Origin: Bacillus sp. BA3
GTDB lineage: Bacteria; Bacillota; Bacilli; Bacillales; DSM-1321
Length of the DNA: 64,000 nt
Assembly (NCBI GenBank): GCA_002835675.1
Contig: PIZR01000002.1
Coordinates: forward strand, 62,001-126,000
Reading direction: 5' to 3'
This document shows positions 1 to 64,000 of this stretch, one piece after another. Made by a program: the position numbers and the translations under genes. The stretch's first letter is position 1. Every line of letters starts with the position of its first letter. The notes below the pieces were generated by a model. The model saw only the letters and a list, made by a program, of their open reading frames with translations. It ran no database searches and was not told the DNA's origin.

Positions 1-24
1 CTGGCTAGCCTTCGATCAACTCAA

Positions 25-1440
25 TTACAATATTTTTTCATTTTCATAGTTAGTGTTTGACTCTACTTTCTTAGCCAATTTAAATTTATAGAATAATATA
101 CAGGCTACCAAAAATCCTATTCCATAAAACAGTCCAACTCGTTGAGTAGGGTCAAAGGCAAGGAATACTAGAATCAGTAAACAAAAGCCTAAACAGAATA
201 ACGGGACAAATGGGTAAAATGGTACTATGTATTGTAAATCTTCCGTTTTACCACCCGCTTTTATAAACTTCCTTCTAAACATATATTGCGATAAAGCAAT
301 TCCCATCCAAGAAATCGTGACGGAAATTCCAGCTATGGACATTAGTATCACGAACACAGTATCCGCCGCAATGAAGCTGGTCAATAACGATAGAAGCGAA
401 AAGCATATCGTAAAAAGAAGGGCATTCAATGGCACTTTCCTTTTGGACAATAGACCAAACATCTTAGGTGCCATTCCATCATGGGCCATCGACCAAAGCA
501 AACGCGTGGAAGCATACAGACATGAATTCCCTACAGAAAGAATGGCTGTCAAAATAATGAAATTCATGATACTTGCTGCATAAGGTATCCCCGCTATCTT
601 CATTAAAGTTACAAAAGGGCTTTCCAATAAGCCTAATTCCGAAGAAGGGAATATGGCGGAAAGGATGATAATGGACGAAATGTAAAAAACAATGATTCTA
701 AATAGTACGTTTCGAATGGCTTTAGGGATGTTCTCTTCAGGCTTTTCACTTTCCCCTGCCGCTATTCCTATTAGTTCTGAGCCTTGATAAGAAAATATCA
801 CATTCATCATTGTCACAAAGATAATTGTAATGCCTCCTGCTGGAAAAAGACCAGAAGGTGCCAAATTCTCAAAGAATGGGGTTGGACGATCAGATAAAGT
901 GACAAAACCAAAGATGCCAGCGATTCCAATCAAGATAAACAAAATCACTGCAACGATTTTTATTCCAGCGAACCAATATTCCGCCTCTGCAAAACCTCTT
1001 GTCGTTAATGCATTCAATGTAAATAAAAGCACTATGAACACAGCACACCAAATCCAGGTAGGACTATGGGGGAACCATTGTTTCATCAATATTCCTGCTG
1101 CCGTAAACTCAACTCCTGCAGTTGCTGCTGAGCCTACGAAATACATCCATCCTAGAGAGAAACCAGCGGAAGGCCCAATATATTCGGCAGCATATTTTTG
1201 GAATGAACCTGTAACCGGCATATGAACGGCTAGCTCGCCAAGGCAGACCATGACCATATACAAAATAAGACCACCGGCTAGATAACCGATCAGGGCTCCT
1301 CCTGCACCCGCTTGGTTAATTGTATAGCCAGCATTTAAAAAAAGGCCTGTACCAATTACGCCGCCAAGTGAAAGCATAAATAAATGGCGTCTTTTCATTG
1401 AGCGTTGCAGCTGATCATTATTCTCCAGTCCATTCCCCAT
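25..1440 (-). CDS. Amino acid permease, RocE/AAT type
   Basis: Cytoplasmic-membrane amino acid importer of the APC superfamily. The 471 residues contain about 12 hydrophobic segments, the usual size for the family. The start carries the family signature: LQRSMKRRHLFMLSLGG followed by VIGTGLFL, and GESEKPEENIPKAI lies mid-protein. The overall pattern is that of Bacillus RocE-like arginine/ornithine permeases. It is the last gene of the minus-strand run that starts at 7695, directly after a DDAH-type hydrolase, so import of arginine or a derivative is a reasonable inference. The family call is firm; the substrate is not shown by sequence. A second member lies at 36087-37517. Confidence 0.85.
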   Translation of the reverse strand: MGNGLENNDQLQRSMKRRHLFMLSLGGVIGTGLFLNAGYTINQAGAGGALIGYLAGGLILYMVMVCLGELAVHMPVTGSFQKYAAEYIGPSAGFSLGWMYFVGSAATAGVEFTAAGILMKQWFPHSPTWIWCAVFIVLLFTLNALTTRGFAEAEYWFAGIKIVAVILFILIGIAGIFGFVTLSDRPTPFFENLAPSGLFPAGGITIIFVTMMNVIFSYQGSELIGIAAGESEKPEENIPKAIRNVLFRIIVFYISSIIILSAIFPSSELGLLESPFVTLMKIAGIPYAASIMNFIILTAILSVGNSCLYASTRLLWSMAHDGMAPKMFGLLSKRKVPLNALLFTICFSLLSLLTSFIAADTVFVILMSIAGISVTISWMGIALSQYMFRRKFIKAGGKTEDLQYIVPFYPFVPLFCLGFCLLILVFLAFDPTQRVGLFYGIGFLVACILFYKFKLAKKVESNTNYENEKIL

Positions 1441-1491
1441 AAAATCACTTCCTTATCTTATCTATTAGCCTATGCCTTCTCCCAAACCATC

Positions 1492-2253
1492 TTAGAACCT
1501 CAATGAGAGACAACTAAGGCCGCCATCTTGTTTTTGAAATTCAGTCATCTCCACTTCAATCACTGTGTATCCCAAATCTTCAATTTTTTTCTTTGTACCA
1601 TCAAACCCTTTCGGGACAATAACGCAGTCGTTCATTCTGACGCAGTTACCCGAATATTCTTCTTCCTCTTTTACGATGATTTGATTAAAGCTAGAAAAAG
1701 CCTCGTGATTAATGAATTCCCCGGCCACTAATAAATTATTGTCTCCCAGGTAATTGACACCCGTTTTTAAATGAAAGAATTCCTTAAGGGGGATGATGGT
1801 CGTATCATAACCATACTTACCCATGATATCTTTGAACTGCAGAGCACCTGCTTCATTCGTTCTGGTTGAAAGGCCAACATAGAAGTGATTTTCAACTTGC
1901 ATTACATCTCCGCCATCTAGCATACCTGGTGATTGCATATATTCGATTGTTTCATAAAAGTCCTTCAAAACTTCTTTCATTTCAATAATTTCACCATTAC
2001 GGCTATCTGCACCAGGATTGGTTACAAGTGCACATTTTGGGGTCAAAACTGCGGTATCTTCTACAAACGTAGAATCAGGGTATCTTTCATCCGATTCGAG
2101 AACGGTCACTTTCACACCGCAGCGTTTTAATGCTTCTACATAAGCCTCGTGTTGTATAAGCGCTTTTTCATAATCCGGGTTTCCTAAATCCGATGTTGTT
2201 AAGCCATTTACAAAACTTTTTCCAATCTTTCTTACAATCGCGTGATTAAACAT
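1492..2253 (-). CDS. Dimethylarginine dimethylaminohydrolase (DDAH)-type guanidino hydrolase
   Basis: Member of the guanidino-group-modifying superfamily (amidinotransferase fold). DDAH converts N-methylated arginines to citrulline plus methylamines. At 253 residues the size is typical of DDAH. Visible motifs are PDSTFVEDTAV (substrate acidic residues), LDGGDV, FHLKTGVNYLG with the catalytic His, and the C-terminal GGLSCLSLRF with the nucleophile Cys248. AGGAGG precedes the ATG. It lies 51 bp upstream of the permease gene and is separated from the M20 gene before it by 198 bp, which may hold an internal promoter. Citrulline, methylarginine or another guanidine could be the true substrate. Confidence 0.85.
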   Translation of the reverse strand: MFNHAIVRKIGKSFVNGLTTSDLGNPDYEKALIQHEAYVEALKRCGVKVTVLESDERYPDSTFVEDTAVLTPKCALVTNPGADSRNGEIIEMKEVLKDFYETIEYMQSPGMLDGGDVMQVENHFYVGLSTRTNEAGALQFKDIMGKYGYDTTIIPLKEFFHLKTGVNYLGDNNLLVAGEFINHEAFSSFNQIIVKEEEEYSGNCVRMNDCVIVPKGFDGTKKKIEDLGYTVIEVEMTEFQKQDGGLSCLSLRF

Positions 2254-2339
2254 ATATTTTCCTCCTAAATAGGTAGTTTATCTTTTTAAAATGTGGAATA
2301 CCTTTTTGCTCCTGCCGTACTTTAAATGGAGTTTCTTTT

Positions 2340-2358
2340 ATTCCTGTAGCGGAATTAT
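2340..2358 (-). promoter_or_regulatory. Possible internal promoter and IclR-like site before the DDAH gene
   Basis: The 198-bp gap upstream of the DDAH gene has a minus-strand TATAAT (2353-2358) overlapping an inverted repeat ATTCC-N6-GGAAT (2340-2355). This resembles the repeats at the head of the operon (7709-7746), but the spacer is 6 rather than 7 and no clear -35 is seen. It is a suggestion only. Confidence 0.3.
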
Positions 2359-2451
2359 AAAAATATAGGAATGATAGAGAGAAGAGACAACCAAATTCCT
2401 CTCTTAAACTATAACGGGTGCCTCTTCATAGCCCATGCTTTCTCAATTATT

Positions 2452-3633
2452 TTAATGACTGCACAATTTATCCGCTATTCCTACAAAATAGCTTACACCG
2501 TACCCTAAAGCCTTCTCATCGATTTTAAATTTAGGATGGTGTAGAGGATAAGCTTTTCCAAACTCATTATTATGGACGCCTAGAAACTGCATGGAAGATG
2601 GAACGATTTCGGAAAAAGCCGAAAAATCTTCTGTTCCAAACATGGGATCATCAACCTTGATGATGTTATTCTCTTCAAAAATACCTTCCATGACCGTTCT
2701 TGAAATATCAACAGCAGCTTTATCATTTACCACAGCTGGATACCCTAAATACCAAGTAATTTCACATTTTGCCCCATGCGCTTCCGAAATCCCCTTAACG
2801 ATTTGCTCAAGATGCTCCCTTGCTTTCACTCGGCTATCCGAGTCCAAGGAACGAATGGTACCACCGATTTCCGCATATTCAGGTATGACATTGAGCGCAC
2901 TTCCGGAATGGAACTGAGTGACTGAAATGACTGGTGTCCTAAGTGCTGAAATTTTTCTGGAAACGATATGTTGAATATTCGTCGTAATTTCTGCACCAAT
3001 GATCAGCGGATCTACCGTTAATTCCGGAGTCGACGCATGACCGCCCTGACCAATGATTTTAATTTCAAAATCATCGGCTGCAGCACAGAATACCCCTTCC
3101 CTTAAACATATCGTTCCTGTTCGTTCATAAGGAGTAACATGCAGTGCAAAGGCATAATCCACTCCTTCCATTACCCCTTTTTTCACCAACTCCTGAGCTC
3201 CACCAGGCAGTACCTCTTCTGCGTGTTGGAAAATAAACCTGATTTCTCCATCAATCGAATCTTTTTTTCCGGAGAGGACTTTAGCAGCACCTAATAACAT
3301 CGCAGCATGTGCATCATGTCCGCATGCATGCATAACCCCAGGATTTTTTGATTTGAATTCAATTTCTGCTTCCTCTTCAATCGGGAGAGCATCAATATCT
3401 GCACGAAAAGTTATGGTATTCGATTTTCGGGAAGATTTTTTAGTTCCTTTAAGAACCGCTAAAACGCTCGTTTCGGTTGGTCTCGTCACTTCCAATCCTG
3501 AAAAGGTTTTTAATTTCCTGTAGATAAATTCAGAAGTCTGGTGCTCCTGATATGAGAGCTCGGGATTTTCGTGAAAATGTCGTCTCCATGAAATCACTTC
3601 ATCCACAACCGTCTCCTGTATTGTCTTCATCAT
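2452..3633 (-). CDS. M20 family amidohydrolase (N-acyl amino acid / hippurate hydrolase type)
   Basis: Predicted cytosolic metal-dependent amidohydrolase that removes acyl groups from N-acyl amino acids. The 393 residues show the M20D signatures: FRADIDALP (78-84), HACGHDAHAAMLLGAA with metal ligands Cys104/His106, and HAEEVLPGGA with Glu139/Glu140 (catalytic and metal ligand). The dimerisation domain lies in the second half. AGGAGG precedes the start. It sits between the YfcC-type carrier and the DDAH gene. In context it could release free arginine or citrulline from an acylated form, but the family is broad and substrate cannot be read from sequence. Confidence 0.85.
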   Translation of the reverse strand: MMKTIQETVVDEVISWRRHFHENPELSYQEHQTSEFIYRKLKTFSGLEVTRPTETSVLAVLKGTKKSSRKSNTITFRADIDALPIEEEAEIEFKSKNPGVMHACGHDAHAAMLLGAAKVLSGKKDSIDGEIRFIFQHAEEVLPGGAQELVKKGVMEGVDYAFALHVTPYERTGTICLREGVFCAAADDFEIKIIGQGGHASTPELTVDPLIIGAEITTNIQHIVSRKISALRTPVISVTQFHSGSALNVIPEYAEIGGTIRSLDSDSRVKAREHLEQIVKGISEAHGAKCEITWYLGYPAVVNDKAAVDISRTVMEGIFEENNIIKVDDPMFGTEDFSAFSEIVPSSMQFLGVHNNEFGKAYPLHHPKFKIDEKALGYGVSYFVGIADKLCSH

Positions 3634-3675
3634 AAACGCCTCCTTTTAGTGCCAATATTCAGATTTTTCAGATCC

Positions 3676-5130
3676 TTAAAAAGGGCCATACTGTATGCTT
3701 TGAGCAATGATCAAAAAGATAATCGCTATCGCAAACTGAATCAGAAGATATGGAAACACCCATTTTACCCATTTCGTAAATGATATGCCTGCCACTGCCA
3801 ATCCAGCCAATAGCACTCCAGAAGTCGGAAATATCATATTCGAAATCCCATCCCCTAATTGGAAAGCTAATACTGCCGTTTGTCTTGTCACACCCATTAA
3901 ATCCGCTAATGGAGCCATGATCGGCATCGTCAATGCAGCTTGCCCACTTCCGGATGGAACAATGAAGTTAAGAAATAATTGGACAATGAACATTCCGATT
4001 GCATTTATGGCGGGAGGAAGTTGTTCAACCAATCCTGCAGCATAATATAAAATGGTATCCAACAATCCGCCACTTGTAATGATGACCAGGATTGTCTGCG
4101 CAACTCCTATTATCAATGCCCCAGAAACCATATCGCCTGCTCCTGAAATAAAACCATTTGCCATCTTGGATGGAGTTAAGCCTCCAATTATTCCCATAAT
4201 GATTCCGCTTAATAAAAATAAGCCTCCAATTTCACTTATATACCATCCTAATTTAATAACTCCGTATATTAATAGGATGAAATTCACCAATAAAATAATT
4301 AAAGCGGCGCTATGTCTTTTACTTATCCTAAAGTTTTTATCAAAATGTGCATGATCTTCACGCCTGAATTTCCCATACTCCCCCAGTTCCGGGTTTCTTT
4401 TAACCTTCATTGCATGGAAATAGATGTACAATACTGTAACGATATAAAACACTGCAAGAAGAGCGATTCGCAATCCCATTCCCGAATACATGGGCAGTTC
4501 TGCAATGCTTTGGGCAACTCCTACATTAAAAGGGTTCGTAATGCCCGAAATGAATCCAGTCGCCAATGTCCCAAGCATGACGATCGCAAAACCCGTAAGT
4601 GCATCAAAGCCTAATGCAATCGTCATCGGAACAATGATTGCGATATAAACTAATGCATCTTCAGCAGATCCGATCAGTGTCCCTAATGAAGCGAAGATCA
4701 ATACCATCAACGGAATAAGCAATTTCACTTTTGTTCCGAATCGGACAGCCACAAACTTAATGAAAGAATCCAGTGCTCCAGTTGCCTGCATGATTCCCAA
4801 TGCCCCGCCAAACAAAAAGACGAATAAGATAATTGATGCTCCTTCAATCATCCCTGCGTGAATGCTGCTGAACATTTCCAATAATCCCACTGGTGTTGAT
4901 TCAATGAATTCAAATGAAGTTGGATCGACTACACTTCGGCCATCCTTTTCAATTCTTTCATATTGGCCTGCAGGCAAGATATAGGTTAAAACCGTCACGA
5001 TTACAATTACGATAAACATTAAGACAAAGGGATTAATCCCTTTTTCCGGTAACTCCGTTAGTTGGTTAAGTGGCTTATTATTCTGATTAAGCGGCTCGGA
5101 AGTGATTTGACCATTAGGCAGGTCATTCAT
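3676..5130 (-). CDS. YfcC family membrane transporter
   Basis: Integral membrane protein of 484 residues with roughly 12-13 hydrophobic segments after a polar N-terminus of about 30 residues. The early block NPFVLMFIVIVIVTVLTYILPAGQYE and later conserved glycine/proline helices (SGSGQAALTMPIMAPLADLMGV) match the YfcC/C4-dicarboxylate-carrier-like family, often annotated as short-chain acid or basic amino acid antiporters. It lies between the two M20 hydrolase genes in one transcription direction, so it probably imports the operon's substrate or exports a product. No experimental substrate is implied by the sequence. Confidence 0.75.
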   Translation of the reverse strand: MNDLPNGQITSEPLNQNNKPLNQLTELPEKGINPFVLMFIVIVIVTVLTYILPAGQYERIEKDGRSVVDPTSFEFIESTPVGLLEMFSSIHAGMIEGASIILFVFLFGGALGIMQATGALDSFIKFVAVRFGTKVKLLIPLMVLIFASLGTLIGSAEDALVYIAIIVPMTIALGFDALTGFAIVMLGTLATGFISGITNPFNVGVAQSIAELPMYSGMGLRIALLAVFYIVTVLYIYFHAMKVKRNPELGEYGKFRREDHAHFDKNFRISKRHSAALIILLVNFILLIYGVIKLGWYISEIGGLFLLSGIIMGIIGGLTPSKMANGFISGAGDMVSGALIIGVAQTILVIITSGGLLDTILYYAAGLVEQLPPAINAIGMFIVQLFLNFIVPSGSGQAALTMPIMAPLADLMGVTRQTAVLAFQLGDGISNMIFPTSGVLLAGLAVAGISFTKWVKWVFPYLLIQFAIAIIFLIIAQSIQYGPF

Positions 5131-5185
5131 ATAAATACCCCTAGTTAAAGTTTTATACTACTAATCCAGTTTTCCTGTCGGACCA

Positions 5186-6802
5186 TCACTTCTCAACCAA
5201 ACACTTAAACATACTCTTTATTAACTTCTCCAGCATAACGGGCGTATGGACGAAGGCACTATCGATGTGAAGGCGCTCAGTACGCTGGTGGGCATCCTTG
5301 CCGAACGGCCCCACATTAAGTACGGGTGCCTGAAGCCTTTGCATATCAGCAAAAGGAATGCTGTAAGTATCGCCCCAGACCGGTGTATTTTTTTCAAAAG
5401 CCGTCCAGCCATCAGACTCATCAGTATATTGAACATAGCTTAAATCGCAAATGCCATTAAAATAATGAATTTGGCTGACTTCTTCATCAAGCAATCTAGC
5501 AGTTTCCTTCATTAATTTCACAGATTCCATGATAAGCGGATCATCGGACGTATTGACGGCTGGATAATATGGCGGTGCGAACAGCAATACGATGGCGGGT
5601 GAAAGCTCCTGACATTGTATCATCAATTTTTCTGCGATCCTAAATGATTTTTCCCGCTCATCCAAATCCATGTTTCCTTTAACTTCACTTTTTATTTGCT
5701 CAACAAAACTGCCGCCAAATTTGTCCTCGGCATATGAAAGTAACTTTTCATAGCGCAATACTTGTACTTCACCTACACCTTCAATATGTTCTCGCAGACA
5801 AAGAGCTTTATAAGATTCATTGCATTTTATCGCTGCTTCGTTTGCAACCTGCTCGAATAAATCCATTATTTCTGCAGCTGTCCTTTTCATAATGAACACA
5901 TTATATAGCGCTGCTGCACGATAGGGTGTCTGTGTTGAATATTGTAGTTTCAGATCTTTTTGCTGAAGCGATACTGGTAAAGGTGTTTCCTCGCCAAGAT
6001 CACTTTCCTGAAAAAGAGTGTTCCACTCCATGAGCTGCGTAAGGAATGAGGCTATATAGTTAGCCGTTATGCCCTTTAATGGCTCACCCACATGAGTTTC
6101 TTTCCCATAAAAAAGGGCAGCGGGCATGATTTTCCCCAAAGTTCCGGAATAAATATAATGTCTATTATCGCCCGGCTTCTGTGAAAAGGAAGGTTCACTA
6201 TTAAAAAACATTTTATAGGAAAGGTCATATTTATCACGTAAAGACACAAGTTCTTTAACTGCAGCCCTCATTCCCGCAGAATTCACTTCCTCATCAGGAA
6301 CGGTTAACAGCAGGAGATTGATCGGCCATTTTTCAACGCTTGCCTTTTCGATGATAGCCATATGAAGGGCAAGCCCCATTTTCATATCCATTGTTCCTCT
6401 ACCAAACAAGTACTTTCCTGATTCAAGATCAATGCGCGCTTCTTCCGGCAGATCATCTTTTCGGTCATGAAGTTTTTTCGTGAGCTCCTCCGGCTGAAAT
6501 GCAAGAGTCTCAAGATCACCGTATTCTTCAGTATGAACCGTATCAAAATGGCTGATTAATACAACGGTCTCCTTGCTATCGGGATGTTTATAAAAGGCAT
6601 TGACAAAGTTCCTCCCTAAATCAGCCTCGTGAAGCGATAAGTACGCCGGATTCCTTTTAAAATATTCAAGCTCCCTCAATTTCTCTTGAACCTTATAAGG
6701 GAACACTAGCTCCCCTGGTGTAAGAGTACGGCTTTCCCAGCTAACAAGTTCACACAACAAAGCACGAAGCGTTTCTGGAGTACCCCATAGTAATTGACTC
6801 AT
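5186..6802 (-). CDS. RocB-like M20 peptidase/deacylase
   Basis: A 538-residue M20-type metallohydrolase resembling the arginine-utilisation protein RocB, which is close to this length and whose reaction is poorly defined. Metal-site motifs are visible: VLISHFDTVH (82-91), LFGRGTMDMKMGLALHM with the bridging Asp, and LLTVPDEEVNSAG with the catalytic Glu pair. The start overlaps the stop of the upstream amidinotransferase-fold gene by four bases (ATGA), so the two are translationally coupled. A cytosolic deacylase or peptidase acting on an arginine derivative is likely. It is distinct from the shorter M20 enzyme at 2452-3633. Confidence 0.8.
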   Translation of the reverse strand: MSQLLWGTPETLRALLCELVSWESRTLTPGELVFPYKVQEKLRELEYFKRNPAYLSLHEADLGRNFVNAFYKHPDSKETVVLISHFDTVHTEEYGDLETLAFQPEELTKKLHDRKDDLPEEARIDLESGKYLFGRGTMDMKMGLALHMAIIEKASVEKWPINLLLLTVPDEEVNSAGMRAAVKELVSLRDKYDLSYKMFFNSEPSFSQKPGDNRHYIYSGTLGKIMPAALFYGKETHVGEPLKGITANYIASFLTQLMEWNTLFQESDLGEETPLPVSLQQKDLKLQYSTQTPYRAAALYNVFIMKRTAAEIMDLFEQVANEAAIKCNESYKALCLREHIEGVGEVQVLRYEKLLSYAEDKFGGSFVEQIKSEVKGNMDLDEREKSFRIAEKLMIQCQELSPAIVLLFAPPYYPAVNTSDDPLIMESVKLMKETARLLDEEVSQIHYFNGICDLSYVQYTDESDGWTAFEKNTPVWGDTYSIPFADMQRLQAPVLNVGPFGKDAHQRTERLHIDSAFVHTPVMLEKLIKSMFKCLVEK

Positions 6803-7695
6803 TTCAATCCCCCTTCATCAATATTTGTACGAACCACCGGGCAGGTTAAACAAGTTGGACCGCCAGTGCCTTTGTAACTGATTTCAGTTCCTTTGTATTC
6901 ATAAACCGTTGCTCCGGCATCAAGAAGCTGTTGCTTCGTGTAAGCGTTACCAGAAGATATAACGCAAACCCGCGGAGCGATGGCAAGCACATTACAGCCC
7001 AAGTTCAAGTACTCATCAACCGGCACTTCGATAAGCTGAATGCCTCGTTCAATAAGCAGTTTTCTGAAAAAGACAGGCATAAGGCGGGAATGAATTACGG
7101 CTAAATCATGGTCGACAAGGCTGATGAAAGACATTAGATGGAGACACTCTCCCTCTCCTTGATCATGCGGCAGCTGAACTACGATGAAATCATCCACAAG
7201 ATGTGCGGTCATTTCCTTTAATTGCCTAATGGCTTCTGCGTTTGTACGATAACCATGTCCGACAACCAGGGTTTTATCATCAAGCCAAATGATATCACCG
7301 CCATCCGCGACCGCATCACCCGTTAAATACCCAATAATCGGGATGTTCTTTTCCTTGCAAAATTCCTTGTATACATTAGCTTCAGGCTGCCTCAATTCTT
7401 TCCCTGACTTTAAAATAATGGCCCCTTGGCTTGTGAATTTGATCGGGTCATGCGCATATAAGGAGTCAATCCCGACTACCGAAGATGCTGGCAAATAATC
7501 GATGTTTGGAACATATTTCTCCAAAATGGAAATAAAGTCACCATACTCGGTTAGAGCTTCGTTAAAATCTGGCTCTTCCGCAAAGTTGAAGTTCCGCCAT
7601 GCTTGGCTTAAATGCTCTTGACTAATAAAAGCTTCTTTCGGATGTTTTACAATGACACGTTCCAATGGTTTGTACATGGACGAACAATAAGTCAC
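6799..7695 (-). CDS. Amidinotransferase/arginine deiminase-fold hydrolase
   Basis: First gene of the IclR-divergent operon; 298 residues of the PF02274-type guanidino-modifying fold. Motifs include DAVADGGDIIWLDDKTL (conserved acidic pair), GEGECLHLMSFISLVD (catalytic His region) and the C-terminal GTGGPTCLTCP, in which Cys282 is the expected nucleophile. It is longer than and clearly divergent from the DDAH-like protein at 1492-2253, so the operon encodes two members of the superfamily. Arginine deiminase, DDAH and amidinotransferase activities share this architecture and cannot be separated here. GGAGGGAG precedes the ATG. Confidence 0.8.
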   Translation of the reverse strand: MTYCSSMYKPLERVIVKHPKEAFISQEHLSQAWRNFNFAEEPDFNEALTEYGDFISILEKYVPNIDYLPASSVVGIDSLYAHDPIKFTSQGAIILKSGKELRQPEANVYKEFCKEKNIPIIGYLTGDAVADGGDIIWLDDKTLVVGHGYRTNAEAIRQLKEMTAHLVDDFIVVQLPHDQGEGECLHLMSFISLVDHDLAVIHSRLMPVFFRKLLIERGIQLIEVPVDEYLNLGCNVLAIAPRVCVISSGNAYTKQQLLDAGATVYEYKGTEISYKGTGGPTCLTCPVVRTNIDEGGLK

Positions 7696-7708
7696 TGCCT
7701 CTCCCTCC

Positions 7709-7746
7709 TTTTCCGCATATCGGAAAACGTTTCCGCTAATAGGAAT
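7709..7746. promoter_or_regulatory. Tandem IclR-type operators
   Basis: Two adjacent inverted repeats lie between the divergent genes. The first is a perfect 7-5-7: TTTTCCG-CATAT-CGGAAAA (7709-7727). The second is TTTCCG-CTAAT-AGGAAT (7730-7746). IclR-family proteins bind this style of palindrome. The repeats begin about 4 bp downstream of the expected start site of the minus-strand promoter, a position suited to repression of the operon. Confidence 0.7.
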
Positions 7747-7756
7747 ATTTTCTTTT

Positions 7757-7786
7757 ATTATAAAATTAGTTTTGGTATAATGTCAA
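7757..7786 (-). promoter_or_regulatory. Sigma-A promoter of the guanidino operon
   Basis: On the minus strand there is a consensus TTGACA (7781-7786), an 18-bp spacer and a consensus TATAAT (7757-7762), about 60 bp upstream of the start at 7695. The tandem operators lie immediately downstream. Confidence 0.75.
7773..7781 (+). promoter_or_regulatory. Extended -10 promoter of the IclR-type gene
   Basis: TGGTATAAT on the plus strand forms an extended -10 that overlaps the opposing operon promoter. No good -35 is visible. Overlap implies interference or joint control of the two directions. Confidence 0.5.
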
Positions 7787-7853
7787 TATGTTTTAAATAT
7801 TCAAATAAATCAACGTTTTATACAACTTGGAATGAAAGATAGGTGGTTTGTTT

Positions 7854-8594
7854 ATGCAATCGATCGACCGTGCCATGAACGTTATAAAGGTGCTCGTTTC
7901 CAATTCATCGGAAAACTGGCTGTCAATTACGGAACTTTCTCAAGAGTGTGATCTTCCTGTCAGCTCCATGCATCGTTTGTTAAAAGCGATGTCCTCGCAT
8001 GGGTTAATCCAACAGGACGGGCAAACCAAACAATATGGTTTGGGGAATATTTGGCTCGAATACGGTTTACGTATGTATGACAAAATGGATTACATCAGCC
8101 AAATAAGGCCTGAACTGGAAAGACTGATGAACAATGTGGAGGAAAGCGTCTATCTTAGCCAGCCAATCGGAATGGAATCACTTGTTATCGAACGAATCGA
8201 CAGTGAAAAAAGCCAAATCCGGGTTTATGACCAGCTTGGCTCACGAGTTCCTATGCATATTGGGGCAGCCAATAAAGCGATGCTCGCCTATATGCCATAT
8301 AAACAAGCGAAAAAAATTGTAGATGCTCTTCTGCCAACTCAAGAAAGAGCAGCTTTTTGGGATATATTGCAAGAGACTAAAATGAAGGGACATGGAATCA
8401 GTCACAGTGAAAGAACAGAGGGAACATGTTCTGTTGCCGTGCCGATATTGAACCATTTTGGGGAAGTTCATGGTGCGGTGAGCATAGGTTTTGTCAGCTT
8501 TAACCTGACAGAAGAAAGACTTGATTTCCTCATTAAGAATGTGATGGAAACTGGCAATCGGGTTTCTGCAAAATTGGGGTATAGGGGACAATGA
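7854..8594 (+). CDS. IclR family transcriptional regulator
   Basis: DNA-binding repressor or activator of the IclR family, 246 residues. The N-terminal winged helix covers about residues 1-65 (ITELSQECDLPVSSMHRLLK), and the C-terminal ligand-binding domain ends in GAVSIGF. The ATG at 7854 is preferred over the TTG six bases upstream because AGGTGG (7841-7846) sits 7 bp before it. It is divergent from the six-gene guanidino operon with IclR-style operators between them, so it most likely senses the operon's substrate. A strong terminator follows. Confidence 0.9.
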   Translation: MQSIDRAMNVIKVLVSNSSENWLSITELSQECDLPVSSMHRLLKAMSSHGLIQQDGQTKQYGLGNIWLEYGLRMYDKMDYISQIRPELERLMNNVEESVYLSQPIGMESLVIERIDSEKSQIRVYDQLGSRVPMHIGAANKAMLAYMPYKQAKKIVDALLPTQERAAFWDILQETKMKGHGISHSERTEGTCSVAVPILNHFGEVHGAVSIGFVSFNLTEERLDFLIKNVMETGNRVSAKLGYRGQ

Positions 8595-8630
8595 ATAAGC
8601 GGGCAGTGATGGATTATCGGATAGGCCAAA

Positions 8631-8666
8631 AAAAGAAGATGAATCATTTCATCTTCTTTTCGTTTT
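8631..8666. terminator. Bidirectional terminator
   Basis: A perfect 13-bp stem AAAAGAAGATGAA / TTCATCTTCTTTT with a 4-nt loop, U-rich on both strands, between convergent genes ending at 8594 and 8671. Confidence 0.85.
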
Positions 8667-8670
8667 TATA

Positions 8671-8919
8671 TTAATCGCTGCCGGTCACGAATAAATCTTC
8701 CCTGAAATAGGCAAGGACCTCGCCGGCCACAACAGGTTCTCCCTCCAATACCTCTAATGATTCTATCTTTCCGCTGACACCAATATCAATGATTTCCACA
8801 CAGCCATCTGCCTTCTTAATCTGAAATAATTGTTCCCATTCATAAAACCTGGAATTTTTGGATATTGAAATTTTTTCAATCCTGCCTTCACAAGGGCTTA
8901 GAATCACATCAACGTACAT
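8671..8919 (-). CDS. Small lipoyl/biotinyl-like domain protein lacking the modified lysine
   Basis: An 82-residue protein with the spacing of a single biotinyl/lipoyl domain: SPCEGRIEKI near the N-terminus, a central hairpin, then GVSGKIESLEVLEGEPVVAGEVL, as in carrier domains. At the hairpin position that normally carries the lipoylated or biotinylated lysine I read Gly39 (ADGCVEI), so it is probably not a conventional carrier. It is the third gene of a run with the glutamate dehydrogenase (9262-10539) and the 96-residue protein, 17 bp after the latter. The gene is clearly real (GAAGGA site, terminator downstream), but its function is unknown. Confidence 0.6.
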   Translation of the reverse strand: MYVDVILSPCEGRIEKISISKNSRFYEWEQLFQIKKADGCVEIIDIGVSGKIESLEVLEGEPVVAGEVLAYFREDLFVTGSD

Positions 8920-8936
8920 TTAAATCATTCCTTCCT

Positions 8937-9227
8937 TCAGTATTCTTCAAAATGAAATGGGGTTTGTAACACTAACCTGAGAAAGTTTTGGAACTCAGGT
9001 ATATCTTCTTGTTCAATGCCCAGGGTCGGAGCCCAGTACTGATCTAAATTAATATCATTGGCACAAAGCAGGATCATTCTTCCGCTTTGCATGGAAGTCA
9101 CCATTGCTTTACCGAAAAACTGGCCCGAATATACAATGGTCACATCATATCTATAATCTTGTGACAATAAGCAGTAATGATGAATAGCCTGGTTTTCTTT
9201 ATTTTCGGAAAGAATATCAAAATTCAA
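8937..9227 (-). CDS. Conserved small hypothetical protein (possibly DUF3055-like)
   Basis: A 96-residue soluble protein starting MNFDILSENKENQAIHHYC and containing YDVTIVYSGQFFGKAMVTS. I cannot place it firmly; it recalls the small Bacillales DUF3055/SAV0927-type proteins from memory only. It starts with TTG behind GGAGG and lies 34 bp downstream of the glutamate dehydrogenase gene and 17 bp upstream of the lipoyl-like gene, so the three are probably co-transcribed. No membrane segment or signal peptide is seen. Confidence 0.55.
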   Translation of the reverse strand: MNFDILSENKENQAIHHYCLLSQDYRYDVTIVYSGQFFGKAMVTSMQSGRMILLCANDINLDQYWAPTLGIEQEDIPEFQNFLRLVLQTPFHFEEY

Positions 9228-9261
9228 CGGATTGCCTCCTTTCTTGTAAGCCCTAATTCGT

Positions 9262-10539
9262 TCAGAACCTGATCCAACCCCGAAGCTGGGATGCTTCAGC
9301 TATTTTGCGGATCCCTTCAATATAAGCCGCAACTTTCATGTTCACGGAATATTTTTGTGAAGTATGGTAGACATTCAAAAAGCTGGCCGTTATCTTTTCC
9401 TTCAATCGTTCATCCACAAGCTCTTCCGTCCAGTAATAGCCTTGGTTGTTCTGGCACCATTCAAAATACGAGACTATCACCCCTCCTGAATTCGCCAAAA
9501 TATCCGGAACTAGCACTATACCTTTATCATCAAGAATCTTGATTGCTTCCTTTGTGGTCGGACCATTTGCTGCTTCAATCAGGATTTCACATTTTAATCG
9601 TATTGCATTATCTTTATTCACCACCCCGCTGATGGCTGCAGGAATCAGCACATCACACTCTTTTTCCAATAATTCTTGATTGGATAACGAATCTTTGTAT
9701 AAGTTCGAAACGACCCCAAACGAGTCCCTGTTCTCCAAAAGGTAAGGAATGTCCAGGCCAGTCGGATCATATAAACCTCCAAGCTCATCCGCTATTCCGA
9801 CAACCTTAGCCCCCATTTCATGTAAATACATGGCCAAATGACTGCCAACATTACCGAATCCCTGAATGATTACCCGCATGCCTTCAATAGGAATCCCCTT
9901 TAAATCACATATCATTTGAAGTGTGTATAATACTCCTTTGGAAGTGGCCTTTTCCCTGCCCTTCGATCCCCCTAACCTCAGAGGCTTTCCTGTAATGAAG
10001 CCGGGTGAATCAAATTCCCTGATGTGATCGTATTCATCCAGCATCCAGGCCATGATTTGTGAATTCGTATACATATCAGGTGCCGGGATATCTTTTGTAG
10101 GTCCCACTATTTGACTTACTGCCCTGACATACCCTCTGCTTAATCTTTCAAGCTCAGATGAACTCATCTGTCTGGGATCACACACAATGCCGCCTTTCGC
10201 ACCTCCATATGGAAGATCTGTTATTCCGCATTTCAAGCTCATCCACCCGGCCAATGCCTTAACTTCTTCGGGAGTGACATCCGGGTGAAACCGAATCCCC
10301 CCTTTAGTTGGACCGGCTGCATCATTATGTTGAGCCCGATATCCTTGAAACATCCTTGTCTCCCCATTATCCATTTGAATAGGAATACAGACTTCCAGAA
10401 AACGCATTGGCGCTTTTAGAAAATCAAAAACCTGATCTGGATAGTTCAAAACATGAATCGCTTCTTTTAAGATATCCTGGAATTCTTGCAGTGGATTATC
10501 CAATTGACGTTTTTCAATTACCTTAATTTTCTCTGTCAT
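9262..10539 (-). CDS. NAD-type glutamate dehydrogenase, RocG/GudB-like
   Basis: Catabolic Glu/Leu/Phe/Val dehydrogenase family enzyme interconverting glutamate with 2-oxoglutarate and ammonium in the cytosol. The 425 residues match the usual RocG length. The N-terminal domain shows GPTKGGIRFHP, LPYGGAKGGI (catalytic Lys) and KDIPAPDMYT (catalytic Asp). The Rossmann motif GFGNVGSH and the C-terminal NSGGVIVSYFEW follow. A sigma-54 promoter with a plausible upstream activator site precedes it, as known for rocG in Bacillus subtilis. It heads a likely three-gene operon with two small proteins and would finish arginine breakdown to 2-oxoglutarate. Confidence 0.9.
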   Translation of the reverse strand: MTEKIKVIEKRQLDNPLQEFQDILKEAIHVLNYPDQVFDFLKAPMRFLEVCIPIQMDNGETRMFQGYRAQHNDAAGPTKGGIRFHPDVTPEEVKALAGWMSLKCGITDLPYGGAKGGIVCDPRQMSSSELERLSRGYVRAVSQIVGPTKDIPAPDMYTNSQIMAWMLDEYDHIREFDSPGFITGKPLRLGGSKGREKATSKGVLYTLQMICDLKGIPIEGMRVIIQGFGNVGSHLAMYLHEMGAKVVGIADELGGLYDPTGLDIPYLLENRDSFGVVSNLYKDSLSNQELLEKECDVLIPAAISGVVNKDNAIRLKCEILIEAANGPTTKEAIKILDDKGIVLVPDILANSGGVIVSYFEWCQNNQGYYWTEELVDERLKEKITASFLNVYHTSQKYSVNMKVAAYIEGIRKIAEASQLRGWIRF

Positions 10540-10573
10540 CTTAGCACCTCACTTATATTCTTATAACTTATTA

Positions 10574-10590
10574 AGCAACTTTCATGCCAG
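10574..10590 (-). promoter_or_regulatory. Sigma-54 (-24/-12) promoter of the glutamate dehydrogenase operon
   Basis: Minus strand CTGGCAT-GAAAG-TTGCT: TGGCAT (10584-10589), 5-bp spacer, TTGCT (10574-10578), 35 bp upstream of the start codon. It matches TGGCAC-N5-TTGCW at all but one position. Confidence 0.8.
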
Positions 10591-10680
10591 CTTTGAGGAT
10601 ATTATGTGGATAGCAATATACCGCCATTTCCCAATCATCAGCATCATCATGCAATCATCAGGAAATATGTATTAATTCAT

Positions 10681-10699
10681 AAGCAATTCAGATTTGCAT
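10681..10699. promoter_or_regulatory. Possible enhancer (UAS) for the sigma-54 activator
   Basis: Imperfect inverted repeat AAGCAATT-CAG-ATTTGCAT (6 of 8 positions pair), about 95-120 bp upstream of the -24/-12 promoter. TGCAAA-type half-sites at this distance suit a RocR-like activator. The assignment is by position and resemblance only. Confidence 0.4.
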
Positions 10700-10757
10700 A
10701 TATAAACAGTAATGATTAAATACATAAAGAAAGCATCCTTTTTAGGTTGCGTCAGAT

Positions 10758-10793
10758 TGTAGACAAACTCGATTTTCATCGAGTTTGTCTACA
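10758..10793. repeat. Perfect 16-bp inverted repeat with 4-nt loop
   Basis: TGTAGACAAACTCGAT, loop TTTC, then its exact reverse complement. No U-tract follows on either strand, so it is not a normal intrinsic terminator. TTGTAGACAAACT recurs at 31454-31466. The rest of 10800-11150 shows no gene that I can support, only low-complexity AT-rich sequence and a GC-richer patch around 11000-11050. Confidence 0.6.
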
Positions 10794-11152
10794 GTCATTT
10801 AAGGGGTTGTACAATTTGAAAGTTGCCTCCAGGCACTCGCTCCTATCAAATTTGTATTAAAATTTAGTTAGAACTCTTTTTTTACAAACTGGATATCGAA
10901 GCGATTTTTACCACATTCTTAAAACTAAACCATTGGTTATCCTTTATTTATTTTTACTGTTTTATATGATGAAAACTCGCTGGATTGAAGAAATTTGCGC
11001 CACTCCTGCCGAATAGTGGCTAGCCGAGACCCGGGAGACGCTTACTTTAGCTGCCATGAATTTAAAGAAGATTCCCAACTGACAGGCAAGGGACGAAAAT
11101 GGTTGCGGTCATCTGTTCTCTATACCTGCTTCAAATCCAATTAAAAAATCAA

Positions 11153-11190
11153 AAAGGTTTCGGAATGAAACCATTCCGAAACCTTTTTTT
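11153..11190 (-). terminator. Strong bidirectional terminator
   Basis: 15-bp stem AAAGGTTTCGGAATG / CATTCCGAAACCTTT with 4-nt loop and T-rich flanks on both strands. It lies downstream of the permease gene ending at 11238. A smaller GCATCC/GGATGC hairpin follows at 11200-11216. Confidence 0.85.
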
Positions 11191-11237
11191 CTATAAACTG
11201 AAGCATCCTTATCGGATGCGTTTTTCCTTGGAAAATC

Positions 11238-12584
11238 TTATAGCTGAATTTCTTCAACTTGGTATTGGGGCGGAGCTTTCCGGAATGCCTTTGTGATATA
11301 TAATAGATAACAAAAACCGATAATGAACCAACTTGTCCCCATTATTAGGGAACTTGTCTCAAGGTTGATCCAAAGAATGCCAATTGCTATAGCACCAATT
11401 AAAGGCATGATTAAGTATTGAATACACCCCTTTATCGTTCGATGCTTCTTTTCCCGAATGATAAAATGGCTGATCACTGACAGATTTACAAAGGTAAATG
11501 CCATTAAAGCACCAAAGTTGATCAGTGACGTTGCTGTCACTAGATCAAAGAATAAAGCCGACATTGAAATGACTCCAACTATGAGTACATTAATGGCTGG
11601 TGTCTTCCACTTAGGATGAATAAATCCAAACCATTTTTCCGGAAACACTTTATCACGGCCCATAACATACAAAAGACGGGAAACGCTGGCATGTGATGCT
11701 AGTCCCGAGGCTAGCGTATTGACGAAAGTCGTACAAAGAAAAATGGATTGAAATAGCTTCCCGCCTACATAAAGGGCGATTTCCGGTAATGCAGCATCCG
11801 GTTCCTTAAAACGGGATATATCCGGAAAAAAGAGCTGAATAAAGAAAGATGCGGTAATGAAGATGATTCCACCCCAAAGTGCAGTTAAAAATATCGCTTT
11901 TGGAATCGTTTTTTTCGGATCCGGCGTTTCCTCAGATAGTGTCGTTACCGCATCGAATCCCAAAAAGGAAAAACAAAGGATCGTGGCCCCGGTTATTATT
12001 GCCGAGAAGTCCATCCCTTCATTTACGAAAGGCATTAATGTAAACACTTCTCCTGTACCTTCCCCATCATTCAAACCTTTGACAACAAGAATGATGAACA
12101 CTGCCATGATGGCAATCTGAATTAAAACAAAAAGCGCATTAAAGTTAGCAAGTACATTGACGCTCCTGAGATTGAGAATGGTGACGATTGCTACGAACAA
12201 TAATACCCAAATCCATGTAGGAACTCCTGGAAATAATGCTGTAAGATAAATTTTGGTTAACAATGCATTTACCATAGGTAAAAACAAATAGTCTAACAAC
12301 GAAGACCATCCTACCAAGAATCCTAAATGCGGGTTTATTGCCTTTTGTGTATAAGTGTAGGCAGAACCTGCAGCAGGAAAAACCTTTACAAGTTTTCCAT
12401 AGCTGGCAGCTGTAAAAAGCATCCCCACCAATGCAACGATATAGGCAGTCGGCACATGGCCGCCCGTAATCCCAGATACAATGCCGAATGTATCAAATAC
12501 GACCATGGGGGTCATATATGCTAACCCCATCATAACGATTTGCCATAACTTCAGTGATCTTTTCAATGTAACCTCATTTTCCAC
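11238..12584 (-). CDS. APC family permease, PuuP (putrescine importer)-like
   Basis: Membrane transporter of 448 residues with about 12 hydrophobic helices. The N-terminal [24 protein letters not shown] and the block [15 protein letters not shown] resemble polyamine/putrescine importers of the PuuP group more than the RocE-like permeases elsewhere in the window. GTG start behind AAGGAGG. It is divergent from the agmatinase gene at 12988, and both have near-consensus sigma-54 promoters, so uptake of agmatine or another polyamine is a fair inference. Other amines or amino acids remain possible. Confidence 0.8.
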
Positions 12585-12690
12585 CTATCATTCCTCCTTG
12601 AAACCGCTTTCAAACTAGTGGGTTCATTTTCTTAACTAGATAAATCTCCATGCCTCCCTCTTTTTTAAAAGTTTTACCTATATACCTAAA

Positions 12691-12707
12691 TGCAATTTCT
12701 GTGCCAC
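12691..12707 (-). promoter_or_regulatory. Sigma-54 promoter of the PuuP-like permease
   Basis: Minus strand GTGGCAC-AGAAA-TTGCA: TGGCAC (12701-12706), 5-bp spacer, TTGCA (12691-12695). It matches the -24/-12 consensus at every position and lies about 110 bp before the GTG start. Confidence 0.85.
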
Positions 12708-12749
12708 ATGATTTCTGTTTACTTCGACAAACGAAAAACGCCTAAAATG

Positions 12750-12872
12750 CTACTTAATTCCTGTATTTTTAATCGAAAAAGATTGATTCATAGAAATGAA
12801 GTCTTTCAGCATCTCTTCCATCGGCGATTCAATCTCCCATAAATTATTCGCCTTTGCATATTCCAAGCACAT
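12750..12872 (-). other. Possible 40-residue ORF or gene relic between divergent promoters
   Basis: A minus-strand frame begins MCLEYAKANNLWEIESPMEE and ends FSIKNTGIK. Its composition is protein-like (amphipathic, charged), and AGG precedes the ATG by 4 bp. It is too short for family assignment and could be the 3' remnant of a lost gene, since no promoter is evident. It occupies the region where enhancer sites for the flanking sigma-54 promoters would be expected. Confidence 0.3.
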
Positions 12873-12912
12873 GTTACCTGGTTAGAAACCGCAAGAAATC
12901 ACTGCCTGTGAC

Positions 12913-12930
12913 TTGGCATGGTAATTGCAT
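12913..12930 (+). promoter_or_regulatory. Sigma-54 promoter of the agmatinase gene
   Basis: TTGGCAT-GGTAA-TTGCAT: TGGCAT (12914-12919), 5-bp spacer, TTGCA (12925-12929), 58 bp before the start codon. It pairs with the opposing sigma-54 promoter at 12691-12707. Confidence 0.85.
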
Positions 12931-12987
12931 AAATACCTATATGAGTTTTAAAACTATTAAGTTATAAGAAAATGGAGGAATAGAAAA

Positions 12988-13956
12988 ATGAAATATCCTT
13001 TATCACCTGATGTTCAACCAGAGTTTTGTACCACAGGGTCATTTATGCGCTTACCTTCTACAAGAGAAAATGCCAAATTGGCAGTGGTAGGTATGCCTTT
13101 TGATACAGCTGCTTCATTCAGGGTAGGAGCCCGTTTTGCTCCACAGGCAGTCCGCCAAGCATCCATGACGTTGTTTCCTTATCATCCCATTCACAAGGTA
13201 TTTCCGTTTGACGAATGTAATGCAATTGATATTGGGGATGTTTCGGTGATTCCCCATAATATACATCGAAGCTATGAGTTAATTGAAAAGGCCATGTCAG
13301 ACTTGATGAAAAACGGGATCATTCCAATAGGAATCGGAGGAGATCATTCAGTAACATTGGCTAATCTAAGAGCAGCCGCAAAAATACACGGTCCTGTTGC
13401 ACTTCTTCATTTTGATTCACATACAGATACCTGGGATACTTATTATGAAGAAAAATACTGGCATGGTTCGCCGTTTATCCGTGCATATGAGGAAGGTTTG
13501 CTCCAAACGGATAAAGTTTTCCAGATTGGCATCAGAGGTACGCTCAATCATCCAGGAGATTTAGATTCCAGTACAGATCTAGGCTACAATGTGATAACAA
13601 CGCCCGAGTTGAAGAAGAGAGGAATCGAAGATGTCGTGAAGGAAGTCAAGAAAACCATTGGGGATACACCATGTTTCTTGACCTTTGATATTGATTTTGT
13701 TGATCCATCCTGCGCTCCTGGAACTGGCACATTGGAGGTCGGCGGTTTAAATAGCTTTGAAACCCTAGAGATGATACGCTCTCTGCAAGGGTTCAACTTT
13801 ATTGGGTTCGACCTGGTGGAAGTCCTCCCGCCGTATGATCCAACACAAATTACTTCACTATTGGCAGCCACCATCATTCATGACTTTGCCAGTTTAGTAG
13901 CCTTACAACTAAAAGAAGAACAAAATAAGGAGAATTCAACCGAAAAAAGCTTATAG
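12988..13956 (+). CDS. Agmatinase family ureohydrolase
   Basis: Mn-dependent hydrolase expected to split agmatine into putrescine and urea. The 322 residues carry the ureohydrolase metal motifs IGGDHSV, LLHFDSHTDTWD and LTFDIDFVDPSCAPGTGTLEVGG. The tryptophan after the HxDxHxD motif and the DPSCAPGTGT block favour agmatinase over arginase, although guanidinobutyrase and similar guanidino hydrolases share them. GGAGG precedes the ATG. It is controlled by its own sigma-54 promoter and divergent from a polyamine-type permease, which supports an agmatine or guanidino-acid utilisation pair. Confidence 0.88.
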   Translation: MKYPLSPDVQPEFCTTGSFMRLPSTRENAKLAVVGMPFDTAASFRVGARFAPQAVRQASMTLFPYHPIHKVFPFDECNAIDIGDVSVIPHNIHRSYELIEKAMSDLMKNGIIPIGIGGDHSVTLANLRAAAKIHGPVALLHFDSHTDTWDTYYEEKYWHGSPFIRAYEEGLLQTDKVFQIGIRGTLNHPGDLDSSTDLGYNVITTPELKKRGIEDVVKEVKKTIGDTPCFLTFDIDFVDPSCAPGTGTLEVGGLNSFETLEMIRSLQGFNFIGFDLVEVLPPYDPTQITSLLAATIIHDFASLVALQLKEEQNKENSTEKSL

Positions 13957-14010
13957 GAGCAAACACCACTATTAACGTAGGGACAAATCAGGTACAAACT
14001 GTAATCGTTC

Positions 14011-14049
14011 AAAAGGCATCTGCTTTTAGTGAAAGCAGATGCCTTTTTT
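14011..14049 (+). terminator. Terminator of the agmatinase gene
   Basis: 16-bp stem AAAAGGCATCTGCTTT / AAAGCAGATGCCTTTT followed by T residues, 55 bp after the stop codon. Confidence 0.85.
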
Positions 14050-14142
14050 CTATGTAATCTTTTATCTTGTCCTGCTATTTCCACTATAAATCATTTCATA
14101 TAGTCTGATGAACAAGTTCAAGCTACTATCGGTGTAGGAAAA

Positions 14143-14179
14143 TAAAAAAACACATCCCATCTGAAAGAATGGAATGTGT
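14143..14179 (-). terminator. Terminator of the first M14 peptidase gene
   Basis: Minus-strand hairpin ACACATTCCAT... with one mismatch in 11 pairs, followed by T7, just below the gene end at 14187. Confidence 0.75.
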
Positions 14180-14186
14180 CTTCATT

Positions 14187-15251
14187 TTATTCGTCCGATT
14201 CTAACCCGGGACGATTGGATTGTGTTGGCAGGGTGTCCCAAAAGCTTGCATCAACCGTTTCAATTGAATCATCGGCAATAGCTCTGACAGCTGCATCCAA
14301 AGTGGTTACCGTTTGCTTTATTAGATAGCCATTACTTTTTTGTCCAAGCGCTACTGACTCGACATTGTGGTCCGACATACCTCGCATCTCAAAAAGAAGT
14401 GTAGCAATATCATAGCGAACGGCTGCACCATTACGGCCTATATTTTCTCCAGAACCGCCATCATACCTACCAATATGCCCCCAACCAGTTGGTTCAATGG
14501 AGTTATATACAACAGCACCCAGTTTTTTTGAGGCTTCTAACACTTCAGGCTTTACGTTTGCGTTTGTAGGATAAAGAATTGAACCTGAAACAAGTTCACC
14601 GTCCGTTTCGCTTAGCGTCCCTTGATGATGTAAATCTATCATGTAGTCTATATCGTATTTCGCAAATACATTTTCGTGTAAAGCCTTTACCTCTACTTGC
14701 ATGTTATCAGTTTTTTTATCATGCTCACGGTTCAAGTCGATCCCATTTGCATTTGCCCGTGTTAGATGCCGATCACCTTTTGCTAAATAGTCATCAAGAG
14801 GGAAATTAACATCTCCCATGGCCCCATCTGCGTTTAACATGGGAATGATCAGTATATTAACATTTTCCAAAATACCTTTAGTCTTGTTCGTGCCTAGATG
14901 TTTAATGAATTCGAGTGCACCCTCAGTAGTCAGTTGTTCATTTCCATGCTGTTGAGTCAAAAATAGTATAGTAGGATTCTTAGGATTTGAGATGTACTTC
15001 GCTAGGTAAATATCCCTCCCTTTTACCGTTTCCCCGATTACTTCCAGTGCCAGCCTTTCTTGTTTTGCATCCTGCGTTTTAAGATAGCTTACAAGGCTTT
15101 CATATGTATGAAGATTTGAAGTTGTAACTTGTCCATTTCCAGCACTGGGGCCATTTCCAACCGCTCCGACTGGTAGCGCAACAGCTGTTACTGCGCTTAA
15201 GGTCATTAAACTAGATAATGAAACTGATAGAACCTTCTTTTTAAAATTCAA
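14187..15251 (-). CDS. Secreted M14 family zinc carboxypeptidase (1)
   Basis: Exported metallopeptidase of 354 residues. It has a Sec signal peptide at about residues 1-30 (MNFKKKVLSV, hydrophobic core, ALPVGA cleavage region). Zinc ligands are read as His102 and Glu105 in QHGNEQ and His208/His209 in DLHHQ. DLNREHDKKTDN provides the substrate-carboxylate arginine, and Glu288 in LLFEMRG is the likely catalytic acid. TTG start behind AAGGAGG. It would trim peptides or cell-wall stems outside the cell. A second, only distantly similar M14 gene lies just upstream in the same direction with its own terminator. Confidence 0.85.
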   Translation of the reverse strand: MNFKKKVLSVSLSSLMTLSAVTAVALPVGAVGNGPSAGNGQVTTSNLHTYESLVSYLKTQDAKQERLALEVIGETVKGRDIYLAKYISNPKNPTILFLTQQHGNEQLTTEGALEFIKHLGTNKTKGILENVNILIIPMLNADGAMGDVNFPLDDYLAKGDRHLTRANANGIDLNREHDKKTDNMQVEVKALHENVFAKYDIDYMIDLHHQGTLSETDGELVSGSILYPTNANVKPEVLEASKKLGAVVYNSIEPTGWGHIGRYDGGSGENIGRNGAAVRYDIATLLFEMRGMSDHNVESVALGQKSNGYLIKQTVTTLDAAVRAIADDSIETVDASFWDTLPTQSNRPGLESDE

Positions 15252-15425
15252 TAAAAACCCTCCTTATCAAATATAATAATCAGAAAAATAACTATTAATA
15301 ATATTCTGACATTTTTACTACTTTATGTTAATAGTGAAAAATAACTATGTTTCCAAATAGTTTTCTTCTACACAATATAACTTGAAGGAATTACTTCTGC
15401 AAAGGCATTCAAATGTTCCCGATGA

Positions 15426-15454
15426 AGAAAAACCAGGCGGACACCCGTCTGGTT
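15426..15454 (-). terminator. Terminator of the second M14 peptidase gene
   Basis: Minus-strand stem AACCAGACGG / CCGCCTGGTT (one mismatch) followed by a T-rich stretch, 44 bp below the stop at 15498. Confidence 0.75.
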
Positions 15455-15497
15455 ACTTCAATCTAGGCTGGAAGTTGATACACTCACCAAATATTTA

Positions 15498-16691
15498 TTA
15501 TTGCCTGCCCTCTGTCAATGGAATTGACTCGTATTGTTCCGGATTGATTTTATATACAGATCCATCAGTAACTCCATCAATAATTCCATATAACCCTCTT
15601 TCAACTGCTTTAATGAGCATGCCTTTTTTCTTTTGGCCAAAGGACTGTGTTTGGCCTCTAACTTCAAAGAGCACTGTCCCACTTCCATTTAAAGCAAAAG
15701 CTCCTAAAGCCGTTCCAGGAAGGTTTTGGTTTTGCGGATATAAGGATATATTTCCATATGGAGAATTACCTTGTTCTTTCATAGCATTATATACCGCTAC
15801 ATTCAATTGTCTGGAAAAATCATAATTATAGTTTTTTGCATATTTGGCATAATCTTGTCCTGAAGGCGAGCTTGGATCTGGAACAAATTGAGCGGAAATC
15901 GAGTATGTGACTAAATCATCCGTTCCATCAACTTCATAATAGGGAGCTTGGTGATGCAAGTCCACAAAAATCTCCACCTTTCCGTATTGCTTCAGTAGAG
16001 ACTTGTAAACATCACGTGTTGTTTGTGATTCAGGTGTTATGAACCAGCCAGGGGTGGATGATTTTCCAGGGAAGTCTTTAGCTTGGGGAATATAATTCAA
16101 ATCAGGATTAAAGTCACGATTGACATCGAAACCAGGTTTGGACTCATAATCAAATGATTCATTTTTGTATGTATAATAGTTCCAAGATGGATTCGCTCCT
16201 GCTAACTGTGGAAACTGTTCCACGACCTCTGCCCAGTTCATGTCATTTCCCCGACGGTTCAATTCAGCAGCATCCGGATTCATTTTAGGCAAAGCGACCA
16301 GGGTAATTTCTTTACGAATTTTCTCTGCTTCAGGAGAGTTGGTCCCCAAAAACTTCAAGATATTCAAGATGGCATCCGTACCGGTTTTCTCATTTCCATG
16401 AATCTCACTTTGAATTAAAACGACTTTGTCGCCAGTTCCCACGGTTGCTTTATAGATTTCTCTATTTCTATTGGAATATCCAGCTACATCCACTTTTACT
16501 TTACCTTGGCTATCACTCGCAATTTGTTCTAGCTTTTTTCCTAGTTCAGCATGATCTGTAAAACCTGAAACCGAATAAGTTTGTTGAATGGGTGTTCCCG
16601 GGGCTGTTTCATTAGCTGCAAATGTTGGTGCCGCAATACTCGCCGATAAAATGGCAACTCCCAGAGTTGAAATAACTTTCCTGTTTTTCAT
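15498..16691 (-). CDS. Secreted M14 family zinc carboxypeptidase (2)
   Basis: Exported 397-residue metallopeptidase. The signal peptide ends near ASIAAPTFAA (residue 26). Metal and catalytic residues are His98/Glu101 in IHGNEKTG, His246/His247 in DLHHQ, FDVNRDFNPDLN for substrate binding and Glu343 in LFEVRG. Compared with the neighbour at 14187-15251 it has a longer central insert (about residues 150-235), so the pair probably differ in specificity. The separate terminators suggest independent transcription. Its physiological substrate is unknown; nutrient peptide hydrolysis fits the amino-acid-rich context. Confidence 0.85.
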   Translation of the reverse strand: MKNRKVISTLGVAILSASIAAPTFAANETAPGTPIQQTYSVSGFTDHAELGKKLEQIASDSQGKVKVDVAGYSNRNREIYKATVGTGDKVVLIQSEIHGNEKTGTDAILNILKFLGTNSPEAEKIRKEITLVALPKMNPDAAELNRRGNDMNWAEVVEQFPQLAGANPSWNYYTYKNESFDYESKPGFDVNRDFNPDLNYIPQAKDFPGKSSTPGWFITPESQTTRDVYKSLLKQYGKVEIFVDLHHQAPYYEVDGTDDLVTYSISAQFVPDPSSPSGQDYAKYAKNYNYDFSRQLNVAVYNAMKEQGNSPYGNISLYPQNQNLPGTALGAFALNGSGTVLFEVRGQTQSFGQKKKGMLIKAVERGLYGIIDGVTDGSVYKINPEQYESIPLTEGRQ

Positions 16692-16887
16692 ATTACAACA
16701 ATCACTCTCCCTTAAATTATTTTTCTATCTCATTATACAAAATGGGAAAGTAGAAATTTGTTGGAATTTGATGTCGTATTATGGCTATTTTATGATTTGG
16801 GCATCTGCTTTAAGTTCACGCAAAAAAAAAACGTGACATTTTTATCGAGGATTGTTGTTCGCGGTCTGTCGAATTGATGATTTGTAC

Positions 16888-16909
16888 TATAACATCACAT
16901 TACGTTATA
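16888..16909. promoter_or_regulatory. Candidate FrlR operator upstream of frlR
   Basis: Near-palindrome TATAACAT-N6-ACGTTATA (one mismatch), about 30 bp before the frlR start. The TATAACAT half-site recurs upstream of frlB and frlO, suggesting autoregulation. Confidence 0.6.
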
Positions 16910-16940
16910 ATTAAAGGAAAAATACGAGAAAGGGGAAAAT

Positions 16941-17699
16941 ATGAAACTCAACACTAATAGTTCTACGCCATTATACATGCAATTAAAGCAATCTATCATC
17001 GAAGATATAAACAAAGGGATTTACTCTTCTGGCGAAAGATTGCCAACCGAAACAGATTTATGCGACATATATGGAGTAAGTCGCATTACTGTAAGAAAAG
17101 CGGTTTTGGATCTGGTGGAAGAGGGGCTGCTAATACGCCAACAGGGAAAGGGAACGTTTGTCCAATACCCTAAAGTAAAAAGAGAATTATTTGCTGTAAA
17201 TGGGCATGCTGAATATATGTCAGAATTAGGGAAGATACCTCAAACTAAAATCCTTTCATTTGGGATACTGCCTGCACCGGCTAATATTTCCAAATCCTTG
17301 GAGATTACTCCTGAAAGTGATGTTCTTGAATTACAACGGATCTTATACTATGATAATCAACCTCTCACCTTAGAAATTTCACATTATTCCTTAAAGATCC
17401 TGCCAAATTTAAATCAACATGTCCATAACTCTGTTTCCATGTATGATATCATAAAGCATAAATATAATATAACTCCTGTTCATAACACGAAACTTTTAAA
17501 TATGGTATTGGCAAATGCAGATGAAGCAAAATATTTAGAATGCGAAGTGGGAGATCCCCTTTTCAAAGTGGAGAAAGTGGCATATGACGGTAAGAAGCAG
17601 CCTATCCATTCATCCTTCCTATATTATCCTGCTAATCGCGTGACCTTTACGATTGATAGTTCAATATCGCAAGAAAAAGGTAACGAATCCCCCTCCTAA
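16941..17699 (+). CDS. frlR: GntR/HutC family repressor FrlR
   Basis: Transcription regulator of 252 residues. The N-terminal GntR winged helix covers residues 1-75 (LPTETDLCDIYGVSRITVRK) and a C-terminal UTRA ligand-binding domain follows. In Bacillus subtilis FrlR represses the frlBONMD operon and probably responds to a phosphorylated fructosamine. Here the gene is convergent with frlD at the far end of a complete frl set, the same arrangement as in B. subtilis. AAAGGGG precedes the ATG. Three related AT-rich palindromes at 16888, 21731 and 22816 are likely targets. Confidence 0.88.
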   Translation: MKLNTNSSTPLYMQLKQSIIEDINKGIYSSGERLPTETDLCDIYGVSRITVRKAVLDLVEEGLLIRQQGKGTFVQYPKVKRELFAVNGHAEYMSELGKIPQTKILSFGILPAPANISKSLEITPESDVLELQRILYYDNQPLTLEISHYSLKILPNLNQHVHNSVSMYDIIKHKYNITPVHNTKLLNMVLANADEAKYLECEVGDPLFKVEKVAYDGKKQPIHSSFLYYPANRVTFTIDSSISQEKGNESPS

Positions 17700-17719
17700 T
17701 CCGGGATCTCGTTACCTTT
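17676..17719. terminator. Bidirectional terminator between frlR and frlD
   Basis: Stem AAAGGTAACGA / TCGTTACCTTT, part of it inside the last codons of frlR, with A/T flanks on both sides between convergent genes. Confidence 0.8.
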
Positions 17720-17737
17720 ATTCATCCATGCATCATT

Positions 17738-18574
17738 TTAAACCATCATATGATCTGGATTATATACTTTGCCATACCCAAAAGCACCATAATCCTGACA
17801 GGTTTGGGAGGCGACTGATGCTCCTTTTTGTAAAGCTTTATATACATCTTGTCCTTGAACGTACGATGAGAGAAAACCAGCAATAAAGGAATCTCCCGCC
17901 CCCAACGTATCTACAACTTTGGTTTGGATAATAGCTTGTTCATATATTTGATTTTCAGTCGATAAAAGTGCCCCCTTTTCCCCACGAGTAACACATATCA
18001 CCTTTGTGCCGAATGAATGAACCTTTTGAATAAGTACGTTGCACTCTGCCTCGTTTAAATTGCTTCCGGAAAAAAATGCATAATTCACAAACGGACAAAC
18101 CTTTTGTAAATAGTGATCCTCTTGATTTGTCGAAAAATCAAAAGAAATTTCAATGAATTGGCTTAATATTGGAAGGTTATGCTCTATACGGCTATATACA
18201 CTTGTATGAAGAAGGTCATGTTGCCGAATATAATCCAAATCCTTGTCATTCAGTACGATCCCCAATCTGGATTGAATTCCCCCTTTATTCGAACCAATAA
18301 AAATTCGGTCCCCGTCCTTATCCAACGCGACGACTGCCATACCATTCTCTCCTACTGCTTGTCTTACTCTACTAATCTCTATCTTTTCCTTTTGCAATGC
18401 CTCTAACACATGGTCTGCTGCCCCGTCATTTCCTACAATGCCAATATATGAAGATTGCTCATCATTTAAACGATTGCACAATACTGCCACGTTTAATGAA
18501 TTGCCGCCAGGATATATCTTTCCTTGATCTTTATAAAAATCTACTACGTTATCGCCAATTCCAATTAATTTCAT
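17738..18574 (-). CDS. frlD: Fructosamine (fructoselysine) 6-kinase FrlD
   Basis: PfkB/ribokinase-family sugar kinase phosphorylating the fructose part of imported Amadori compounds. From the ATG at 18574 it has 278 residues: IGIGDNVVDFY at the N-terminus, GGNSLNVAVL substrate motif, and DTLGAGDSFIAGF with the catalytic Asp. This start is chosen because GGGGGAACAGG precedes it; an upstream in-frame ATG at 18595 would overlap frlM. It is the last gene of frlBONMD. The product passes to FrlB for cleavage into amino acid and glucose 6-phosphate. Confidence 0.9.
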   Translation of the reverse strand: MKLIGIGDNVVDFYKDQGKIYPGGNSLNVAVLCNRLNDEQSSYIGIVGNDGAADHVLEALQKEKIEISRVRQAVGENGMAVVALDKDGDRIFIGSNKGGIQSRLGIVLNDKDLDYIRQHDLLHTSVYSRIEHNLPILSQFIEISFDFSTNQEDHYLQKVCPFVNYAFFSGSNLNEAECNVLIQKVHSFGTKVICVTRGEKGALLSTENQIYEQAIIQTKVVDTLGAGDSFIAGFLSSYVQGQDVYKALQKGASVASQTCQDYGAFGYGKVYNPDHMMV

Positions 18575-18591
18575 ACCTGTTCCCCCTGTTA

Positions 18592-19482
18592 TCATTTTAC
18601 ACTTCCACTAGCAATTCCACGGATAAAGTACTTCTGCATGAATAAAAATAAAATGACGATAGGTGCCGCTGAAATCGTTAATCCAGAAAGTAACACTCCC
18701 CAATCGGTTTGCAGTGCATCCCGAAATTGCATTAAACCGGCAGGTATCGTCCGTAAACTATCATCATCTATAAAGATGATCGCGAACATAAATTCATTCC
18801 ATGTATAGTAAGCTGTTAAAATTGCCGTTGTTAATAAAATAGGCTTACTCATAGGAATGAAAATTCTAAAAAGGATTCCAAGGTTTGTGCATCCATCCAA
18901 CCGGGCAGCCTCTTCAAGTTCTTTCGGAATGGACAGGAAGTAGGCCCGAATCAACAAGATGGTTAGCGGAATTCTGTATGCTACATAAGGTAAGATTAAT
19001 GCCCAATGGGTGTTATATATACCTAGCTTCTGAATTATATTATACAAAGGGATCAGGCTTACTTGGGGAGATAGCATCAACCCCCCTAAGCATATGACCA
19101 AAATGAAAGCCTTTCCACGAAAATCAAAGCGAGATAATCCGTAGGCACCTAATGCACTTACTAATACCGTTAGAATACATGTCAAACCAGTAACCATGAC
19201 ACTATTTAAAAAGTAGGAAGAAATCCCACTATTCCAGGCTGTTACATAATTTTCAAACAACCATGTATGAGGAAGAGACCAGCTATGATTAAAAATTTCC
19301 TCTGTGCTTTTAAAAGAACTGATGACCATCCATAATAAGGGATAGGCTACAACAAGAAAGTATGCGATTAAACCTGCATAGACTAGTGCTACTCTCATAT
19401 TATAGTCTTTTCTTTTCCTTGCATATTTTAGATTTTTAACAACTAATTCCGGTACTCTGATCGTTGATTTAGGCATCTCCAT
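18592..19482 (-). CDS. frlM: ABC transporter permease FrlM
   Basis: Inner-membrane subunit of a carbohydrate-type (CUT1) ABC importer for fructosamines. 296 residues, about six transmembrane helices after a polar N-terminus of 30 residues. The EAA loop reads EELEEAARLDGCTNLGILFRI near the middle. The gene overlaps none of its neighbours: 2 bp from frlN, 17 bp from the frlD start. No ATPase gene is present in the operon; in B. subtilis the shared MsmX ATPase serves this transporter, and the same is likely here. Confidence 0.9.
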   Translation of the reverse strand: MEMPKSTIRVPELVVKNLKYARKRKDYNMRVALVYAGLIAYFLVVAYPLLWMVISSFKSTEEIFNHSWSLPHTWLFENYVTAWNSGISSYFLNSVMVTGLTCILTVLVSALGAYGLSRFDFRGKAFILVICLGGLMLSPQVSLIPLYNIIQKLGIYNTHWALILPYVAYRIPLTILLIRAYFLSIPKELEEAARLDGCTNLGILFRIFIPMSKPILLTTAILTAYYTWNEFMFAIIFIDDDSLRTIPAGLMQFRDALQTDWGVLLSGLTISAAPIVILFLFMQKYFIRGIASGSVK

Positions 19483-19484
19483 TA

Positions 19485-20363
19485 TTAGTCCCCCTTTCCT
19501 GTTTTAAATATTTTCATTTGAACAAGAGAAATAAGTAACGTAATAATTAGGATAACCGTTGCAATGGCTGAAGCATATCCCATCATATCTTTTGAAAAAG
19601 CCGTTTTATATAAATAGGTACTTAGGACTTCCGAAGAAGTTCCCGGACCCCCTCCGGTTAAGATATATGGCTCATTAAACACTGTAAAAGCACCTGTCAG
19701 TGTTAAGATTACGGCTACAAATGTCATTTCCTTCGTTTCTGGAACCGTAATGTGAAAAAACGTTTTTATTTTATTCGCTCCATCCATTTCAGCTGCCTCA
19801 TATAGCTCAGGTGAAATTTTTTGAATGGATACGATATATAACATGGCTATATAACCAATCGATTGCCACTGTGAGACAGCAATGACTGCATAGATTGCCG
19901 TATCACTATCGCCCAACCATGGCAGTGCTAAATTATTCAATCCAATCATTTTAAGAAACTGATTTAACAACCCCACTTCCGGGTTGTAAAAAAATGAAAA
20001 CAGCAACGCTATGACTGTCATTGAAACGACGACTGGTAAGAAATAGACTGTACGAAAGATAGGTGAAAATTTACGGATCAATTTATCTTCTAAAACAGCT
20101 GCAACAATTAACCCTCCAAATACTTGGAAAACAATTGAAATGACTGCATAAAGAATATTATTTTTTAAAGCTTCATAAAATACGGGATCTTTAAACAAAG
20201 TAAAGTAGTTGTCCAACCCTACAAATGCTTTATTTGGTGAAAAAGTACTCCAATTATACAGACTGTCGCCAATATTCTGGAAAATGGGGATATAAACTAG
20301 CAGTAAAAAAACTAACGCTGGAAGAAGATATAGATAAGGTACAAATTTATCGAGTTTTATCAT
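19485..20363 (-). CDS. frlN: ABC transporter permease FrlN
   Basis: Second membrane subunit of the fructosamine importer, 292 residues with six predicted helices. The EAA motif is ELYEAAEMDGANKIKTFFHI, typical of the UgpA/MalF-like partner in CUT1 systems. It lies between frlO (41 bp) and frlM (2 bp), the order found in B. subtilis frlBONMD. It should pair with FrlM and a shared ATPase encoded elsewhere. Confidence 0.9.
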   Translation of the reverse strand: MIKLDKFVPYLYLLPALVFLLLVYIPIFQNIGDSLYNWSTFSPNKAFVGLDNYFTLFKDPVFYEALKNNILYAVISIVFQVFGGLIVAAVLEDKLIRKFSPIFRTVYFLPVVVSMTVIALLFSFFYNPEVGLLNQFLKMIGLNNLALPWLGDSDTAIYAVIAVSQWQSIGYIAMLYIVSIQKISPELYEAAEMDGANKIKTFFHITVPETKEMTFVAVILTLTGAFTVFNEPYILTGGGPGTSSEVLSTYLYKTAFSKDMMGYASAIATVILIITLLISLVQMKIFKTGKGD

Positions 20364-20404
20364 TAAAAGATCACTCCCTTAATAAAACGGAAAAATGATT
20401 TCCC

Positions 20405-21691
20405 TTATTTTCCCGCTTCGATTCTAACAGTATCGGCAGCTTTTTGAACATCACGCATGATTTGTTTAGGTGTTTTATCTCCATTTAACATCATTTGTGC
20501 TCCTGTTAAATAAGCATCTGCAATACGCGCATCAATACTCATGTCAAACCATGGAGCCATTTCATTGGCGTTCAATATGCTTTGAACCGCTTCAAGCTGT
20601 TCCGGGGAAGAATTATTTTCATTCACTGTACCTTCAACTGCACTATACTTGCCCACATCAGTGACTAGTTTCTCTCCCATCTGTTTAGTGGTTAAAAACT
20701 TTAAAAACTCCATCGCCTCTTTAGGATGCTTTGTCTTGGAAGAAATCATAAAGCCCTCAGGAGAACCCGTTAGATTTGTTTGATTGCCTTTTCCACCTTC
20801 TACTTCAGGAAAGTTAAACATTCCAAGTTCAAACTTAGTGGGTCCAAATAGCTTGATTTCTGCCGTTTCTGCATAAATCATGGGTGCCTTACCGTCTGAA
20901 AATTGCTGCCTAGCATATTCGTGATCTATTGAATTCGTATTCTCATTAAAATAAGGTAATAACTCTTGGAATTTTTCAAGCGCTTTTATGTAGTCGTCAT
21001 CCTTGAATTTTCCGGTTTTTCGATTATAATCCATTGTCAGCACTTCCGGTCTAACAAGGCGTTGATTCAATGTGCCCAAATAATGTGAAATTGTCCAAGT
21101 GTCTTGACTGCCGAATTGAATGGCTGTGTAGTTATTCTTTTTTAACACTTTTAACACGTCGATTAATTCATTCCAGGTTTTAGGCGGGTTTATGTTCAAT
21201 TTTTCGAAGACATCCTTGTTATAGAAAAACATTTTCCCATCCATTGTTACGGGGACACCATACACCTTATTATTAAATGTATACGGTTTGACTTGGGATG
21301 GAACGAGTTGTGAAGACCATTCCGGATCGTTTTCATAATAAGAAGTTAAATCCAAAGCTTTATTCCCTCGCACAAACTGACTGGCAAATTCATCACTCCA
21401 TGAGAAATAAACATCAGGTGGATTATTTGTACCAGTCATTACTTTAATTTTGTCTTTATACGAATCATTTAGCACTGCTTCGGTTTTAATATTGATATCG
21501 GGGTTTTGTTTTTCAAATTCTTTTACAACTTCATTAAAGTAAGTTTTTTCAGGTTCCTTTGGCCACCTATGGAAAAATGTTAAGGTAGTTTTTCCAACAT
21601 CTGATTCTGAAGATGTTTTTTCACCAGAACATCCCCCTAGCATTAAAGATAAACTTAAAAATGATGCGATTATAAGTTTTGTTTTTCTCAT
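20405..21691 (-). CDS. frlO: Fructosamine-binding lipoprotein FrlO
   Basis: Extracellular solute-binding protein of ABC family 1, anchored as a lipoprotein. From the ATG at 21691 (428 residues) it begins [15 protein letters not shown] and has the lipobox [16 protein letters not shown] before this ATG decides the start; an upstream in-frame ATG at 21724 lies within the palindromic leader region. The mature part shows the usual [13 protein letters not shown] opening. It captures glycated amino acids for FrlMN. It is separated from frlB by a gap holding a perfect long palindrome. Confidence 0.9.
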
Positions 21692-21730
21692 GAATACCCT
21701 CCTTATTATAAATGCTTTTATCATCAGGAA

Positions 21731-21766
21731 ATTATACTATAATGTTATAAAACATTATAGTATAAT
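21731..21766. promoter_or_regulatory. Perfect 36-bp palindrome between frlB and frlO
   Basis: Arms ATTATACTATAATGTT and exact reverse complement around a 4-nt centre. It contains the TATAACAT-type half-site seen upstream of frlR and frlB, so an FrlR operator is likely. As RNA it would also form an AU-rich hairpin that could set the frlB/frlO expression ratio. Confidence 0.65.
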
Positions 21767-21805
21767 TCGTAAAAAATATACAGAATATTAAGTTTTCTTT
21801 AATTA

Positions 21806-22792
21806 TTAGTATTCTACTTTCCACATATAACGCCTCTTGCTTAAAGGATGATTACGCGCTTCCGCTAATTCTTCTGCATATTGACGCAATACACGATTTA
21901 AGATAAGCGGCGCAATATATCCTTTTACTTCTTCATCGATACCATCAAGATCATACTGTTTTGCATCTAGCACCGTTAGCTTTTTGCCATAACGCTGAGA
22001 AAAAGATAAAGCTCTTTCTTCTAATGGTCTTGTTTCATCCAATCCCAATAGAATGATAAACGGTACATTTTCATCAATAATTTCAAATGGTCCATGGAAG
22101 TACTCGCCCGCATGAATGGCATGTGAGTGTATCCATTGCATTTCCATTAAGATACAAATACTGAAAGAATAGGCTGTCCCGTAGTTGGAACCACTTGCCA
22201 TTGTATAGATAACAGGTTCTTTTGCGTGAGATTGGGCGAATACTCTTGCATTAGAAGCTTCTTGCTCCAGGGCTTTTTCATACACTGGCTGTAAATTCTC
22301 TAAACTAGATACTAGTTTTCCAAACTTCTCATTGTTTTCCGCTATATGAAGTACACCAAAAACTAGTTGATATAAAACACTCAGGTTTGTATCAAAGGCG
22401 TTTACACCGTTACCCCATTCATATTTAATGAAAATATCCGCATTTTGGGCTAATGGTGATCCTGGTTCGTTCGTTAATGCCACTGTAAACGCACCTTTAC
22501 TTTTTGCAAACTTAGCCGCTTCTGCCGTTTCGGGAGTTGTTCCAGACATAGAGCATAAAATTACTAAGGATTCCTTCCCTAGTTGTTGTGGATTACGATG
22601 TATAAACTCATTTGAACTATATAGATCAGAAGTTATATTTTCAGCTTCACGATCCAGAATATACTTAGCTGAATACATGATGGCAGAAGATCCCCCGCAT
22701 GCTACAAAATAAATATTGTTAATTTTCTTGCCCTTTAATTGATCCAATACTGTTTTTACATTACTTTTTACATTAATAACCGATTTACTCAT
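21806..22792 (-). CDS. frlB: Fructosamine 6-phosphate deglycase FrlB
   Basis: SIS-domain enzyme of 328 residues that splits fructosamine 6-phosphates into glucose 6-phosphate and the free amino acid. Two SIS domains are visible: IYFVACGGSSAIMYSAKYIL near residue 27 with VILCSMSGTTPETAEAAKF, and a second at about 195-300 (YTMASGSNYGTAYSF, HAGEYFHGPFEII). First gene of the frl operon, with a palindromic operator directly upstream. The length and gene order match B. subtilis frlB. Confidence 0.9.
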   Translation of the reverse strand: MSKSVINVKSNVKTVLDQLKGKKINNIYFVACGGSSAIMYSAKYILDREAENITSDLYSSNEFIHRNPQQLGKESLVILCSMSGTTPETAEAAKFAKSKGAFTVALTNEPGSPLAQNADIFIKYEWGNGVNAFDTNLSVLYQLVFGVLHIAENNEKFGKLVSSLENLQPVYEKALEQEASNARVFAQSHAKEPVIYTMASGSNYGTAYSFSICILMEMQWIHSHAIHAGEYFHGPFEIIDENVPFIILLGLDETRPLEERALSFSQRYGKKLTVLDAKQYDLDGIDEEVKGYIAPLILNRVLRQYAEELAEARNHPLSKRRYMWKVEY

Positions 22793-22815
22793 TTTCCCAC
22801 TCCTCTAATATTTGA

Positions 22816-22841
22816 TATACAACATTATGTAATGTTATATA
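22816..22841. promoter_or_regulatory. Candidate FrlR operator upstream of frlB
   Basis: TATACAACATT-ATGT-AATGTTATATA, an inverted repeat with one mismatch in 11 pairs, 24 bp before the frlB start. On the minus strand it aligns with the frlR-proximal site over TATAACATNACAT. Confidence 0.6.
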
Positions 22842-23015
22842 TTGTTATATTAAATCATGAGCTTTCTTTAGTCAATCTATTTGTCAGAATATTTTATTTA
22901 TTACTTTTTCTTGAATCAGTTAGTTACTATATCTCAGTTTTTTTCCATCAAGATTTTCATTAAAATTTATTTGTTTAAATAACCTTCCACTAGGACATCT
23001 AATGTGCTACACTTC

Positions 23016-24101
23016 TTACTTTTTTCTGATTTTCCCAACCATTAATAATATCAACGGCAGAATAAAACAAATCGTTAAGGATAATGGTGTCCAAGCTGTA
23101 GCCATAAAGTTTTGATAATGCACGATATCTGGATGCGAAAAGATGGTAAAAGTGAGAATTAGAAAAGCTAATGGGAATAGAAGAATTTTGTAATTTTTTA
23201 ATCCTAGCAATTGAGCTATTCCTAAAGCGAGTCCATAAAAGCATATGGTCAACTTAAAATACTCTGTAAAGACCCAAATGAATGCAACAATGACCTCGAC
23301 CCTTTCAAAAAAATTACCGATGCTTATCCTCATCCCCAATTTATAAGAAGGATAGGACAATCTCGCTGTATTATCAGCACCCAATACTAGGATACTGAAA
23401 AGGATCACCAAGAATAGAACGCTGCCACCTAAAATTGTCCCTAAATAAAAGTTTTTCTTCACATTAGCCTTTTCGTTTACATATGGAGTGATCATTAAAA
23501 AGAAAACAAGCTGAACATAAGGCAGTGCTAAGGAGTGATATGATCCCCTCAATATCGGTTTCATGCCTTTTTCAAATATAGGTTGCAAATTTTCGATTTT
23601 GATATCCGGGATAAGAAATACGAATAATATGAAAAGCAGCAGTACAAGCCAAGGAAAAAAGATTAATGCAGTCCGGCAGATAACTTCCAATCCTAGCCGT
23701 GCACCAAATAAGCTTGTTAATATAAACAAGATCATAATCATTTCCATAGGTGTCTCAACCAGAACCTGTGTTGAAAAAAAATTCCCAATTTCACTAAGTA
23801 ACGCTGAAGAAAGGTAATATAAATATAATAGGAAAAGGAGTGCAGAGATCTTCCCGATCCATTTCCCAAATATTTTTTCATTAACTTCTATATAAGTCAT
23901 GGATGGGTAAAGTGATGCGAGCCGGGTAAATAAGAAAACGAAACATAAACCGATGAGAGTAGCTAAGATATAGGCAATCCAGCCATCCTGTTTTGCTAAA
24001 GAGACAAGTACGGAAGGTAAAGTAAGTATCGCTCCTCCTATGGTGAATATGATGACCATTATTAGAAATTCACCAGAGCTGATTTTTCCTTTTTCGAGCA
24101 T
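23016..24101 (-). CDS. Germinant receptor B subunit (GerAB/GerKB-type permease)
   Basis: Spore inner-membrane protein of the GerB family (APC-related), 361 residues with about ten helices. Diagnostic blocks are an N-terminal ISSGEFLIMVIIFTIGGAIL and the central IPDIKIENLQPIFEKGMKPI. It contributes to nutrient recognition in the germinant receptor with the A and C subunits encoded just upstream. GGGAGG lies 8 bp before the ATG. The gene order here is A-C-D-B, the gerK-like A-C-B order with a D gene inserted. The germinant cannot be deduced. Confidence 0.88.
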   Translation of the reverse strand: MLEKGKISSGEFLIMVIIFTIGGAILTLPSVLVSLAKQDGWIAYILATLIGLCFVFLFTRLASLYPSMTYIEVNEKIFGKWIGKISALLFLLYLYYLSSALLSEIGNFFSTQVLVETPMEMIMILFILTSLFGARLGLEVICRTALIFFPWLVLLLFILFVFLIPDIKIENLQPIFEKGMKPILRGSYHSLALPYVQLVFFLMITPYVNEKANVKKNFYLGTILGGSVLFLVILFSILVLGADNTARLSYPSYKLGMRISIGNFFERVEVIVAFIWVFTEYFKLTICFYGLALGIAQLLGLKNYKILLFPLAFLILTFTIFSHPDIVHYQNFMATAWTPLSLTICFILPLILLMVGKIRKK

Positions 24102-24114
24102 ATTCGATACCTCC

Positions 24115-24348
24115 CTAGGATAAAATACGATCCATGAAATGAGCGAGTGGACTATATATTTTCGTTATCCAGTCTATAGGAGTGGGAATGGTAACATCCT
24201 TGATAATTAAAATACTCAACGTCATGCCAACTAAAAGCAATAAAATGAAAATGACAATTTCCTTCCAGCATTTCTTTTTGATAAGGGGTGGTATTTCGAA
24301 AAATGAAATAATAGCTCCAGTACACACTGTTCCAATAATTGCCCACAT
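24115..24348 (-). CDS. Small two-helix germinant receptor D-type protein
   Basis: A 77-residue protein with two hydrophobic segments (about residues 3-22 and 30-50) and a short polar tail. Small two-helix D proteins are known next to ger operons in Bacillus and modulate receptor function. This one sits inside the operon between the C and B genes, 6 bp after the C stop, with its GAGGAG site in the end of the C gene. Assignment is by size, topology and position, since such proteins share little sequence. Confidence 0.7.
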   Translation of the reverse strand: MWAIIGTVCTGAIISFFEIPPLIKKKCWKEIVIFILLLLVGMTLSILIIKDVTIPTPIDWITKIYSPLAHFMDRILS

Positions 24349-24354
24349 TGATCT

Positions 24355-25542
24355 TTACTCCTCGATTTCTTTTTGAAAGGATTCTGATATGGTGCCTAAA
24401 TTGCGAATCTTTGCTTTAACGGTTACATTCACGTCCAATTTTGCGAATTCCTGATCCCAATTTCCTTCTAAACGTTTCCATGCTTTAGGATCGGTTCTAT
24501 GAATTTCGTCACCAAAACCGAAGATGTCACTTTGATACTTCTCTTGAAGCGTTTTTATCGATCCTTCTATTTTATCCTTAATGTCTTTTGCGTATCTTTT
24601 ATTCAATTCTTCGATTTTTTCGGGTTTTGTTAAATCAATTGTGCATTCTACTTCACCTATACTCCCTTCTGACGTGACATTTATATCAATTTTCGGATTT
24701 CCTTTTTCCATTTTTCCCTTGATTTTCGTTTTTGTACTTGTCGTGTTGACCGTAATTTGGTCACCTTCACATGGAATATTTACCGCGGTGGACTTAACAT
24801 GATCCGTAATGTAACTAACACCTTTACTGTCGTTCCTGTTTAACCAGCCGACAAGTTTATCCTTCTTGAATACTCCAAGATAATCCAATCGCAGGCCGGA
24901 TTTCGGGGAGATATCTTGTGCATTCGTTACATTGCTTCCTGCTTCGGGATCACCATAAACGAGAATTCCCGTTAGCATGGCCTGTCTGCCTTTGCTGACG
25001 ATACTGCTGACCAGCTCATCCAAAGTGACCGTCCTTGTAGGCGCCCATCTTGTCTCTGAATTTTCCAAGGCATCAAAAACTTTATTTGCCGGTATTTTTT
25101 CAAGGGCCGTTTGCACATTAAGCGTATCATAAGCAGTTGAACCCTTCGCAACGGTCATATAGAAATCGGAACGCAACTCCTTTTGCCGGGAAAGGACATC
25201 CAGAGGCTTTGCAATTCCTGCCCTGGCCATTTCCTCACCAAAGACAACTTCACGAAGATGTGCGACATATAACCTTCTTGGTACATCAGTTGATAGGCTT
25301 CTTATTGCTTCAGCAATGGTTGCACCGCTTTTCCTGAAAGTTACAACTTCCGTGCGGCCGGACCTGGCATCACCTGCAAGCTCACTCGAATTTAGAACTT
25401 GGACGGTTACAAGATACCCATCTTCTTTTTTATCAATTCCCATGGCAGTAACGATGGCAAGTTCGTTCAACTCAATGCTGCTCCAACAGCCGGATAAACC
25501 AATTATAGGTAGCATTAAAAATACCTTTAGCATTTTTTTCAT
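24355..25542 (-). CDS. Germinant receptor C lipoprotein (Ger(x)C family)
   Basis: Lipoprotein subunit of the germinant receptor, about 395 residues. The signal peptide MKKMLKVFLMLPIIG is followed by lipobox LSGCWSS, and ELNELAIVTAMGIDKKEDGY is the conserved start of the mature GerC fold. GAGGG precedes paired ATGs; the second (25542) has better spacing than the first (25545). It lies 25 bp after the A gene. It is expected in the spore inner membrane with the A and B subunits. Confidence 0.9.
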   Translation of the reverse strand: MKKMLKVFLMLPIIGLSGCWSSIELNELAIVTAMGIDKKEDGYLVTVQVLNSSELAGDARSGRTEVVTFRKSGATIAEAIRSLSTDVPRRLYVAHLREVVFGEEMARAGIAKPLDVLSRQKELRSDFYMTVAKGSTAYDTLNVQTALEKIPANKVFDALENSETRWAPTRTVTLDELVSSIVSKGRQAMLTGILVYGDPEAGSNVTNAQDISPKSGLRLDYLGVFKKDKLVGWLNRNDSKGVSYITDHVKSTAVNIPCEGDQITVNTTSTKTKIKGKMEKGNPKIDINVTSEGSIGEVECTIDLTKPEKIEELNKRYAKDIKDKIEGSIKTLQEKYQSDIFGFGDEIHRTDPKAWKRLEGNWDQEFAKLDVNVTVKAKIRNLGTISESFQKEIEE

Positions 25543-25567
25543 CATGAACCCTCATAATCTCATCATT

Positions 25568-27256
25568 TTATCTAGGTGGTTTAGGAGGACTTACTTCTCC
25601 TCTGTCTGTATCATTTTTACTGATCAAACGAGGCCGCTTTAATAATGACCAATGTGGCATACGAATGATGTTGTCTTTTTGATCTTGTAAAATGAATGGT
25701 GCATTTGGAGCTAAATATGGTAAACCAAAAGATCTTATGCTATTTAAATGCAGGACCATCACGATCAGCCCCAAAATGATCCCGTATAACCCAAATGTAG
25801 CAGCAAGGATCATAAACAAGAATCGAAGCATCCGAAAAGCCATGGCCATACTATTGGCTGGGAACACAAAGCTGCAGATGGCTGTTAAGGACACGATGAT
25901 AACCATTGTTGCCGAAACGAACCCTGCTTCGACAGCAGCCTGTCCAATAACTAATGCACCAACGATGGAAATGGATGACCCGATTGCCCTAGGCATCCTC
26001 ACACCTGCCTCACGCAAGATTTCAAATACTACCTCCATCAGCATCGCCTCTACAAAAGCTGGAAAAGGAACACCCTCTCGCTGTGAGGCTAGACTTATGA
26101 GTAAAGGAGTAGGAAGCATTTCTTGATGAAAGGTCGAAACAGCAATATAAAGAGACGGTGTAAGCAAAGCAAGGAAAAAGGATAAATACCGTAATACTCG
26201 AATTAATGTTGCAATGTCCGCCCGTTGATAATAGTCTTCACTGGACTGGAAAAAATGCACCATCAGTGCTGGAACGATAAGGACAAACGGAGTTCCGTCA
26301 ATTAGTATCGCAATCCTTCCTTCTAAAATGGCAGCGGCTACAGCATCAGGTCGTTCCGTATTATAAACGGTTGGAAAAGGAGTGTATACTTCATCCTGAA
26401 TAAGCTCTTCAATGTAACCACTCTCTAGAATCGCATCTATATTGATTCGATTTATCCGGCTTTGCAATTCTGAAACCGTTTTATCATTGGCAACACCTTT
26501 TAAATACATAATCGCTACGTCTGTTTGCGTTTTTTCTCCAATCTGTTTTGTTTCAAGCCATAGGTTAGGATCTTTTATTCTCCGTCGTATTAAAGCAGTA
26601 TTTGTTCGCAGCGTTTCAGTGAACCCATCCTTTGGTCCTCTGACTACTGTTTGGGAGGAAGGTTCCTGAACTCCGCGATCGGCCCAATCTCGTGATCCGA
26701 GTGCCATTCCTTTTGGGGAGCCGTCAATCAATAACATCGTGTCTCCCGATAAGACATGGTTAAAAAGCTTTTGAAAATCATTTATTTCCACTATCCCCCC
26801 GACAGGAAGAATATGTGATTTTATCATTTCAAAACAGTCAGTGTGATTAAGGAGCGCTACATCCAACTCCGAATTCCGAATTTCAACCATCAAAGTGTCG
26901 AGGATGAAATCTTGGATGGAAGCTGAATCCGTTAATCCATCTGTATAAACGACGCCTAATTTAATTTGCCCATTTTTACCTGCTTGAAAATCCCTTATAA
27001 CTATGTCTGAGCTATTTCCTACCGTTTTCTTAATATGGTCTAAGTTAAATTGAAGGTCAGAAGAGATAAGTTTTGTTTCATGCTTCTTTGAGTCTTCACT
27101 TCGGTTTTGGGCTTGAACCGGATTTTGGTTGTGATTATTAGTTTTGCTGGAGTTTGGATGTTCGCTTTGCTTTGGGTCTGCTTCTTGTTTTTTACTTTTC
27201 ACTGATTGTTTATCTTCAATTAATTTCCTCAATGGGATAGGAACTCGAGATTTCAA
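25568..27256 (-). CDS. Germinant receptor A subunit (GerAA/GerKA type)
   Basis: Spore inner-membrane receptor subunit, 562 residues from a TTG at 27256 that follows GAGGGGG by 6 bp. The polar N-terminal 80 residues are rich in Q, N, K and S. A soluble domain follows (VVYTDGLTD, GDTMLLIDGSPKGMALGSRDW, EPSSQTVVRGPKDGFTETL). Several membrane helices follow from about residue 330, including REGVPFPAFVEAMLMEV. These are hallmark GerA motifs. First gene of the A-C-D-B operon. The proline-rich C-terminus is ordinary for the family. Confidence 0.9.
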   Translation of the reverse strand: MKSRVPIPLRKLIEDKQSVKSKKQEADPKQSEHPNSSKTNNHNQNPVQAQNRSEDSKKHETKLISSDLQFNLDHIKKTVGNSSDIVIRDFQAGKNGQIKLGVVYTDGLTDSASIQDFILDTLMVEIRNSELDVALLNHTDCFEMIKSHILPVGGIVEINDFQKLFNHVLSGDTMLLIDGSPKGMALGSRDWADRGVQEPSSQTVVRGPKDGFTETLRTNTALIRRRIKDPNLWLETKQIGEKTQTDVAIMYLKGVANDKTVSELQSRINRINIDAILESGYIEELIQDEVYTPFPTVYNTERPDAVAAAILEGRIAILIDGTPFVLIVPALMVHFFQSSEDYYQRADIATLIRVLRYLSFFLALLTPSLYIAVSTFHQEMLPTPLLISLASQREGVPFPAFVEAMLMEVVFEILREAGVRMPRAIGSSISIVGALVIGQAAVEAGFVSATMVIIVSLTAICSFVFPANSMAMAFRMLRFLFMILAATFGLYGIILGLIVMVLHLNSIRSFGLPYLAPNAPFILQDQKDNIIRMPHWSLLKRPRLISKNDTDRGEVSPPKPPR

Positions 27257-27277
27257 TGCTAACCCCCTCATAACCAA

Positions 27278-27804
27278 AAGCCTGTTAAAATTATGTTTTC
27301 ACCTTGGCTGCAATTATATCCATCTAAGTAACATAAATTGCAATTAATTTTAAAGCGCAAAATTCAATTAAAGGTTGTTTAAGATGCCTCGGATATTAAC
27401 CTTTTTGGACCTATTTTTTCCAACAAAATTGAATTACATTAACCACTTCCCGTCATCACTGCAAACTTGGAAGCAACTTCTCTTTTGGAGTCAGTTCAGT
27501 AGGCATAACATTAAAAATGGATTTTCTTTGACAACCCCGTTGTATGCTTTTTCCGATGAAAATGCCTTAAGGTAATTTTGTATATTAATTGTCATTTATT
27601 AATCTAAAACTTTCTTGCTGAAGCACAACTAATGAAATTTATTGGATGTTATGTTTAAAAGTATCCTATGAGTAAATGCATAGATTGCCAATATTCGCAT
27701 AATCTATTATCATTTTCGAGGCAACGATTTTAACTTTTGCTTGTTGGACTAAAGTAGTATGAAGTTGGGCTGGTTTAGGGGCACGAAAAAAGATAAATGA
27801 AGAA
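27278..27804. other. Intergenic region without a supported gene
   Basis: About 530 bp of AT-rich sequence upstream of the ger operon. A minus-strand TGCAAT-N17-ATATAAT near 27310-27340 could be the ger promoter (forespore-type promoters have a similar layout), but the match is weak. I see no ORF with a ribosome site. Confidence 0.4.
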
Positions 27805-27834
27805 AAACCCTGCAGAGATATCTCCACAGAGTTT
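27805..27834 (-). terminator. Minus-strand terminator
   Basis: Near-perfect 14-bp stem AAACTCTGTGGAGA / TCTCTGCAGGGTTT (with G-U pairs) followed by T5 on the minus strand, about 95 bp downstream of the acetyltransferase fragment. Confidence 0.7.
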
Positions 27835-27928
27835 CTATAAGAAGCTTTTAACTAATTTTTTGGTGCAGGCACCTTGCCTTTGAAAAGGCGAATGGCGACG
27901 AACTATATATGGTAACAAGGCGCCGAAT

Positions 27929-28282
27929 TCAAGATTCCAATGTAATATATTCTGCTCCCTGGTCTTTTGCCCAATTATGTATATAACTTAGCAGATTATA
28001 TCCAAGGCCACTAGGACGATGATTTACATCAGTAACCAAATCTTGTACATAAACATAGCGCTCATTATGTGAATCTTCACGCCAGCTAATACCTGCTAAC
28101 GCTACGATGCTCGTATCATGATATAAAGCAAATAACTTTTTACCCTCCTTACGCATATCATTTAATAATTCTAGATATTCCTTAAAAGTCAAATCAGTAC
28201 GCAACTGACTTAATATAGGATAAGCCTGTAAGAATTGATGTTCTACAGTTAACTCTACTATATTTTCTACTGGTATTTTCAT
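27929..28282 (-). pseudogene. GNAT acetyltransferase, C-terminally truncated
   Basis: 117 residues matching the N-terminal three quarters of small GNAT acetyltransferases. The acetyl-CoA loop region VQDLVTDVNHRPSGLGYNLL and the following helix are present. The frame stops right after EYITLES, where homologues usually read on as ESG, R/K, DAHRFY and about 20-25 more residues. The stop is TGA where GGA would restore ESGIRR, but the sequence beyond does not continue the family pattern. A truncated or decaying gene is therefore likely, though a shortened active protein is possible. Confidence 0.55.
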
Positions 28283-29005
28283 TCTAAAGTTCCCCTACCT
28301 TTTTTACTTTAATGGATTCGCCTTCCGGATTAAATTTCTGACATATAACCAAGGGCAAACTAAACATCAAATAAATGTTTCAATAATTGTGTGTCTAACA
28401 GTTTCCCATTCTTCTCCTTTCTCCATATTTATTAGAAATACACACATAGATATACACATAAATAATATGCAAGAATCGCGCCAACTCAAATCTATTACAA
28501 ATCAAAATATTGTTGCATTTTCCCTTAATTGACGTAACGAAGCAGGTTAATCGGAAAATCTCACCAAATGATATTTGATGAAAAATTAGGTGTAAGTTAA
28601 ATCAAATATTCAGTTCCTAAAAAATTATGATGTTGGGGAATTTAAATACTTTCTCTTGGACCAATAGGAGAAGCTGCATAATGGAAGTGGGACAAGTAAA
28701 ATTATTCTGCTATGTTTTTTCCAGTAATTTACCCAACTCTCGTTTTCAAATTATTTTCCTATGTGTTTGACAATTGTATATTTTGTCTCGGATTAACGGC
28801 CATATACACTTTAGATAAGTACACTTAAAATACAGGTTGTTTATTTCTAAAAGCAGCAAAATCGAGCCTGAATAATGAGATGGCAATGGATTGTCGAAGT
28901 AAAGCCATGACGATTCAAGTTAATTTCCGTGTGAATAACTTGAACATGAATAGCCAAAACTAAGGGGTATTAAGTAGGAAGGAACAAACATTAAGGTGAA
29001 AAATA
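28283..29005. other. Intergenic region without a supported gene
   Basis: About 720 bp between divergent genes. It is AT-rich, with no ORF that has both a ribosome site and protein-like composition, and no clear RNA structure. The promoter of the plus-strand GerB-type gene should lie near its right end, but I cannot point to a convincing one. Confidence 0.4.
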
Positions 29006-30139
29006 ATGCCTGGTAGTTTCAAAATTTCATCACATCAAATGATGATTTTAATCCTTTTGTATTCGGTAGGAACGGTTATTTTACATACTCCTTCTCCTTT
29101 AGCTGGTTTTGCAAAGCAGGATGCGTGGCTTGCTGCATTATTTGGGACAGGAATCGCATTAATTTTTGTATGGTTCTACATCAGGGTTGGTAATTTATAT
29201 CCTGATCTCCCTTTAGATCAAATAAATGAAAAGGTTTTTGGTAAGTTAGTCGGAAAGATGATCAATTTCACATTTTTTATCTGGTCTTTTTCAACTGCTG
29301 CCGAGACTATTTATTATGTGGGGAAGTTCATTGAAACTTTTTGGATGCCAGATACCCCACTTGCAGCATTGAATTTATTGTTAGCTGCAGTTGTGATCTT
29401 GACAGTTCGCCTTGGAATTGAAACTTTTACACGCACGTTGGAAATATTCTTCATACCCGTATTAATATTACTGACTATTTTTTTGGTATCCATCATTCCT
29501 CAAGCCAATATCCAAAACATTCAGCCAGTATTTGAAAATGGAGCCAAACCTGTCATACGGGGGACACTTTTTTTCATCAGCGTGTTCACGCTGTCTCCTG
29601 TTATGTTTTTAATGATTTTCCCTTCAAAAGTCAATGATAGTAAAAAAGGGGGTAAAGCCTTTTATATTGGCACATTGATCGGTGGAATCATTTTAATTCT
29701 AGTTATCATGCTGGACATTTTGGTTCTTGGACCCGATAACACAGCAAGAAATATCGCTCCAAGTTATACGATGGCAAAAAAAATAAATGTAGGGAATTTC
29801 CTAATGCGAATCGAAGCTATAATTGCCACGATTTGGATCTTTACAACCTATACCAGGACGGTTATGTATTTTTATGTTTCGGTTGTTGTATTTTCAAACA
29901 TATTCAATATAAAAGATTATCGTCCATTTACTACGGCTTTAGGGATGATAATGGTTTTTTATTCATTGATTGTTTTTCCGACGGTCCCTTCATCCGGGGA
30001 ATTCAATAAAAATATATGGTTATTCCATGCAGCGACTTTTGGTCTGGTCATGCCTTTATTATTATTTATCACGGCTAAATTTAAAAACATCATTAAAAAG
30101 CACCATGGCACCAACAATGATAATATCCATAACGGTTAA
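29006..30139 (+). CDS. Orphan GerB-type spore germination permease
   Basis: 377-residue membrane protein of the GerB family, about ten helices. It shares the blocks FKISSHQMMILILLYSVGTVI, the IPQANIQNIQPVFENGAKPVIRGT loop and LVLGPDNTARNIAPSY with the B subunit at 23016-24101. No A or C subunit gene accompanies it on this strand. The next two genes encode a pair of unrelated small membrane proteins. It may replace or compete with the B subunit of the nearby receptor, or be the survivor of a lost operon. Family call is firm, role uncertain. Confidence 0.82.
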   Translation: MPGSFKISSHQMMILILLYSVGTVILHTPSPLAGFAKQDAWLAALFGTGIALIFVWFYIRVGNLYPDLPLDQINEKVFGKLVGKMINFTFFIWSFSTAAETIYYVGKFIETFWMPDTPLAALNLLLAAVVILTVRLGIETFTRTLEIFFIPVLILLTIFLVSIIPQANIQNIQPVFENGAKPVIRGTLFFISVFTLSPVMFLMIFPSKVNDSKKGGKAFYIGTLIGGIILILVIMLDILVLGPDNTARNIAPSYTMAKKINVGNFLMRIEAIIATIWIFTTYTRTVMYFYVSVVVFSNIFNIKDYRPFTTALGMIMVFYSLIVFPTVPSSGEFNKNIWLFHAATFGLVMPLLLFITAKFKNIIKKHHGTNNDNIHNG

Positions 30140-30212
30140 AAAGAACATAATAAAAATATTCCAGAAGTCCTAATTTACCGGGTAATGAATATTTACGAAT
30201 GAGGTGAGTATA

Positions 30213-30779
30213 TTGAAACATAAAATAATCATCATTTTTAGTGTTGTTTTTATAGCGTTCATGACTGGTTTACTCATCTTTTACCTCATAAAAGATGATT
30301 CTTCCCGATGGATGGTAGCTCTTGGAGGAATATTGGTAAGTGCCCTGCCCATTATATTATTGTTTGTAAAAAATAATCCTTTTAACATTCCAATCATAAT
30401 CGGTTACTATGTTTTTATTTTCTGTACGACATTTTTAGGGTCCATCGCAAATTTTTATGTGGATTTTAAATGGTGGGACTCTGGCCTTCACTTCTACAAA
30501 GGCATTTTCGTGGCCTTTGTTGGAATTGCTCTTTATAAACAATTCATTCCTCAAAAAGCGAGAAAAGATGTTTCAAGGTGGGTCACCTTTCTTTTTGCTC
30601 TCTCACTTTCAGCCATTGCCACTGTCCTTTGGGAGATATATGAGTTCGTAGGAGATCTCACTTTTACTCATACCATGCAACGAGGCGGTAATAAAGACAC
30701 CATGTACGATATAATTTTCGGTCTTACGGGCGGCCTGCTTATCGCCGTTTATTCTATTTTACAAAAATCAAAATTATAA
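30213..30779 (+). CDS. DUF2238/YjdF-like membrane protein (1)
   Basis: 188-residue integral membrane protein from a TTG at 30213. GAGGTGAG at 30201-30208 is placed for this start; the in-frame GTG at 30204 lies inside the ribosome site. Five or six hydrophobic segments are visible. Shared signatures with the next gene are FKWWDSGLHFYKG, ATVLWEIYEFVGD, RGGNKDTMYD and a final GLTGGLLIAV. These conserved His, Glu and Asp residues in membrane context fit DUF2238/YjdF-type proteins; the function is unknown. Confidence 0.65.
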   Translation: MKHKIIIIFSVVFIAFMTGLLIFYLIKDDSSRWMVALGGILVSALPIILLFVKNNPFNIPIIIGYYVFIFCTTFLGSIANFYVDFKWWDSGLHFYKGIFVAFVGIALYKQFIPQKARKDVSRWVTFLFALSLSAIATVLWEIYEFVGDLTFTHTMQRGGNKDTMYDIIFGLTGGLLIAVYSILQKSKL

Positions 30780-30796
30780 TTTATTGAGGTAATCAT

Positions 30797-31372
30797 ATGA
30801 ATCGTAAGCTAGTTATTTCTATAAGTTCAGTGTATGTACTTTTCATGGCAGCTTTATCTATTTTTTACTATACAGACGATGAAAATTTTAAATCACTGGT
30901 TTCGATAGGCGGTGTGGTATGTGGAGCAATTCCCCTTTTATTGGCCCTATTTACCAAGCTTCAATTCAATCTGCCAATTATCATTTCCTATTTAATCTTC
31001 TTATTCGGTTCACAATATTTAGGATCTATTTTAGGCTGGTATGGACTGGGATGGTGGGATACACTCTTACATTTACTAAGCGGTTCCCTTCTAGCTTTTA
31101 CGGGAATTGCTTTATATGAACGATTGGTATACAGAAATGCAGGTAAAGATATATCCCCTTGGTTTGTCTTTTTGTTTACCCTCTCCTTCTCAGCACTTGG
31201 TGGTGTCATTTGGGAGATTTACGAATTTAGTTCTGATCAATTATTCGAAATGACCCTGCAAGGCGGGGGAAATAAAGATACAATGATAGATTTAATCGCA
31301 GATACTGTTGGAGGGCTTATCATTGCAGTATGGGCCGGAGTGCGGACAAAGATTAAGTTAAAGAAAACATAA
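30797..31372 (+). CDS. DUF2238/YjdF-like membrane protein (2), tandem paralogue
   Basis: 191-residue paralogue of the preceding gene, 17 bp downstream, with the same layout: N-terminal helix pair, LGWWDTLLHLLSG, GGVIWEIYEFSSD, GGGNKDTMIDLIAD, GGLIIAVW. The two proteins align along their full length, so a tandem duplication is clear. Both differ mainly in the third to fourth helices. A TGAGG site precedes the ATG. Co-transcription with the first copy, and perhaps with the orphan GerB-type gene 73 bp further upstream, is likely. Confidence 0.65.
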   Translation: MNRKLVISISSVYVLFMAALSIFYYTDDENFKSLVSIGGVVCGAIPLLLALFTKLQFNLPIIISYLIFLFGSQYLGSILGWYGLGWWDTLLHLLSGSLLAFTGIALYERLVYRNAGKDISPWFVFLFTLSFSALGGVIWEIYEFSSDQLFEMTLQGGGNKDTMIDLIADTVGGLIIAVWAGVRTKIKLKKT

Positions 31373-31435
31373 AAAAACGTTCCAGTTGATTTCAGAAACC
31401 TGCTCCCTTTCCGCCGACTGTCTGCCAAAGGGTTG

Positions 31436-31496
31436 GGGATAACGATATCCCTTTTGTAGACAAACTGAAACGACCATCTTATCGATGGTCGTTTTT
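31436..31496. terminator. Terminator pair between convergent genes
   Basis: A small GGGATA/TATCCC hairpin followed by T4 (31437-31455) and a stronger stem AAACGACCATC / GATGGTCGTTT with T5 (31468-31496). TTGTAGACAAACT between them matches part of the inverted repeat at 10758-10793. Confidence 0.75.
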
Positions 31497-31500
31497 ATGT

Positions 31501-31977
31501 TCATTTAAATATGATGGAAATTATTTTTTCCGTCGTCATCGCACTATCCACCACATATGTTCCAGGTCGTAAACCGTTGGCCTTGCCTTTCTTTTCAACC
31601 GCGTCAGAAAACTCATTGGCATTTTTAATGACCTTTGCCCTTTGTAGGTTTTTACCCACATCGATGCTTGTCGAGCCTTTAGACACAGTAAGAACTGTAC
31701 GGTATATGATTTTTTCTGTTGGTTCTTTTACCGCTTCTTTTTCCGCTACCGCTTCCGCTTTATCTTTAACCAACTGTGCTTCAGCAATCTGATCTTCCCA
31801 TTCTTTTTCTGAATGTATGACATACCCTTCTGAAGCCAGAGACTCTTTCATTTCATCTTCTGATAGTTTCTCTGATGTGCCGGTCGCTTCTCCTGGACCA
31901 AAGAAGTACACTGCACCGCATAAACCTGCTGCAACAACAAGGCCTCCGGCAAAGCTGCGCATTGATTTAGATGTCAT
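31501..31977 (-). CDS. Membrane-anchored protein with MltG/YceG-like N-terminal domain only
   Basis: 158 residues from the ATG at 31977, which has AGGAG 11 bp upstream and overlaps the previous gene's end by 11 bp. One N-terminal membrane helix (about 8-25), an acidic coiled linker, then a C-terminal domain (TVSKGSTSIDVGKNLQRAKVI to LRPGTYVVDSAMTTEKII). This resembles the LysM-like module at the start of endolytic transglycosylase MltG/YceG, but no catalytic domain follows. It may bind peptidoglycan or a partner. Pairing with the next gene suggests a joint envelope role. Confidence 0.55.
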   Translation of the reverse strand: MTSKSMRSFAGGLVVAAGLCGAVYFFGPGEATGTSEKLSEDEMKESLASEGYVIHSEKEWEDQIAEAQLVKDKAEAVAEKEAVKEPTEKIIYRTVLTVSKGSTSIDVGKNLQRAKVIKNANEFSDAVEKKGKANGLRPGTYVVDSAMTTEKIISIIFK

Positions 31978-32347
31978 TGGCCACATTTCTCCTTTCATTC
32001 TTCGTTTTTATGTAAGGAGTAAGCATGCTTTCAATTTCATCTTCCGGCTGTTTTGTCTTTAGTGCGATGCTTTCAAATGAGTAGCCTCGCTTATGTAGGT
32101 CGAGTACTTCACGCAACAAGTTCCGCTTTTCGGAAGTCATTGCTAGAACGCCTGCCTCTTGCACCGTAATTTCAGCATCTATCTCGATGTTCCTGATTTT
32201 TTCCTGTAATACATTCATTTCATCTCCAAAAGTGATAGCAAGCTGTTCCAATTGACTGTCCACTTTTGCAGAATCCTTTTTAATAAACGATAAAATGAAC
32301 AGTAATACTGCTGCTGCAAACAAAATGATCAGAGCCCATTCCATCAT
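31967..32347 (-). CDS. Single-helix membrane protein with coiled region (unknown)
   Basis: 126 residues: a membrane helix at 4-20 (WALIILFAAAVLLFILSFI) and a charged, mostly helical cytosolic part with a possible DNA-binding-like helix pair near the C-terminus (LHKRGYSFESIALKTKQPEDEIESML). Its stop overlaps the start of the MltG-like gene by 11 bp, so the two are translationally linked. I do not recognise the family with certainty; a YqzC/YqzD-type pair is possible. Confidence 0.55.
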   Translation of the reverse strand: MMEWALIILFAAAVLLFILSFIKKDSAKVDSQLEQLAITFGDEMNVLQEKIRNIEIDAEITVQEAGVLAMTSEKRNLLREVLDLHKRGYSFESIALKTKQPEDEIESMLTPYIKTKNERRNVANDI

Positions 32348-32807
32348 TTTATGTCCCTCCTTAATCTTTGAATCTAATATCTCGCTTTCTAATTATATAT
32401 GGATTTGTTCCAAAACTCGATTTAAAAGTACTAAATACCACAATAGTCACGTATTTATGACAAAAAAAGGCGCGGCAAGGCCATCCATAACTAATAATAA
32501 GCAAAAAACGAAAAATATAACTTCCATTTGAGGACCATTTTACCATAATCCATTCATCATTAATACCATTGTTAGTATATTAAGGCTACATACTGCAATA
32601 ACGCTGTCTAACTGGGTTATCAAAGTATACATGGCATTCTTATTCACATCCTTGCTGTACTTTTCCCTTTATAAGAGTCCAAGGGTTATATTAAATGACA
32701 AACACGTTACCAAACGATAAGATATATATTATTAGGTTCCTTTTCCTGTTTCATTGAATAGGTACGATTTCTCAGTGCCATTTTTGAACAATATTAAGGA
32801 GGATACA
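32348..32807. other. Intergenic region without a supported gene
   Basis: About 460 bp between divergent genes; AT-rich, no ORF with a ribosome site, no obvious structured RNA. Promoters for both flanking genes must lie here, but none is distinctive. Confidence 0.4.
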
Positions 32808-33254
32808 ATGAATATTAAAATAAATAATATACCGAGTTTCATGCAAGCCGAGATCGAACAACTTCAATCAAAATTATCCCCCTTGTTGAAGAAAAATATG
32901 AAATACGGTTTTTTTTCGACGGTGATGATAGGCTTTTCCGTCATTAATCTTTTTTTCCTTTTATTTAAGAACGAATCTTTACCCATCTCGAAAATTGCAC
33001 TTGGAATCTATGCATTGGTGGGAGCTGTAGGATTTGCCTTATTAAAAGAAAACAAACACAACCAAAAAGAAATAGTGAAAATTAGTCAACAATATATGTT
33101 GGATAGAATCAAAAAAAGCAGCTATTTAACAGATGCCAGAAAAAGTAACTACTTTAAAAGAGTAAATGAGCATCCGCTTACTGCCATGAATGTTTTTTTT
33201 GAGTTTCTTGCTGAAGAACAACAATGGAAGAACAAATCCTCACACCCGGAATAA
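32808..33254 (+). CDS. DUF5392/YwnF-like membrane protein
   Basis: 148 residues from the ATG at 32808, which has AAGGAGG 6 bp upstream; the longer in-frame ORF has no ribosome site. The N-terminal part is helical (IPSFMQAEIEQLQSKLSPLL). Two membrane helices lie near residues 33-52 and 62-80, and a basic cytosolic tail contains YFKRVNEHPLTAMNVFFEFL. The layout fits YwnF-type proteins of Bacillus with unknown function. It is convergent with the oxygenase gene; an inverted repeat follows. Confidence 0.6.
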   Translation: MNIKINNIPSFMQAEIEQLQSKLSPLLKKNMKYGFFSTVMIGFSVINLFFLLFKNESLPISKIALGIYALVGAVGFALLKENKHNQKEIVKISQQYMLDRIKKSSYLTDARKSNYFKRVNEHPLTAMNVFFEFLAEEQQWKNKSSHPE

Positions 33255-33298
33255 TATCGGTAGAAATAAGCAAAAAACTCAGCACGAAAAAGACAACT

Positions 33299-33340
33299 CA
33301 ACAAGTGTGATCCGATAAACTGCCGAATCACACTTGTTGG
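33299..33340. terminator. Inverted repeat, probable terminator
   Basis: CAACAAGTGTGAT / ATCACACTTGTTG, 13 perfect pairs with a 15-nt loop that can extend by CG pairs, between convergent genes. The U-tract is poor. Confidence 0.55.
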
Positions 33341-33416
33341 TTGCTTAGGCTATTAAATTCAAAAATTCTCTGTATCACGTTTCTTCTTTAAGTGCATTCC
33401 GTTTGCAGCTTAGTTG

Positions 33417-34448
33417 TTAGTTCTGGAGCTTTTTATCAATAAGTTCATGAAAATAGACTGCAGCATGTTCAGTTGGAGAAAAGATACCATTTGTAAATGC
33501 CTCGGAACTTAATCCTTTTTGCAGTTTTTCCACCAGTTCAAAGTCTTCCTGCCGTACTTGATCAACAAATTTAAAATATTCTTCTTTTTCTATGGTTATT
33601 TTTTCATCGAGGGAGTAATCACGATAAATTCCTAACGACGTCACGGCATCAACAGGAATTACTTGGATGGTATTCACATTCCCGTCTCCTGGATAAACGT
33701 TAATCATCATATTTGGCCAGACCCAATAAAAACGCGCTTGATCACCTTCGCCATTCTTACTTGCTGTCATATATTGATAGGTGAATTTGTCGTGTGTCGT
33801 TGTGCAAAAGTTTGATATATCAAAGGATTTTGCAAAGCCAGGATGAGCAATGGAACAATGATCACATTCAAGGTAATTGTCAACAACGGCTTTCCAATTA
33901 GCTTTTACTACACGCCTAGTTTCCCTAACTAGTTTCAGTGAATCAAAGAAGGGATACTCTTTCATTTCCTCTAAAAATTCCTGATATGCTTCTGCCATAG
34001 AAGGTGCATTTTTATCTAGATTGACAAAAATCATAGCATTCTGAACTTCTAAGCGAATGGATTTCATACAACTGTGTATTCCCAGTTCATTCGTTTTAAA
34101 ATTGGGAGCTTTATGCACACTTCCATCTAATTTGAACGTCCATCCATGGTAACCGCATTGTAAAATTTTCTTATTTCCTTTATCGGAGTTTTCCACTTTC
34201 ATTCCGCGATGAGGGCAAATATTATAGAAAGCACGCAGTTCACCATCAGTACCGTGAGAAACGATAATAGGCTCTCCGGCGATGTCTATTGTCATGAAAT
34301 CGCCTACTTTTTCAACTTGGCTTGCATGACCAGCTAATATCCAACTCTTTCTAAAGATTTTTTTTCTTTCTTCATTGAATGCCTCTGGTTCGACATACCG
34401 TGAATAAGGGAGTGTAGGGCTGAACTGTACATTTTCTTTAATAGACAT
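33417..34448 (-). CDS. Rieske non-heme iron oxygenase, alpha subunit (quaternary-amine type)
   Basis: Oxygenase component of 343 residues. Rieske [2Fe-2S] ligands Cys78/His80 (CPHRG) and Cys98/His101 (CGYHGW); mononuclear iron His197 and His202 in DNYLECDHCSIAHPGF, with the third ligand in QEDFELVEKLQKGL; Glu194 sits at the bridging position. The C-terminal EHAAVYFHELI ending resembles carnitine, choline and glycine-betaine monooxygenases. These enzymes need a reductase, and none is encoded in the window. Last gene of the sigma-54 cluster, 60 bp after the aldehyde dehydrogenase gene. Hydroxylation or N-demethylation of the pathway substrate is inferred. Confidence 0.82.
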   Translation of the reverse strand: MSIKENVQFSPTLPYSRYVEPEAFNEERKKIFRKSWILAGHASQVEKVGDFMTIDIAGEPIIVSHGTDGELRAFYNICPHRGMKVENSDKGNKKILQCGYHGWTFKLDGSVHKAPNFKTNELGIHSCMKSIRLEVQNAMIFVNLDKNAPSMAEAYQEFLEEMKEYPFFDSLKLVRETRRVVKANWKAVVDNYLECDHCSIAHPGFAKSFDISNFCTTTHDKFTYQYMTASKNGEGDQARFYWVWPNMMINVYPGDGNVNTIQVIPVDAVTSLGIYRDYSLDEKITIEKEEYFKFVDQVRQEDFELVEKLQKGLSSEAFTNGIFSPTEHAAVYFHELIDKKLQN

Positions 34449-34508
34449 ATTGAAAATCCCTCCTGATTATCATCTAATTTAAAAGTTTAATGCATGGTAC
34501 CATTTTAG

Positions 34509-35951
34509 TTATACCCGATCCATATAGACTGTCTTGACCTCTGTATAGAATTCAACGGCACTCTTCCCTTGTTCACGGCTGCCTGCACTTGAATTTTTAC
34601 ATCCACCAAATGGCATTTGCGGTTCGGTTCCTGCTGTTTCCGAATTGACATGAACAAGACCCACCTCCACATCTTCAATAAACCGTTGAGCCAACGTTAA
34701 ATTGTTTGTACAAATTGCTGCGCTCAATCCATACTCTGTATCATTGGCCATCTTAACTGCTTCCTCATAATTTACGGCCTTAAAAAGGGCGATGACTGGT
34801 CCGAAGATTTCTTCACGTGCAATGCGGGCATGTTGTGGAACATTTTCAAAGATAGCCGGCCGGACATAAAAACCGTTCGCCAATTCCTCTTCTGCCGGAA
34901 TCTCCCCTCCACACAACAGCGTAGCTTCTGATTTCCCAACATCGATCATTTCAAGCACGCCATCACGTTGTGATCTAGAAACCGCGGGACCGATATATGT
35001 TTCTTCTTTGAGCGGGTCGCCCACTTTTAATTCTTTCGTACGCGCGATAAGCCGTTCCCGGAATACTTCATAAATTCCTTCTTCCACAATCACCCGGCTA
35101 GTGGCTGTGCATTTTTGCCCTGTGGATTTAAAAGCTCCGCCTATAGCTATTTCCACTGCTTTTTCAAGATCAGCATCGGCGAGGACGACAAGCGGGTTTT
35201 TCCCTCCCATTTCCGCTTGCACTTTCTTTCCATGCTCAATGGCTTGTTTTTGAATTTGCTGACCTACTTGATTCGAGCCGGTAAAAGATATGGCCTTCAC
35301 ATCCGGATGTTCCACTAAAGCAGCACCAATGACGGAGCCCCTTCCGAATACACAATTGATGACACCAGGTGGAAGACCCGCCTCATCGAAGGCTTTCATC
35401 ACATGGTAGACCGACTTAGGTGTAAAATCAGCCGGCTTAATCACGACTGTATTCCCGTAAATCAGGGCCGGCGCCAATTTCCATACAGGGATGGCGATAG
35501 GAAAGTTCCAGGGGGTAATCAACCCCACCGGACCTAGCGGGGTGCGAATAGTGTATAAAAATGTATTGGCATTTGCTGAAGGAATTACTTCCCCGATTGG
35601 CTGTCGGGCTTCAGCAGCATAATATTCAAGTATGCTGGCAGCACGATTGGCTTCCCCCATCCCTTCCAAGAATGTTTTTCCTTCTTCCTTTATCAAATCT
35701 TGACCTACTTCCTGAATATTCTTTTTCAAAATATCAGCTGCTTTCTGCAAGTATGAAGCCCGTTGCTGAAACGACAGATTTTTCCAGTCAGGAAATGAAT
35801 TTTTTGCTGCTGCCACTGCATCATGTAAATCAGCCGCAGCACTTGATGGAAATTCCCCTAAATTTTTTCCATTATGAGGACTAAGATTTTCCTTATACTC
35901 ACCTGTAGTGGGTTCTTCCCATTTTCCATTAATATAATTTAAGTAACGCAT
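34509..35951 (-). CDS. NAD(P)-dependent aldehyde dehydrogenase
   Basis: Soluble ALDH-superfamily enzyme of 480 residues oxidising an aldehyde to the acid. Visible motifs are TPWNFPIAIPVWKLAPAL, KPADFTP (cofactor lysine), FTGSNQVG, AEMGGKNPLVV with the general-base Glu, and GQKCTATSR with the nucleophile Cys. The sequence recalls alpha-ketoglutaric semialdehyde dehydrogenases (YcbD-like), but substrate cannot be fixed. GGAGG precedes the ATG. In the cluster it could oxidise the aldehyde made by the thiamine-dependent enzyme at 38811-40475. Confidence 0.88.
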   Translation of the reverse strand: MRYLNYINGKWEEPTTGEYKENLSPHNGKNLGEFPSSAAADLHDAVAAAKNSFPDWKNLSFQQRASYLQKAADILKKNIQEVGQDLIKEEGKTFLEGMGEANRAASILEYYAAEARQPIGEVIPSANANTFLYTIRTPLGPVGLITPWNFPIAIPVWKLAPALIYGNTVVIKPADFTPKSVYHVMKAFDEAGLPPGVINCVFGRGSVIGAALVEHPDVKAISFTGSNQVGQQIQKQAIEHGKKVQAEMGGKNPLVVLADADLEKAVEIAIGGAFKSTGQKCTATSRVIVEEGIYEVFRERLIARTKELKVGDPLKEETYIGPAVSRSQRDGVLEMIDVGKSEATLLCGGEIPAEEELANGFYVRPAIFENVPQHARIAREEIFGPVIALFKAVNYEEAVKMANDTEYGLSAAICTNNLTLAQRFIEDVEVGLVHVNSETAGTEPQMPFGGCKNSSAGSREQGKSAVEFYTEVKTVYMDRV

Positions 35952-36086
35952 ACGATTTCCTCCGTATTCTATTTTTCTACTTTTAAATAATAGGATTACT
36001 TATAACTGGTAACTTCTAAATGGATACTTCAACGACTCCTGCATACCCTAACGTTTTCTTTTGTCGGGCACATTAGGAATATTCTC

Positions 36087-37517
36087 CTATTGAACAAAAT
36101 CATTGGGCTGATCATTTGTTAAGGCTGGCACCTCCACTTTCCTTCTCGCATATCTAAAATAGTAAAAGATATAGCAAGCAATGACGAAACCTAATCCCCA
36201 ATACAACGAGGTTCGCTGTGTCGGATCATAAGCGGTGAACACGAAAATACCTAGACACATAATGATGCAGAGAATCGGGGCAAACGGGAAAAAAGGTACT
36301 CTGAACTTCAGATTTTCAACCTTTCCGCCTGCTCTGATATACTGCTTACGGAATTTGTATTGTGCGAACGCAATCGCCATCCAAGTAAGCACCCCTCCAA
36401 CCCCGCTTATGGAAAGTAGTACAACGAATAACGTTTCTTCCGCTACTACACTAGTAAGTAAGGACAGCAAGGCAAAGACCATGGTGACAAGTAAGGCGTT
36501 AAAAGGTACACCGCGCCGATTGAGCTTTCCAAATGCAGAATGCGCCATACCGTTTTGAGAAAGGGAGAAAAGGATCCTTGTACAAGCAAACAGACCCGTG
36601 TTTCCTACAGAGAGGACCGCCGTCAAAATTACGAAATTCATAATGTCAGCTGCATAAGGAATGCCTACCATTTCAAACACGGTAACAAATGGACTTTCCA
36701 GTACCCCAACTTCTTTCCAAGGAACGATGGCCGATAGAACAAAGATTGCCAGTACATAGAAAAGCAGCACACGTATTACGATATTTCTAATCGCTCTAGG
36801 AATGCTTTTTTGCGGGTTTTCCGTCTCTCCTGCTGCAACACCCATGATTTCCGATCCCTGGAAAGCATACACAACTGTCATCATCGATATAAACACACCC
36901 GTGAATCCTGTAGGGAATAGTCCATCTCCTATAAAATTGGAAAAGAACGGGGCAGGCTGTGCATCCTCCATATGAATCAATCCAAACATCGCTGCTGCAC
37001 CGATAATAATGAATAGAATGACGGCAAGTACTTTAATCCCGGAGAACCAATACTCTGTCTCAGCGAAACTTCTCGTTGTTAATGCATTTATAGTGAATAA
37101 AAGTACCGTAAATATCACACACCATATCCATACTGGTGTATTGGGAAACCATCTAGTCATGAGCAAACCGGCCGCTACAAATTCCAGGCCTACGTAAAGA
37201 GCCCAGCTCAGCCAGTAAATCCAGCCAATGACAAATCCAGTGGCGGGACCGATAAATTTCGTTGCATGAACCTGAAAGGATCCGGATACCGGCATCACTA
37301 CCGATAATTCACCGAGACAAATCATCGCCAAGTACATTAATAAACCACCAACCAAATAGGCAACAATCGCTCCTAAGGGTCCAGCTTCACCGATGGCATA
37401 TCCTGAGCCCAGGAAAAGACCTGTTCCAATTACCCCACCTAAGGAGAGCATGAATAAATGTCTGCTCTTCATTGAACGCTGTAATTCTTTTGGCTGATTT
37501 TCATGTTCTGTTTGCAT
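36087..37517 (-). CDS. Amino acid permease, RocE/AAT type (second)
   Basis: APC-superfamily importer of 476 residues with about 12 helices, closely similar in plan to the permease at 25-1440: LQRSMKSRHLFMLSLGGVIG, GETENPQKSIPRAIRN, YDPTQRTSLYWG. GGGGGGG precedes the ATG. Situated between the dehydrogenase and aldehyde dehydrogenase genes in the sigma-54 cluster, it likely imports the amino acid or betaine-like substrate of the pathway. Substrate is not readable from sequence. Confidence 0.85.
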   Translation of the reverse strand: MQTEHENQPKELQRSMKSRHLFMLSLGGVIGTGLFLGSGYAIGEAGPLGAIVAYLVGGLLMYLAMICLGELSVVMPVSGSFQVHATKFIGPATGFVIGWIYWLSWALYVGLEFVAAGLLMTRWFPNTPVWIWCVIFTVLLFTINALTTRSFAETEYWFSGIKVLAVILFIIIGAAAMFGLIHMEDAQPAPFFSNFIGDGLFPTGFTGVFISMMTVVYAFQGSEIMGVAAGETENPQKSIPRAIRNIVIRVLLFYVLAIFVLSAIVPWKEVGVLESPFVTVFEMVGIPYAADIMNFVILTAVLSVGNTGLFACTRILFSLSQNGMAHSAFGKLNRRGVPFNALLVTMVFALLSLLTSVVAEETLFVVLLSISGVGGVLTWMAIAFAQYKFRKQYIRAGGKVENLKFRVPFFPFAPILCIIMCLGIFVFTAYDPTQRTSLYWGLGFVIACYIFYYFRYARRKVEVPALTNDQPNDFVQ

Positions 37518-37586
37518 GATTTCCCCCCCGTTTCTGATCGATAATCAGCTTAAACACTTTTATGATTAACACAAGTTAACGAGAGT

Positions 37587-38756
37587 TCACGATAACGCTT
37601 CGGAAGGCACTGCATATTCTGGAAAGTCGCTGATTGTCGGTTTAAATATTTCATAGGCTACTTCTCTTTGATATTTTTTTTGTTTTTTAGCTTGTGTAAA
37701 TAAATGATACGTATTTTTCCTGCATAGTTTTTCTATATCATCAACGACAGCTTGTGGATTTGGTTTAACCAGTCCGAAAATAACCACATCATAAAATCTT
37801 ATCGCCCCAAGGTTGGCAACGAAATCATTGACAACATCTATTCCTCTCTGTTTTATGATTTCGTCTCCCTCTGAAGAAAGGGGAATGTTTGCCGCCTCAA
37901 CGATCAAGCTCGCTTTTACGCTTTTGGCATTGGATATGTGGATGACATCCTCCAATGCGGACGGAATTAAAATGTCGCAATCTATGTCGAGCCATTCCGT
38001 GTTTGACCTTACATCATAATGCGGTTCAAAAAAGGCCTTATCCATTTCCCCGTACATATTCTTATGATCAATAAGCTTTTGGACATCCAATCCTTCTTCA
38101 CACGTAACCAAAAGGGCTGCATCGGAAATTCCCACAACTTTGTATCCTAACTGGGACATTTTCAATGCGCAGCTTGCCCCTACACAGCCGAATCCTTGAA
38201 TGACAACTCTCGCTCCTCCTTTTCCGCTTTTAAATTTCCATGCCTCATCTGCGGAAAAAGCCACACCATAGCCTGTTACGACATCGTTTAAAAACAACCC
38301 GTCGATTTTTGTCGTCAACAATTCATCGAAGTCTTTTATCCCTTGCAGAACATCCGGATTCTGCTTCATTGATTTCGTTAACGGGATATCAATGCCAAAT
38401 TCATTAAATATTTTGAGCACATCTTCATACTTGGTACCTAAATCACTTCCTAATGATACCCCTATATCTATATAAGGCATCATCGCAATCAGAAATCTTC
38501 TTAACACTGCATATGCGTCTGACGCTTTATAATCATAGGCAATGCCCGCTTTACAACCGCCAGTCGTCTCAGACTCACAGGCTACATACTTATAAGCCAT
38601 AGCCTCGGCCAACCTCTCGACCTCTTCTCTTGTAACCGTTGGGTGCATTCTAGTACCGCCGCCTGTGTAACCTTTGACAAAGTTATGGACGACCAGCCAG
38701 CCTTTAGCATCTGTTTCCGTATCATTCCATTCCACAACTAAATATGGTTTTAACAA
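37587..38756 (-). CDS. Glu/Leu/Phe/Val dehydrogenase family amino acid dehydrogenase, divergent
   Basis: 389-residue NAD(P)-dependent amino acid dehydrogenase. TTG start behind GGGAGG. The N-terminal domain has YTGGGTRMHP, closer to the GGTRM of leucine/phenylalanine dehydrogenases than to the KGGIR of glutamate dehydrogenase. Both active-site lysines appear retained (AMAYKYVACE, TTGGCKAGI), as does GSDLGT for the catalytic Asp. The Rossmann motif is GFGCVGAS. It is distant from the RocG-like protein at 9262-10539. In the cluster it could deaminate an imported amino acid to a 2-oxo acid. Confidence 0.75.
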   Translation of the reverse strand: MLKPYLVVEWNDTETDAKGWLVVHNFVKGYTGGGTRMHPTVTREEVERLAEAMAYKYVACESETTGGCKAGIAYDYKASDAYAVLRRFLIAMMPYIDIGVSLGSDLGTKYEDVLKIFNEFGIDIPLTKSMKQNPDVLQGIKDFDELLTTKIDGLFLNDVVTGYGVAFSADEAWKFKSGKGGARVVIQGFGCVGASCALKMSQLGYKVVGISDAALLVTCEEGLDVQKLIDHKNMYGEMDKAFFEPHYDVRSNTEWLDIDCDILIPSALEDVIHISNAKSVKASLIVEAANIPLSSEGDEIIKQRGIDVVNDFVANLGAIRFYDVVIFGLVKPNPQAVVDDIEKLCRKNTYHLFTQAKKQKKYQREVAYEIFKPTISDFPEYAVPSEALS

Positions 38757-38810
38757 CTATGAAACCTCCCTAAATATCTTCTTTTTATTGGTTCCTGCTA
38801 ACTTCCAATG

Positions 38811-40475
38811 TTAATTGTTCGACATTAGCTTTTCGTGGACTTCCTTCTTGTCTTGGCCTACAGATTGAATCTTTGGATTGACTGCAACTTCGATTACAGC
38901 AGGCAGCCCTGAAGCAATCGCCCTTTGCAACGCTGGCGCAAAATCACTATTTTTTTCAACCTTTTCACCATGTGCTCCAAATAAACGCGCCAATTCAGCA
39001 AAATCAGGATTAGACAAGTCAGTTCCAACGACCCGATTTGGAAAATGCCTTTCTTGATGTACACGAATTGTTCCGTAAATATTGTTGTTCACAACAATTG
39101 ATATAGTCGGAATTTTATACCGTACAGCGGTTTCAATCTCTTGGAGAGTCATCATAAAGCCGCCGTCTCCTGAAATAGAAACAACATGTTTGTGAGGCTG
39201 CGCCAGCTTTGCCCCAATAGCAGCAGGCAGTCCATATCCCATCGCACCCGAAGTTGGCCCCACGTATGTGTTTTCTTGTTCAAAACGATAATATCTGGAT
39301 AGCCATCCAAAAAAGTTTCCTGCATCATTTGTAATGATCGTATCCTTCGGCAGACCGACGGCAAGATCATGCATCAATCCGTCCATATCCACGAAATCTT
39401 CTGTATAGTCGGCCTTCAGTTCAGAAAATTTCATATATTTATCGTGCAATTCCTTCAAATGATCCTCGCTTGAAATAAAAGTTTCTGATTCTGGCGTTAG
39501 CAGTGCTTGTTCCAAGAAGCTCTTGGCGTCTGCTTCAATGGCAAGGGAAGGAGCATACACTTTACCAAAAATTTCTGGACAAATATCCACATGGATCAGT
39601 TTAGTATTTTTAGAAAGCAAGGTGTAATCTTGGGTTCCTACTTGAGAGAATCGTGTCCCTAATGCCAAAACTACATCTGCGTCACGGATTGCATCAAGTA
39701 AATATTGAGGTGTCCCAAACCCAAGCCATCCTGCATAGCTAGGGTGTGAGTTAGGAAACGCGTCAAATCGACGGAAAGCTGTAACGACAGGAAGTTTCAT
39801 TGTCTCTACAAATTGTACAAGCAGCCTGTTGGCCTTAGCGTGAATCACACCTCCGCCTGCAATCAATACGGGGCGCTCCGCGTTTCGTATCGTATCCATC
39901 GCCCGCTTCACATCTTCCATATGTGGTTGAGGAGGACGCGGGCGATAAGATGGATTAATGTTCAACTCTGCCTCATCTTCTAACATGTCATGCGGTAAAG
40001 CCACTAATACAGGGCCCGGCCGACCCGATCGCGCAATATGGAAAGCCCGCTGCAATAATTCCGGGATTCTTTCCACACGATCGATCTCTACCGTCCATTT
40101 ACATAAATGACTGAAAAAACCCGTCAAATTCACTTCCTGAAATGCTTCCTTCTCTTTAAAAGGGCGTTCGACTTGGCCAATAAGCGCGACCAAAGGGGTT
40201 GAATCTTGAGCAGCAGTATGAATGCCGATAGCTAAGTTTGTAGCCCCCACTCCACGCGTTGCCATACAAACTCCTACCTCCCCTGAAGCCTTGGCATAAC
40301 CTTCCGCCATAAAAGAGGCACCGCCTTCATGCCTGGCGGAAATAAGTTCTATTTCAGGATGTTGATATAGTGCATCCATTACACTAAGATAACTTTCACC
40401 TGGTACACAAAAAGCTTTTTTCACCCCTTCTATAGCCATTACTTCTACGACTGCTCTTCCTCCACTGACTTTCAT
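38811..40475 (-). CDS. Thiamine-diphosphate enzyme, acetolactate synthase/2-oxo acid decarboxylase superfamily
   Basis: 554 residues from the ATG at 40475 with GGGAGG upstream; a longer in-frame ORF would overlap the previous gene. Three domains: Pyr (RHEGGASFMAEGYAKA with the activating Glu), central (RPVLIAGGGVIHAKA) and PP (ISGDGGFMMTLQEIETAV with NNNIYG, the ThDP motif). The family includes acetolactate synthase, glyoxylate carboligase and 2-oxo acid decarboxylases. No small regulatory subunit gene is nearby, so an anabolic acetolactate synthase role is unlikely. Decarboxylation of a 2-oxo acid to an aldehyde fits the neighbours. Confidence 0.82.
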   Translation of the reverse strand: MKVSGGRAVVEVMAIEGVKKAFCVPGESYLSVMDALYQHPEIELISARHEGGASFMAEGYAKASGEVGVCMATRGVGATNLAIGIHTAAQDSTPLVALIGQVERPFKEKEAFQEVNLTGFFSHLCKWTVEIDRVERIPELLQRAFHIARSGRPGPVLVALPHDMLEDEAELNINPSYRPRPPQPHMEDVKRAMDTIRNAERPVLIAGGGVIHAKANRLLVQFVETMKLPVVTAFRRFDAFPNSHPSYAGWLGFGTPQYLLDAIRDADVVLALGTRFSQVGTQDYTLLSKNTKLIHVDICPEIFGKVYAPSLAIEADAKSFLEQALLTPESETFISSEDHLKELHDKYMKFSELKADYTEDFVDMDGLMHDLAVGLPKDTIITNDAGNFFGWLSRYYRFEQENTYVGPTSGAMGYGLPAAIGAKLAQPHKHVVSISGDGGFMMTLQEIETAVRYKIPTISIVVNNNIYGTIRVHQERHFPNRVVGTDLSNPDFAELARLFGAHGEKVEKNSDFAPALQRAIASGLPAVIEVAVNPKIQSVGQDKKEVHEKLMSNN

Positions 40476-40554
40476 AATCAAGCCTCCCGCTTTCAAGTAC
40501 GTGTTTTTGTTCTCGTAATTTATGATTATATTAATATTGAACTCATTCCCACTA

Positions 40555-41253
40555 TCATTTAATAAGTTTTTCCATACTGGAAACTTGTTTTTTCTCTTCC
40601 ATCCGAATTGAAGTTTTTCCAGTAACGGCACTCACTCCCAAAGTTACTGCAATGTTGATGAATAATACAGCTAACCCCACATCAAGATCTTGTATTCCTT
40701 GCGGTAGAGATGGAAATAAAGTAGCAAGCGTCGTACCTGAAGTAGTCGAGTATATGACAATTAGGATTCCAACGATCATTCCGGCAAAAGCTCCTTGAAC
40801 GGTAACCGGATTCTTTTTCCACAGACTGAAAAATAGTGCTGGAAACAACTGTGCCATGAAGCTATATGCCATAAGATATAACGTAAAAATCGACTCCCCG
40901 CCATTGAACGTAAAATATAGAGTCACTATAGAAATGACAGGTACTAACATCCTGCTCAGTCTTTGAAGCTGCTCATCTGATGTATTCGGCTTCCACACCT
41001 TATATACATTTTTTGAAAGGATCGTGGCCGTAGCCGTCAACACGAGTGAACTGGGTATAAGGGCGGCCATCGCCCCTGATGCTCCAATAACTCCGACAAA
41101 CCAGGGATCAAATGACATCTTCGCCATTTTAAATAAAGCTAAGTCTGCTTCCGCTCCCTGTAAATTCGGAACTTGGAGAATCGCAGAAAAACCAATAAAT
41201 AACGAAAAAATGATGATTACTTGATAAATTGGCATAATCATCCTTATCAACAA
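40555..41253 (-). pseudogene. Sodium:solute symporter, 5'-truncated remnant
   Basis: 232 residues corresponding to the C-terminal half of SSF-family symporters, which are usually about 480-500 residues. It enters at RMIMPIYQVIIIFSLFIGFSA, normally mid-protein, then runs through FDPWFVGVIGASGAMAALIPSSL to a normal C-terminus. The frame is closed by TAG just upstream, there is no ribosome site, and only about 60 bp separate it from the previous gene, so the N-terminal half is gone. It is flanked by intact cluster genes, so the deletion seems local. It is probably non-functional as a transporter. Confidence 0.8.
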
Positions 41254-41316
41254 ATGCTAAACTCGAATCTTCCATACCTTTTTTATCAGAAAAAACAGAT
41301 AATTATCACTGTATTA

Positions 41317-42291
41317 TTACATTGACACCCCTTTAGTTAAGGGCTCATTTACAGCCCAGTTCGGTTTTACGCCAGTAAGAACTTGTTCCACCTGCATTGC
41401 TGCATGTACAGCCATGCGTACGGAACCTTCCTTCGTCAATGCCGCATTATGAGGACTGACAATCACATTATCCAATTTAAAAAGGGGATTCCATTTATCA
41501 GGAGGTTCAACTTCAAATACGTCTATTCCAGCTCCGGCAATCTCGCCTGCTTGCAAAGCGTTTACTAAATCAATTTCCTTCACCACTCCGCCCCTGGAAG
41601 CGTTTACAAAAAAGGAAGAAGGTTTCATCCAGGAAAACTCACGGCTTCCTATTATTCCTTTTGTTGTTTTCGTTAACGGCAGATGTAGACTAATAACATC
41701 AGAGTTTCTGAATACCCGTTCTAAATCTGTTGCTATCTCCAGCTCTGAATTCGGGCTGGCTGTAACATAAGGGTCGTAGCCAATTACTTTCATATCGAAG
41801 CCTTCGGAAGCCTTTTTTACCAGTATTCTACCGATTCTCCCTAGTCCGATAATCCCCAAAGTCTTGCCTTCCAAGTCCATGCCAAAAAGTTGATTACGGA
41901 TAGCAAAATTCCCGCTGCGCAGCTCTTTATCAGCCAAGCTTAAGTTTTTGGACAATGATAAAATTAATGCCATTACATGTTCAGCTACAGAATTCGCATT
42001 AGCCTCTGGGGTATTTGTTACATATATGCCACGTTCTGTAGCGGCTTCGATATCGATATTGTCCAAGCCCACTCCATACTTAGCTATTACTTTGAGGTTT
42101 TCAGCTGCTGTAATAACTTCTCTATTTATTACAGCCGTTGATCTCGTTAATACTGCATCACAACCCTTGATTTCTTCCATAAGAATTTCTTGCGACAAAT
42201 CAGACCCTACTTTAATCTTAAAGCCTTTTTCTACTAAATAACTTTTCCCCTCTTTCTCAATATCTTGAGGAATATACACTAAATGACTCAC
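41317..42291 (-). CDS. D-2-hydroxyacid dehydrogenase (phosphoglycerate dehydrogenase-like)
   Basis: 324-residue NAD-dependent D-isomer 2-hydroxyacid dehydrogenase. Visible are the substrate Arg region VIAKYGVGLDNIDIEAAT, the Rossmann motif GLGRIGRILVKK, NASRGGVVKE with the catalytic Arg, DVFEVEPP (Glu) and VSPHNAALT (His). It lacks the C-terminal ACT extension of long SerA proteins. GTG start. First gene downstream of the sigma-54 promoter, so it heads the cluster. Interconversion of a 2-hydroxy acid with the 2-oxo acid intermediate is the natural guess. Confidence 0.85.
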   Translation of the reverse strand: MSHLVYIPQDIEKEGKSYLVEKGFKIKVGSDLSQEILMEEIKGCDAVLTRSTAVINREVITAAENLKVIAKYGVGLDNIDIEAATERGIYVTNTPEANANSVAEHVMALILSLSKNLSLADKELRSGNFAIRNQLFGMDLEGKTLGIIGLGRIGRILVKKASEGFDMKVIGYDPYVTASPNSELEIATDLERVFRNSDVISLHLPLTKTTKGIIGSREFSWMKPSSFFVNASRGGVVKEIDLVNALQAGEIAGAGIDVFEVEPPDKWNPLFKLDNVIVSPHNAALTKEGSVRMAVHAAMQVEQVLTGVKPNWAVNEPLTKGVSM

Positions 42292-42352
42292 ATTCCCACC
42301 AACCTTTCATGTTAACCTTGAAGGAAAAACCTTTCCTACTACATTGTTTATA

Positions 42353-42369
42353 TACAATTATTGTGCCAA
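42353..42369 (-). promoter_or_regulatory. Sigma-54 promoter of the Rieske/decarboxylase cluster
   Basis: Minus strand TTGGCAC-AATAA-TTGTA: TGGCAC (42363-42368), 5-bp spacer, TTGTA (42353-42357). One deviation from consensus. It lies 62 bp before the hydroxyacid dehydrogenase start and directly downstream of the enhancer-binding regulator gene. Confidence 0.85.
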
Positions 42370-42440
42370 CATAAAAAACATCCGTTTATTCAAGAAAGAA
42401 GCCAATTAGTCCTCAAATTAAGAGATAAATAAAGTAAACA

Positions 42441-42490
42441 ATTTGTTTCATAATGAATTAATTTGTTTCAATACGTTTCAATTTATTTCA
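42441..42490. promoter_or_regulatory. Phased GTTTCA repeats, probable activator binding site
   Basis: GTTTCA at 42445, 42465 and 42475 plus ATTTCA at 42485. The steps of 20, 10 and 10 bp place all copies on one face of the helix. An AAACAATTTGTTT near-palindrome overlaps the first. They lie 75-120 bp upstream of the sigma-54 promoter and run into the 3' end of the regulator gene. Confidence 0.6.
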
Positions 42491-44412
42491 ATCTTCAAGC
42501 TTTTCATCTTTCTCCATAATGTCGTGCGACTCATGCCTAACTCAAAGGCGGCTTTTCCTTTATTAAAATTAACCTTCGTTAACGTTTGAACAATTCTTTC
42601 ACGCTCGGATAAATGTATTCCGGGTGACATATCGCTCTCTCCGTCTTGTTGCGACAGCGGTATTTTCTTTTTAACTCTATTCGGAAAATACATTTCGATA
42701 TCGTACACATCAATTAATTTGTTCTTATAAAGAGCACATAATCGCTCACAAAAATTTTGCAATTGGCGAATATTCCCCTCCCAATTCCCTTCACTTAGCT
42801 TTTTCATGGCACTATCCGTGATCTTGATTTGTTTTTGTTCCGAATGACCTTTCCGAATAAAGGCATTCACCAATAACGGAATATCTTCTCTGCGTTCCCG
42901 AAGCGGAGGCAATACAAGGTCCAGCACACTCAAGCGATAATACAGATCCTCCCGAAAGTCATTACTTTTTACCATTTGCATGAGGTCTTTGTTCGTTGCA
43001 GACACAATTCTCACATCAACCGGAATTACTTTATCATCACCGATGCGCATGATTTCCCGCTCCTGCAGGACACGTAGCAGCCGGCTTTGCATTTTTGGGG
43101 AGATTTCTCCGATTTCATCTAAAAAAATCGTACCTCTATGGGCCAGTTCAAAAAATCCTTGCTTTCCGCCTTTCATGGCTCCCGTGAAAGCTCCTTCTGC
43201 ATATCCGAAAAGCTCACTTTCCAATAGATTTTCGGGAAGGGCTGCGCAATTAATGGCTACAAACGGGTTATTTTTACGGTTGCTATGATTATGTATGCTT
43301 TGGGCGAATATTTCCTTGCCCGTTCCAGTTTCTCCAATTATAAGAATGTTTGAATCTACTTCACTATAACGTTGAGCCGTTTCAATCGTCCTCTTGATTT
43401 CCGAACTCCGATACAATATATCATCAAATGTGTACTTCGCCACATGTCCGCGTGAATGAAGCTTTCTAAAGAACTTCCCTTCCATCTCCTGAATGCGGGT
43501 AACATCTTGAAAGGCGACCATATCCCCCACTTTTTTACCTTTTAAAAATATCCCGACTTTTTTTACCGATAATTGAATGGATTGGTAAGCAACCGTATCT
43601 TTTTCGTATTCATCATCGCTTAAAAGCATATTACGAAATTTCCCGGGCTTTATTATATCGTATATGGAATTTCCAATTAAGCTCCCCTTGGCAATGGACA
43701 AAATCTCCTGAGCCGCCGTATTAAATACGGATATTTGTCCCTTTAAATCTATAGCAATAACCCCTTCATAGGCATAATTAAGAATCGTTTGGTAACGCTT
43801 GGTCTTCTCCTGTTCCCTTCTGCTGACAAGAGCTACTCGTTTCGCCTCAATCAACGCCTGCCGAAATGATTCCTTTCCAGTATCAACCAGAATGGCTCCC
43901 AACCCTATTTCTTCGGCATATTTACATGTACTTAAACCACTTAACACAACCTCACAGCCATCTCTGGCTGCTAAATCCACTAAACTGACTGAGGACTCGA
44001 TATCATTTAATATATAGGATTGAATTGGCAAATCAACGATATCCGAAAGGTTTTCAACACCATAAATCATATTTAACGCACCTATGACAGCCACTTTTTT
44101 ACTGCCAAAACGAGCCTTGCAATCATACAGGGAACGAATGAGATCGATACCCTGCACTGGTATATCAACGATTGGAATGAATTCATTGCTTTCTTTTAAA
44201 AGTTTCGTGATTAACCCCCTTGAGATGATTACATCAGCATCAAGCTTCAGCTTTCCAATCTTATCGGCATCCTCAACTACCTCCTCTAATACAAACTTCA
44301 CCGATCCGTTATCATTGTTTTCCGATGCTTCCAACTTGTTGAATTCCTCAAATCTTTCAAAGGCGTCCGTAATATACCCTTTTCGAGGAACAACTAGTTT
44401 TATTTTTATCAA
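42478..44412 (-). CDS. Sigma-54-dependent enhancer-binding regulator, PrpR-N type
   Basis: Activator of sigma-54 RNA polymerase, 644 residues from a TTG at 44412 preceded by GGAGGT; an upstream in-frame ATG lacks a ribosome site. The N-terminal ~190 residues resemble the PrpR sensory domain (VISRGLITKLLKE). A PAS-like segment follows (AIDLKGQISVFNTAAQEIL). The AAA+ domain has Walker A GETGTGKE, GAFTGA loop and FLDEIGEI. The C-terminal Fis-type HTH contains KGKAAFELGMSRTTLWRKMK. It is upstream of and co-directional with the cluster it very likely activates. The inducer may be a small organic acid or CoA-related ligand, but this is unknown. Confidence 0.9.
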   Translation of the reverse strand: MIKIKLVVPRKGYITDAFERFEEFNKLEASENNDNGSVKFVLEEVVEDADKIGKLKLDADVIISRGLITKLLKESNEFIPIVDIPVQGIDLIRSLYDCKARFGSKKVAVIGALNMIYGVENLSDIVDLPIQSYILNDIESSVSLVDLAARDGCEVVLSGLSTCKYAEEIGLGAILVDTGKESFRQALIEAKRVALVSRREQEKTKRYQTILNYAYEGVIAIDLKGQISVFNTAAQEILSIAKGSLIGNSIYDIIKPGKFRNMLLSDDEYEKDTVAYQSIQLSVKKVGIFLKGKKVGDMVAFQDVTRIQEMEGKFFRKLHSRGHVAKYTFDDILYRSSEIKRTIETAQRYSEVDSNILIIGETGTGKEIFAQSIHNHSNRKNNPFVAINCAALPENLLESELFGYAEGAFTGAMKGGKQGFFELAHRGTIFLDEIGEISPKMQSRLLRVLQEREIMRIGDDKVIPVDVRIVSATNKDLMQMVKSNDFREDLYYRLSVLDLVLPPLRERREDIPLLVNAFIRKGHSEQKQIKITDSAMKKLSEGNWEGNIRQLQNFCERLCALYKNKLIDVYDIEMYFPNRVKKKIPLSQQDGESDMSPGIHLSERERIVQTLTKVNFNKGKAAFELGMSRTTLWRKMKSLKIEIN

Positions 44413-44746
44413 AACACCCACCTCCAACCTAAAATCATTTTGCTTTATTGGATAAAGCTCAAAGCCCTGGTCATACAAGGTCTTGATAGTTCGAGTTAGC
44501 TAAGAATGCCGTAAAGTTTTTCAAAGCCAGAATATGAAAAGTTAATGCCTTAAGTACGCATGAGATTAATTCCCCATTTTATCAAGATATTCCATCTTTC
44601 ACTTTTAAAAATAAAAAACCCTGTTATCGTGGGTTTTTCATCACAAGGATTTCGATTGGTATTAAATCTCACAAAAAGAATGGTCATTCAATTCTTCTCA
44701 ATAAAACTTGCTTATCACTGGAAAACGCTTTTTAACATTATAATCA

Positions 44747-44761
44747 GTATAATGATTCTCA
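44747..44761. promoter_or_regulatory. Fur/PerR-like box
   Basis: TGAGAATCATTATAC (minus-strand reading) matches the 7-1-7 Fur box TGATAATNATTATCA at 12 of 15 positions and a PerR box about as well. It lies just upstream of the small ORF at 44776. Function is inferred from similarity alone. Confidence 0.4.
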
Positions 44762-44775
44762 AGGGGAAAATCATC

Positions 44776-44964
44776 ATGAATAAAATATCTATAATTTCTT
44801 AAAGTGGCATCGGCTTCTGCTTTTTCACCATAATCCCCCTCCCTTTCTCGCTAATAGGACTATATTCCTTTATTCTTCATATCAATGTGGAATTCCTTTT
44901 GATTTTATCGTTAGTGACAATAAAATTAGCCTACAAAAAGATTAACCCCGTTCAAGAATCCTGA
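44776..44964 (+). pseudogene. Possible small membrane protein gene interrupted by an early stop
   Basis: AAGGGG, 8 bp, then ATG: MNKISIIS followed by TAA (44800-44802). The same frame then stays open for 53 further codons and is strongly hydrophobic (SGIGFCFFTIIPLPFSLIGL, then ILSLVTIKLAYKKINPVQES). It ends with TGA inside a terminator stem. A Fur-like box lies upstream. This arrangement looks like a small two-helix membrane protein gene broken by a nonsense mutation at codon 9. No family is recognised, and chance cannot be excluded for so short a frame. Confidence 0.4.
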
Positions 44965-44976
44965 ACGGGGTTTTTA
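44944..44976. terminator. Bidirectional terminator
   Basis: AACCCCGTTCA / TGAACGGGGTT, 11 pairs with 7-nt loop, T5 on the plus side and A-rich on the other. It serves the small interrupted ORF and the stress protein gene ending at 45069. Confidence 0.85.
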
Positions 44977-45068
44977 AATAAATAAGGGCTGTTTAATTTT
45001 GAGTTTTTATGGAGTTTAGTTCTCAAACATCATGAGTCTGTTCATTCAAGGTTGTTTTACTTGCGAAC

Positions 45069-45503
45069 TTAAAAAGGATCGGCTATGACAAGGATTTTCC
45101 CTGCTTTAATATCCTCCATATATTGATCGACTTCGGCTTCCTCCAGTCCAAGATCCAATAATGGCTTCCTCAATCCGCCTGCTCCCGATGCTGCCCCGGC
45201 TGCGGCTCCGCCAAATGTGGTGAAAATCGGCCCCGCTGCCAATATCGGACCAATTCCTGGTACGGCTAATGCACTCATTCCAATAAGCAGGCCTGTCAAT
45301 CCGACAGCTCCGCCGGCTGCTGCCCCAGCTACTAATCCATCAGTTTTTGCCGGGCTGACTTCCTCGGCTTCAGTTGGTAATTTATCGATGTTTTTTGCCA
45401 CTACTGATATTTGATCGGATGTATATCCTTGTTCCTTTAAATTTTTGACTGCTGAAGTCGCTTCATTTTCATTATCATATATTGCTATAAACCTCTTGTC
45501 CAT
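45069..45503 (-). CDS. General stress protein 17M/YflT-like protein
   Basis: 144 residues. The N-terminal YflT/17M domain (FIAIYDNENEATSAVKNLKE, SDQISVVAKN) is followed by a glycine/alanine-rich membrane-like segment (GLVAGAAAGGAVGLTGLLIG to AAAGAASGAGG) and an acidic C-terminus. Homologues in Bacillus belong to the sigma-B general stress regulon; biochemical function is unknown. AAAGGAG precedes the ATG, and a sigma-B-like promoter is visible upstream. It forms its own transcription unit between two terminated neighbours. Confidence 0.8.
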   Translation of the reverse strand: MDKRFIAIYDNENEATSAVKNLKEQGYTSDQISVVAKNIDKLPTEAEEVSPAKTDGLVAGAAAGGAVGLTGLLIGMSALAVPGIGPILAAGPIFTTFGGAAAGAASGAGGLRKPLLDLGLEEAEVDQYMEDIKAGKILVIADPF

Positions 45504-45537
45504 GGTATCTGCTCCTTTAAAAGTAATGTATTGTACA

Positions 45538-45562
45538 ATACCCTTAATTGAGCTTTAATAAC
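45538..45562 (-). promoter_or_regulatory. Sigma-B-like promoter of the stress protein gene
   Basis: Minus strand GTTATT-N13-GGGTAT; the -10 is a full match to the sigma-B consensus and the -35 (GTTTAA) a partial one. It lies about 35 bp before the start codon. Confidence 0.6.
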
Positions 45563-45583
45563 CTTCCATGAAAGAAATGAATT

Positions 45584-46831
45584 TCATTCCCGGATTTGCC
45601 CCTGGCCGTATATGAAGTACTTGCTTGATGTTAAGGCCGGTAACCCCATTGGTCCACGTGCATGCAGCTTTTGTGTGGAAATGCCGATTTCTGCGCCATA
45701 ACCGAATTCAAAGCCGTCGGTAAAACGGGTGGAAGCATTGTGATAAACTGCTGCGGCATCTACTTTATTCAAAAATGCGTAAGCATTTTGTTCATCCCTC
45801 GTTAGGATTGCTTCAGAATGCTTGGAACCGTATCGGTTTATGTGATCAATGGCATCGGATACACCTTTTACAGTTTTCACGCTGAGTTTTAAAGCCAGGT
45901 ACTCAGTTGACCAATCTTCCTCCGTAGCCGTTTTCGCTCTCGGAAAGGAGCTGCAAACCGCTTCATCTCCATATAATTCAATACCCTTTTCGTCCAGGAG
46001 TTCCAGAATACGCACTCCATTTTCTTTAAACCATTCTTCATGGATTAGAAGCCCCTCAATAGCATTGCATACGGATGGGCGCTGAGTTTTACCGTTTAAG
46101 ACAATTTTCTCGACCATCGTGATATCTGCGGTCTGATCGATGAAGATATGGCAATTGCCTGCACCTGTTTCAAGGACGGGAACAGTGGACTCCTTAATGA
46201 CCGTTTCAATTAAATTCTTTCCGCCGCGGGGAATCAGAACATCTAAATACTCATTAAGATGAAAAAGTTCCTTAGCGGTTTCACGACTTGTATCCTCGAT
46301 CAACTGAACAGCTTCTACAGGGATTTCCGTATTCTCCAATGCTTTATGAATGGAAGAGACTAGTGCCATATTGGAGTATTTGGCTGAAGAGCTGCCTCTT
46401 AAGATGACAGCATTCCCCGTTTTCAAGGATAATGTAGCTGCATCGATGGTCACGTTAGGCCTTGCTTCATAAATCATTCCGATTACCCCGATCGGCACCC
46501 GTTGCTTTTTAATCAATAAACCATTCTCTTTTTTGATCGTCTCCAATCGTTCCCCAATCGGATCATTTAAATCGATTAAAAGCATAATGGCCGCTGCCAT
46601 GTCATCAATACGGTTAACATTCAACATAATTCGATCTAATATAGACTCGCTGAGACCTTTTTTCCTGCCATCTTCCAGATCCTTTTGGTTTTCCTTTATC
46701 AAAAAATCTTTATCGATAATAAGTTGTTTAGCAATTTTTCCAAGTGCCTCATTCTTCTTTTCCGTACTCAAACCGATTAGCTGATAACTGGCTTTTTGGG
46801 CTGCTTTTCCTTTCGCCGTCACTTCACTCAT
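45584..46831 (-). CDS. proA: Gamma-glutamyl phosphate reductase ProA
   Basis: Second enzyme of proline synthesis: reduces glutamyl 5-phosphate to glutamate 5-semialdehyde with NADPH. 415 residues from the ATG at 46831, which follows GGGGG; the longer in-frame ORF would overlap proB. ALDH-superfamily fold with [40 protein letters not shown] (catalytic Cys) and [13 protein letters not shown] at the C-terminus. It lies 35 bp after proB in a T-box-controlled operon. Confidence 0.95.
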
Positions 46832-46866
46832 TTCTAAATTCCCCCTTTTTTCTTGAAATTTATTTT

Positions 46867-47955
46867 TTAGGCTTTCACCCATTTATCGCGATGGATGACT
46901 TCTATGGAAGTGATTATAAGCTCGGATGTCCTCTTTCCCATCGCCTGTTTTAATTCTTCGTCGGAATAAAGGACCTCACCCCGCCCTAATAACCCATTTG
47001 CACCAAAGACTTCGACAACATCACCCTTATTGAAGACTCCTTTAATTTCATAAATTCCAGCTGGCAGCAGACTGCTGCCATTTGAAACTAAGGCCCTTTC
47101 GGCACCTTCATCAACGAAAATTTTCCCGGATACTTTTGAATGAAGTGATATCCATTGTTTGTTTTTCGTTACCGTCGTCAAGAGCTCATTCCCAATATAC
47201 GTGCCATCACCATTGCCTTCAAGGATTGTTAGAAGTTTATCACTCCCCAAACCAGAACCGATGAATACTTTCACCCCTAGAGACAATGCAGTTTGCGCTG
47301 CAATCAGCTTCGATTTCATCCCACCGGTTCCGACATTGGAACCTGCACCTTCTGCCATTTGCAATAAATCATCCGTTATTTCGGATAGCTTATCAAATCG
47401 TTTAGCCCCTGGATTTGTCTGTGGATTGGAATCATAAAGCCCATTAATGTCCGTTAATATGATCAAGTTGGACGCGTGGACCAGGCCGCTTACTAAGGCG
47501 GATAGCATATCATTATCACCAAAAGTCAACTCCTCGACCGATACTGTATCATTTTCATTTATGATCGGAAGGATGCCGCGTTCAAGCAATTCCATCAATG
47601 TGGCATATGCATTTTTATATCTATCTTTTTTCGAGAAATCTTTCCTTGTTAATAAAATCTGCGCCGGAACGATTCCAAAATGCCCCAATTGTTCCATATA
47701 CGATTGAATCAATAGGCTTTGACCTACAGCTGCAGCAGCTTGTTTTCCTTTGAGAGTGACAGGTCTCGTCGGGTAGCCAAGCTTGCGAAAACCTGTCGCT
47801 ACAGCACCTGATGAAACAAGGACAACTTCATGTCCGGCTTTCCTTAAAGCTGCCACTGCCTGGATATGATCGGAAAATTTATTCTGGTCGATTTCACCTT
47901 GTGTGTTGGTCAAAGAACTACTTCCTATCTTTACAACGATGCGTTTCTTTTCCAT
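46867..47955 (-). CDS. proB: Glutamate 5-kinase ProB
   Basis: First enzyme of proline synthesis, phosphorylating glutamate on the gamma carboxyl. 362 residues: an amino acid kinase domain ([57 protein letters not shown]) and a C-terminal PUA domain from about residue 275. Feedback inhibition by proline is known for the family. First gene of proBA; the leader upstream holds a proline-specific T-box, so expression should rise when tRNA-Pro is uncharged. Confidence 0.95.
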
Positions 47956-47983
47956 CGATTACTTCCTCCAATAAATATCTAAG

Positions 47984-48230
47984 ACATGAAAAAAAGCCCT
48001 TTTCATCCTCGAAATAAGGACGAAAAGGGCTGCTCTCCGTGGTACCACCTTCATTGAATGCAAATTCATGCATTCCACTTTGCCTGATAACGCCAGGATT
48101 TGCGCCTATGTTTTGCATAGGACTCAAGAAGCAGGTTCTGCGCATTCCTGTCGCGGGCCTTCCAGCAATTGACGCCGCTCTCTGTCACAGTGATTCTCGC
48201 ATACTAATCTTCTCTCAACGTTCATTGTTT
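47984..48230 (-). ncRNA. T-box riboswitch, proline-specific, in the proBA leader
   Basis: The minus strand contains the T-box sequence AAGGTGGTACCACG (48038-48051), the tRNA-acceptor-binding hallmark. A terminator follows at once: stem AGCCCTTTTC(G)TCCT / AGGATGAAAAGGGCT (47995-48031) with T7. Upstream, stem I shows AGTATGCGAGAA near its base and GAA-CCT-GC in the specifier position; CCT (48133-48135) is a proline codon. T-box control of proBA is known in Bacillus subtilis. Uncharged tRNA-Pro should pair with CCT and the T-box to form the antiterminator. Confidence 0.92.
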
Positions 48231-48235
48231 AATAT

Positions 48236-48264
48236 AGTATGCAAAATTATCTTCTTGATGTCAA
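48236..48264 (-). promoter_or_regulatory. Sigma-A promoter of the proBA T-box transcript
   Basis: Minus strand TTGACA (48259-48264), 17-bp spacer, CATACT (48236-48241). Transcription should start near 48229, just before stem I of the T-box. Confidence 0.65.
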
Positions 48265-48288
48265 TAACATTCCTTCGATGAATGAACC

Positions 48289-49497
48289 TTATAGCGCCAT
48301 GGCTGGGCCGAAGAATTCATAGTGGATTTTATCCGTATCTACCCCAAGCTCTTTCAGGTAAGTGATGACGGCCTTCATGAAAGGCACAGGGCCGCACACA
48401 TAATAATCAGCCTCAGGTTTAACAATACTGCTCAATAATTCCTTATCAACATACCCTTGCTTTGCAAAATTCGGCAGGTTCTTATCATCCTCACTCGGAT
48501 TTTTAAAGACAAAGGATAAATGATAACTGGCAAGCTTGTGCGTAAGTTCTGTCAGTTCCGTTCTGAACGGCTGTAAAGTGCCTTTATCGGATGCGTGAAT
48601 GAATTGGACATCACGCTCAGGTGTTTGTTCAGCTACTGCATGAACCATACTCATGAAGGGCGTTATGCCAACGCCTCCGCTCAAGAATACTGCCGGAGTT
48701 CGTTTTCCCAAATCAATGGTGAAATCACCTGCAGGAGCCGTTACTTCTATACTGTCACCCATCTGAATGGATTCATGCAAGTAGTTAGAGACCCTTCCAT
48801 CAGGAGAGGTTCCAGGCTTTTCTTTTTTAACGGAAATCCGGAAGTGATCTTTTCCCGGAACATCAGACAAACTATACTGACGGTTGAATAAATAGCGTTC
48901 ACCCGGTATCTCGATACGAACGGTAATATATTGTCCAGGAAGAAATGCTGGAACCTTGTCACCATTTGATGGCTTTAAATAAAAGGAAGTGATTACGTCA
49001 CTTTCCCGTACTTTTTCCACCACTGTGAATCGTTTGAAATCAGACCATCCGCCGACCTGATTGGAAGCTTGATCGTACATTTCCTTTTCAATGCTAATGA
49101 AAACATCGGCAATGACTCCATAGGCCTCTCCCCAAGCTTGGAGGATCTCTTCTGTAGCCGAATCTTGTAACACTTCCTTGATTGCTCCTAATAGATATTC
49201 TCCAACAATAGGATAATGCTCAGCTTTAACAGCAAGACTTCTGTGTTTTTGTGCTATTTGCTTCACGGCAGGTAAGATTGTTTCAAGTTGATCTATATGT
49301 TTAGCCGCTGCCAAAACCGTGTTGGCAAGTGCAGTTTGCTGACGCCCCTTTTTTTGATTGGCGTGATTAAAGACATTTAACAATTCAGGATGTGCTTCGA
49401 AAAGATTTTTATAGAATACAGTTGTGATAGTTGCACCATGCACTTCTAATACGGGTACGGTTGATTTGATAACATCGATAGTTTTCTGGGATAGCAT
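48289..49497 (-). CDS. hmp: Flavohemoglobin Hmp (nitric oxide dioxygenase)
   Basis: Cytosolic enzyme oxidising NO to nitrate with O2 and NAD(P)H. 402 residues from the ATG at 49497 after AGAGGGG; the longer in-frame ORF runs into the operator. The globin domain has Tyr29, Gln53, proximal His85 (QKHRSL) and Tyr95 at standard positions. The FAD domain has RQYSLSD. The NAD domain has [11 protein letters not shown] and [10 protein letters not shown]. It is divergent from nsrR with an NsrR-type operator right upstream, so it is expected to be induced by NO. Confidence 0.95.
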
Positions 49498-49515
49498 AGG
49501 TAAACCCCTCTTCAT

Positions 49516-49540
49516 AAACAAGTATTTTAAATACATGTTT
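49516..49540. promoter_or_regulatory. NsrR operator upstream of hmp
   Basis: Near-perfect 25-bp palindrome, AAACAAGTATTT-T-AAATACATGTTT (11 of 12 pairs), fitting the NsrR consensus type AANATGNATTTNAAATNCATNTT. It ends 19 bp from the hmp start. A partial similar sequence lies at about 49601-49625 near nsrR. Confidence 0.8.
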
Positions 49541-49667
49541 ATATTAGAACTTAAATGCATTAAAAGCAATATTTTTTATACATCTTTTTATATAATAAGT
49601 TTTCATGTTTATAAAATGTTCACATTTATGATATAGTCTAATGGGGATAGAATGTGAGGCGATAAAC

Positions 49668-50132
49668 ATGAGGTTGACGAGTTATTCCGATTACTCACTA
49701 AGAGTGTTGATTTACCTGGCTTCCCACGACCAAAGCAAATTGTCAAATATTAAAGAGATATCTGAAGTTTATCAACTGTCTAAAAATCACTTGATGAAGA
49801 TTGTTCATAATCTAGGTAAATTAGGCTATATTGAGACGATACGTGGAAGAAATGGCGGTTTCCGGCTTGCAAAATCACCCGCCGAAATAAATGTAGGGGA
49901 ACTGGTACGGAGAACTGAAGAAGATTTTTATTTAGTGGAATGTTTTAAAGATCACGATAACTGTGTGATTTCTCCCGTTTGTTCATTGAAATTTGTCCTT
50001 AATAATGCCTTGGATGCTTTTTTAAAGGTCCTTGATCAATATACGATTGCAGACTTCAGCGAAAATAAAGTGATGCTCAAAACTTATTTCGATTCAGTTA
50101 AGCAGCATGACGAAAAGCCCGATTTTTTATAA
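49668..50132 (+). CDS. nsrR: NO-sensing Rrf2 family repressor NsrR
   Basis: Iron-sulfur transcription factor of 154 residues from the ATG at 49668 (TGAGG upstream). The winged helix is at 1-75 (LSKNHLMKIVHNLGKLGYI, GRNGGFRLAK), and the cluster ligands Cys92, Cys99 and Cys105 (ECFKDHDNCVISPVC) sit with NsrR spacing; Asp8 is a further ligand in B. subtilis NsrR. Divergent from hmp, its main known target. Loss of the cluster on NO exposure would relieve repression. Confidence 0.92.
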   Translation: MRLTSYSDYSLRVLIYLASHDQSKLSNIKEISEVYQLSKNHLMKIVHNLGKLGYIETIRGRNGGFRLAKSPAEINVGELVRRTEEDFYLVECFKDHDNCVISPVCSLKFVLNNALDAFLKVLDQYTIADFSENKVMLKTYFDSVKQHDEKPDFL

Positions 50133-50146
50133 TCGGGCTCTTTTTC
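50113..50146. terminator. Bidirectional terminator
   Basis: AGCCCGATT / AATCGGGCT with a T-rich loop and T5 after it, overlapping the last codons of nsrR and lying 2 bp from the convergent gene. Confidence 0.85.
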
Positions 50147-50147
50147 A

Positions 50148-51125
50148 TTAACCGATGATTCGTTCAATCTGCCATTCCTTTTCCATTCGCAAATCCATGA
50201 TCCCTGAACCCGTTTTCAATAGGACTTTAAGGGGATCGTATGGATTGATCATGATGATCGTCCCGTTTCGCCCATTGGAAAGCGTGACTTCTTTTCCGAC
50301 TAAAGTGGACATTAATCGGTTTACAAACTCCAGCAGTATCTCTGGATTGAATTTACCGAACTTATCGCTGTTCATTTGCTCAATCACCTTATAAAACGGC
50401 ATGGCCTGATGATATACACGATTTGAAGACATCGCATGGAATACATCGGCTATTGCGACGATTTTCGAATGATGATGGATATCATTCCCCATCAGACCAT
50501 GTGGATAGCCTTTCCCATCTTCCCGTTCATGGTGCTGAAGGGCTGTTAATGCAATCGATGGTGGGATTCCAGGGATAGTTTTAAGTAATTCATAACCATA
50601 AATGGCATGGCGTTTCATTTCTTCATATTCTGCCGCAGTCAGTTTACCCGGCTTTTCCAATATACTTTCCGGAATCCTTGTTTTACCCACATCATGCAGT
50701 GTGGCTGCCAGTGTCAGTGCTGAAAGGTTTTCTTTCGATAATCCAAGCTTCATCCCTAGATAAGTGGCAATGATTCCGACACCGATATTATGCTTATACG
50801 TGTACTCGTTATTTGCTTGCAGCTCTTCGAAAAGGTAATAAACATCAGGATTCTTTGCAGCTTGTGCAATGACAGGTGCTACCTCCCCTTTAATCACTTC
50901 AACATTTTCAAGCTGTATTTTTCCTTCATTACGTATATCTTGAAAGATGTTTTTGATATGAATAGAAGCTTTATTGATTCTTTCATGAATCTTTACTTTA
51001 GGTTGTACATGATCTTCAGTTAGAGTAGATTCACCTTTTTTCAATTCTTCCATTTCGAAATCAATTTCAGGTATGGTAAGAGGCGGATTCGCTTTATTAA
51101 TCAGCTTCCCTCTTCTATTTTTCAT
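50148..51125 (-). CDS. HD-GYP domain phosphohydrolase
   Basis: Cytosolic protein of about 325 residues with a central HD-GYP domain, the family that hydrolyses cyclic di-GMP or related signals. Motifs: TLAATLHDVGKTRIPESIL (HD and following Lys), HAIYGYELL, LQHHEREDGKGYPHGL (HH and GYP), VAIADVFHAM. The N-terminal ~130 residues are helical with no recognised sensor, and the C-terminal 60 residues form a small beta-rich part. Start is ambiguous (GTG 51134 or ATG 51125). It has its own transcription unit. Confidence 0.8.
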   Translation of the reverse strand: MKNRRGKLINKANPPLTIPEIDFEMEELKKGESTLTEDHVQPKVKIHERINKASIHIKNIFQDIRNEGKIQLENVEVIKGEVAPVIAQAAKNPDVYYLFEELQANNEYTYKHNIGVGIIATYLGMKLGLSKENLSALTLAATLHDVGKTRIPESILEKPGKLTAAEYEEMKRHAIYGYELLKTIPGIPPSIALTALQHHEREDGKGYPHGLMGNDIHHHSKIVAIADVFHAMSSNRVYHQAMPFYKVIEQMNSDKFGKFNPEILLEFVNRLMSTLVGKEVTLSNGRNGTIIMINPYDPLKVLLKTGSGIMDLRMEKEWQIERIIG

Positions 51126-51204
51126 CGCTCTCACACTTTTCTCTATTTTTTACCTATAATACCATATCTGACATTGTGTCTTAATGAAAACAATTTTTTG
51201 GCAC

Positions 51205-51390
51205 TTAAGTTCGGTCACTAAGTTCATTGCCTAGGCGTTTTAATTTTTCACCAACCGTACATTCTGAAATACAAAACTGATGGGCATACGTACGCCCCTT
51301 CTCTTTTCGAAAATGCTTTCGTAAAAAACAATCCTGGCAAAATGAAGCAAGAACATCTTCCACTTCTTCATATATTTTTTTCCTGTTCAT
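51205..51390 (-). CDS. ypeQ: Small zinc-finger protein, YpeQ-like
   Basis: 61-residue protein with Cys spacing CQDC...(about 21)...CISEC, preceded by acidic helix MNRKKIYEEVEDVLASF. This fits the small Bacillus zinc-finger proteins of the YpeQ type, function unknown. The gene begins 5 bp after the RNase H-like gene stop and takes its AAGGAG site from that gene's end, so the two are co-expressed. The same pairing is, as I recall, found in B. subtilis ypeP-ypeQ. Confidence 0.65.
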   Translation of the reverse strand: MNRKKIYEEVEDVLASFCQDCFLRKHFRKEKGRTYAHQFCISECTVGEKLKRLGNELSDRT

Positions 51391-51395
51391 TGTTG

Positions 51396-52055
51396 TTATG
51401 GCTCCTTTGATTCAACAATCTCTATTTTGCTGAAAATAGCTTTTCCCTGCAGTGCAAGTGTTGCCAGGCGATCAGCTTCCTGGTTTTCCTTCCGAGAAAT
51501 TGGTTTGCAGACCGGAATGATCTTTAATTTATCCAGTTTCGCTTCAATGCGGTCCAGCCATTTATTTAAGTTTTCTTCCATACAGGGCCATTCACCGGAA
51601 AGTTGATTTAAGACAACGAGAGAATCCCCTTTAAAGACACAGCTTTGATGATGCACCCCAAGTTCTTCCATCTGACTGACCGCTTCATGAAATGCCGCAT
51701 ATTCCGCTTCATTATTGGATTCGAATTGGTCCAATTTCACGTTGGTGCGTAACCGCCAGAACTTCTTACCTTGTCGAAAGTAAATAGCTACACCGAGTCC
51801 TGCCACCCTTTCATCTTTTTGAAAACCGCCATCAAAAAAAACCGTCACATCCTGCGGCTCTTCCTCAACTTCCGTCAGGAGTTTCTTTAGCTCTTTCTTC
51901 GTCCATGTTGTATCGAATTCATCCTTGAATTCCACTTCTTTCAGCCTTCCTGCCTTTTCAAGATCCTCCGTTATGACCAGTGCAGTCCCGGCATCAAGCC
52001 AATCTGAAACGAAATCGGCAGATGGTTTTTTTGAAGCATGATATGTCCATTGCAT
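51396..52055 (-). CDS. ypeP: RNase H-like protein YpeP
   Basis: 219 residues from the ATG at 52055 (GAAGG, 5 bp upstream); the longer in-frame ORF has no suitable ribosome site. The N-terminal ~75 residues form a separate small domain. A complete RNase HI-like fold follows with the four acidic active-site positions FFDGG, NNEAEYAAF, KGDSLVV and QEADRLA. It may hydrolyse RNA-DNA hybrids, though B. subtilis homologues have been described as weak or inactive; I cannot judge activity. It is divergent from a second RNase HI-like gene. Confidence 0.75.
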   Translation of the reverse strand: MQWTYHASKKPSADFVSDWLDAGTALVITEDLEKAGRLKEVEFKDEFDTTWTKKELKKLLTEVEEEPQDVTVFFDGGFQKDERVAGLGVAIYFRQGKKFWRLRTNVKLDQFESNNEAEYAAFHEAVSQMEELGVHHQSCVFKGDSLVVLNQLSGEWPCMEENLNKWLDRIEAKLDKLKIIPVCKPISRKENQEADRLATLALQGKAIFSKIEIVESKEP

Positions 52056-52287
52056 AATTACCTTCAAAGATTTCCAGCTCCTTATCCATTCACCATTCAT
52101 GCAGAACAGCTTACAATTTTCATACCTTTTTTTCGTCATACCCTTTATAATATATTGTAAGCATTTGAATCACTCTTTTTAATTATAGTTCCCATATCAG
52201 CCTGAAATTCTCATGTTTCAATCTTATTTTATATGAAACATTTTTTATAAAGGCATATTGACAGTTAAACTCGAGGAGGAGCATATA

Positions 52288-52701
52288 TTGATCGAAGTGT
52301 ATATTGATGGTGCCAGTGCGGGCAATCCCGGGCCGAGCGGCGCAGGTGTTTTCATAAATAATAACGGTGTGGTCGAGAGGCATTCATTTCCGCTTGGAAA
52401 TATGGAAAACCATGAAGCGGAATACCATGCTTTAATCAAAGCATTGGAAATTTGTGTAGCCAATAAGTATCAAGTCGTTTCTTTCCGTACTGACTCCCAA
52501 GCCATCAACCAGGCCATTGAAAAAAGATTTGCAAAAAATAAGTATGCGATATTGCTGGAACGGGCGCTAAAGCTTTCCGACGAGCTTGAATTATTTTTCA
52601 TGAAATGGATTCCAAACCTTGAAAACAAGTCCGCGGATGAATTGGCGAGACGGGCCATTCGCATGAATAAGGCTGAGGAAATTCATGAACAAGACAGCTG
52701 A
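52288..52701 (+). CDS. RNase HI-like protein
   Basis: 137 residues from a TTG at 52288, which lies 8 bp after GAGGAGG; the upstream in-frame start has no such site. Compact RNase HI domain with all four acidic residues: VYIDGASAGNPGPSGAG, NHEAEYHALIKALE, RTDSQAI and KSADELARRA. It lacks the basic protrusion of E. coli RNase HI, as Bacillus YpdQ-type proteins do. Expected role is removal of RNA from RNA-DNA hybrids. Its end overlaps the EamA transporter gene by 17 bp. Confidence 0.8.
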   Translation: MIEVYIDGASAGNPGPSGAGVFINNNGVVERHSFPLGNMENHEAEYHALIKALEICVANKYQVVSFRTDSQAINQAIEKRFAKNKYAILLERALKLSDELELFFMKWIPNLENKSADELARRAIRMNKAEEIHEQDS

Positions 52702-53593
52702 TTTTTCGTTATTATTCGTTGTATTCATCTGGGGCGTGACTTTTGTTATGGTTCAAAACGCCCTGTCATTTCTTGACCCATTCACGTTTAATGCCGTCCG
52801 TTTCTTCATGGCCTTCGTTTTCTTGCTCATTCCATATATATCGACTTTACACAAAAAGGGGAAAACTTGGAATAAGGGCCTCATTATAGCCGGGTTTCAT
52901 ATTGGGGTTTGGCTTTTTCTGGGATATGGGCTTCAAACGATCGGATTGAATTATACGACTCCTGCGAAGACAGGCTTCATAACAGGATTAAGTGTCGTCA
53001 TGGTACCGGTTTTTTCCTTGCTGCTTTTAAAACATCGGCTTTCCCGCAATACATTGATCGGTGTCGCAGCGGCAACCATTGGGCTTTATCTAATGACTTT
53101 CGCTGACCGCTCCAATTTGAATATCGGTGATTTACTGGTATTTTTATGCGCAATCAGTTTTGCCATGCAGATCATTACTACCGCTAGATATGCCAAGACC
53201 CTACCCGCTTTACCGTTGACGCTGATTCAGGTTTCGACCGTATCTTTATTATCATTTGTTTCAGCCTTCATTTTCAACGAGAATCATTCCGTCATCTTCA
53301 GCTCAGAGGTCATGTTACAGAAGGATGTATGGACTGCTTTATTGGTTACTGCAGCCCTTGCCACGGCGTTCGCCTTTTTCGCACAAACCTTCTTCCAAGC
53401 TTATACGACACCTACAAGAGTGGCGCTGATCTTTTCTATGGAACCGGTTTTTGCTGCGTTATCCTCATACATATTGATAGGGGAAAAATTGACTACCGCC
53501 TCCATCATCGGCTGCGCATTCATTTTCTTGGGAATGATTTTCGCTGAACTGCCTGTTAAGAAAAAGAAATCGGTGACACAGGAGTTTTCTTGA
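52685..53593 (+). CDS. EamA/DMT family transporter
   Basis: 302-residue membrane protein with ten helices in two EamA repeats (first ~1-135, second ~145-290). Characteristic blocks are VFIWGVTFVMVQNAL, NYTTPAKTGFITGL, TRVALIFSMEPVFAAL and GCAFIFLGMIFAEL. Members export metabolites or amino acids, but substrate is unknown here. It is translationally overlapped with the RNase HI-like gene and ends at a bidirectional terminator. Confidence 0.85.
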   Translation: MNKTADFSLLFVVFIWGVTFVMVQNALSFLDPFTFNAVRFFMAFVFLLIPYISTLHKKGKTWNKGLIIAGFHIGVWLFLGYGLQTIGLNYTTPAKTGFITGLSVVMVPVFSLLLLKHRLSRNTLIGVAAATIGLYLMTFADRSNLNIGDLLVFLCAISFAMQIITTARYAKTLPALPLTLIQVSTVSLLSFVSAFIFNENHSVIFSSEVMLQKDVWTALLVTAALATAFAFFAQTFFQAYTTPTRVALIFSMEPVFAALSSYILIGEKLTTASIIGCAFIFLGMIFAELPVKKKKSVTQEFS

Positions 53594-53604
53594 AAAGCCC
53601 AATT

Positions 53605-53643
53605 AAATAAATCGGACTCCCAGTTACGAAGTCCGATTTATTT
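53605..53643. terminator. Bidirectional terminator
   Basis: AAATAAATCGGACT / AGTCCGATTTATTT, 14 perfect pairs between convergent genes; it overlaps the stop of the minus-strand gene. Confidence 0.85.
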
Positions 53644-53931
53644 AAGCAGCCCCTGTTCTTTTGCAAACGATACCGCTGCACTACGCGTTTCAATGCCATT
53701 TTGTTTTAAGTTTTCCAAAAAGGAAATATAAAAACTGCCATCAAAATTCTTTTGTACCTTCAATGTCAATTCTATTGCTGCATTGACTAAAATATCACTT
53801 GCATCCGTGTAGCGCTTACCAAAATAAATAAAACCAATAGCGTCATTACCAAAAGTGAATCCCTTACCCTCTAAAAAACTAACATACTCTTCAGTTGACT
53901 TCGCCAATTCTGCATCCACTCCATACTTCAT
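53638..53931 (-). CDS. Small conserved-looking hypothetical protein
   Basis: 97 residues, soluble, mostly helical: TEEYVSFLEGKGFTFGNDAI, then GFIYFGKRYTDASDILVNAA and a C-terminal amphipathic helix. I do not recognise it with confidence; it may be one of the small Bacillales-specific DUF families near ypcP. Composition and codon use resemble the neighbours, and terminators bracket it on both sides, so a single-gene unit is likely. No clear ribosome site is visible for the ATG chosen. Confidence 0.5.
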   Translation of the reverse strand: MKYGVDAELAKSTEEYVSFLEGKGFTFGNDAIGFIYFGKRYTDASDILVNAAIELTLKVQKNFDGSFYISFLENLKQNGIETRSAAVSFAKEQGLLK

Positions 53932-54006
53932 ACCTTATTTTCATCTTACCGTATATCAAAGATTTTGACTATCCATTTTTCGACAAAAAAATCACCATAC
54001 AAAATA

Positions 54007-54037
54007 ACGGAGCTCCCATTGGGAAGCTCCGCTTGTT
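54007..54037 (-). terminator. Terminator of the YpcP-like exonuclease gene
   Basis: GCGGAGCTT..., stem CGGAGCT / AGCTCCG with a loop that can pair further (CCCATTGGG), followed by a T-rich stretch, just below the gene end. Confidence 0.75.
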
Positions 54038-54040
54038 TGA

Positions 54041-54916
54041 TTAAATCATTCGCAGTAAAGCCCTGAATTCATGATCATTAGCCAGATTTTTTACCTTCTC
54101 GCGATCATACTGATAGACCGCATCGTCCAAAGAACATGAAATTGGTACATCACATTTTATTTCTGCTAGCTTTCTGGATAAATGAAGCATATCGACGGCG
54201 GATTCAATTTTAGCCCGCTGCCCATTCGTCAATGAAGCAACATTTTCAAGAATCCCTTCGATATTTTGATACTGGATCAATAATTTCAACGCTGTCTTTT
54301 CCCCTATTCCTTTAACTCCGGGATAGTTATCAGCTGTATCACCCATTAAAGCTTTTAAATCGATCATTTGTCTTGGTGTAATCCCTTTCCATTCAAAAAA
54401 GCTATCGGGATTATGCACCTCATAGTTACCATACCCTTTTTTTAACAAAAGTACGGAAATGTTTTCATCTATTAACTGCAGCATATCTTGATCGCCAGTC
54501 AATATACCCACCCGGCTATTTTGGGCAGATGCCTTGGCAATTGTCCCGATACAGTCATCCGCCTCATATCCAGAGAGCCCTATGTTAGGGATATCAAATG
54601 CTTCAACCGCTTTTTTCGCCAGGTCGAATTGAGGAATCATTTCGACTGGAGCTTCTGATCGATTAGCCTTGTATCCATCAAATAATTCATTTCTGAAGGT
54701 CTTGCTGCCCATATCCCAACAAACCGCTACATGACTGGGTGAAAAGTGATTCACCGCCGTCAGCATATGCTTCAAAAAACCTTGAACGGCATTGGTTGGT
54801 ATGCCTTTCGAGTTAATCATGAATTGACCAGTAACAGCCGTTGCATAAAAAGCTCTAAATAAAAGCGCCATCCCATCGACAAGCATAAAGGAAGGGTGCT
54901 GCTCGTTTTCTTTCAT
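54041..54916 (-). CDS. ypcP: 5'-3' exonuclease YpcP
   Basis: Stand-alone FEN-type 5' nuclease equivalent to the N-terminal domain of DNA polymerase I, about 291 residues. Visible: SFMLVDGMALLFRAFYA, AVCWDMGSKTFRNELFDGYK, SGYEADDCIGTIA, GILTGDQDMLQLI and DLKALMGDTADNYPGVKGIGEKTALKLL (metal-binding acids and helix-hairpin-helix). Start is either ATG 54916 or GTG 54922, behind GAGGTG; the longest ORF has no ribosome site. Role: removal of RNA primers and flaps. Confidence 0.9.
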   Translation of the reverse strand: MKENEQHPSFMLVDGMALLFRAFYATAVTGQFMINSKGIPTNAVQGFLKHMLTAVNHFSPSHVAVCWDMGSKTFRNELFDGYKANRSEAPVEMIPQFDLAKKAVEAFDIPNIGLSGYEADDCIGTIAKASAQNSRVGILTGDQDMLQLIDENISVLLLKKGYGNYEVHNPDSFFEWKGITPRQMIDLKALMGDTADNYPGVKGIGEKTALKLLIQYQNIEGILENVASLTNGQRAKIESAVDMLHLSRKLAEIKCDVPISCSLDDAVYQYDREKVKNLANDHEFRALLRMI

Positions 54917-55001
54917 TAACACATTATCACCTCTATCATGATGTACTTCCATTTTAACATAACCGTCCCCTTTTTTAAGGATCGTTTAATTGGAAAAAAT
55001 A

Positions 55002-55829
55002 TTATTCAATTGGATTATCATCATAGGAGATCCAGTCACTGAAACTGCCAATATAAATCTTCACATCTTTAAAACCCGCTTCTTTCAGGGCGATATAATT
55101 TGGTGATGCGGTTACACCTGAACCGCAGTAAACAATGATTTCATTATCATTACCGATGCCTGTGAAATTCGACTGAAGATCTTCCTTCTTTTTAAAATAG
55201 CCATTTTCCAGAACGTTCGTCCACACCTTATTTACGGCACCAGGTATATGGCCGGCTTTTTTATCAATCGGCTCCTCAATTCCCTCGTAGCGTTTAGATT
55301 CCCTTGAATCGATTAAAATGACATCGTCTGGCCTATTCATTGTGTAATTCTTTACTGTTTGGAAAGAAGCAAAAACGGACTCATTTAAATCGATATGATA
55401 TTCAGCTGGCACATAATTCGTTTGATTCGAGTCAATGGGATAGCCCGCATCCCTCCAGGCGCGATATCCCCCGTTAAGAACAAAAACTTTCCTATGTCCA
55501 AGGTAGCTCAGCAGCCAAGCAAACCTGGAAGCAAAAGAACCTTCTCCGCCATCATAAGCAATGAGTACCGTATCATTGGTGATTCCATCTGATTCCAGTT
55601 TACCTTTAATGGTTTCCAGGTCAGGAAGAGGATGTCTTCCTCCATGTTCTTTAACCTGACCCGATAAGTCCTTTTCTAGATCGAAATAAACAGCGCCTGA
55701 AATATGGTCTTTTTTGTATACCTTATACCCTGCATCAGGAGTGCCTAGCTGAAAGCGGCAGTCACAAATTCTGATATCATTGGAATTCAACAACGGCAAC
55801 AGCTCTTCTTTTTCGATTATTAAACTCAT
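55002..55829 (-). CDS. Thiosulfate/3-mercaptopyruvate sulfurtransferase
   Basis: 275-residue protein made of two rhodanese domains. The N-terminal one is inactive-like (VAY-DGG region VLIAYDGGEGSFASRF). The C-terminal one carries the active loop VYCGSGVTASPNY, with the nucleophilic Cys in CGSGVTA, typical of this enzyme group. It moves sulfane sulfur to cyanide, thiols or protein acceptors in the cytosol. GGGGG precedes the ATG. It lies 12 bp after the YcgL-like gene, suggesting joint transcription. Confidence 0.88.
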   Translation of the reverse strand: MSLIIEKEELLPLLNSNDIRICDCRFQLGTPDAGYKVYKKDHISGAVYFDLEKDLSGQVKEHGGRHPLPDLETIKGKLESDGITNDTVLIAYDGGEGSFASRFAWLLSYLGHRKVFVLNGGYRAWRDAGYPIDSNQTNYVPAEYHIDLNESVFASFQTVKNYTMNRPDDVILIDSRESKRYEGIEEPIDKKAGHIPGAVNKVWTNVLENGYFKKKEDLQSNFTGIGNDNEIIVYCGSGVTASPNYIALKEAGFKDVKIYIGSFSDWISYDDNPIE

Positions 55830-55841
55830 CTGTATAACCCC

Positions 55842-56603
55842 CTACTTCAAAATGGCCCAAATTAATTCATTAAGCTCCGTTTCCATGCTCTTCCCTTGAT
55901 GTAGCCCAGTTATCTCATTCTTTAAGGAAAGTGATTTCCCTTCCAATAGCAAATGATTCTTTTCACTTTCATTGTTGCTTATACATTCTTCCATTTGTTT
56001 TGCCTTGAATATCCGGGTCATCCCGGTTTTCAATTCTTGATCAATTGAAACCAAATCAAGTAATTCCCATACCGATAAAGGTGGCAGTGAACCCCGTTGG
56101 ATGATATATTCCAAGATTAAATATGAACGGCATACTTGTACCCATATTTTTAGTTCTTTTCTTTTGGATTCTTTTGTTTTTGTCAATTGTTGAAGATTGT
56201 CGCTCATCATCCGATAATAATGGTGCCCCAGTGCCTTTTTGGAATAGCAATCCGCTATCAAACCATTCATCTTCCTATAATAATCCGGATGCATAATCAA
56301 CTTGATTTGCGACTGAAATAATTCAAATAAAGCAGGATTACTCTTTAAGGTAAGACGTGATGTTTTAAATAGATCCCAGCCTTCCATGTCAAATTGGCCT
56401 TCTTTCATTTGAATGACTTCAACTGGCTGACTTAAGCTGAGGTATGATCGCTTATCATTATGAACATATATAAATCGAACATCATAATCAGATTGGCCGG
56501 ATGCTAAACCAAAAGAATGGCTGCCAGTAACAGCAGCCATCAAAATGGTCATATCCTCTTTCTTTTCCAGGTATCTCAATCTTGAAATAAGGTTTTCTTT
56601 CAT
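55842..56603 (-). CDS. YcgL-type predicted nucleotidyltransferase
   Basis: 253 residues. The N-terminal nucleotidyltransferase motif reads GSHSFGLASGQSDYDVRFIYVH with the GS and D-x-D pattern, followed by a helical C-terminal region (YYRMMSDNLQQLTKTKESKRKELKIW). This fits the YcgL/RlaP-like family of predicted nucleotidyltransferases; the target is unknown. It sits 15 bp after dynA and 12 bp before the sulfurtransferase gene. Confidence 0.8.
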   Translation of the reverse strand: MKENLISRLRYLEKKEDMTILMAAVTGSHSFGLASGQSDYDVRFIYVHNDKRSYLSLSQPVEVIQMKEGQFDMEGWDLFKTSRLTLKSNPALFELFQSQIKLIMHPDYYRKMNGLIADCYSKKALGHHYYRMMSDNLQQLTKTKESKRKELKIWVQVCRSYLILEYIIQRGSLPPLSVWELLDLVSIDQELKTGMTRIFKAKQMEECISNNESEKNHLLLEGKSLSLKNEITGLHQGKSMETELNELIWAILK

Positions 56604-56618
56604 GAATGAACCTCGTTT

Positions 56619-59600
56619 CTATTTCGAATGCATTTTTGCCAATTCAGCTACAGCATTTTCATAATACGGTAAATCGACCGTTTCCTCCAATGCTGCACGT
56701 AAGCCTGCAAAGATATCCGATATTTCCGTTTTAAACTCTTTTTGAATCGCGAGTAACTCTTGATCGAGGACTTCAGTATACATTTCGAAAATCCGCTCAC
56801 CCTGTTCTTTAACATATATAAGGGCAGGTTCATCCAAACGCTTCTGAAGCCCTTCGCTCATTTTCGCTTTCTCATTTTTTTCAAAGAAAGATTTTGGATT
56901 TTTAAATAATGCTAATTCCTTTTTGAATTCTCCCGTATCCAATTGGGCAAAAGCTCCTGTAAATTCAATGGACTCCCTCTCATTAGGCTCATATGGCTGC
57001 AATGAAAGGGTTCTTCTTACTTTTTGCATTTGCTGAAGCAAACTGCTTTGTTTCTCATTCAGTAATTTATTTACGAACATTTCCGTCCTTAATGCCGTTG
57101 CCCGCATTTCCTGGGCAAGGTCAAAGCCTAACGCATCCAATAAGTTCTTCATCGATTGCTTGAGGACAATTTTCAGATCGCCTCCATCATCTTTTAAAAC
57201 AGCCGGATTGAACGATTCTTTAAAGAAATCATTAAACCGGAAGAAGACTCGTTGTTTACTATAGAAGGTCAATTCGTCGACTTCTTTTTTCAAACGCTGC
57301 CTTTCTGCATCCCCTTTAATGACTGAGAGGAGTTCCGAAATGGACTGTGACTCTTGAGAAAGGGTCTCCAGGGCATTTCGTTTCGCTTTCTCATCCTGCC
57401 TTGAAGCTGTAATTACATCTCGTAGCAGTTCTTCCGTTCTTTTTACAGCCGCTTGAGCCGATTCAATTGCAAGTCCAGTTAAATCGTTTTCTATGAAAGA
57501 ATCGAATTGGCCTTGGAATTCGGAAATTCCGCTATTAGGAAGGAAAGAATGCTTAAATGAACCAGGCGTTTGTTTTTCCATCAACGCTCCCTTACTCGTA
57601 AGCGGGAACAGTTTTGGAAAACGGATTCCGAATCCATTCAATTGATCTGTGACATAATCCATCACTTCGTCCAATTCGTCAGTGGTTTGAGCCAGATCGA
57701 CGGCATTGACAATGAAAAACATCTTATCCATGGCGAATGAATCTTTCACACGTCCAAGTTGTATCAAGAACTCCCTGTCCGCCCGTGAGAATGGGTGATT
57801 ATAATAGGTCACAAAAAGAATGGCATCCGAATTCTTAATATATTCGAAAGCTGCTCCTGTATGTCGTGCATTTATCGAATCCGCCCCAGGCGTGTCAACA
57901 AGGACCATCCCCTGCTTTGTCATTTCACAGTCATAACGCAATTCAATCAGATCAACAAGACATGACTTGGACTCTTCTGCAGCAAAACGTTTAAATCCAT
58001 CAAGATCTACCGTAACCACATTTCCTAGATCATTTTGGTACTCAGGCAGCCCTTGATGAAAAGCCCTTAGAAAGGATAAATGAGTCTTCCCCTTATCGAC
58101 TTCCCCCGCCTTCGCAATGATTTGCCCTGCTAGTTGGAGGGCTTCATCTAGAGTCTTTGCCGATTTATCAAAAGCTGCCAAGGCCAGGCTTACATCTTCC
58201 AACAGCATTGCTTCGGTCTTTAATTTGACGGTTGCCGTTCCATGTGGATGCTCAGCGTCCGAAGACATGATTTTGTTGATTGCGGCAGTTGTCGGATTTG
58301 GTGAAACAGGAAGAACGCTTTCTCCCATCAACGCATTGGCAAAGGAAGATTTGCCCGCACTGAATGCACCGAAGAGGGCAACCGTGAACGTCTGCTGTTC
58401 CAAGCGATTTGCCTTCTCTTTCAATTCCTTATAAAGTGATTGAAATCCTCTCAAAGGTTGTATAAGCTTGGCTGCCTGTTGTAAACTCGCTGCAGTCTCC
58501 ATCAGCTTTTCTTTTCCGCGTAAATCAGCAGCATCAGATGAAGAAACTGTCACGGAAGGTACAGCTTCCTTGTTTTCTTTATCATAATCACTTTCAGGTT
58601 GTTCGTTGACGGACCTTGAATTACTTCCTTTTTCGGTTTTCATGATTTTGACCGTAATATTTTTTTCCTCTTCATTCCATTGAGTTAACAGCATATCGAT
58701 ATCACGCTCATCTGCTAATGATTCAGTTTGATGGGCAATGGCCTCTAAACGCTCCGTTTGGTAAACGATTTCCGCGTTCATCGCAGCAGTAACTTTAAGG
58801 GCTTCCGCAAATTCAGAATACCCTTCAAGCTCCTTATCGATGGATATAGACTGCTGTTCCACTATTCCTTCCATAACGGTAACCATTTCATTCAAAAATC
58901 CTTCAGATACATCACGTGCTTTCTTTTTGATGGCTGATGCTAAATCATTCGTATAGTTTAAAACGTACTCACCCGTAATATCGACTTGAGGCCTCAAAGA
59001 ATTTTTTATGTAAGATTCCGTTACCTCGATCTGAAGTGCCTGAGCCTTACCTTCAAGTGTTGAATCATGCATCTCCGCTTGATTAAGCATTTTAACTGCT
59101 AATTCTTTAATATGCCATTCAAGCTGGGTTTTTACCTTTTCTTGTAGATCGCTCAAGAACGCCTTGATACGTGCCTCACGTTCGGCATCCGTTTTTTTCT
59201 TGGCAAATAATAGACCCATTTTAAAATCTGGCTGAGCCGATTCCAAGAAAGATTTACCTAGGTCCCGTGTTGCCGCGGGCATGATGTACGCACCTTTCAA
59301 AATCGTTTCTAATGCATCAGCGTATTGGACCTTGATGTCCTCTATGCGTCCCGTTAATGATTTTTTTTCTTTCAATAGGCTGTCCACTTGATTCGTCAGG
59401 TGTACTCGTTCTTCATGAGGAAGTTCTGACAATACTTCAAAATCATCGGCATGTTCCTCTTCATACTGCTCCTTCAGCCAATTAAGATGCCTTTCGACAA
59501 GGGCATTAGCAGATTGCATGATGGCATCTTTGCCATCATTTAGACCTTTGCCAGCCATTTCATATATGAATTGCTTGACCACTTCTATTTCATTTTCACT

Positions 59601-60332
59601 ATTGTTCAAGTCTCTTACGGAAGTATAAAAAATCCCGTCAGGATATACATTCCAGTTCGCAAATGCTTCAGAAACGGAAAGCTTGAAGTCTTGAAAGCTA
59701 AGCTCGTTCTCATCATGCTTATCAATCATATTGATAATTAAGTATGTCGGTTTTTCAGCCTCTAACAGCTCTTTAGTGAATAGGAAGTTCACCTCTGATT
59801 GGACGTGATTGTAGTCCATGACATAGAAGACGACATCAGCTAGATGCAAGGCAGATTCCGTAGAAACTCTATGTGCATCATCTGTTGAATCAATTCCTGG
59901 AGTATCCATGATCGCACATGAATCCGGCAGTGAAAAATCATTGGAGCTTATCGTTATTGCCGATACTGAGTCTCCATCCTTGGCAAATTTCTTGACCTCT
60001 TTAAAATCATAAGGTGCAGGAAATAATACTGGTGGCTGATGATGGTAATAGACCTTGGCATAGTCTTCCCCTTTTTGGACCTTTACCGTATTTGCACTCG
60101 TTGGAATCGGACTTGAAGGCAGTACTTGATCACCAAGGAAAAAATTGATCATACTGGATTTCCCCGCTGAAAAATGCCCGCAAAATGCAATGATGAACTC
60201 CTCTTTATTCACTTTCATGATTAACTGTTTCAGTTTATCGGCATTGCCTGTATCACCTGCCGATTGAAATTTCTCATACATGGCAGTCAAAATCCCCAAT
60301 TTGGACTGTTGCTTTAATGTTTCTTGAATCAT
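56619..60332 (-). CDS. dynA: Two-headed bacterial dynamin DynA
   Basis: Membrane-remodelling GTPase of 1237 residues with two fused dynamin units. Head 1: P-loop GHFSAGKSS (52-60), switch DTPGIDSTDD, and NMIDKHD as G4. Head 2: P-loop GAFSAGKSS near residue 652, DTPGADSINARH, and NAVDLAQ. Long helical stalks follow each head. In Bacillus subtilis DynA (about 1190 residues) tethers and fuses membranes and helps resist phage and antibiotics. AAGGGG precedes the ATG. Likely first of a dynA-ycgL-sulfurtransferase run. Confidence 0.95.
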   Translation of the reverse strand: MIQETLKQQSKLGILTAMYEKFQSAGDTGNADKLKQLIMKVNKEEFIIAFCGHFSAGKSSMINFFLGDQVLPSSPIPTSANTVKVQKGEDYAKVYYHHQPPVLFPAPYDFKEVKKFAKDGDSVSAITISSNDFSLPDSCAIMDTPGIDSTDDAHRVSTESALHLADVVFYVMDYNHVQSEVNFLFTKELLEAEKPTYLIINMIDKHDENELSFQDFKLSVSEAFANWNVYPDGIFYTSVRDLNNSENEIEVVKQFIYEMAGKGLNDGKDAIMQSANALVERHLNWLKEQYEEEHADDFEVLSELPHEERVHLTNQVDSLLKEKKSLTGRIEDIKVQYADALETILKGAYIMPAATRDLGKSFLESAQPDFKMGLLFAKKKTDAEREARIKAFLSDLQEKVKTQLEWHIKELAVKMLNQAEMHDSTLEGKAQALQIEVTESYIKNSLRPQVDITGEYVLNYTNDLASAIKKKARDVSEGFLNEMVTVMEGIVEQQSISIDKELEGYSEFAEALKVTAAMNAEIVYQTERLEAIAHQTESLADERDIDMLLTQWNEEEKNITVKIMKTEKGSNSRSVNEQPESDYDKENKEAVPSVTVSSSDAADLRGKEKLMETAASLQQAAKLIQPLRGFQSLYKELKEKANRLEQQTFTVALFGAFSAGKSSFANALMGESVLPVSPNPTTAAINKIMSSDAEHPHGTATVKLKTEAMLLEDVSLALAAFDKSAKTLDEALQLAGQIIAKAGEVDKGKTHLSFLRAFHQGLPEYQNDLGNVVTVDLDGFKRFAAEESKSCLVDLIELRYDCEMTKQGMVLVDTPGADSINARHTGAAFEYIKNSDAILFVTYYNHPFSRADREFLIQLGRVKDSFAMDKMFFIVNAVDLAQTTDELDEVMDYVTDQLNGFGIRFPKLFPLTSKGALMEKQTPGSFKHSFLPNSGISEFQGQFDSFIENDLTGLAIESAQAAVKRTEELLRDVITASRQDEKAKRNALETLSQESQSISELLSVIKGDAERQRLKKEVDELTFYSKQRVFFRFNDFFKESFNPAVLKDDGGDLKIVLKQSMKNLLDALGFDLAQEMRATALRTEMFVNKLLNEKQSSLLQQMQKVRRTLSLQPYEPNERESIEFTGAFAQLDTGEFKKELALFKNPKSFFEKNEKAKMSEGLQKRLDEPALIYVKEQGERIFEMYTEVLDQELLAIQKEFKTEISDIFAGLRAALEETVDLPYYENAVAELAKMHSK

Positions 60333-60446
60333 GAATCCATACCCCTTAATCTATCGTCATTTTGATATTCTTATTGTAAACGATTTCGTTTGTTATTCAT
60401 ACCATCAGCTTTATTTTTACTATATGATTCATTACAGTCCATGTTC

Positions 60447-60470
60447 AAAAAAAAACCACCGATTGGTGGA
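60447..60470 (-). terminator. Second terminator after the small membrane ORF
   Basis: Minus strand CCACC-AATC-GGTGG followed by T9; tandem with the hairpin at 60505-60532. Confidence 0.8.
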
Positions 60471-60504
60471 TTCATGCAGTTTGATTCATATTGACTTGGA
60501 ATGC

Positions 60505-60532
60505 AAAAAAAAACCAGGATGTTTACCTGGTT
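60505..60532 (-). terminator. Terminator containing the stop codon of the small ORF
   Basis: Minus strand AACCAGG / CCTGGTT with T9; the TAA stop of the 56-residue ORF lies in its 7-nt loop. Confidence 0.8.
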
Positions 60533-60693
60533 GTAGGGGTGGGGTTAAAAGCAGCTCGGTTTTCAATTGGTGACTCGGTATAAGGTTTTAATGCCTTTGC
60601 CGGTTTTTGAATATTATTCAATACATGTTTCATCACAAAACCATATGTAGCGATTGTCAATAAAATGAATACCCAAACCATTACCAACACCAT
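60523..60693 (-). CDS. Small single-helix membrane protein (56 residues)
   Basis: An ORF missed by length cut-offs: MVLVMVWVFILLTIATYGFV forms one membrane helix, followed by a basic, proline-containing tail (KPAKALKPYTESP, ending FNPTPTTR). AGAGG lies directly before the first ATG, so initiation may instead be at the fifth codon (ATG). Two tandem terminators follow immediately, and the stop codon is in the loop of the first, as in genuine short genes. It is upstream of dynA and co-directional but separately terminated. Function unknown; no family recognised. Confidence 0.6.
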   Translation of the reverse strand: MVLVMVWVFILLTIATYGFVMKHVLNNIQKPAKALKPYTESPIENRAAFNPTPTTR

Positions 60694-60715
60694 CCTCTTA
60701 TATATTGTTTAGCTT

Positions 60716-60766
60716 TTAGTTATTAGTTAGTAGTTATTAGTTATTAGTTATTAGTTATTAGTTATT
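60716..60766. repeat. Tandem 7-bp repeat TTATTAG
   Basis: About seven consecutive copies of the 7-mer TTATTAG/TTAGTTA, with one variant copy (GTTAGTA). It lies directly upstream of the small membrane ORF. Confidence 0.85.
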
Positions 60767-60866
60767 TAAATAAAATTATCGAGATCCGAATGAGAATAAT
60801 TTTCATCTTCATTTAGAATCTTATCACGAACGATAATCATTTTCAATAAGAAATTAAATTTTTTTA

Positions 60867-61406
60867 TTATTTTCCCTTAAAAACCGTAGAATATTCCGTA
60901 TGTTCCTTTAATGCCTTCTCTTCCAACGGGATTCTTACCGTCATCATCCAAACATTCAATAAACTAAAGATGATAGCAGTATAATATGCATTGAATAATA
61001 AGGAAATAACTAAAATCTCAGTTGCGACTATGATATAGTTCGGATGTTTGAAATATTTATAAGGACCTTTAATGACTACATCGGCATCAGGAACCACTAT
61101 GATTTTTGTATTCCAATGTTTGCCCAATGAACGGATTACCCAAATCCTGCCTGACTGCGCAATTAGAAAAAGGGTCAGCCAAATTGGCCAAAGTCCAGAC
61201 ATATTCCTTTCAAGCACGATCACTTCAATAATGAGAACAATAAAAAAACTAAGATGCATTAGAACCATCCACCTGTAATGGGACTCACCGTATTCCACTG
61301 CTCCTGCAGCTTTCAGCTGTTTTTCATTTTGTTTGGCGATATATAATTCAACCAGGCGCTGTATAGCGATCAAGATAATGAGAATGGCAAAGATCATCAC
61401 TTCCAC
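60867..61406 (-). CDS. bpsB: Isoprenylcysteine carboxyl methyltransferase family protein, BpsB/YpbQ-like
   Basis: 179-residue membrane methyltransferase with four or five helices. The C-terminal ICMT motif GPYKYFKHPNYIIVATEIL and the final RIPLEEKALKEHTEY are diagnostic. In B. subtilis BpsB methylates alkylpyrones made by BpsA. Here the gene overlaps the end of the polyketide synthase gene by 10 bp, so the two are coupled. No clear terminator was found directly downstream. Confidence 0.88.
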   Translation of the reverse strand: MEVMIFAILIILIAIQRLVELYIAKQNEKQLKAAGAVEYGESHYRWMVLMHLSFFIVLIIEVIVLERNMSGLWPIWLTLFLIAQSGRIWVIRSLGKHWNTKIIVVPDADVVIKGPYKYFKHPNYIIVATEILVISLLFNAYYTAIIFSLLNVWMMTVRIPLEEKALKEHTEYSTVFKGK

Positions 61407-62485
61407 CTCATTAACACAAGTTCAGATGAAAACCCAGGCCCTAATGCAGCAGCCAGGCCTACCTCACCTTTATTCCCGCCCCGCTGCATGAACCTCTCCA
61501 GAACATACAAAATAGTCGCTGATGACATATTGCCAAATTCACGCAATACGCTCATTGACTCTGCCGTCATGCTTTCATCGAACCCGAGAGCTTCGTGATA
61601 TGCATCAATTACTTTCTTGCCTCCAGGATGAGCGATGAAATCTTTTATATCGTTTAAATCGAATCCATTCTCCATTATGAACTCTTGAACATTCGGTTTA
61701 AGCCAATCCTTGATGATTGTAGGGATATCTTTCGAAAAGATCACGTATAACCCTTGATCTTTTACATCCCAACCCATGACATCCAATGAATCCGGCATAA
61801 GCGTCGATTGCGAATCCAAAAATTGCAAATGTCTTACTTTTTTTGAAAACTGTTCATTCGGCACTTCATCACCGCAAACCAAAACACAGCTTACTCCGTC
61901 GGAAAATAAGGAAGTCCCAATTAAATTGCTTTTGGAGATATCATTCCTTTGAAATGTCAAACTGCATAACTCCACGCTTAAAACAATGACCTTCGCAGTC
62001 GGGTATGCTTGGCAATATTCAAAAGCACGTGATAGTCCACTCGCTCCCCCTGCACAGCCAAGCCCCCAAATCGGAATCCTTTTAGCATGCGGGTTAAATG
62101 GAAGTTCATTCATTATCCTGGCATCAATGGTCGGGGTGGCAATCCCCGTGCTTGAGATAAAGAAGAAAGCATCTAACTCGTTTGCCGGCAGTTCTTCTTT
62201 TAAAAATGCTGTGTTCGCTAAGCATTTTTCTATAGCTTCTTTCCCAAACTTGACTGCCTGCTGTATATATAAATCATTCCGCTCGGCAAAAGAATGATCC
62301 TCTTTAAACCAATCGAGATCATTTGAAAAATAACGATTCTCCACTTGTCCATTCTTAAAGGCCTTCAGTAACCGTTCTATATTATTAAAAGATGCTCCAA
62401 ATATTTCTCTCGAAAATTCCATGATTTTTTCCTGTGAAAGTAAATATGGCAGCTTTACATGTGATGCAGATAATAAATACGGCAT
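61397..62485 (-). CDS. bpsA: Type III polyketide synthase, BpsA-like
   Basis: Chalcone-synthase-like enzyme of 362 residues extending fatty acyl-CoA with malonyl-CoA to alkylpyrones. Catalytic triad: Cys144 in GLGCAGGASGLSRA, His286 in IAHPGGKKVID and Asn319 in REFGNMSSATILYVL. C-terminal GPGFSSELVLM is typical. Overlaps the methyltransferase gene; the bpsA-bpsB pair is known in B. subtilis next to pbuX, as here. Product identity depends on starter acyl-CoA and is not predictable. Confidence 0.92.
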   Translation of the reverse strand: MPYLLSASHVKLPYLLSQEKIMEFSREIFGASFNNIERLLKAFKNGQVENRYFSNDLDWFKEDHSFAERNDLYIQQAVKFGKEAIEKCLANTAFLKEELPANELDAFFFISSTGIATPTIDARIMNELPFNPHAKRIPIWGLGCAGGASGLSRAFEYCQAYPTAKVIVLSVELCSLTFQRNDISKSNLIGTSLFSDGVSCVLVCGDEVPNEQFSKKVRHLQFLDSQSTLMPDSLDVMGWDVKDQGLYVIFSKDIPTIIKDWLKPNVQEFIMENGFDLNDIKDFIAHPGGKKVIDAYHEALGFDESMTAESMSVLREFGNMSSATILYVLERFMQRGGNKGEVGLAAALGPGFSSELVLMRWK

Positions 62486-62734
62486 GATTCCACCCCTAAT
62501 TATTCATGATATGGTTAATATACCCACCAGGATATCAATTATGCTTTATAGCTAAATGGTTATATTTATCTGGATTTTATAATATTTTTTCTTTTTTTCT
62601 TATAGAAAAAAAAGACTATAGATTCGATAAAAGAACATAACCATACAAGTGGGAATGAAATTGGAAATCAACACTATAATCACAAAATTGTTATATGGAA
62701 CCATCCAGGGCGGTAGTCCCTTATTCCTTTCTCT

Positions 62735-63091
62735 TTGGACATTCAAAAGCCTTACATTATAAGACAGCCTTTCGAACAGGAACCCAATAGCGTCCTTATT
62801 GGCATGACAGGGGATATCCGTGGGAGAATAATGATTGAGGGGACTAACGGATGCATGAGTAAAATAGGTGAAAGTATGTTTGGCATGCCGTTAGAAGGTG
62901 AAATGCTTGATCTTATGCAGTAGAATTCGGCAACATAATTGCCGGTAATATTACCGCCCCTTTAGCAGAAGAGAATCCATTGATTGATATTACACCGCCC
63001 ACCGTCATTGTGGGCAATGGCGAAATGCATGTTACCCATATCATAAAAAGGCGTAGGTACCCTTCTTATCATCTTAATGATCGAAATGTAA
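62735..63091 (+). pseudogene. Decayed CheX-like gene
   Basis: Plus-strand remnant readable in three pieces. The first frame has SVLIGMTGDIRGRIMIEG and SKIGESMFGMPLEGEMLD, then a TAG. A shifted frame continues VEFGNIIAGNITAPLAEENP and DITPPTVIVGNGEMHVTHII. A second shift gives GTLLIILMIEM and a stop. Together these cover most of a CheX-type chemotaxis-like domain, lacking the N-terminal ~20-30 residues. There is no ribosome site at the apparent start. At least two frameshifts make it a pseudogene. Confidence 0.7.
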
Positions 63092-63106
63092 TTCACGAAA
63101 CAATAA

Positions 63107-63136
63107 AACCCCCTTACCGATTTTAGGTAAGGGGGC
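63107..63136 (-). terminator. Terminator of the zinc-ribbon ORF
   Basis: CCCCCTTACC / GGTAAGGGGG, 10 pairs with 7-nt loop and a minus-strand TTTTATTG tail, 5 bp below the stop of the 44-residue ORF. It may also act on the plus-strand remnant. Confidence 0.8.
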
Positions 63137-63140
63137 ACTT

Positions 63141-63275
63141 TCATTCTTCCTTCTTTACTGAAGATTGATTTTGCACTTGTATGATGATATTTTGAAACTC
63201 CTCTTTTCCACACACACTGCACCTATACTCCTGGCTTAGAATGGTCCGACAATGAATACAATATTTTTTCTCCAT
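63141..63275 (-). CDS. Small zinc-ribbon protein (44 residues)
   Basis: A short ORF with two CxxC knuckles: MEKKYCIHCRTILSQEY then CSVCGKEEF, followed by a helical tail rich in Q, N, K and E. The CxxC-x12-CxxC spacing fits a treble-clef or ribbon zinc site. AGGAAAG lies about 10 bp before the ATG, and a strong terminator follows the stop at 5 bp. No family recognised. It lies between the pbuX-like gene and the CheX remnant. Confidence 0.6.
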   Translation of the reverse strand: MEKKYCIHCRTILSQEYRCSVCGKEEFQNIIIQVQNQSSVKKEE

Positions 63276-63393
63276 CCCTATCACTACTTTCCTGAACATA
63301 TACTATCAATATATTCAAAAAGTGAAGAGAGTTTCCTTTTATCTGACAAAAGGCCAATTTGATTATCAATGATATTATTCGGCCTAAATGTAA

Positions 63394-63434
63394 AAATGCC
63401 CAAAATCCTCATCATCTGAGAAATTTGGGCATTT
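63394..63434 (-). terminator. Terminator of the purine permease gene
   Basis: AAATGCCCAAA / TTTGGGCATTT with a 19-nt loop and T5 on the minus strand, 36 bp below the stop at 63470. Confidence 0.8.
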
Positions 63435-63469
63435 AATGGGTGAATCTATCAAGTTTAGCGAAACTATTT

Positions 63470-64000
63470 TCAGGCTACATTTTGACCTTCAATACGCGTT
63501 TCCTTCACTTTGCCTTTTGTAGGGACGATGTTAAAGACAATATTCAAGAAAATGGCTGTCAAACTTCCGGCTACAATACCGTTTTCAGTTAAGATTTGAA
63601 AGCTTTCCGGAATTTGTGCAAATAACTCAGGAACGACCGTCACTCCAAGTCCCATACCTACTGAACAAGCGATGATCAATAAATTTTCTTGAGAAGCAAA
63701 GTCCACTTTGCTCAACATCTTAATTCCAGCGGCAATTACCATCCCGAACATCGCAACCATTGCACCGCCAAGCACGGATGAAGGGATAATAGTCGTGAAT
63801 GCACCGATTTTCGGAACAAAACCTATGAAAATGAGAATGCCGGCTGTTGTGTATATGACATTTCTTGTTTTAATGCCTGACAATTGAATCAAGCCGACAT
63901 TTTGTGAAAAAGCTGTATAAGGAAACGAATTGAACAAACCGCCAATCATGATGGCAAGTCCTTCAGAACGATATCCGCGAGCTAGATCGTCTTCTGAAAT
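63470..64000 (-). CDS. pbuX: Xanthine/purine permease PbuX-like, 3' part (runs off the window)
   Basis: C-terminal 177 codons of a nucleobase:cation symporter-2 (NCS2) permease; the frame is open to the window edge (EDDLARGYRSEGLAIMIGG at the cut). Signature FNSFPYTAFSQNVGLIQLSG is the NCS2 motif, and about five helices follow. In B. subtilis pbuX lies beside bpsA, and the same order is seen here, which favours xanthine permease; the uric acid carriers of the same family are the alternative. The xpt gene would be expected upstream, outside the window. Confidence 0.8.
   Translation of the reverse strand: MSEDDLARGYRSEGLAIMIGGLFNSFPYTAFSQNVGLIQLSGIKTRNVIYTTAGILIFIGFVPKIGAFTTIIPSSVLGGAMVAMFGMVIAAGIKMLSKVDFASQENLLIIACSVGMGLGVTVVPELFAQIPESFQILTENGIVAGSLTAIFLNIVFNIVPTKGKVKETRIEGQNVA

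Follow-up and report, generated by a model that had tools for sequence, protein, structure and literature searches.

Bacterial metabolism of trimethylammonium compounds

The CntA/CntB carnitine pathway of Acinetobacter baumannii comprises CntA/B, a malic semialdehyde dehydrogenase, a decarboxylating D-malate dehydrogenase and a carnitine transporter. The GlaH (CsiD)/L-2-hydroxyglutarate oxidase route of Escherichia coli is fed by 5-aminovalerate. The bacterial enzymes named for conversion of N6-trimethyllysine (TML) to delta-valerobetaine in the available parts of PMC8976029 and PMC11773067 are the monooxygenase DavB, for which the amino acid itself is the substrate, and the amidohydrolase DavA. 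The bbu pathway of the gut bacterium Emergencia timonensis acts on gamma-butyrobetaine by flavin-dependent elimination from a CoA ester, and neither a Rieske enzyme nor an amino acid dehydrogenase appears in the available part of its description (PMC8364193).

Here, the window is the whole 64,000-nucleotide stretch of contig PIZR01000002.1 from Bacillus sp. BA3 that was analysed. Its minus strand carries, at 33417–44415, a cluster that on balance is probably an inducible catabolic operon for TML. Like CntA/CntB, it shows group Va Rieske residues and a proposed C–N cleavage to trimethylamine and a semialdehyde that is then oxidised by an aldehyde dehydrogenase. Unlike CntA/CntB, its proposed five-carbon substrate derives from an intracellular amino acid, the product would be glutarate and not malate, the promoter is of the sigma-54 type, and a separately encoded ferredoxin and reductase would take the place of CntB. 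The proposed starting compound and product, TML and delta-valerobetaine, are those of DavB/DavA, but a dehydrogenase, a decarboxylase and an aldehyde dehydrogenase, or else a ferredoxin oxidoreductase and an acyl-CoA synthetase, would connect them. Trimethylammonium metabolism in gut bacteria and a betaine/carnitine/choline transporter are points in common with the bbu pathway, as far as the latter is described in the accessible text of PMC8364193. GlaH and L-2-hydroxyglutarate oxidase would end the proposed pathway as in E. coli, with delta-valerobetaine cleavage instead of 5-aminovalerate as the feed. Such a cluster was not found in the open-licence literature, judged by titles and abstract openings among the matches listed.

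Organisation and sigma-54 control of the operon

Full open reading frames for the cluster genes were found on the minus strand at the positions originally assigned, and family-profile searches bore out every gene family, so that the seven co-directional genes of the preliminary description stand. The cluster begins with a sigma-54-dependent activator (42478 to about 44415, start codon not certain) composed of a PrpR_N sensor (107.7 bits), PAS, AAA+ (Sigma54_activat, 236.3 bits) and Fis-type HTH domains. A D-2-hydroxyacid dehydrogenase family protein (41317–42291), identified from its reading frame and family searches, lies between the activator and the remaining genes in 8/8 window-type loci. 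It is followed by a 232-residue C-terminal remnant of a sodium:solute symporter (40555–41253), a thiamine-dependent (ThDP) enzyme of the PRK08199 family (38811–40475; 719.6 bits, cut-off 539) with ATG 40475 as its most likely start, and a divergent Glu/Leu/Phe/Val-type dehydrogenase (37587–38756) recognised by family search and residue alignment. The last three genes encode an APC-family amino acid permease (36087–37517; best NCBIfam match S-methylmethionine permease, 553 bits, cut-off 716), an aldehyde dehydrogenase (34509–35951; best match alpha-ketoglutaric semialdehyde dehydrogenase, 657 bits, cut-off 770) with both EMGGKNP and GQKC motifs, and a Rieske monooxygenase (33417–34448).

The reported truncation of the symporter is genuine: compared with Peribacillus simplex (L020), about 1.0 kb has been deleted near 41238 and the front part is gone. 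Among the eight window-type relatives, the symporter has 491–498 codons in five and 419 in one (L069), and is absent from two (L021 and L026); in a second genome of the window's own species (L114) it runs to 505 codons before the edge of the locus cuts it off.

The -24/-12 promoter TGGCACAATAATTGTA (42353–42368, minus strand; TGGCAC-N5-TTGTA) scores 17/19 on a self-weighted consensus; among 3000 random 190-base pieces drawn from the window, 0.9% do at least as well. In 8/8 window-type relatives the corresponding intergenic region scores 17–19, and a site scoring 18–19 is found in 13/13 variant clusters with a divergent activator, where the regions (199–380 bases) are longer than the background pieces. 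An equivalent promoter is thereby present in 21/21 relatives examined. About 80 bases upstream, GAAACA-N3-TGTT (42435–42449, minus strand) is a putative activator site; it recurs at matching distance in 8/8 window-type relatives, and the pattern with a spacer of 2–6 occurs three times in the window, both strands counted. The joint presence of PrpR_N, an AAA+ sigma-54 domain and a -24/-12 promoter agrees with the earlier assignment of a near-consensus sigma-54 promoter under a PrpR_N-type activator.

Proposed trimethyllysine pathway

The substrate, the inducer and each reaction are inferred from genome context and active-site residues, to which TML and delta-valerobetaine fit best. The CntA-type Rieske enzyme and the glutarate and betaine-transporter neighbours seen in relatives narrow a generic amino acid catabolism, with TML as the simplest substrate. 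The APC permease, a proposed TML importer, would take up TML, and the divergent dehydrogenase, a proposed TML dehydrogenase, would turn it into 2-oxo-6-(trimethylammonio)hexanoate by removal of the alpha-amino group. From this 2-oxo acid the ThDP enzyme, the decarboxylase proposed from context, would form 5-(trimethylammonio)pentanal, which an aldehyde dehydrogenase would oxidise to delta-valerobetaine. The Rieske enzyme, a proposed delta-valerobetaine monooxygenase, would then cleave the C–N bond, releasing trimethylamine and glutarate semialdehyde, with electrons supplied by a ferredoxin and an enzyme of the ferredoxin-NADP reductase type, whose genes would both lie elsewhere. The cluster aldehyde dehydrogenase is a proposed glutarate semialdehyde dehydrogenase, possibly also acting on 5-trimethylammoniopentanal, and would yield glutarate. 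Unlinked GlaH and L-2-hydroxyglutarate oxidase would convert glutarate to 2-oxoglutarate; alternatively, an unlinked CoA-transferase and an enzyme of the glutaryl-CoA dehydrogenase (GcdH) type would lead to crotonyl-CoA. The preliminary description named no substrate.

Several features count against TML. The operon in the window has one aldehyde dehydrogenase for two proposed aldehydes and encodes neither its own reductase nor any glutarate enzymes, and the hydroxyacid dehydrogenase, as well as M20 hydrolases and an OYE-type flavoenzyme, has no assigned role in the pathway. Hippurate and ectoine, suggested by the M20 hydrolases, were dropped because none of the other genes of those pathways was seen in the loci.

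A CntA-type Rieske enzyme of group Va

The best solved match of the Rieske enzyme is CntA (6y8j; E 4.6e-64, residues 10–320), whereas the next solved match reaches 3.7e-32 over residues 12–210 alone. Cys78, His80, Cys98, His101, His197, His202 and Asp302 align to what we take, partly by assumption as to numbering, to be the CntA ligands, in 38/38 rows. Tyr192, Glu194, Cys195/Cys198 and Tyr275 likewise align to CntA residues, and the equivalents of the pi-cation Tyr203, the bridging Glu205 and the CxxC pair Cys206/Cys209 are all found. The CxxC pair by the iron (Cys195/Cys198) is kept in 38/38 related rows, and position 203 of CntA is aromatic in all 38 (Tyr in 34, including Tyr192 of the window, and Phe in 4). 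The Rieske ligands, the 2-His-1-carboxylate site and CxxC place the enzyme in group V, and Tyr192 in subgroup Va. In the available portions of the literature, CxxC beside the iron is a trait of some group V members (PMC10952381), Tyr or Phe at position 203 marks Va and Asn the demethylating Vb (PMC7948474), and group V residues are tied to quaternary ammonium substrates (PMC7948474, PMC10952381).

By analogy with CntA, the Rieske enzyme should cut a trimethylammonium compound and free trimethylamine; the C–N cleavage rests on this analogy because group Va also includes choline monooxygenases. A methylated or ring-bearing compound had been suggested earlier; the methylated part holds, narrowed to a trimethylammonium acid, and the ring-bearing part is discarded. 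Glycine betaine demethylation was also rejected: GbcA, the best NCBIfam match (157 bits, cut-off 670), belongs to group Vb, and here the residue typical of Va is present.

Catabolism of a branched or aromatic amino acid, in which the Rieske enzyme would hydroxylate a ring or remove N-methyl groups, is highly improbable. The dehydrogenase and ThDP superfamilies matched by the cluster enzymes do include leucine and phenylalanine dehydrogenases and 2-oxo acid decarboxylases. Tyr192, however, indicates group Va instead of Vb, the CntA match is far ahead of aromatic-ring oxygenases among solved structures, and we know of no amino acid of the branched or aromatic kind that glutarate genes would fit.

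The same closeness to CntA would suit degradation of carnitine or gamma-butyrobetaine, which we regard as very unlikely. A separate cluster with a 45–47% identical Rieske enzyme, an aldehyde dehydrogenase and a BCCT transporter exists in two genomes, one from the genus (L096) and the other from the order (L097). Both clusters include a gene that exceeds the tartrate dehydrogenase cut-off (TIGR02089; 498 and 499 bits, cut-off 470), a gene set that fits the carnitine route as outlined in the available part of PMC11353897. Breakdown of a four-carbon substrate, moreover, requires no glutarate genes and does not call for an alpha-amino acid dehydrogenase.

Against TML, CntA is inactive on longer chains according to the accessible part of PMC7948474. 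In the pocket, Ala in place of Phe258 and Val in place of Tyr315 would make room for a longer substrate; the carnitine-like paralogues are also small there, and pocket residues were therefore dropped as proof of chain length. The Rieske tree, with one long outgroup row and read as unrooted groupings only, also counts against TML in that the dehydrogenase-linked rows do not form one group. The dehydrogenase-linked L049 sits on a long branch together with the carnitine-like pair (100/100). L099 also falls on the carnitine-like side (83/78), yet is 61% identical to the window enzyme versus 50–51% to that pair.

Another N-methylated or cationic lysine-like substrate (mono- or dimethyllysine, hydroxylated TML or another betainised six-carbon amino acid) could follow the same chain to glutarate; this is a rather unlikely alternative. 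A CntA-type Rieske enzyme and a glutarate end point fit it equally, and genome context is blind to methylation state. The pi-cation residue, together with transporters of the BCCT and Opu types, favours a full trimethylammonium group, and the available text of PMC7948474 has CntA rejecting dimethyl, monomethyl and free amine analogues of its own substrate.

No CntB-type FMN/[2Fe-2S] reductase was found among the reading frames of the window cluster, as reported previously. A candidate ferredoxin and reductase pair is encoded elsewhere in the genome (contig 1, 476432–477889), and in several relatives a gene of the pyridine nucleotide-disulphide reductase type lies by the Rieske gene, often with a 4Fe-4S ferredoxin.

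The divergent dehydrogenase and its partner modules

The dehydrogenase reaches the cut-off of no NCBIfam model. Aligned with glutamate dehydrogenase types, it keeps the catalytic Lys and Asp positions; the Lys of PTKGGIR is replaced by Gly and the Ser region is gapped. The anchors that presumably hold the side-chain carboxylate of glutamate are thus absent, residue roles here being assumed.

A scan with six peptide patterns, not exhaustive, gave 58 loci, of which seven (L071–L077, 28–30% identity) were excluded, leaving 51; all locus and co-occurrence counts are raw and ignore relatedness. A decarboxylating module lies near the dehydrogenase in 47/51 loci, which supports the backbone proposed earlier, from uptake through oxidative deamination, which gives a 2-oxo acid, and decarboxylation to a final oxidation step yielding an acid, all under sigma-54 control. 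Three modules share the decarboxylating place: a first ThDP family (10 loci) and a second (19), only 26–28% alike, and, in 18 loci, a ferredoxin oxidoreductase paired with an ADP-forming acyl-CoA synthetase. The second ThDP family is PRK07064 (610 bits, cut-off 495) and not sulfoacetaldehyde acetyltransferase, and taurine or sulfonate metabolism, raised by the dehydrogenase in Desulforhopalus singaporensis, was rejected.

Quaternary-amine genes occur at 33/51 loci, 23 with a Rieske gene and the others with BCCT, Opu-type or MttB-family genes. In an order sample of 397 genomes drawn from a larger group, the Rieske enzyme is present in 10/12 genomes with the dehydrogenase versus 3/385 without it. 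BADH-like and KGSDH-like aldehyde dehydrogenases occur in variant clusters, which fits the two aldehydes of the proposed route.

Linkage to glutarate genes

Genes for glutarate lie near 11/51 dehydrogenase loci; none is shown at the other 40, which counts against TML. In some relatives, the cluster, or its back half alone, adjoins glutarate genes and betaine transporters. GlaH and L-2-hydroxyglutarate oxidase exceed their cut-offs in L030 and L099, the latter of which holds within 11 kb genes for a BCCT transporter, the Rieske enzyme, a KGSDH-like aldehyde dehydrogenase, a CoA-transferase, a GcdH-type enzyme, L-2-hydroxyglutarate oxidase and GlaH; its genome showed no dehydrogenase at E 1e-80. 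The genome of the window itself encodes GlaH (433 bits) and L-2-hydroxyglutarate oxidase (602 bits), both over cut-offs, and CoA-transferase and GcdH types that are matched below theirs. Matches to these two types are below cut-offs generally, and the GcdH-type ones score slightly better on acryloyl-CoA reductase. GlaH is found in 12/12 genus genomes with a full Rieske enzyme of the window kind (in two pieces in G008) versus 7/23 without one (with internal stops in G014), a genome with a 224-codon Rieske fragment and GlaH (G004) being excluded.

Plain 2-aminoadipate or lysine catabolism to glutarate, with the Rieske enzyme as an unrelated passenger, would account for these 11 linked loci, and the sequence 2-aminoadipate, 2-oxoadipate, glutarate semialdehyde, glutarate calls for exactly a dehydrogenase, a decarboxylase and an aldehyde dehydrogenase. 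This explanation is nevertheless quite unlikely: the dehydrogenase does not have the Lys and Ser region that we take to bind the carboxylate in glutamate dehydrogenases, co-occurrence with the Rieske enzyme is too tight for a passenger, and the second, BADH-like aldehyde dehydrogenase and the betaine transporters are left unexplained. In addition, the 2-oxo acid of unmethylated lysine cyclises and is hence a poor decarboxylase substrate.

A possible oxygen-free version in anaerobes

If TML is the substrate, the cluster is a testable gene set for aerobic TML and delta-valerobetaine degradation, with a predicted new substrate for CntA-type Rieske enzymes and a predicted function for the dehydrogenase. 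Delta-valerobetaine (TMAVA) is described, in sources available in part, as a microbiome-dependent metabolite linked to obesity, fatty liver, heart failure and lowered carnitine. We tentatively suggest that one dehydrogenase family may mark TML users among aerobes and anaerobes alike: soil bacilli would mineralise TML via delta-valerobetaine, with trimethylamine and glutarate as products. Gut Lachnospiraceae and Desulfovibrio-type bacteria would ferment TML with ATP gain, delta-valerobetaine being the product. This fermentation would be an oxygen-independent source of the host-active compound in the gut, a setting ill suited to a DavB-type monooxygenase, and the Lachnospiraceae loci are a candidate gene set for it. 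The ferredoxin-oxidoreductase version could be the oxygen-free, ATP-yielding equivalent, with delta-valerobetaine as end product. No quaternary-amine gene is seen at 10 of the 18 loci of this kind, which counts against TML. These 18 loci come from other bacteria, most of them anaerobes (Blautia and kin, Desulfovibrio kin), in which a dehydrogenase 48–65% identical to that of the window accompanies the 2-oxoacid:ferredoxin oxidoreductase and the ADP-forming acyl-CoA synthetase.

Cluster layout and promoter

On the minus strand (about 44415 to 33417), a gene for a PrpR_N-type sigma-54 activator is followed by seven others, in the order hydroxyacid dehydrogenase, truncated sodium:solute symporter, ThDP enzyme, divergent Glu/Leu/Phe/Val-type dehydrogenase (37587-38756), APC permease, aldehyde dehydrogenase (ALDH) and Rieske oxygenase (33417-34448), the gene set and order reported in the preliminary description. 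Peribacillus is the most likely host genus, since the dehydrogenase is 94-98% identical in named P. simplex and P. frigoritolerans strains, one of which has an additional copy (84%). The reported truncation of the symporter was likewise confirmed: relative to P. simplex, roughly 1.0 kb has been deleted near 41238, which took away the front of the gene. Among eight loci with the window's cluster layout (window-type relatives), the symporter has 491-498 codons in five and its gene is absent from two (L021 and L026), so that it looks dispensable. In one genome of the genus (G004), a 224-codon Rieske fragment alone is left between the same flanking genes (L106, 7923-8597), which looks like the trace of a lost cluster.

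The near-consensus -24/-12 promoter noted earlier (TGGCACAATAATTGTA, 42353-42368) is borne out by counterparts scoring 17-19 of 19 in all eight window-type relatives, and by an equivalent operon-facing site scoring 18-19 in each of the 13 variant clusters whose activator is shorter and divergent; as background, 0.9% of 3000 random 190-base pieces score at least 17, the variant-cluster regions being longer (199-380 bases). About 80 bases upstream of the promoter, the motif GAAACA-N3-TGTT, a putative activator-binding site, is present in the window and in all eight relatives.

The dehydrogenase and its decarboxylating partners

A pattern scan for the dehydrogenase in one genome per species (84,980 species) yielded 58 loci, of which 51 reach at least 48% identity. 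A decarboxylating module was found near the gene in 47 of the 51 (exceptions L026, L040, L049 and L053). In bacilli this module is one of two ThDP enzyme families, 26-28% alike, in 10 and 19 loci, the second usually being accompanied by a BADH-like ALDH (592 bits at the representative L030, cut-off 669). At 18 loci in mostly anaerobic bacteria, among them Lachnospiraceae and Desulfovibrio-type species, the module consists of a 2-oxoacid:ferredoxin oxidoreductase type and an ADP-forming acyl-CoA synthetase type, assigned by a Pfam check on L062 and by similarity at the remaining loci. Because different enzymes occupy the same place, there is good evidence that the dehydrogenase yields a 2-oxo acid and that oxidative decarboxylation follows, which supports the deamination and decarboxylation originally suggested.

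Aligned with four of the genome's own glutamate dehydrogenase-like paralogues, the dehydrogenase retains the catalytic lysines and aspartate, but it has Gly in place of the lysine that binds the side-chain carboxylate and shows a gap at the partner serine. Glutamate or 2-aminoadipate is thus an unlikely substrate, judging from these residues.

M20 hydrolases, two of which were scanned, are found repeatedly close to the dehydrogenase, in bacilli as well as in anaerobes (L029, L034, L035, L044-L047, L049, L055-L057, L061, L064, L066, L070), and could release the amino acid from an acyl derivative. A distant dehydrogenase branch (28-30%; L071-L077, mostly Bacteroidota MAGs) has different neighbors; its two aligned rows, L071 and L074, begin alike (EWNDTETDAKGW).

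The Rieske enzyme and its substrate

In an order-wide sample of 397 genomes, the dehydrogenase was found in 12, nine of which encode, no more than 10 kb away, a Rieske enzyme that is at least 54% identical; in one more it lies on another contig, and in two none was found. Such an enzyme occurs in 3 of the 385 genomes lacking the dehydrogenase (10/12 versus 3/385, Fisher p 8e-16, kinship ignored). At 33 of the 51 dehydrogenase loci there is at least one quaternary-amine gene (Rieske, BCCT, Opu-type betaine ABC or MttB-family methyltransferase); 23 have the Rieske gene, many of them from closely related bacilli. Among the 18 ferredoxin-oxidoreductase loci, eight have such a gene (five BCCT, two Opu type, one of these by permease similarity only, and one MttB family), and none of the four types was found at the other 10. 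This supports, but does not prove, that the anaerobes' version has the same substrate.

Against solved structures, the Rieske enzyme best matches the carnitine monooxygenase CntA (residues 10-320, E 4.6e-64), the next match (E 3.7e-32) covering residues 12-210 only. CntA residues Tyr203, Glu205, Cys206/Cys209 and Tyr295 correspond to Tyr192, Glu194, Cys195/Cys198 and Tyr275. Position 203 is aromatic in 38 of 38 related rows (34 Tyr, 4 Phe), all with the cysteine pair. Tyr or Phe at 203 marks group Va (carnitine, choline and benzalkonium oxygenases) and Asn the demethylating group Vb, according to an excerpt of PMC7948474; the cysteine pair is described in an excerpt of PMC10952381. Given these residues, the window enzyme's substrate should be a trimethylammonium compound, from which it would, by analogy with CntA, release trimethylamine. 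Of the methylated or ring-bearing substrate or product first suggested, the methylated option is favored, narrowed to trimethylammonium by the group Va residues. CntA is inactive on longer chains, so the window enzyme must differ from it; its pocket changes are compatible with a longer substrate but not diagnostic.

In the Rieske tree, the 15 window-type rows group together (100/100), separate from the carnitine-like pair L096 and L097. A clean split is counted against by the remaining dehydrogenase-linked rows, which do not form one group, by L049, which groups with the pair, and by L099 (genome G077), which falls on the carnitine-like side (support 83/78) yet is 61% identical to the window enzyme and 50-51% to the pair.

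Within 11 kb, L099 combines a KGSDH-like ALDH, BCCT, Rieske, CoA-transferase, GcdH type, L-2-hydroxyglutarate oxidase, DUF3870 and GlaH, with no ThDP enzyme in that stretch and no dehydrogenase found in G077 at E 1e-80. It is the clearest case of a Rieske enzyme with glutarate genes, and there its product would go to glutarate. BCCT also adjoins Rieske relatives without a neighboring dehydrogenase at L100, L101 and L105, and likewise a copy in G021 (L113). The Rieske substrate is thus probably a betaine that cells can import as such. For the whole cluster we infer N6-trimethyllysine and delta-valerobetaine as substrates; a single ALDH would have to handle both proposed aldehydes unless a second one takes part.

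As candidate electron supply, the window's genome encodes a 4Fe-4S ferredoxin (60%) paired with a reductase (75%) on contig 1 (476432-477889); with three more ferredoxins (56-57%) and a second reductase (75%) in the genome, this pair is one of several possible Rieske partners. In some bacilli (L029, L030, L051, L104), a FadH/OYE-family flavoenzyme is encoded within the cluster or next to it (best model at L030 mycofactocin-system oxidoreductase 2, 625 bits, cut-off 793); it possibly acts on the released methylamine.

Glutarate genes

Glutarate genes lie close to 11 of the 51 dehydrogenase loci. Variant clusters of Neobacillus and others have GlaH (five loci) and L-2-hydroxyglutarate oxidase (six), with 431 (cut-off 333) and 603 bits (cut-off 299) at L030. 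In Pseudalkalibacillus and Gottfriedia the genes encode a CoA-transferase and an acyl-CoA dehydrogenase. At L024 the former scores highest with the succinate-glutarate CoA-transferase model (464 bits, cut-off 750), and the latter reaches 405 bits with acryloyl-CoA reductase (cut-off 640) and 387 with glutaryl-CoA dehydrogenase (cut-off 470). In G006, one side of the activator carries reductase, ferredoxin, Rieske, ThDP, M20 and ALDH genes and, beyond, dehydrogenase, permease, symporter and KGSDH-like ALDH (L035); the opposite side carries GlaH and DUF3870 behind an IS240-type transposase gene (L111).

In the window's genome, contig 41 encodes DUF3870 together with GlaH (433 bits) and L-2-hydroxyglutarate oxidase (602 bits). 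Contig 24 has a CoA-transferase (457 bits, below cut-off), DUF3870 and an acyl-CoA dehydrogenase that stays under the cut-offs of both acryloyl-CoA reductase (378) and glutaryl-CoA dehydrogenase (374). Within the genus, leaving out G004 with its Rieske fragment, all 12 genomes that encode a full-length Rieske enzyme of this kind (at least 90% identity) also encode GlaH, versus 7 of the 23 that do not (Fisher p 6e-5, kinship ignored). DUF3870 (PF12986, about 112 aa) stands beside both glutarate routes, GlaH with L-2-hydroxyglutarate oxidase and CoA-transferase with GcdH type (L092, L093, L099, L030, L111), and may belong to glutarate metabolism.

A putative carnitine cluster and known pathways

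The pair L096 and L097, from related genomes, represents a separate cluster with a divergent sigma-54-type activator, a Rieske enzyme 45-47% identical, ALDH, BCCT and a tartrate dehydrogenase-type gene (TIGR02089, 498 and 499 bits, cut-off 470), a family presumably related to the D-malate dehydrogenase of the carnitine pathway. This cluster fits the carnitine pathway of A. baumannii; that pathway ends with a beta-decarboxylating D-malate dehydrogenase, according to an excerpt of PMC11353897. We read the two clusters as alike in design, one serving a four-carbon betaine and the other a five-carbon one.

Microbial delta-valerobetaine is attributed to DavB and DavA in excerpts of PMC8976029 and PMC11773067. 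More than one microbial route from trimethyllysine may exist, because cultures of Lactobacilli, E. coli and Bifidobacterium longum convert it, as excerpted from a review (PMC9441744). Among the matches listed from open-licence literature (titles and starts of abstracts), there was no gene cluster of the present kind. Each reaction type is already known; the combination, substrate assignment and anaerobic counterpart appear to be new.

Nearby on the minus strand, a T-box leader (48013-48227; Rfam RF00230, 93.5 bits, threshold 93) lies just upstream of genes 46867-47955 and 45584-46882, whose translations look like proB and proA.
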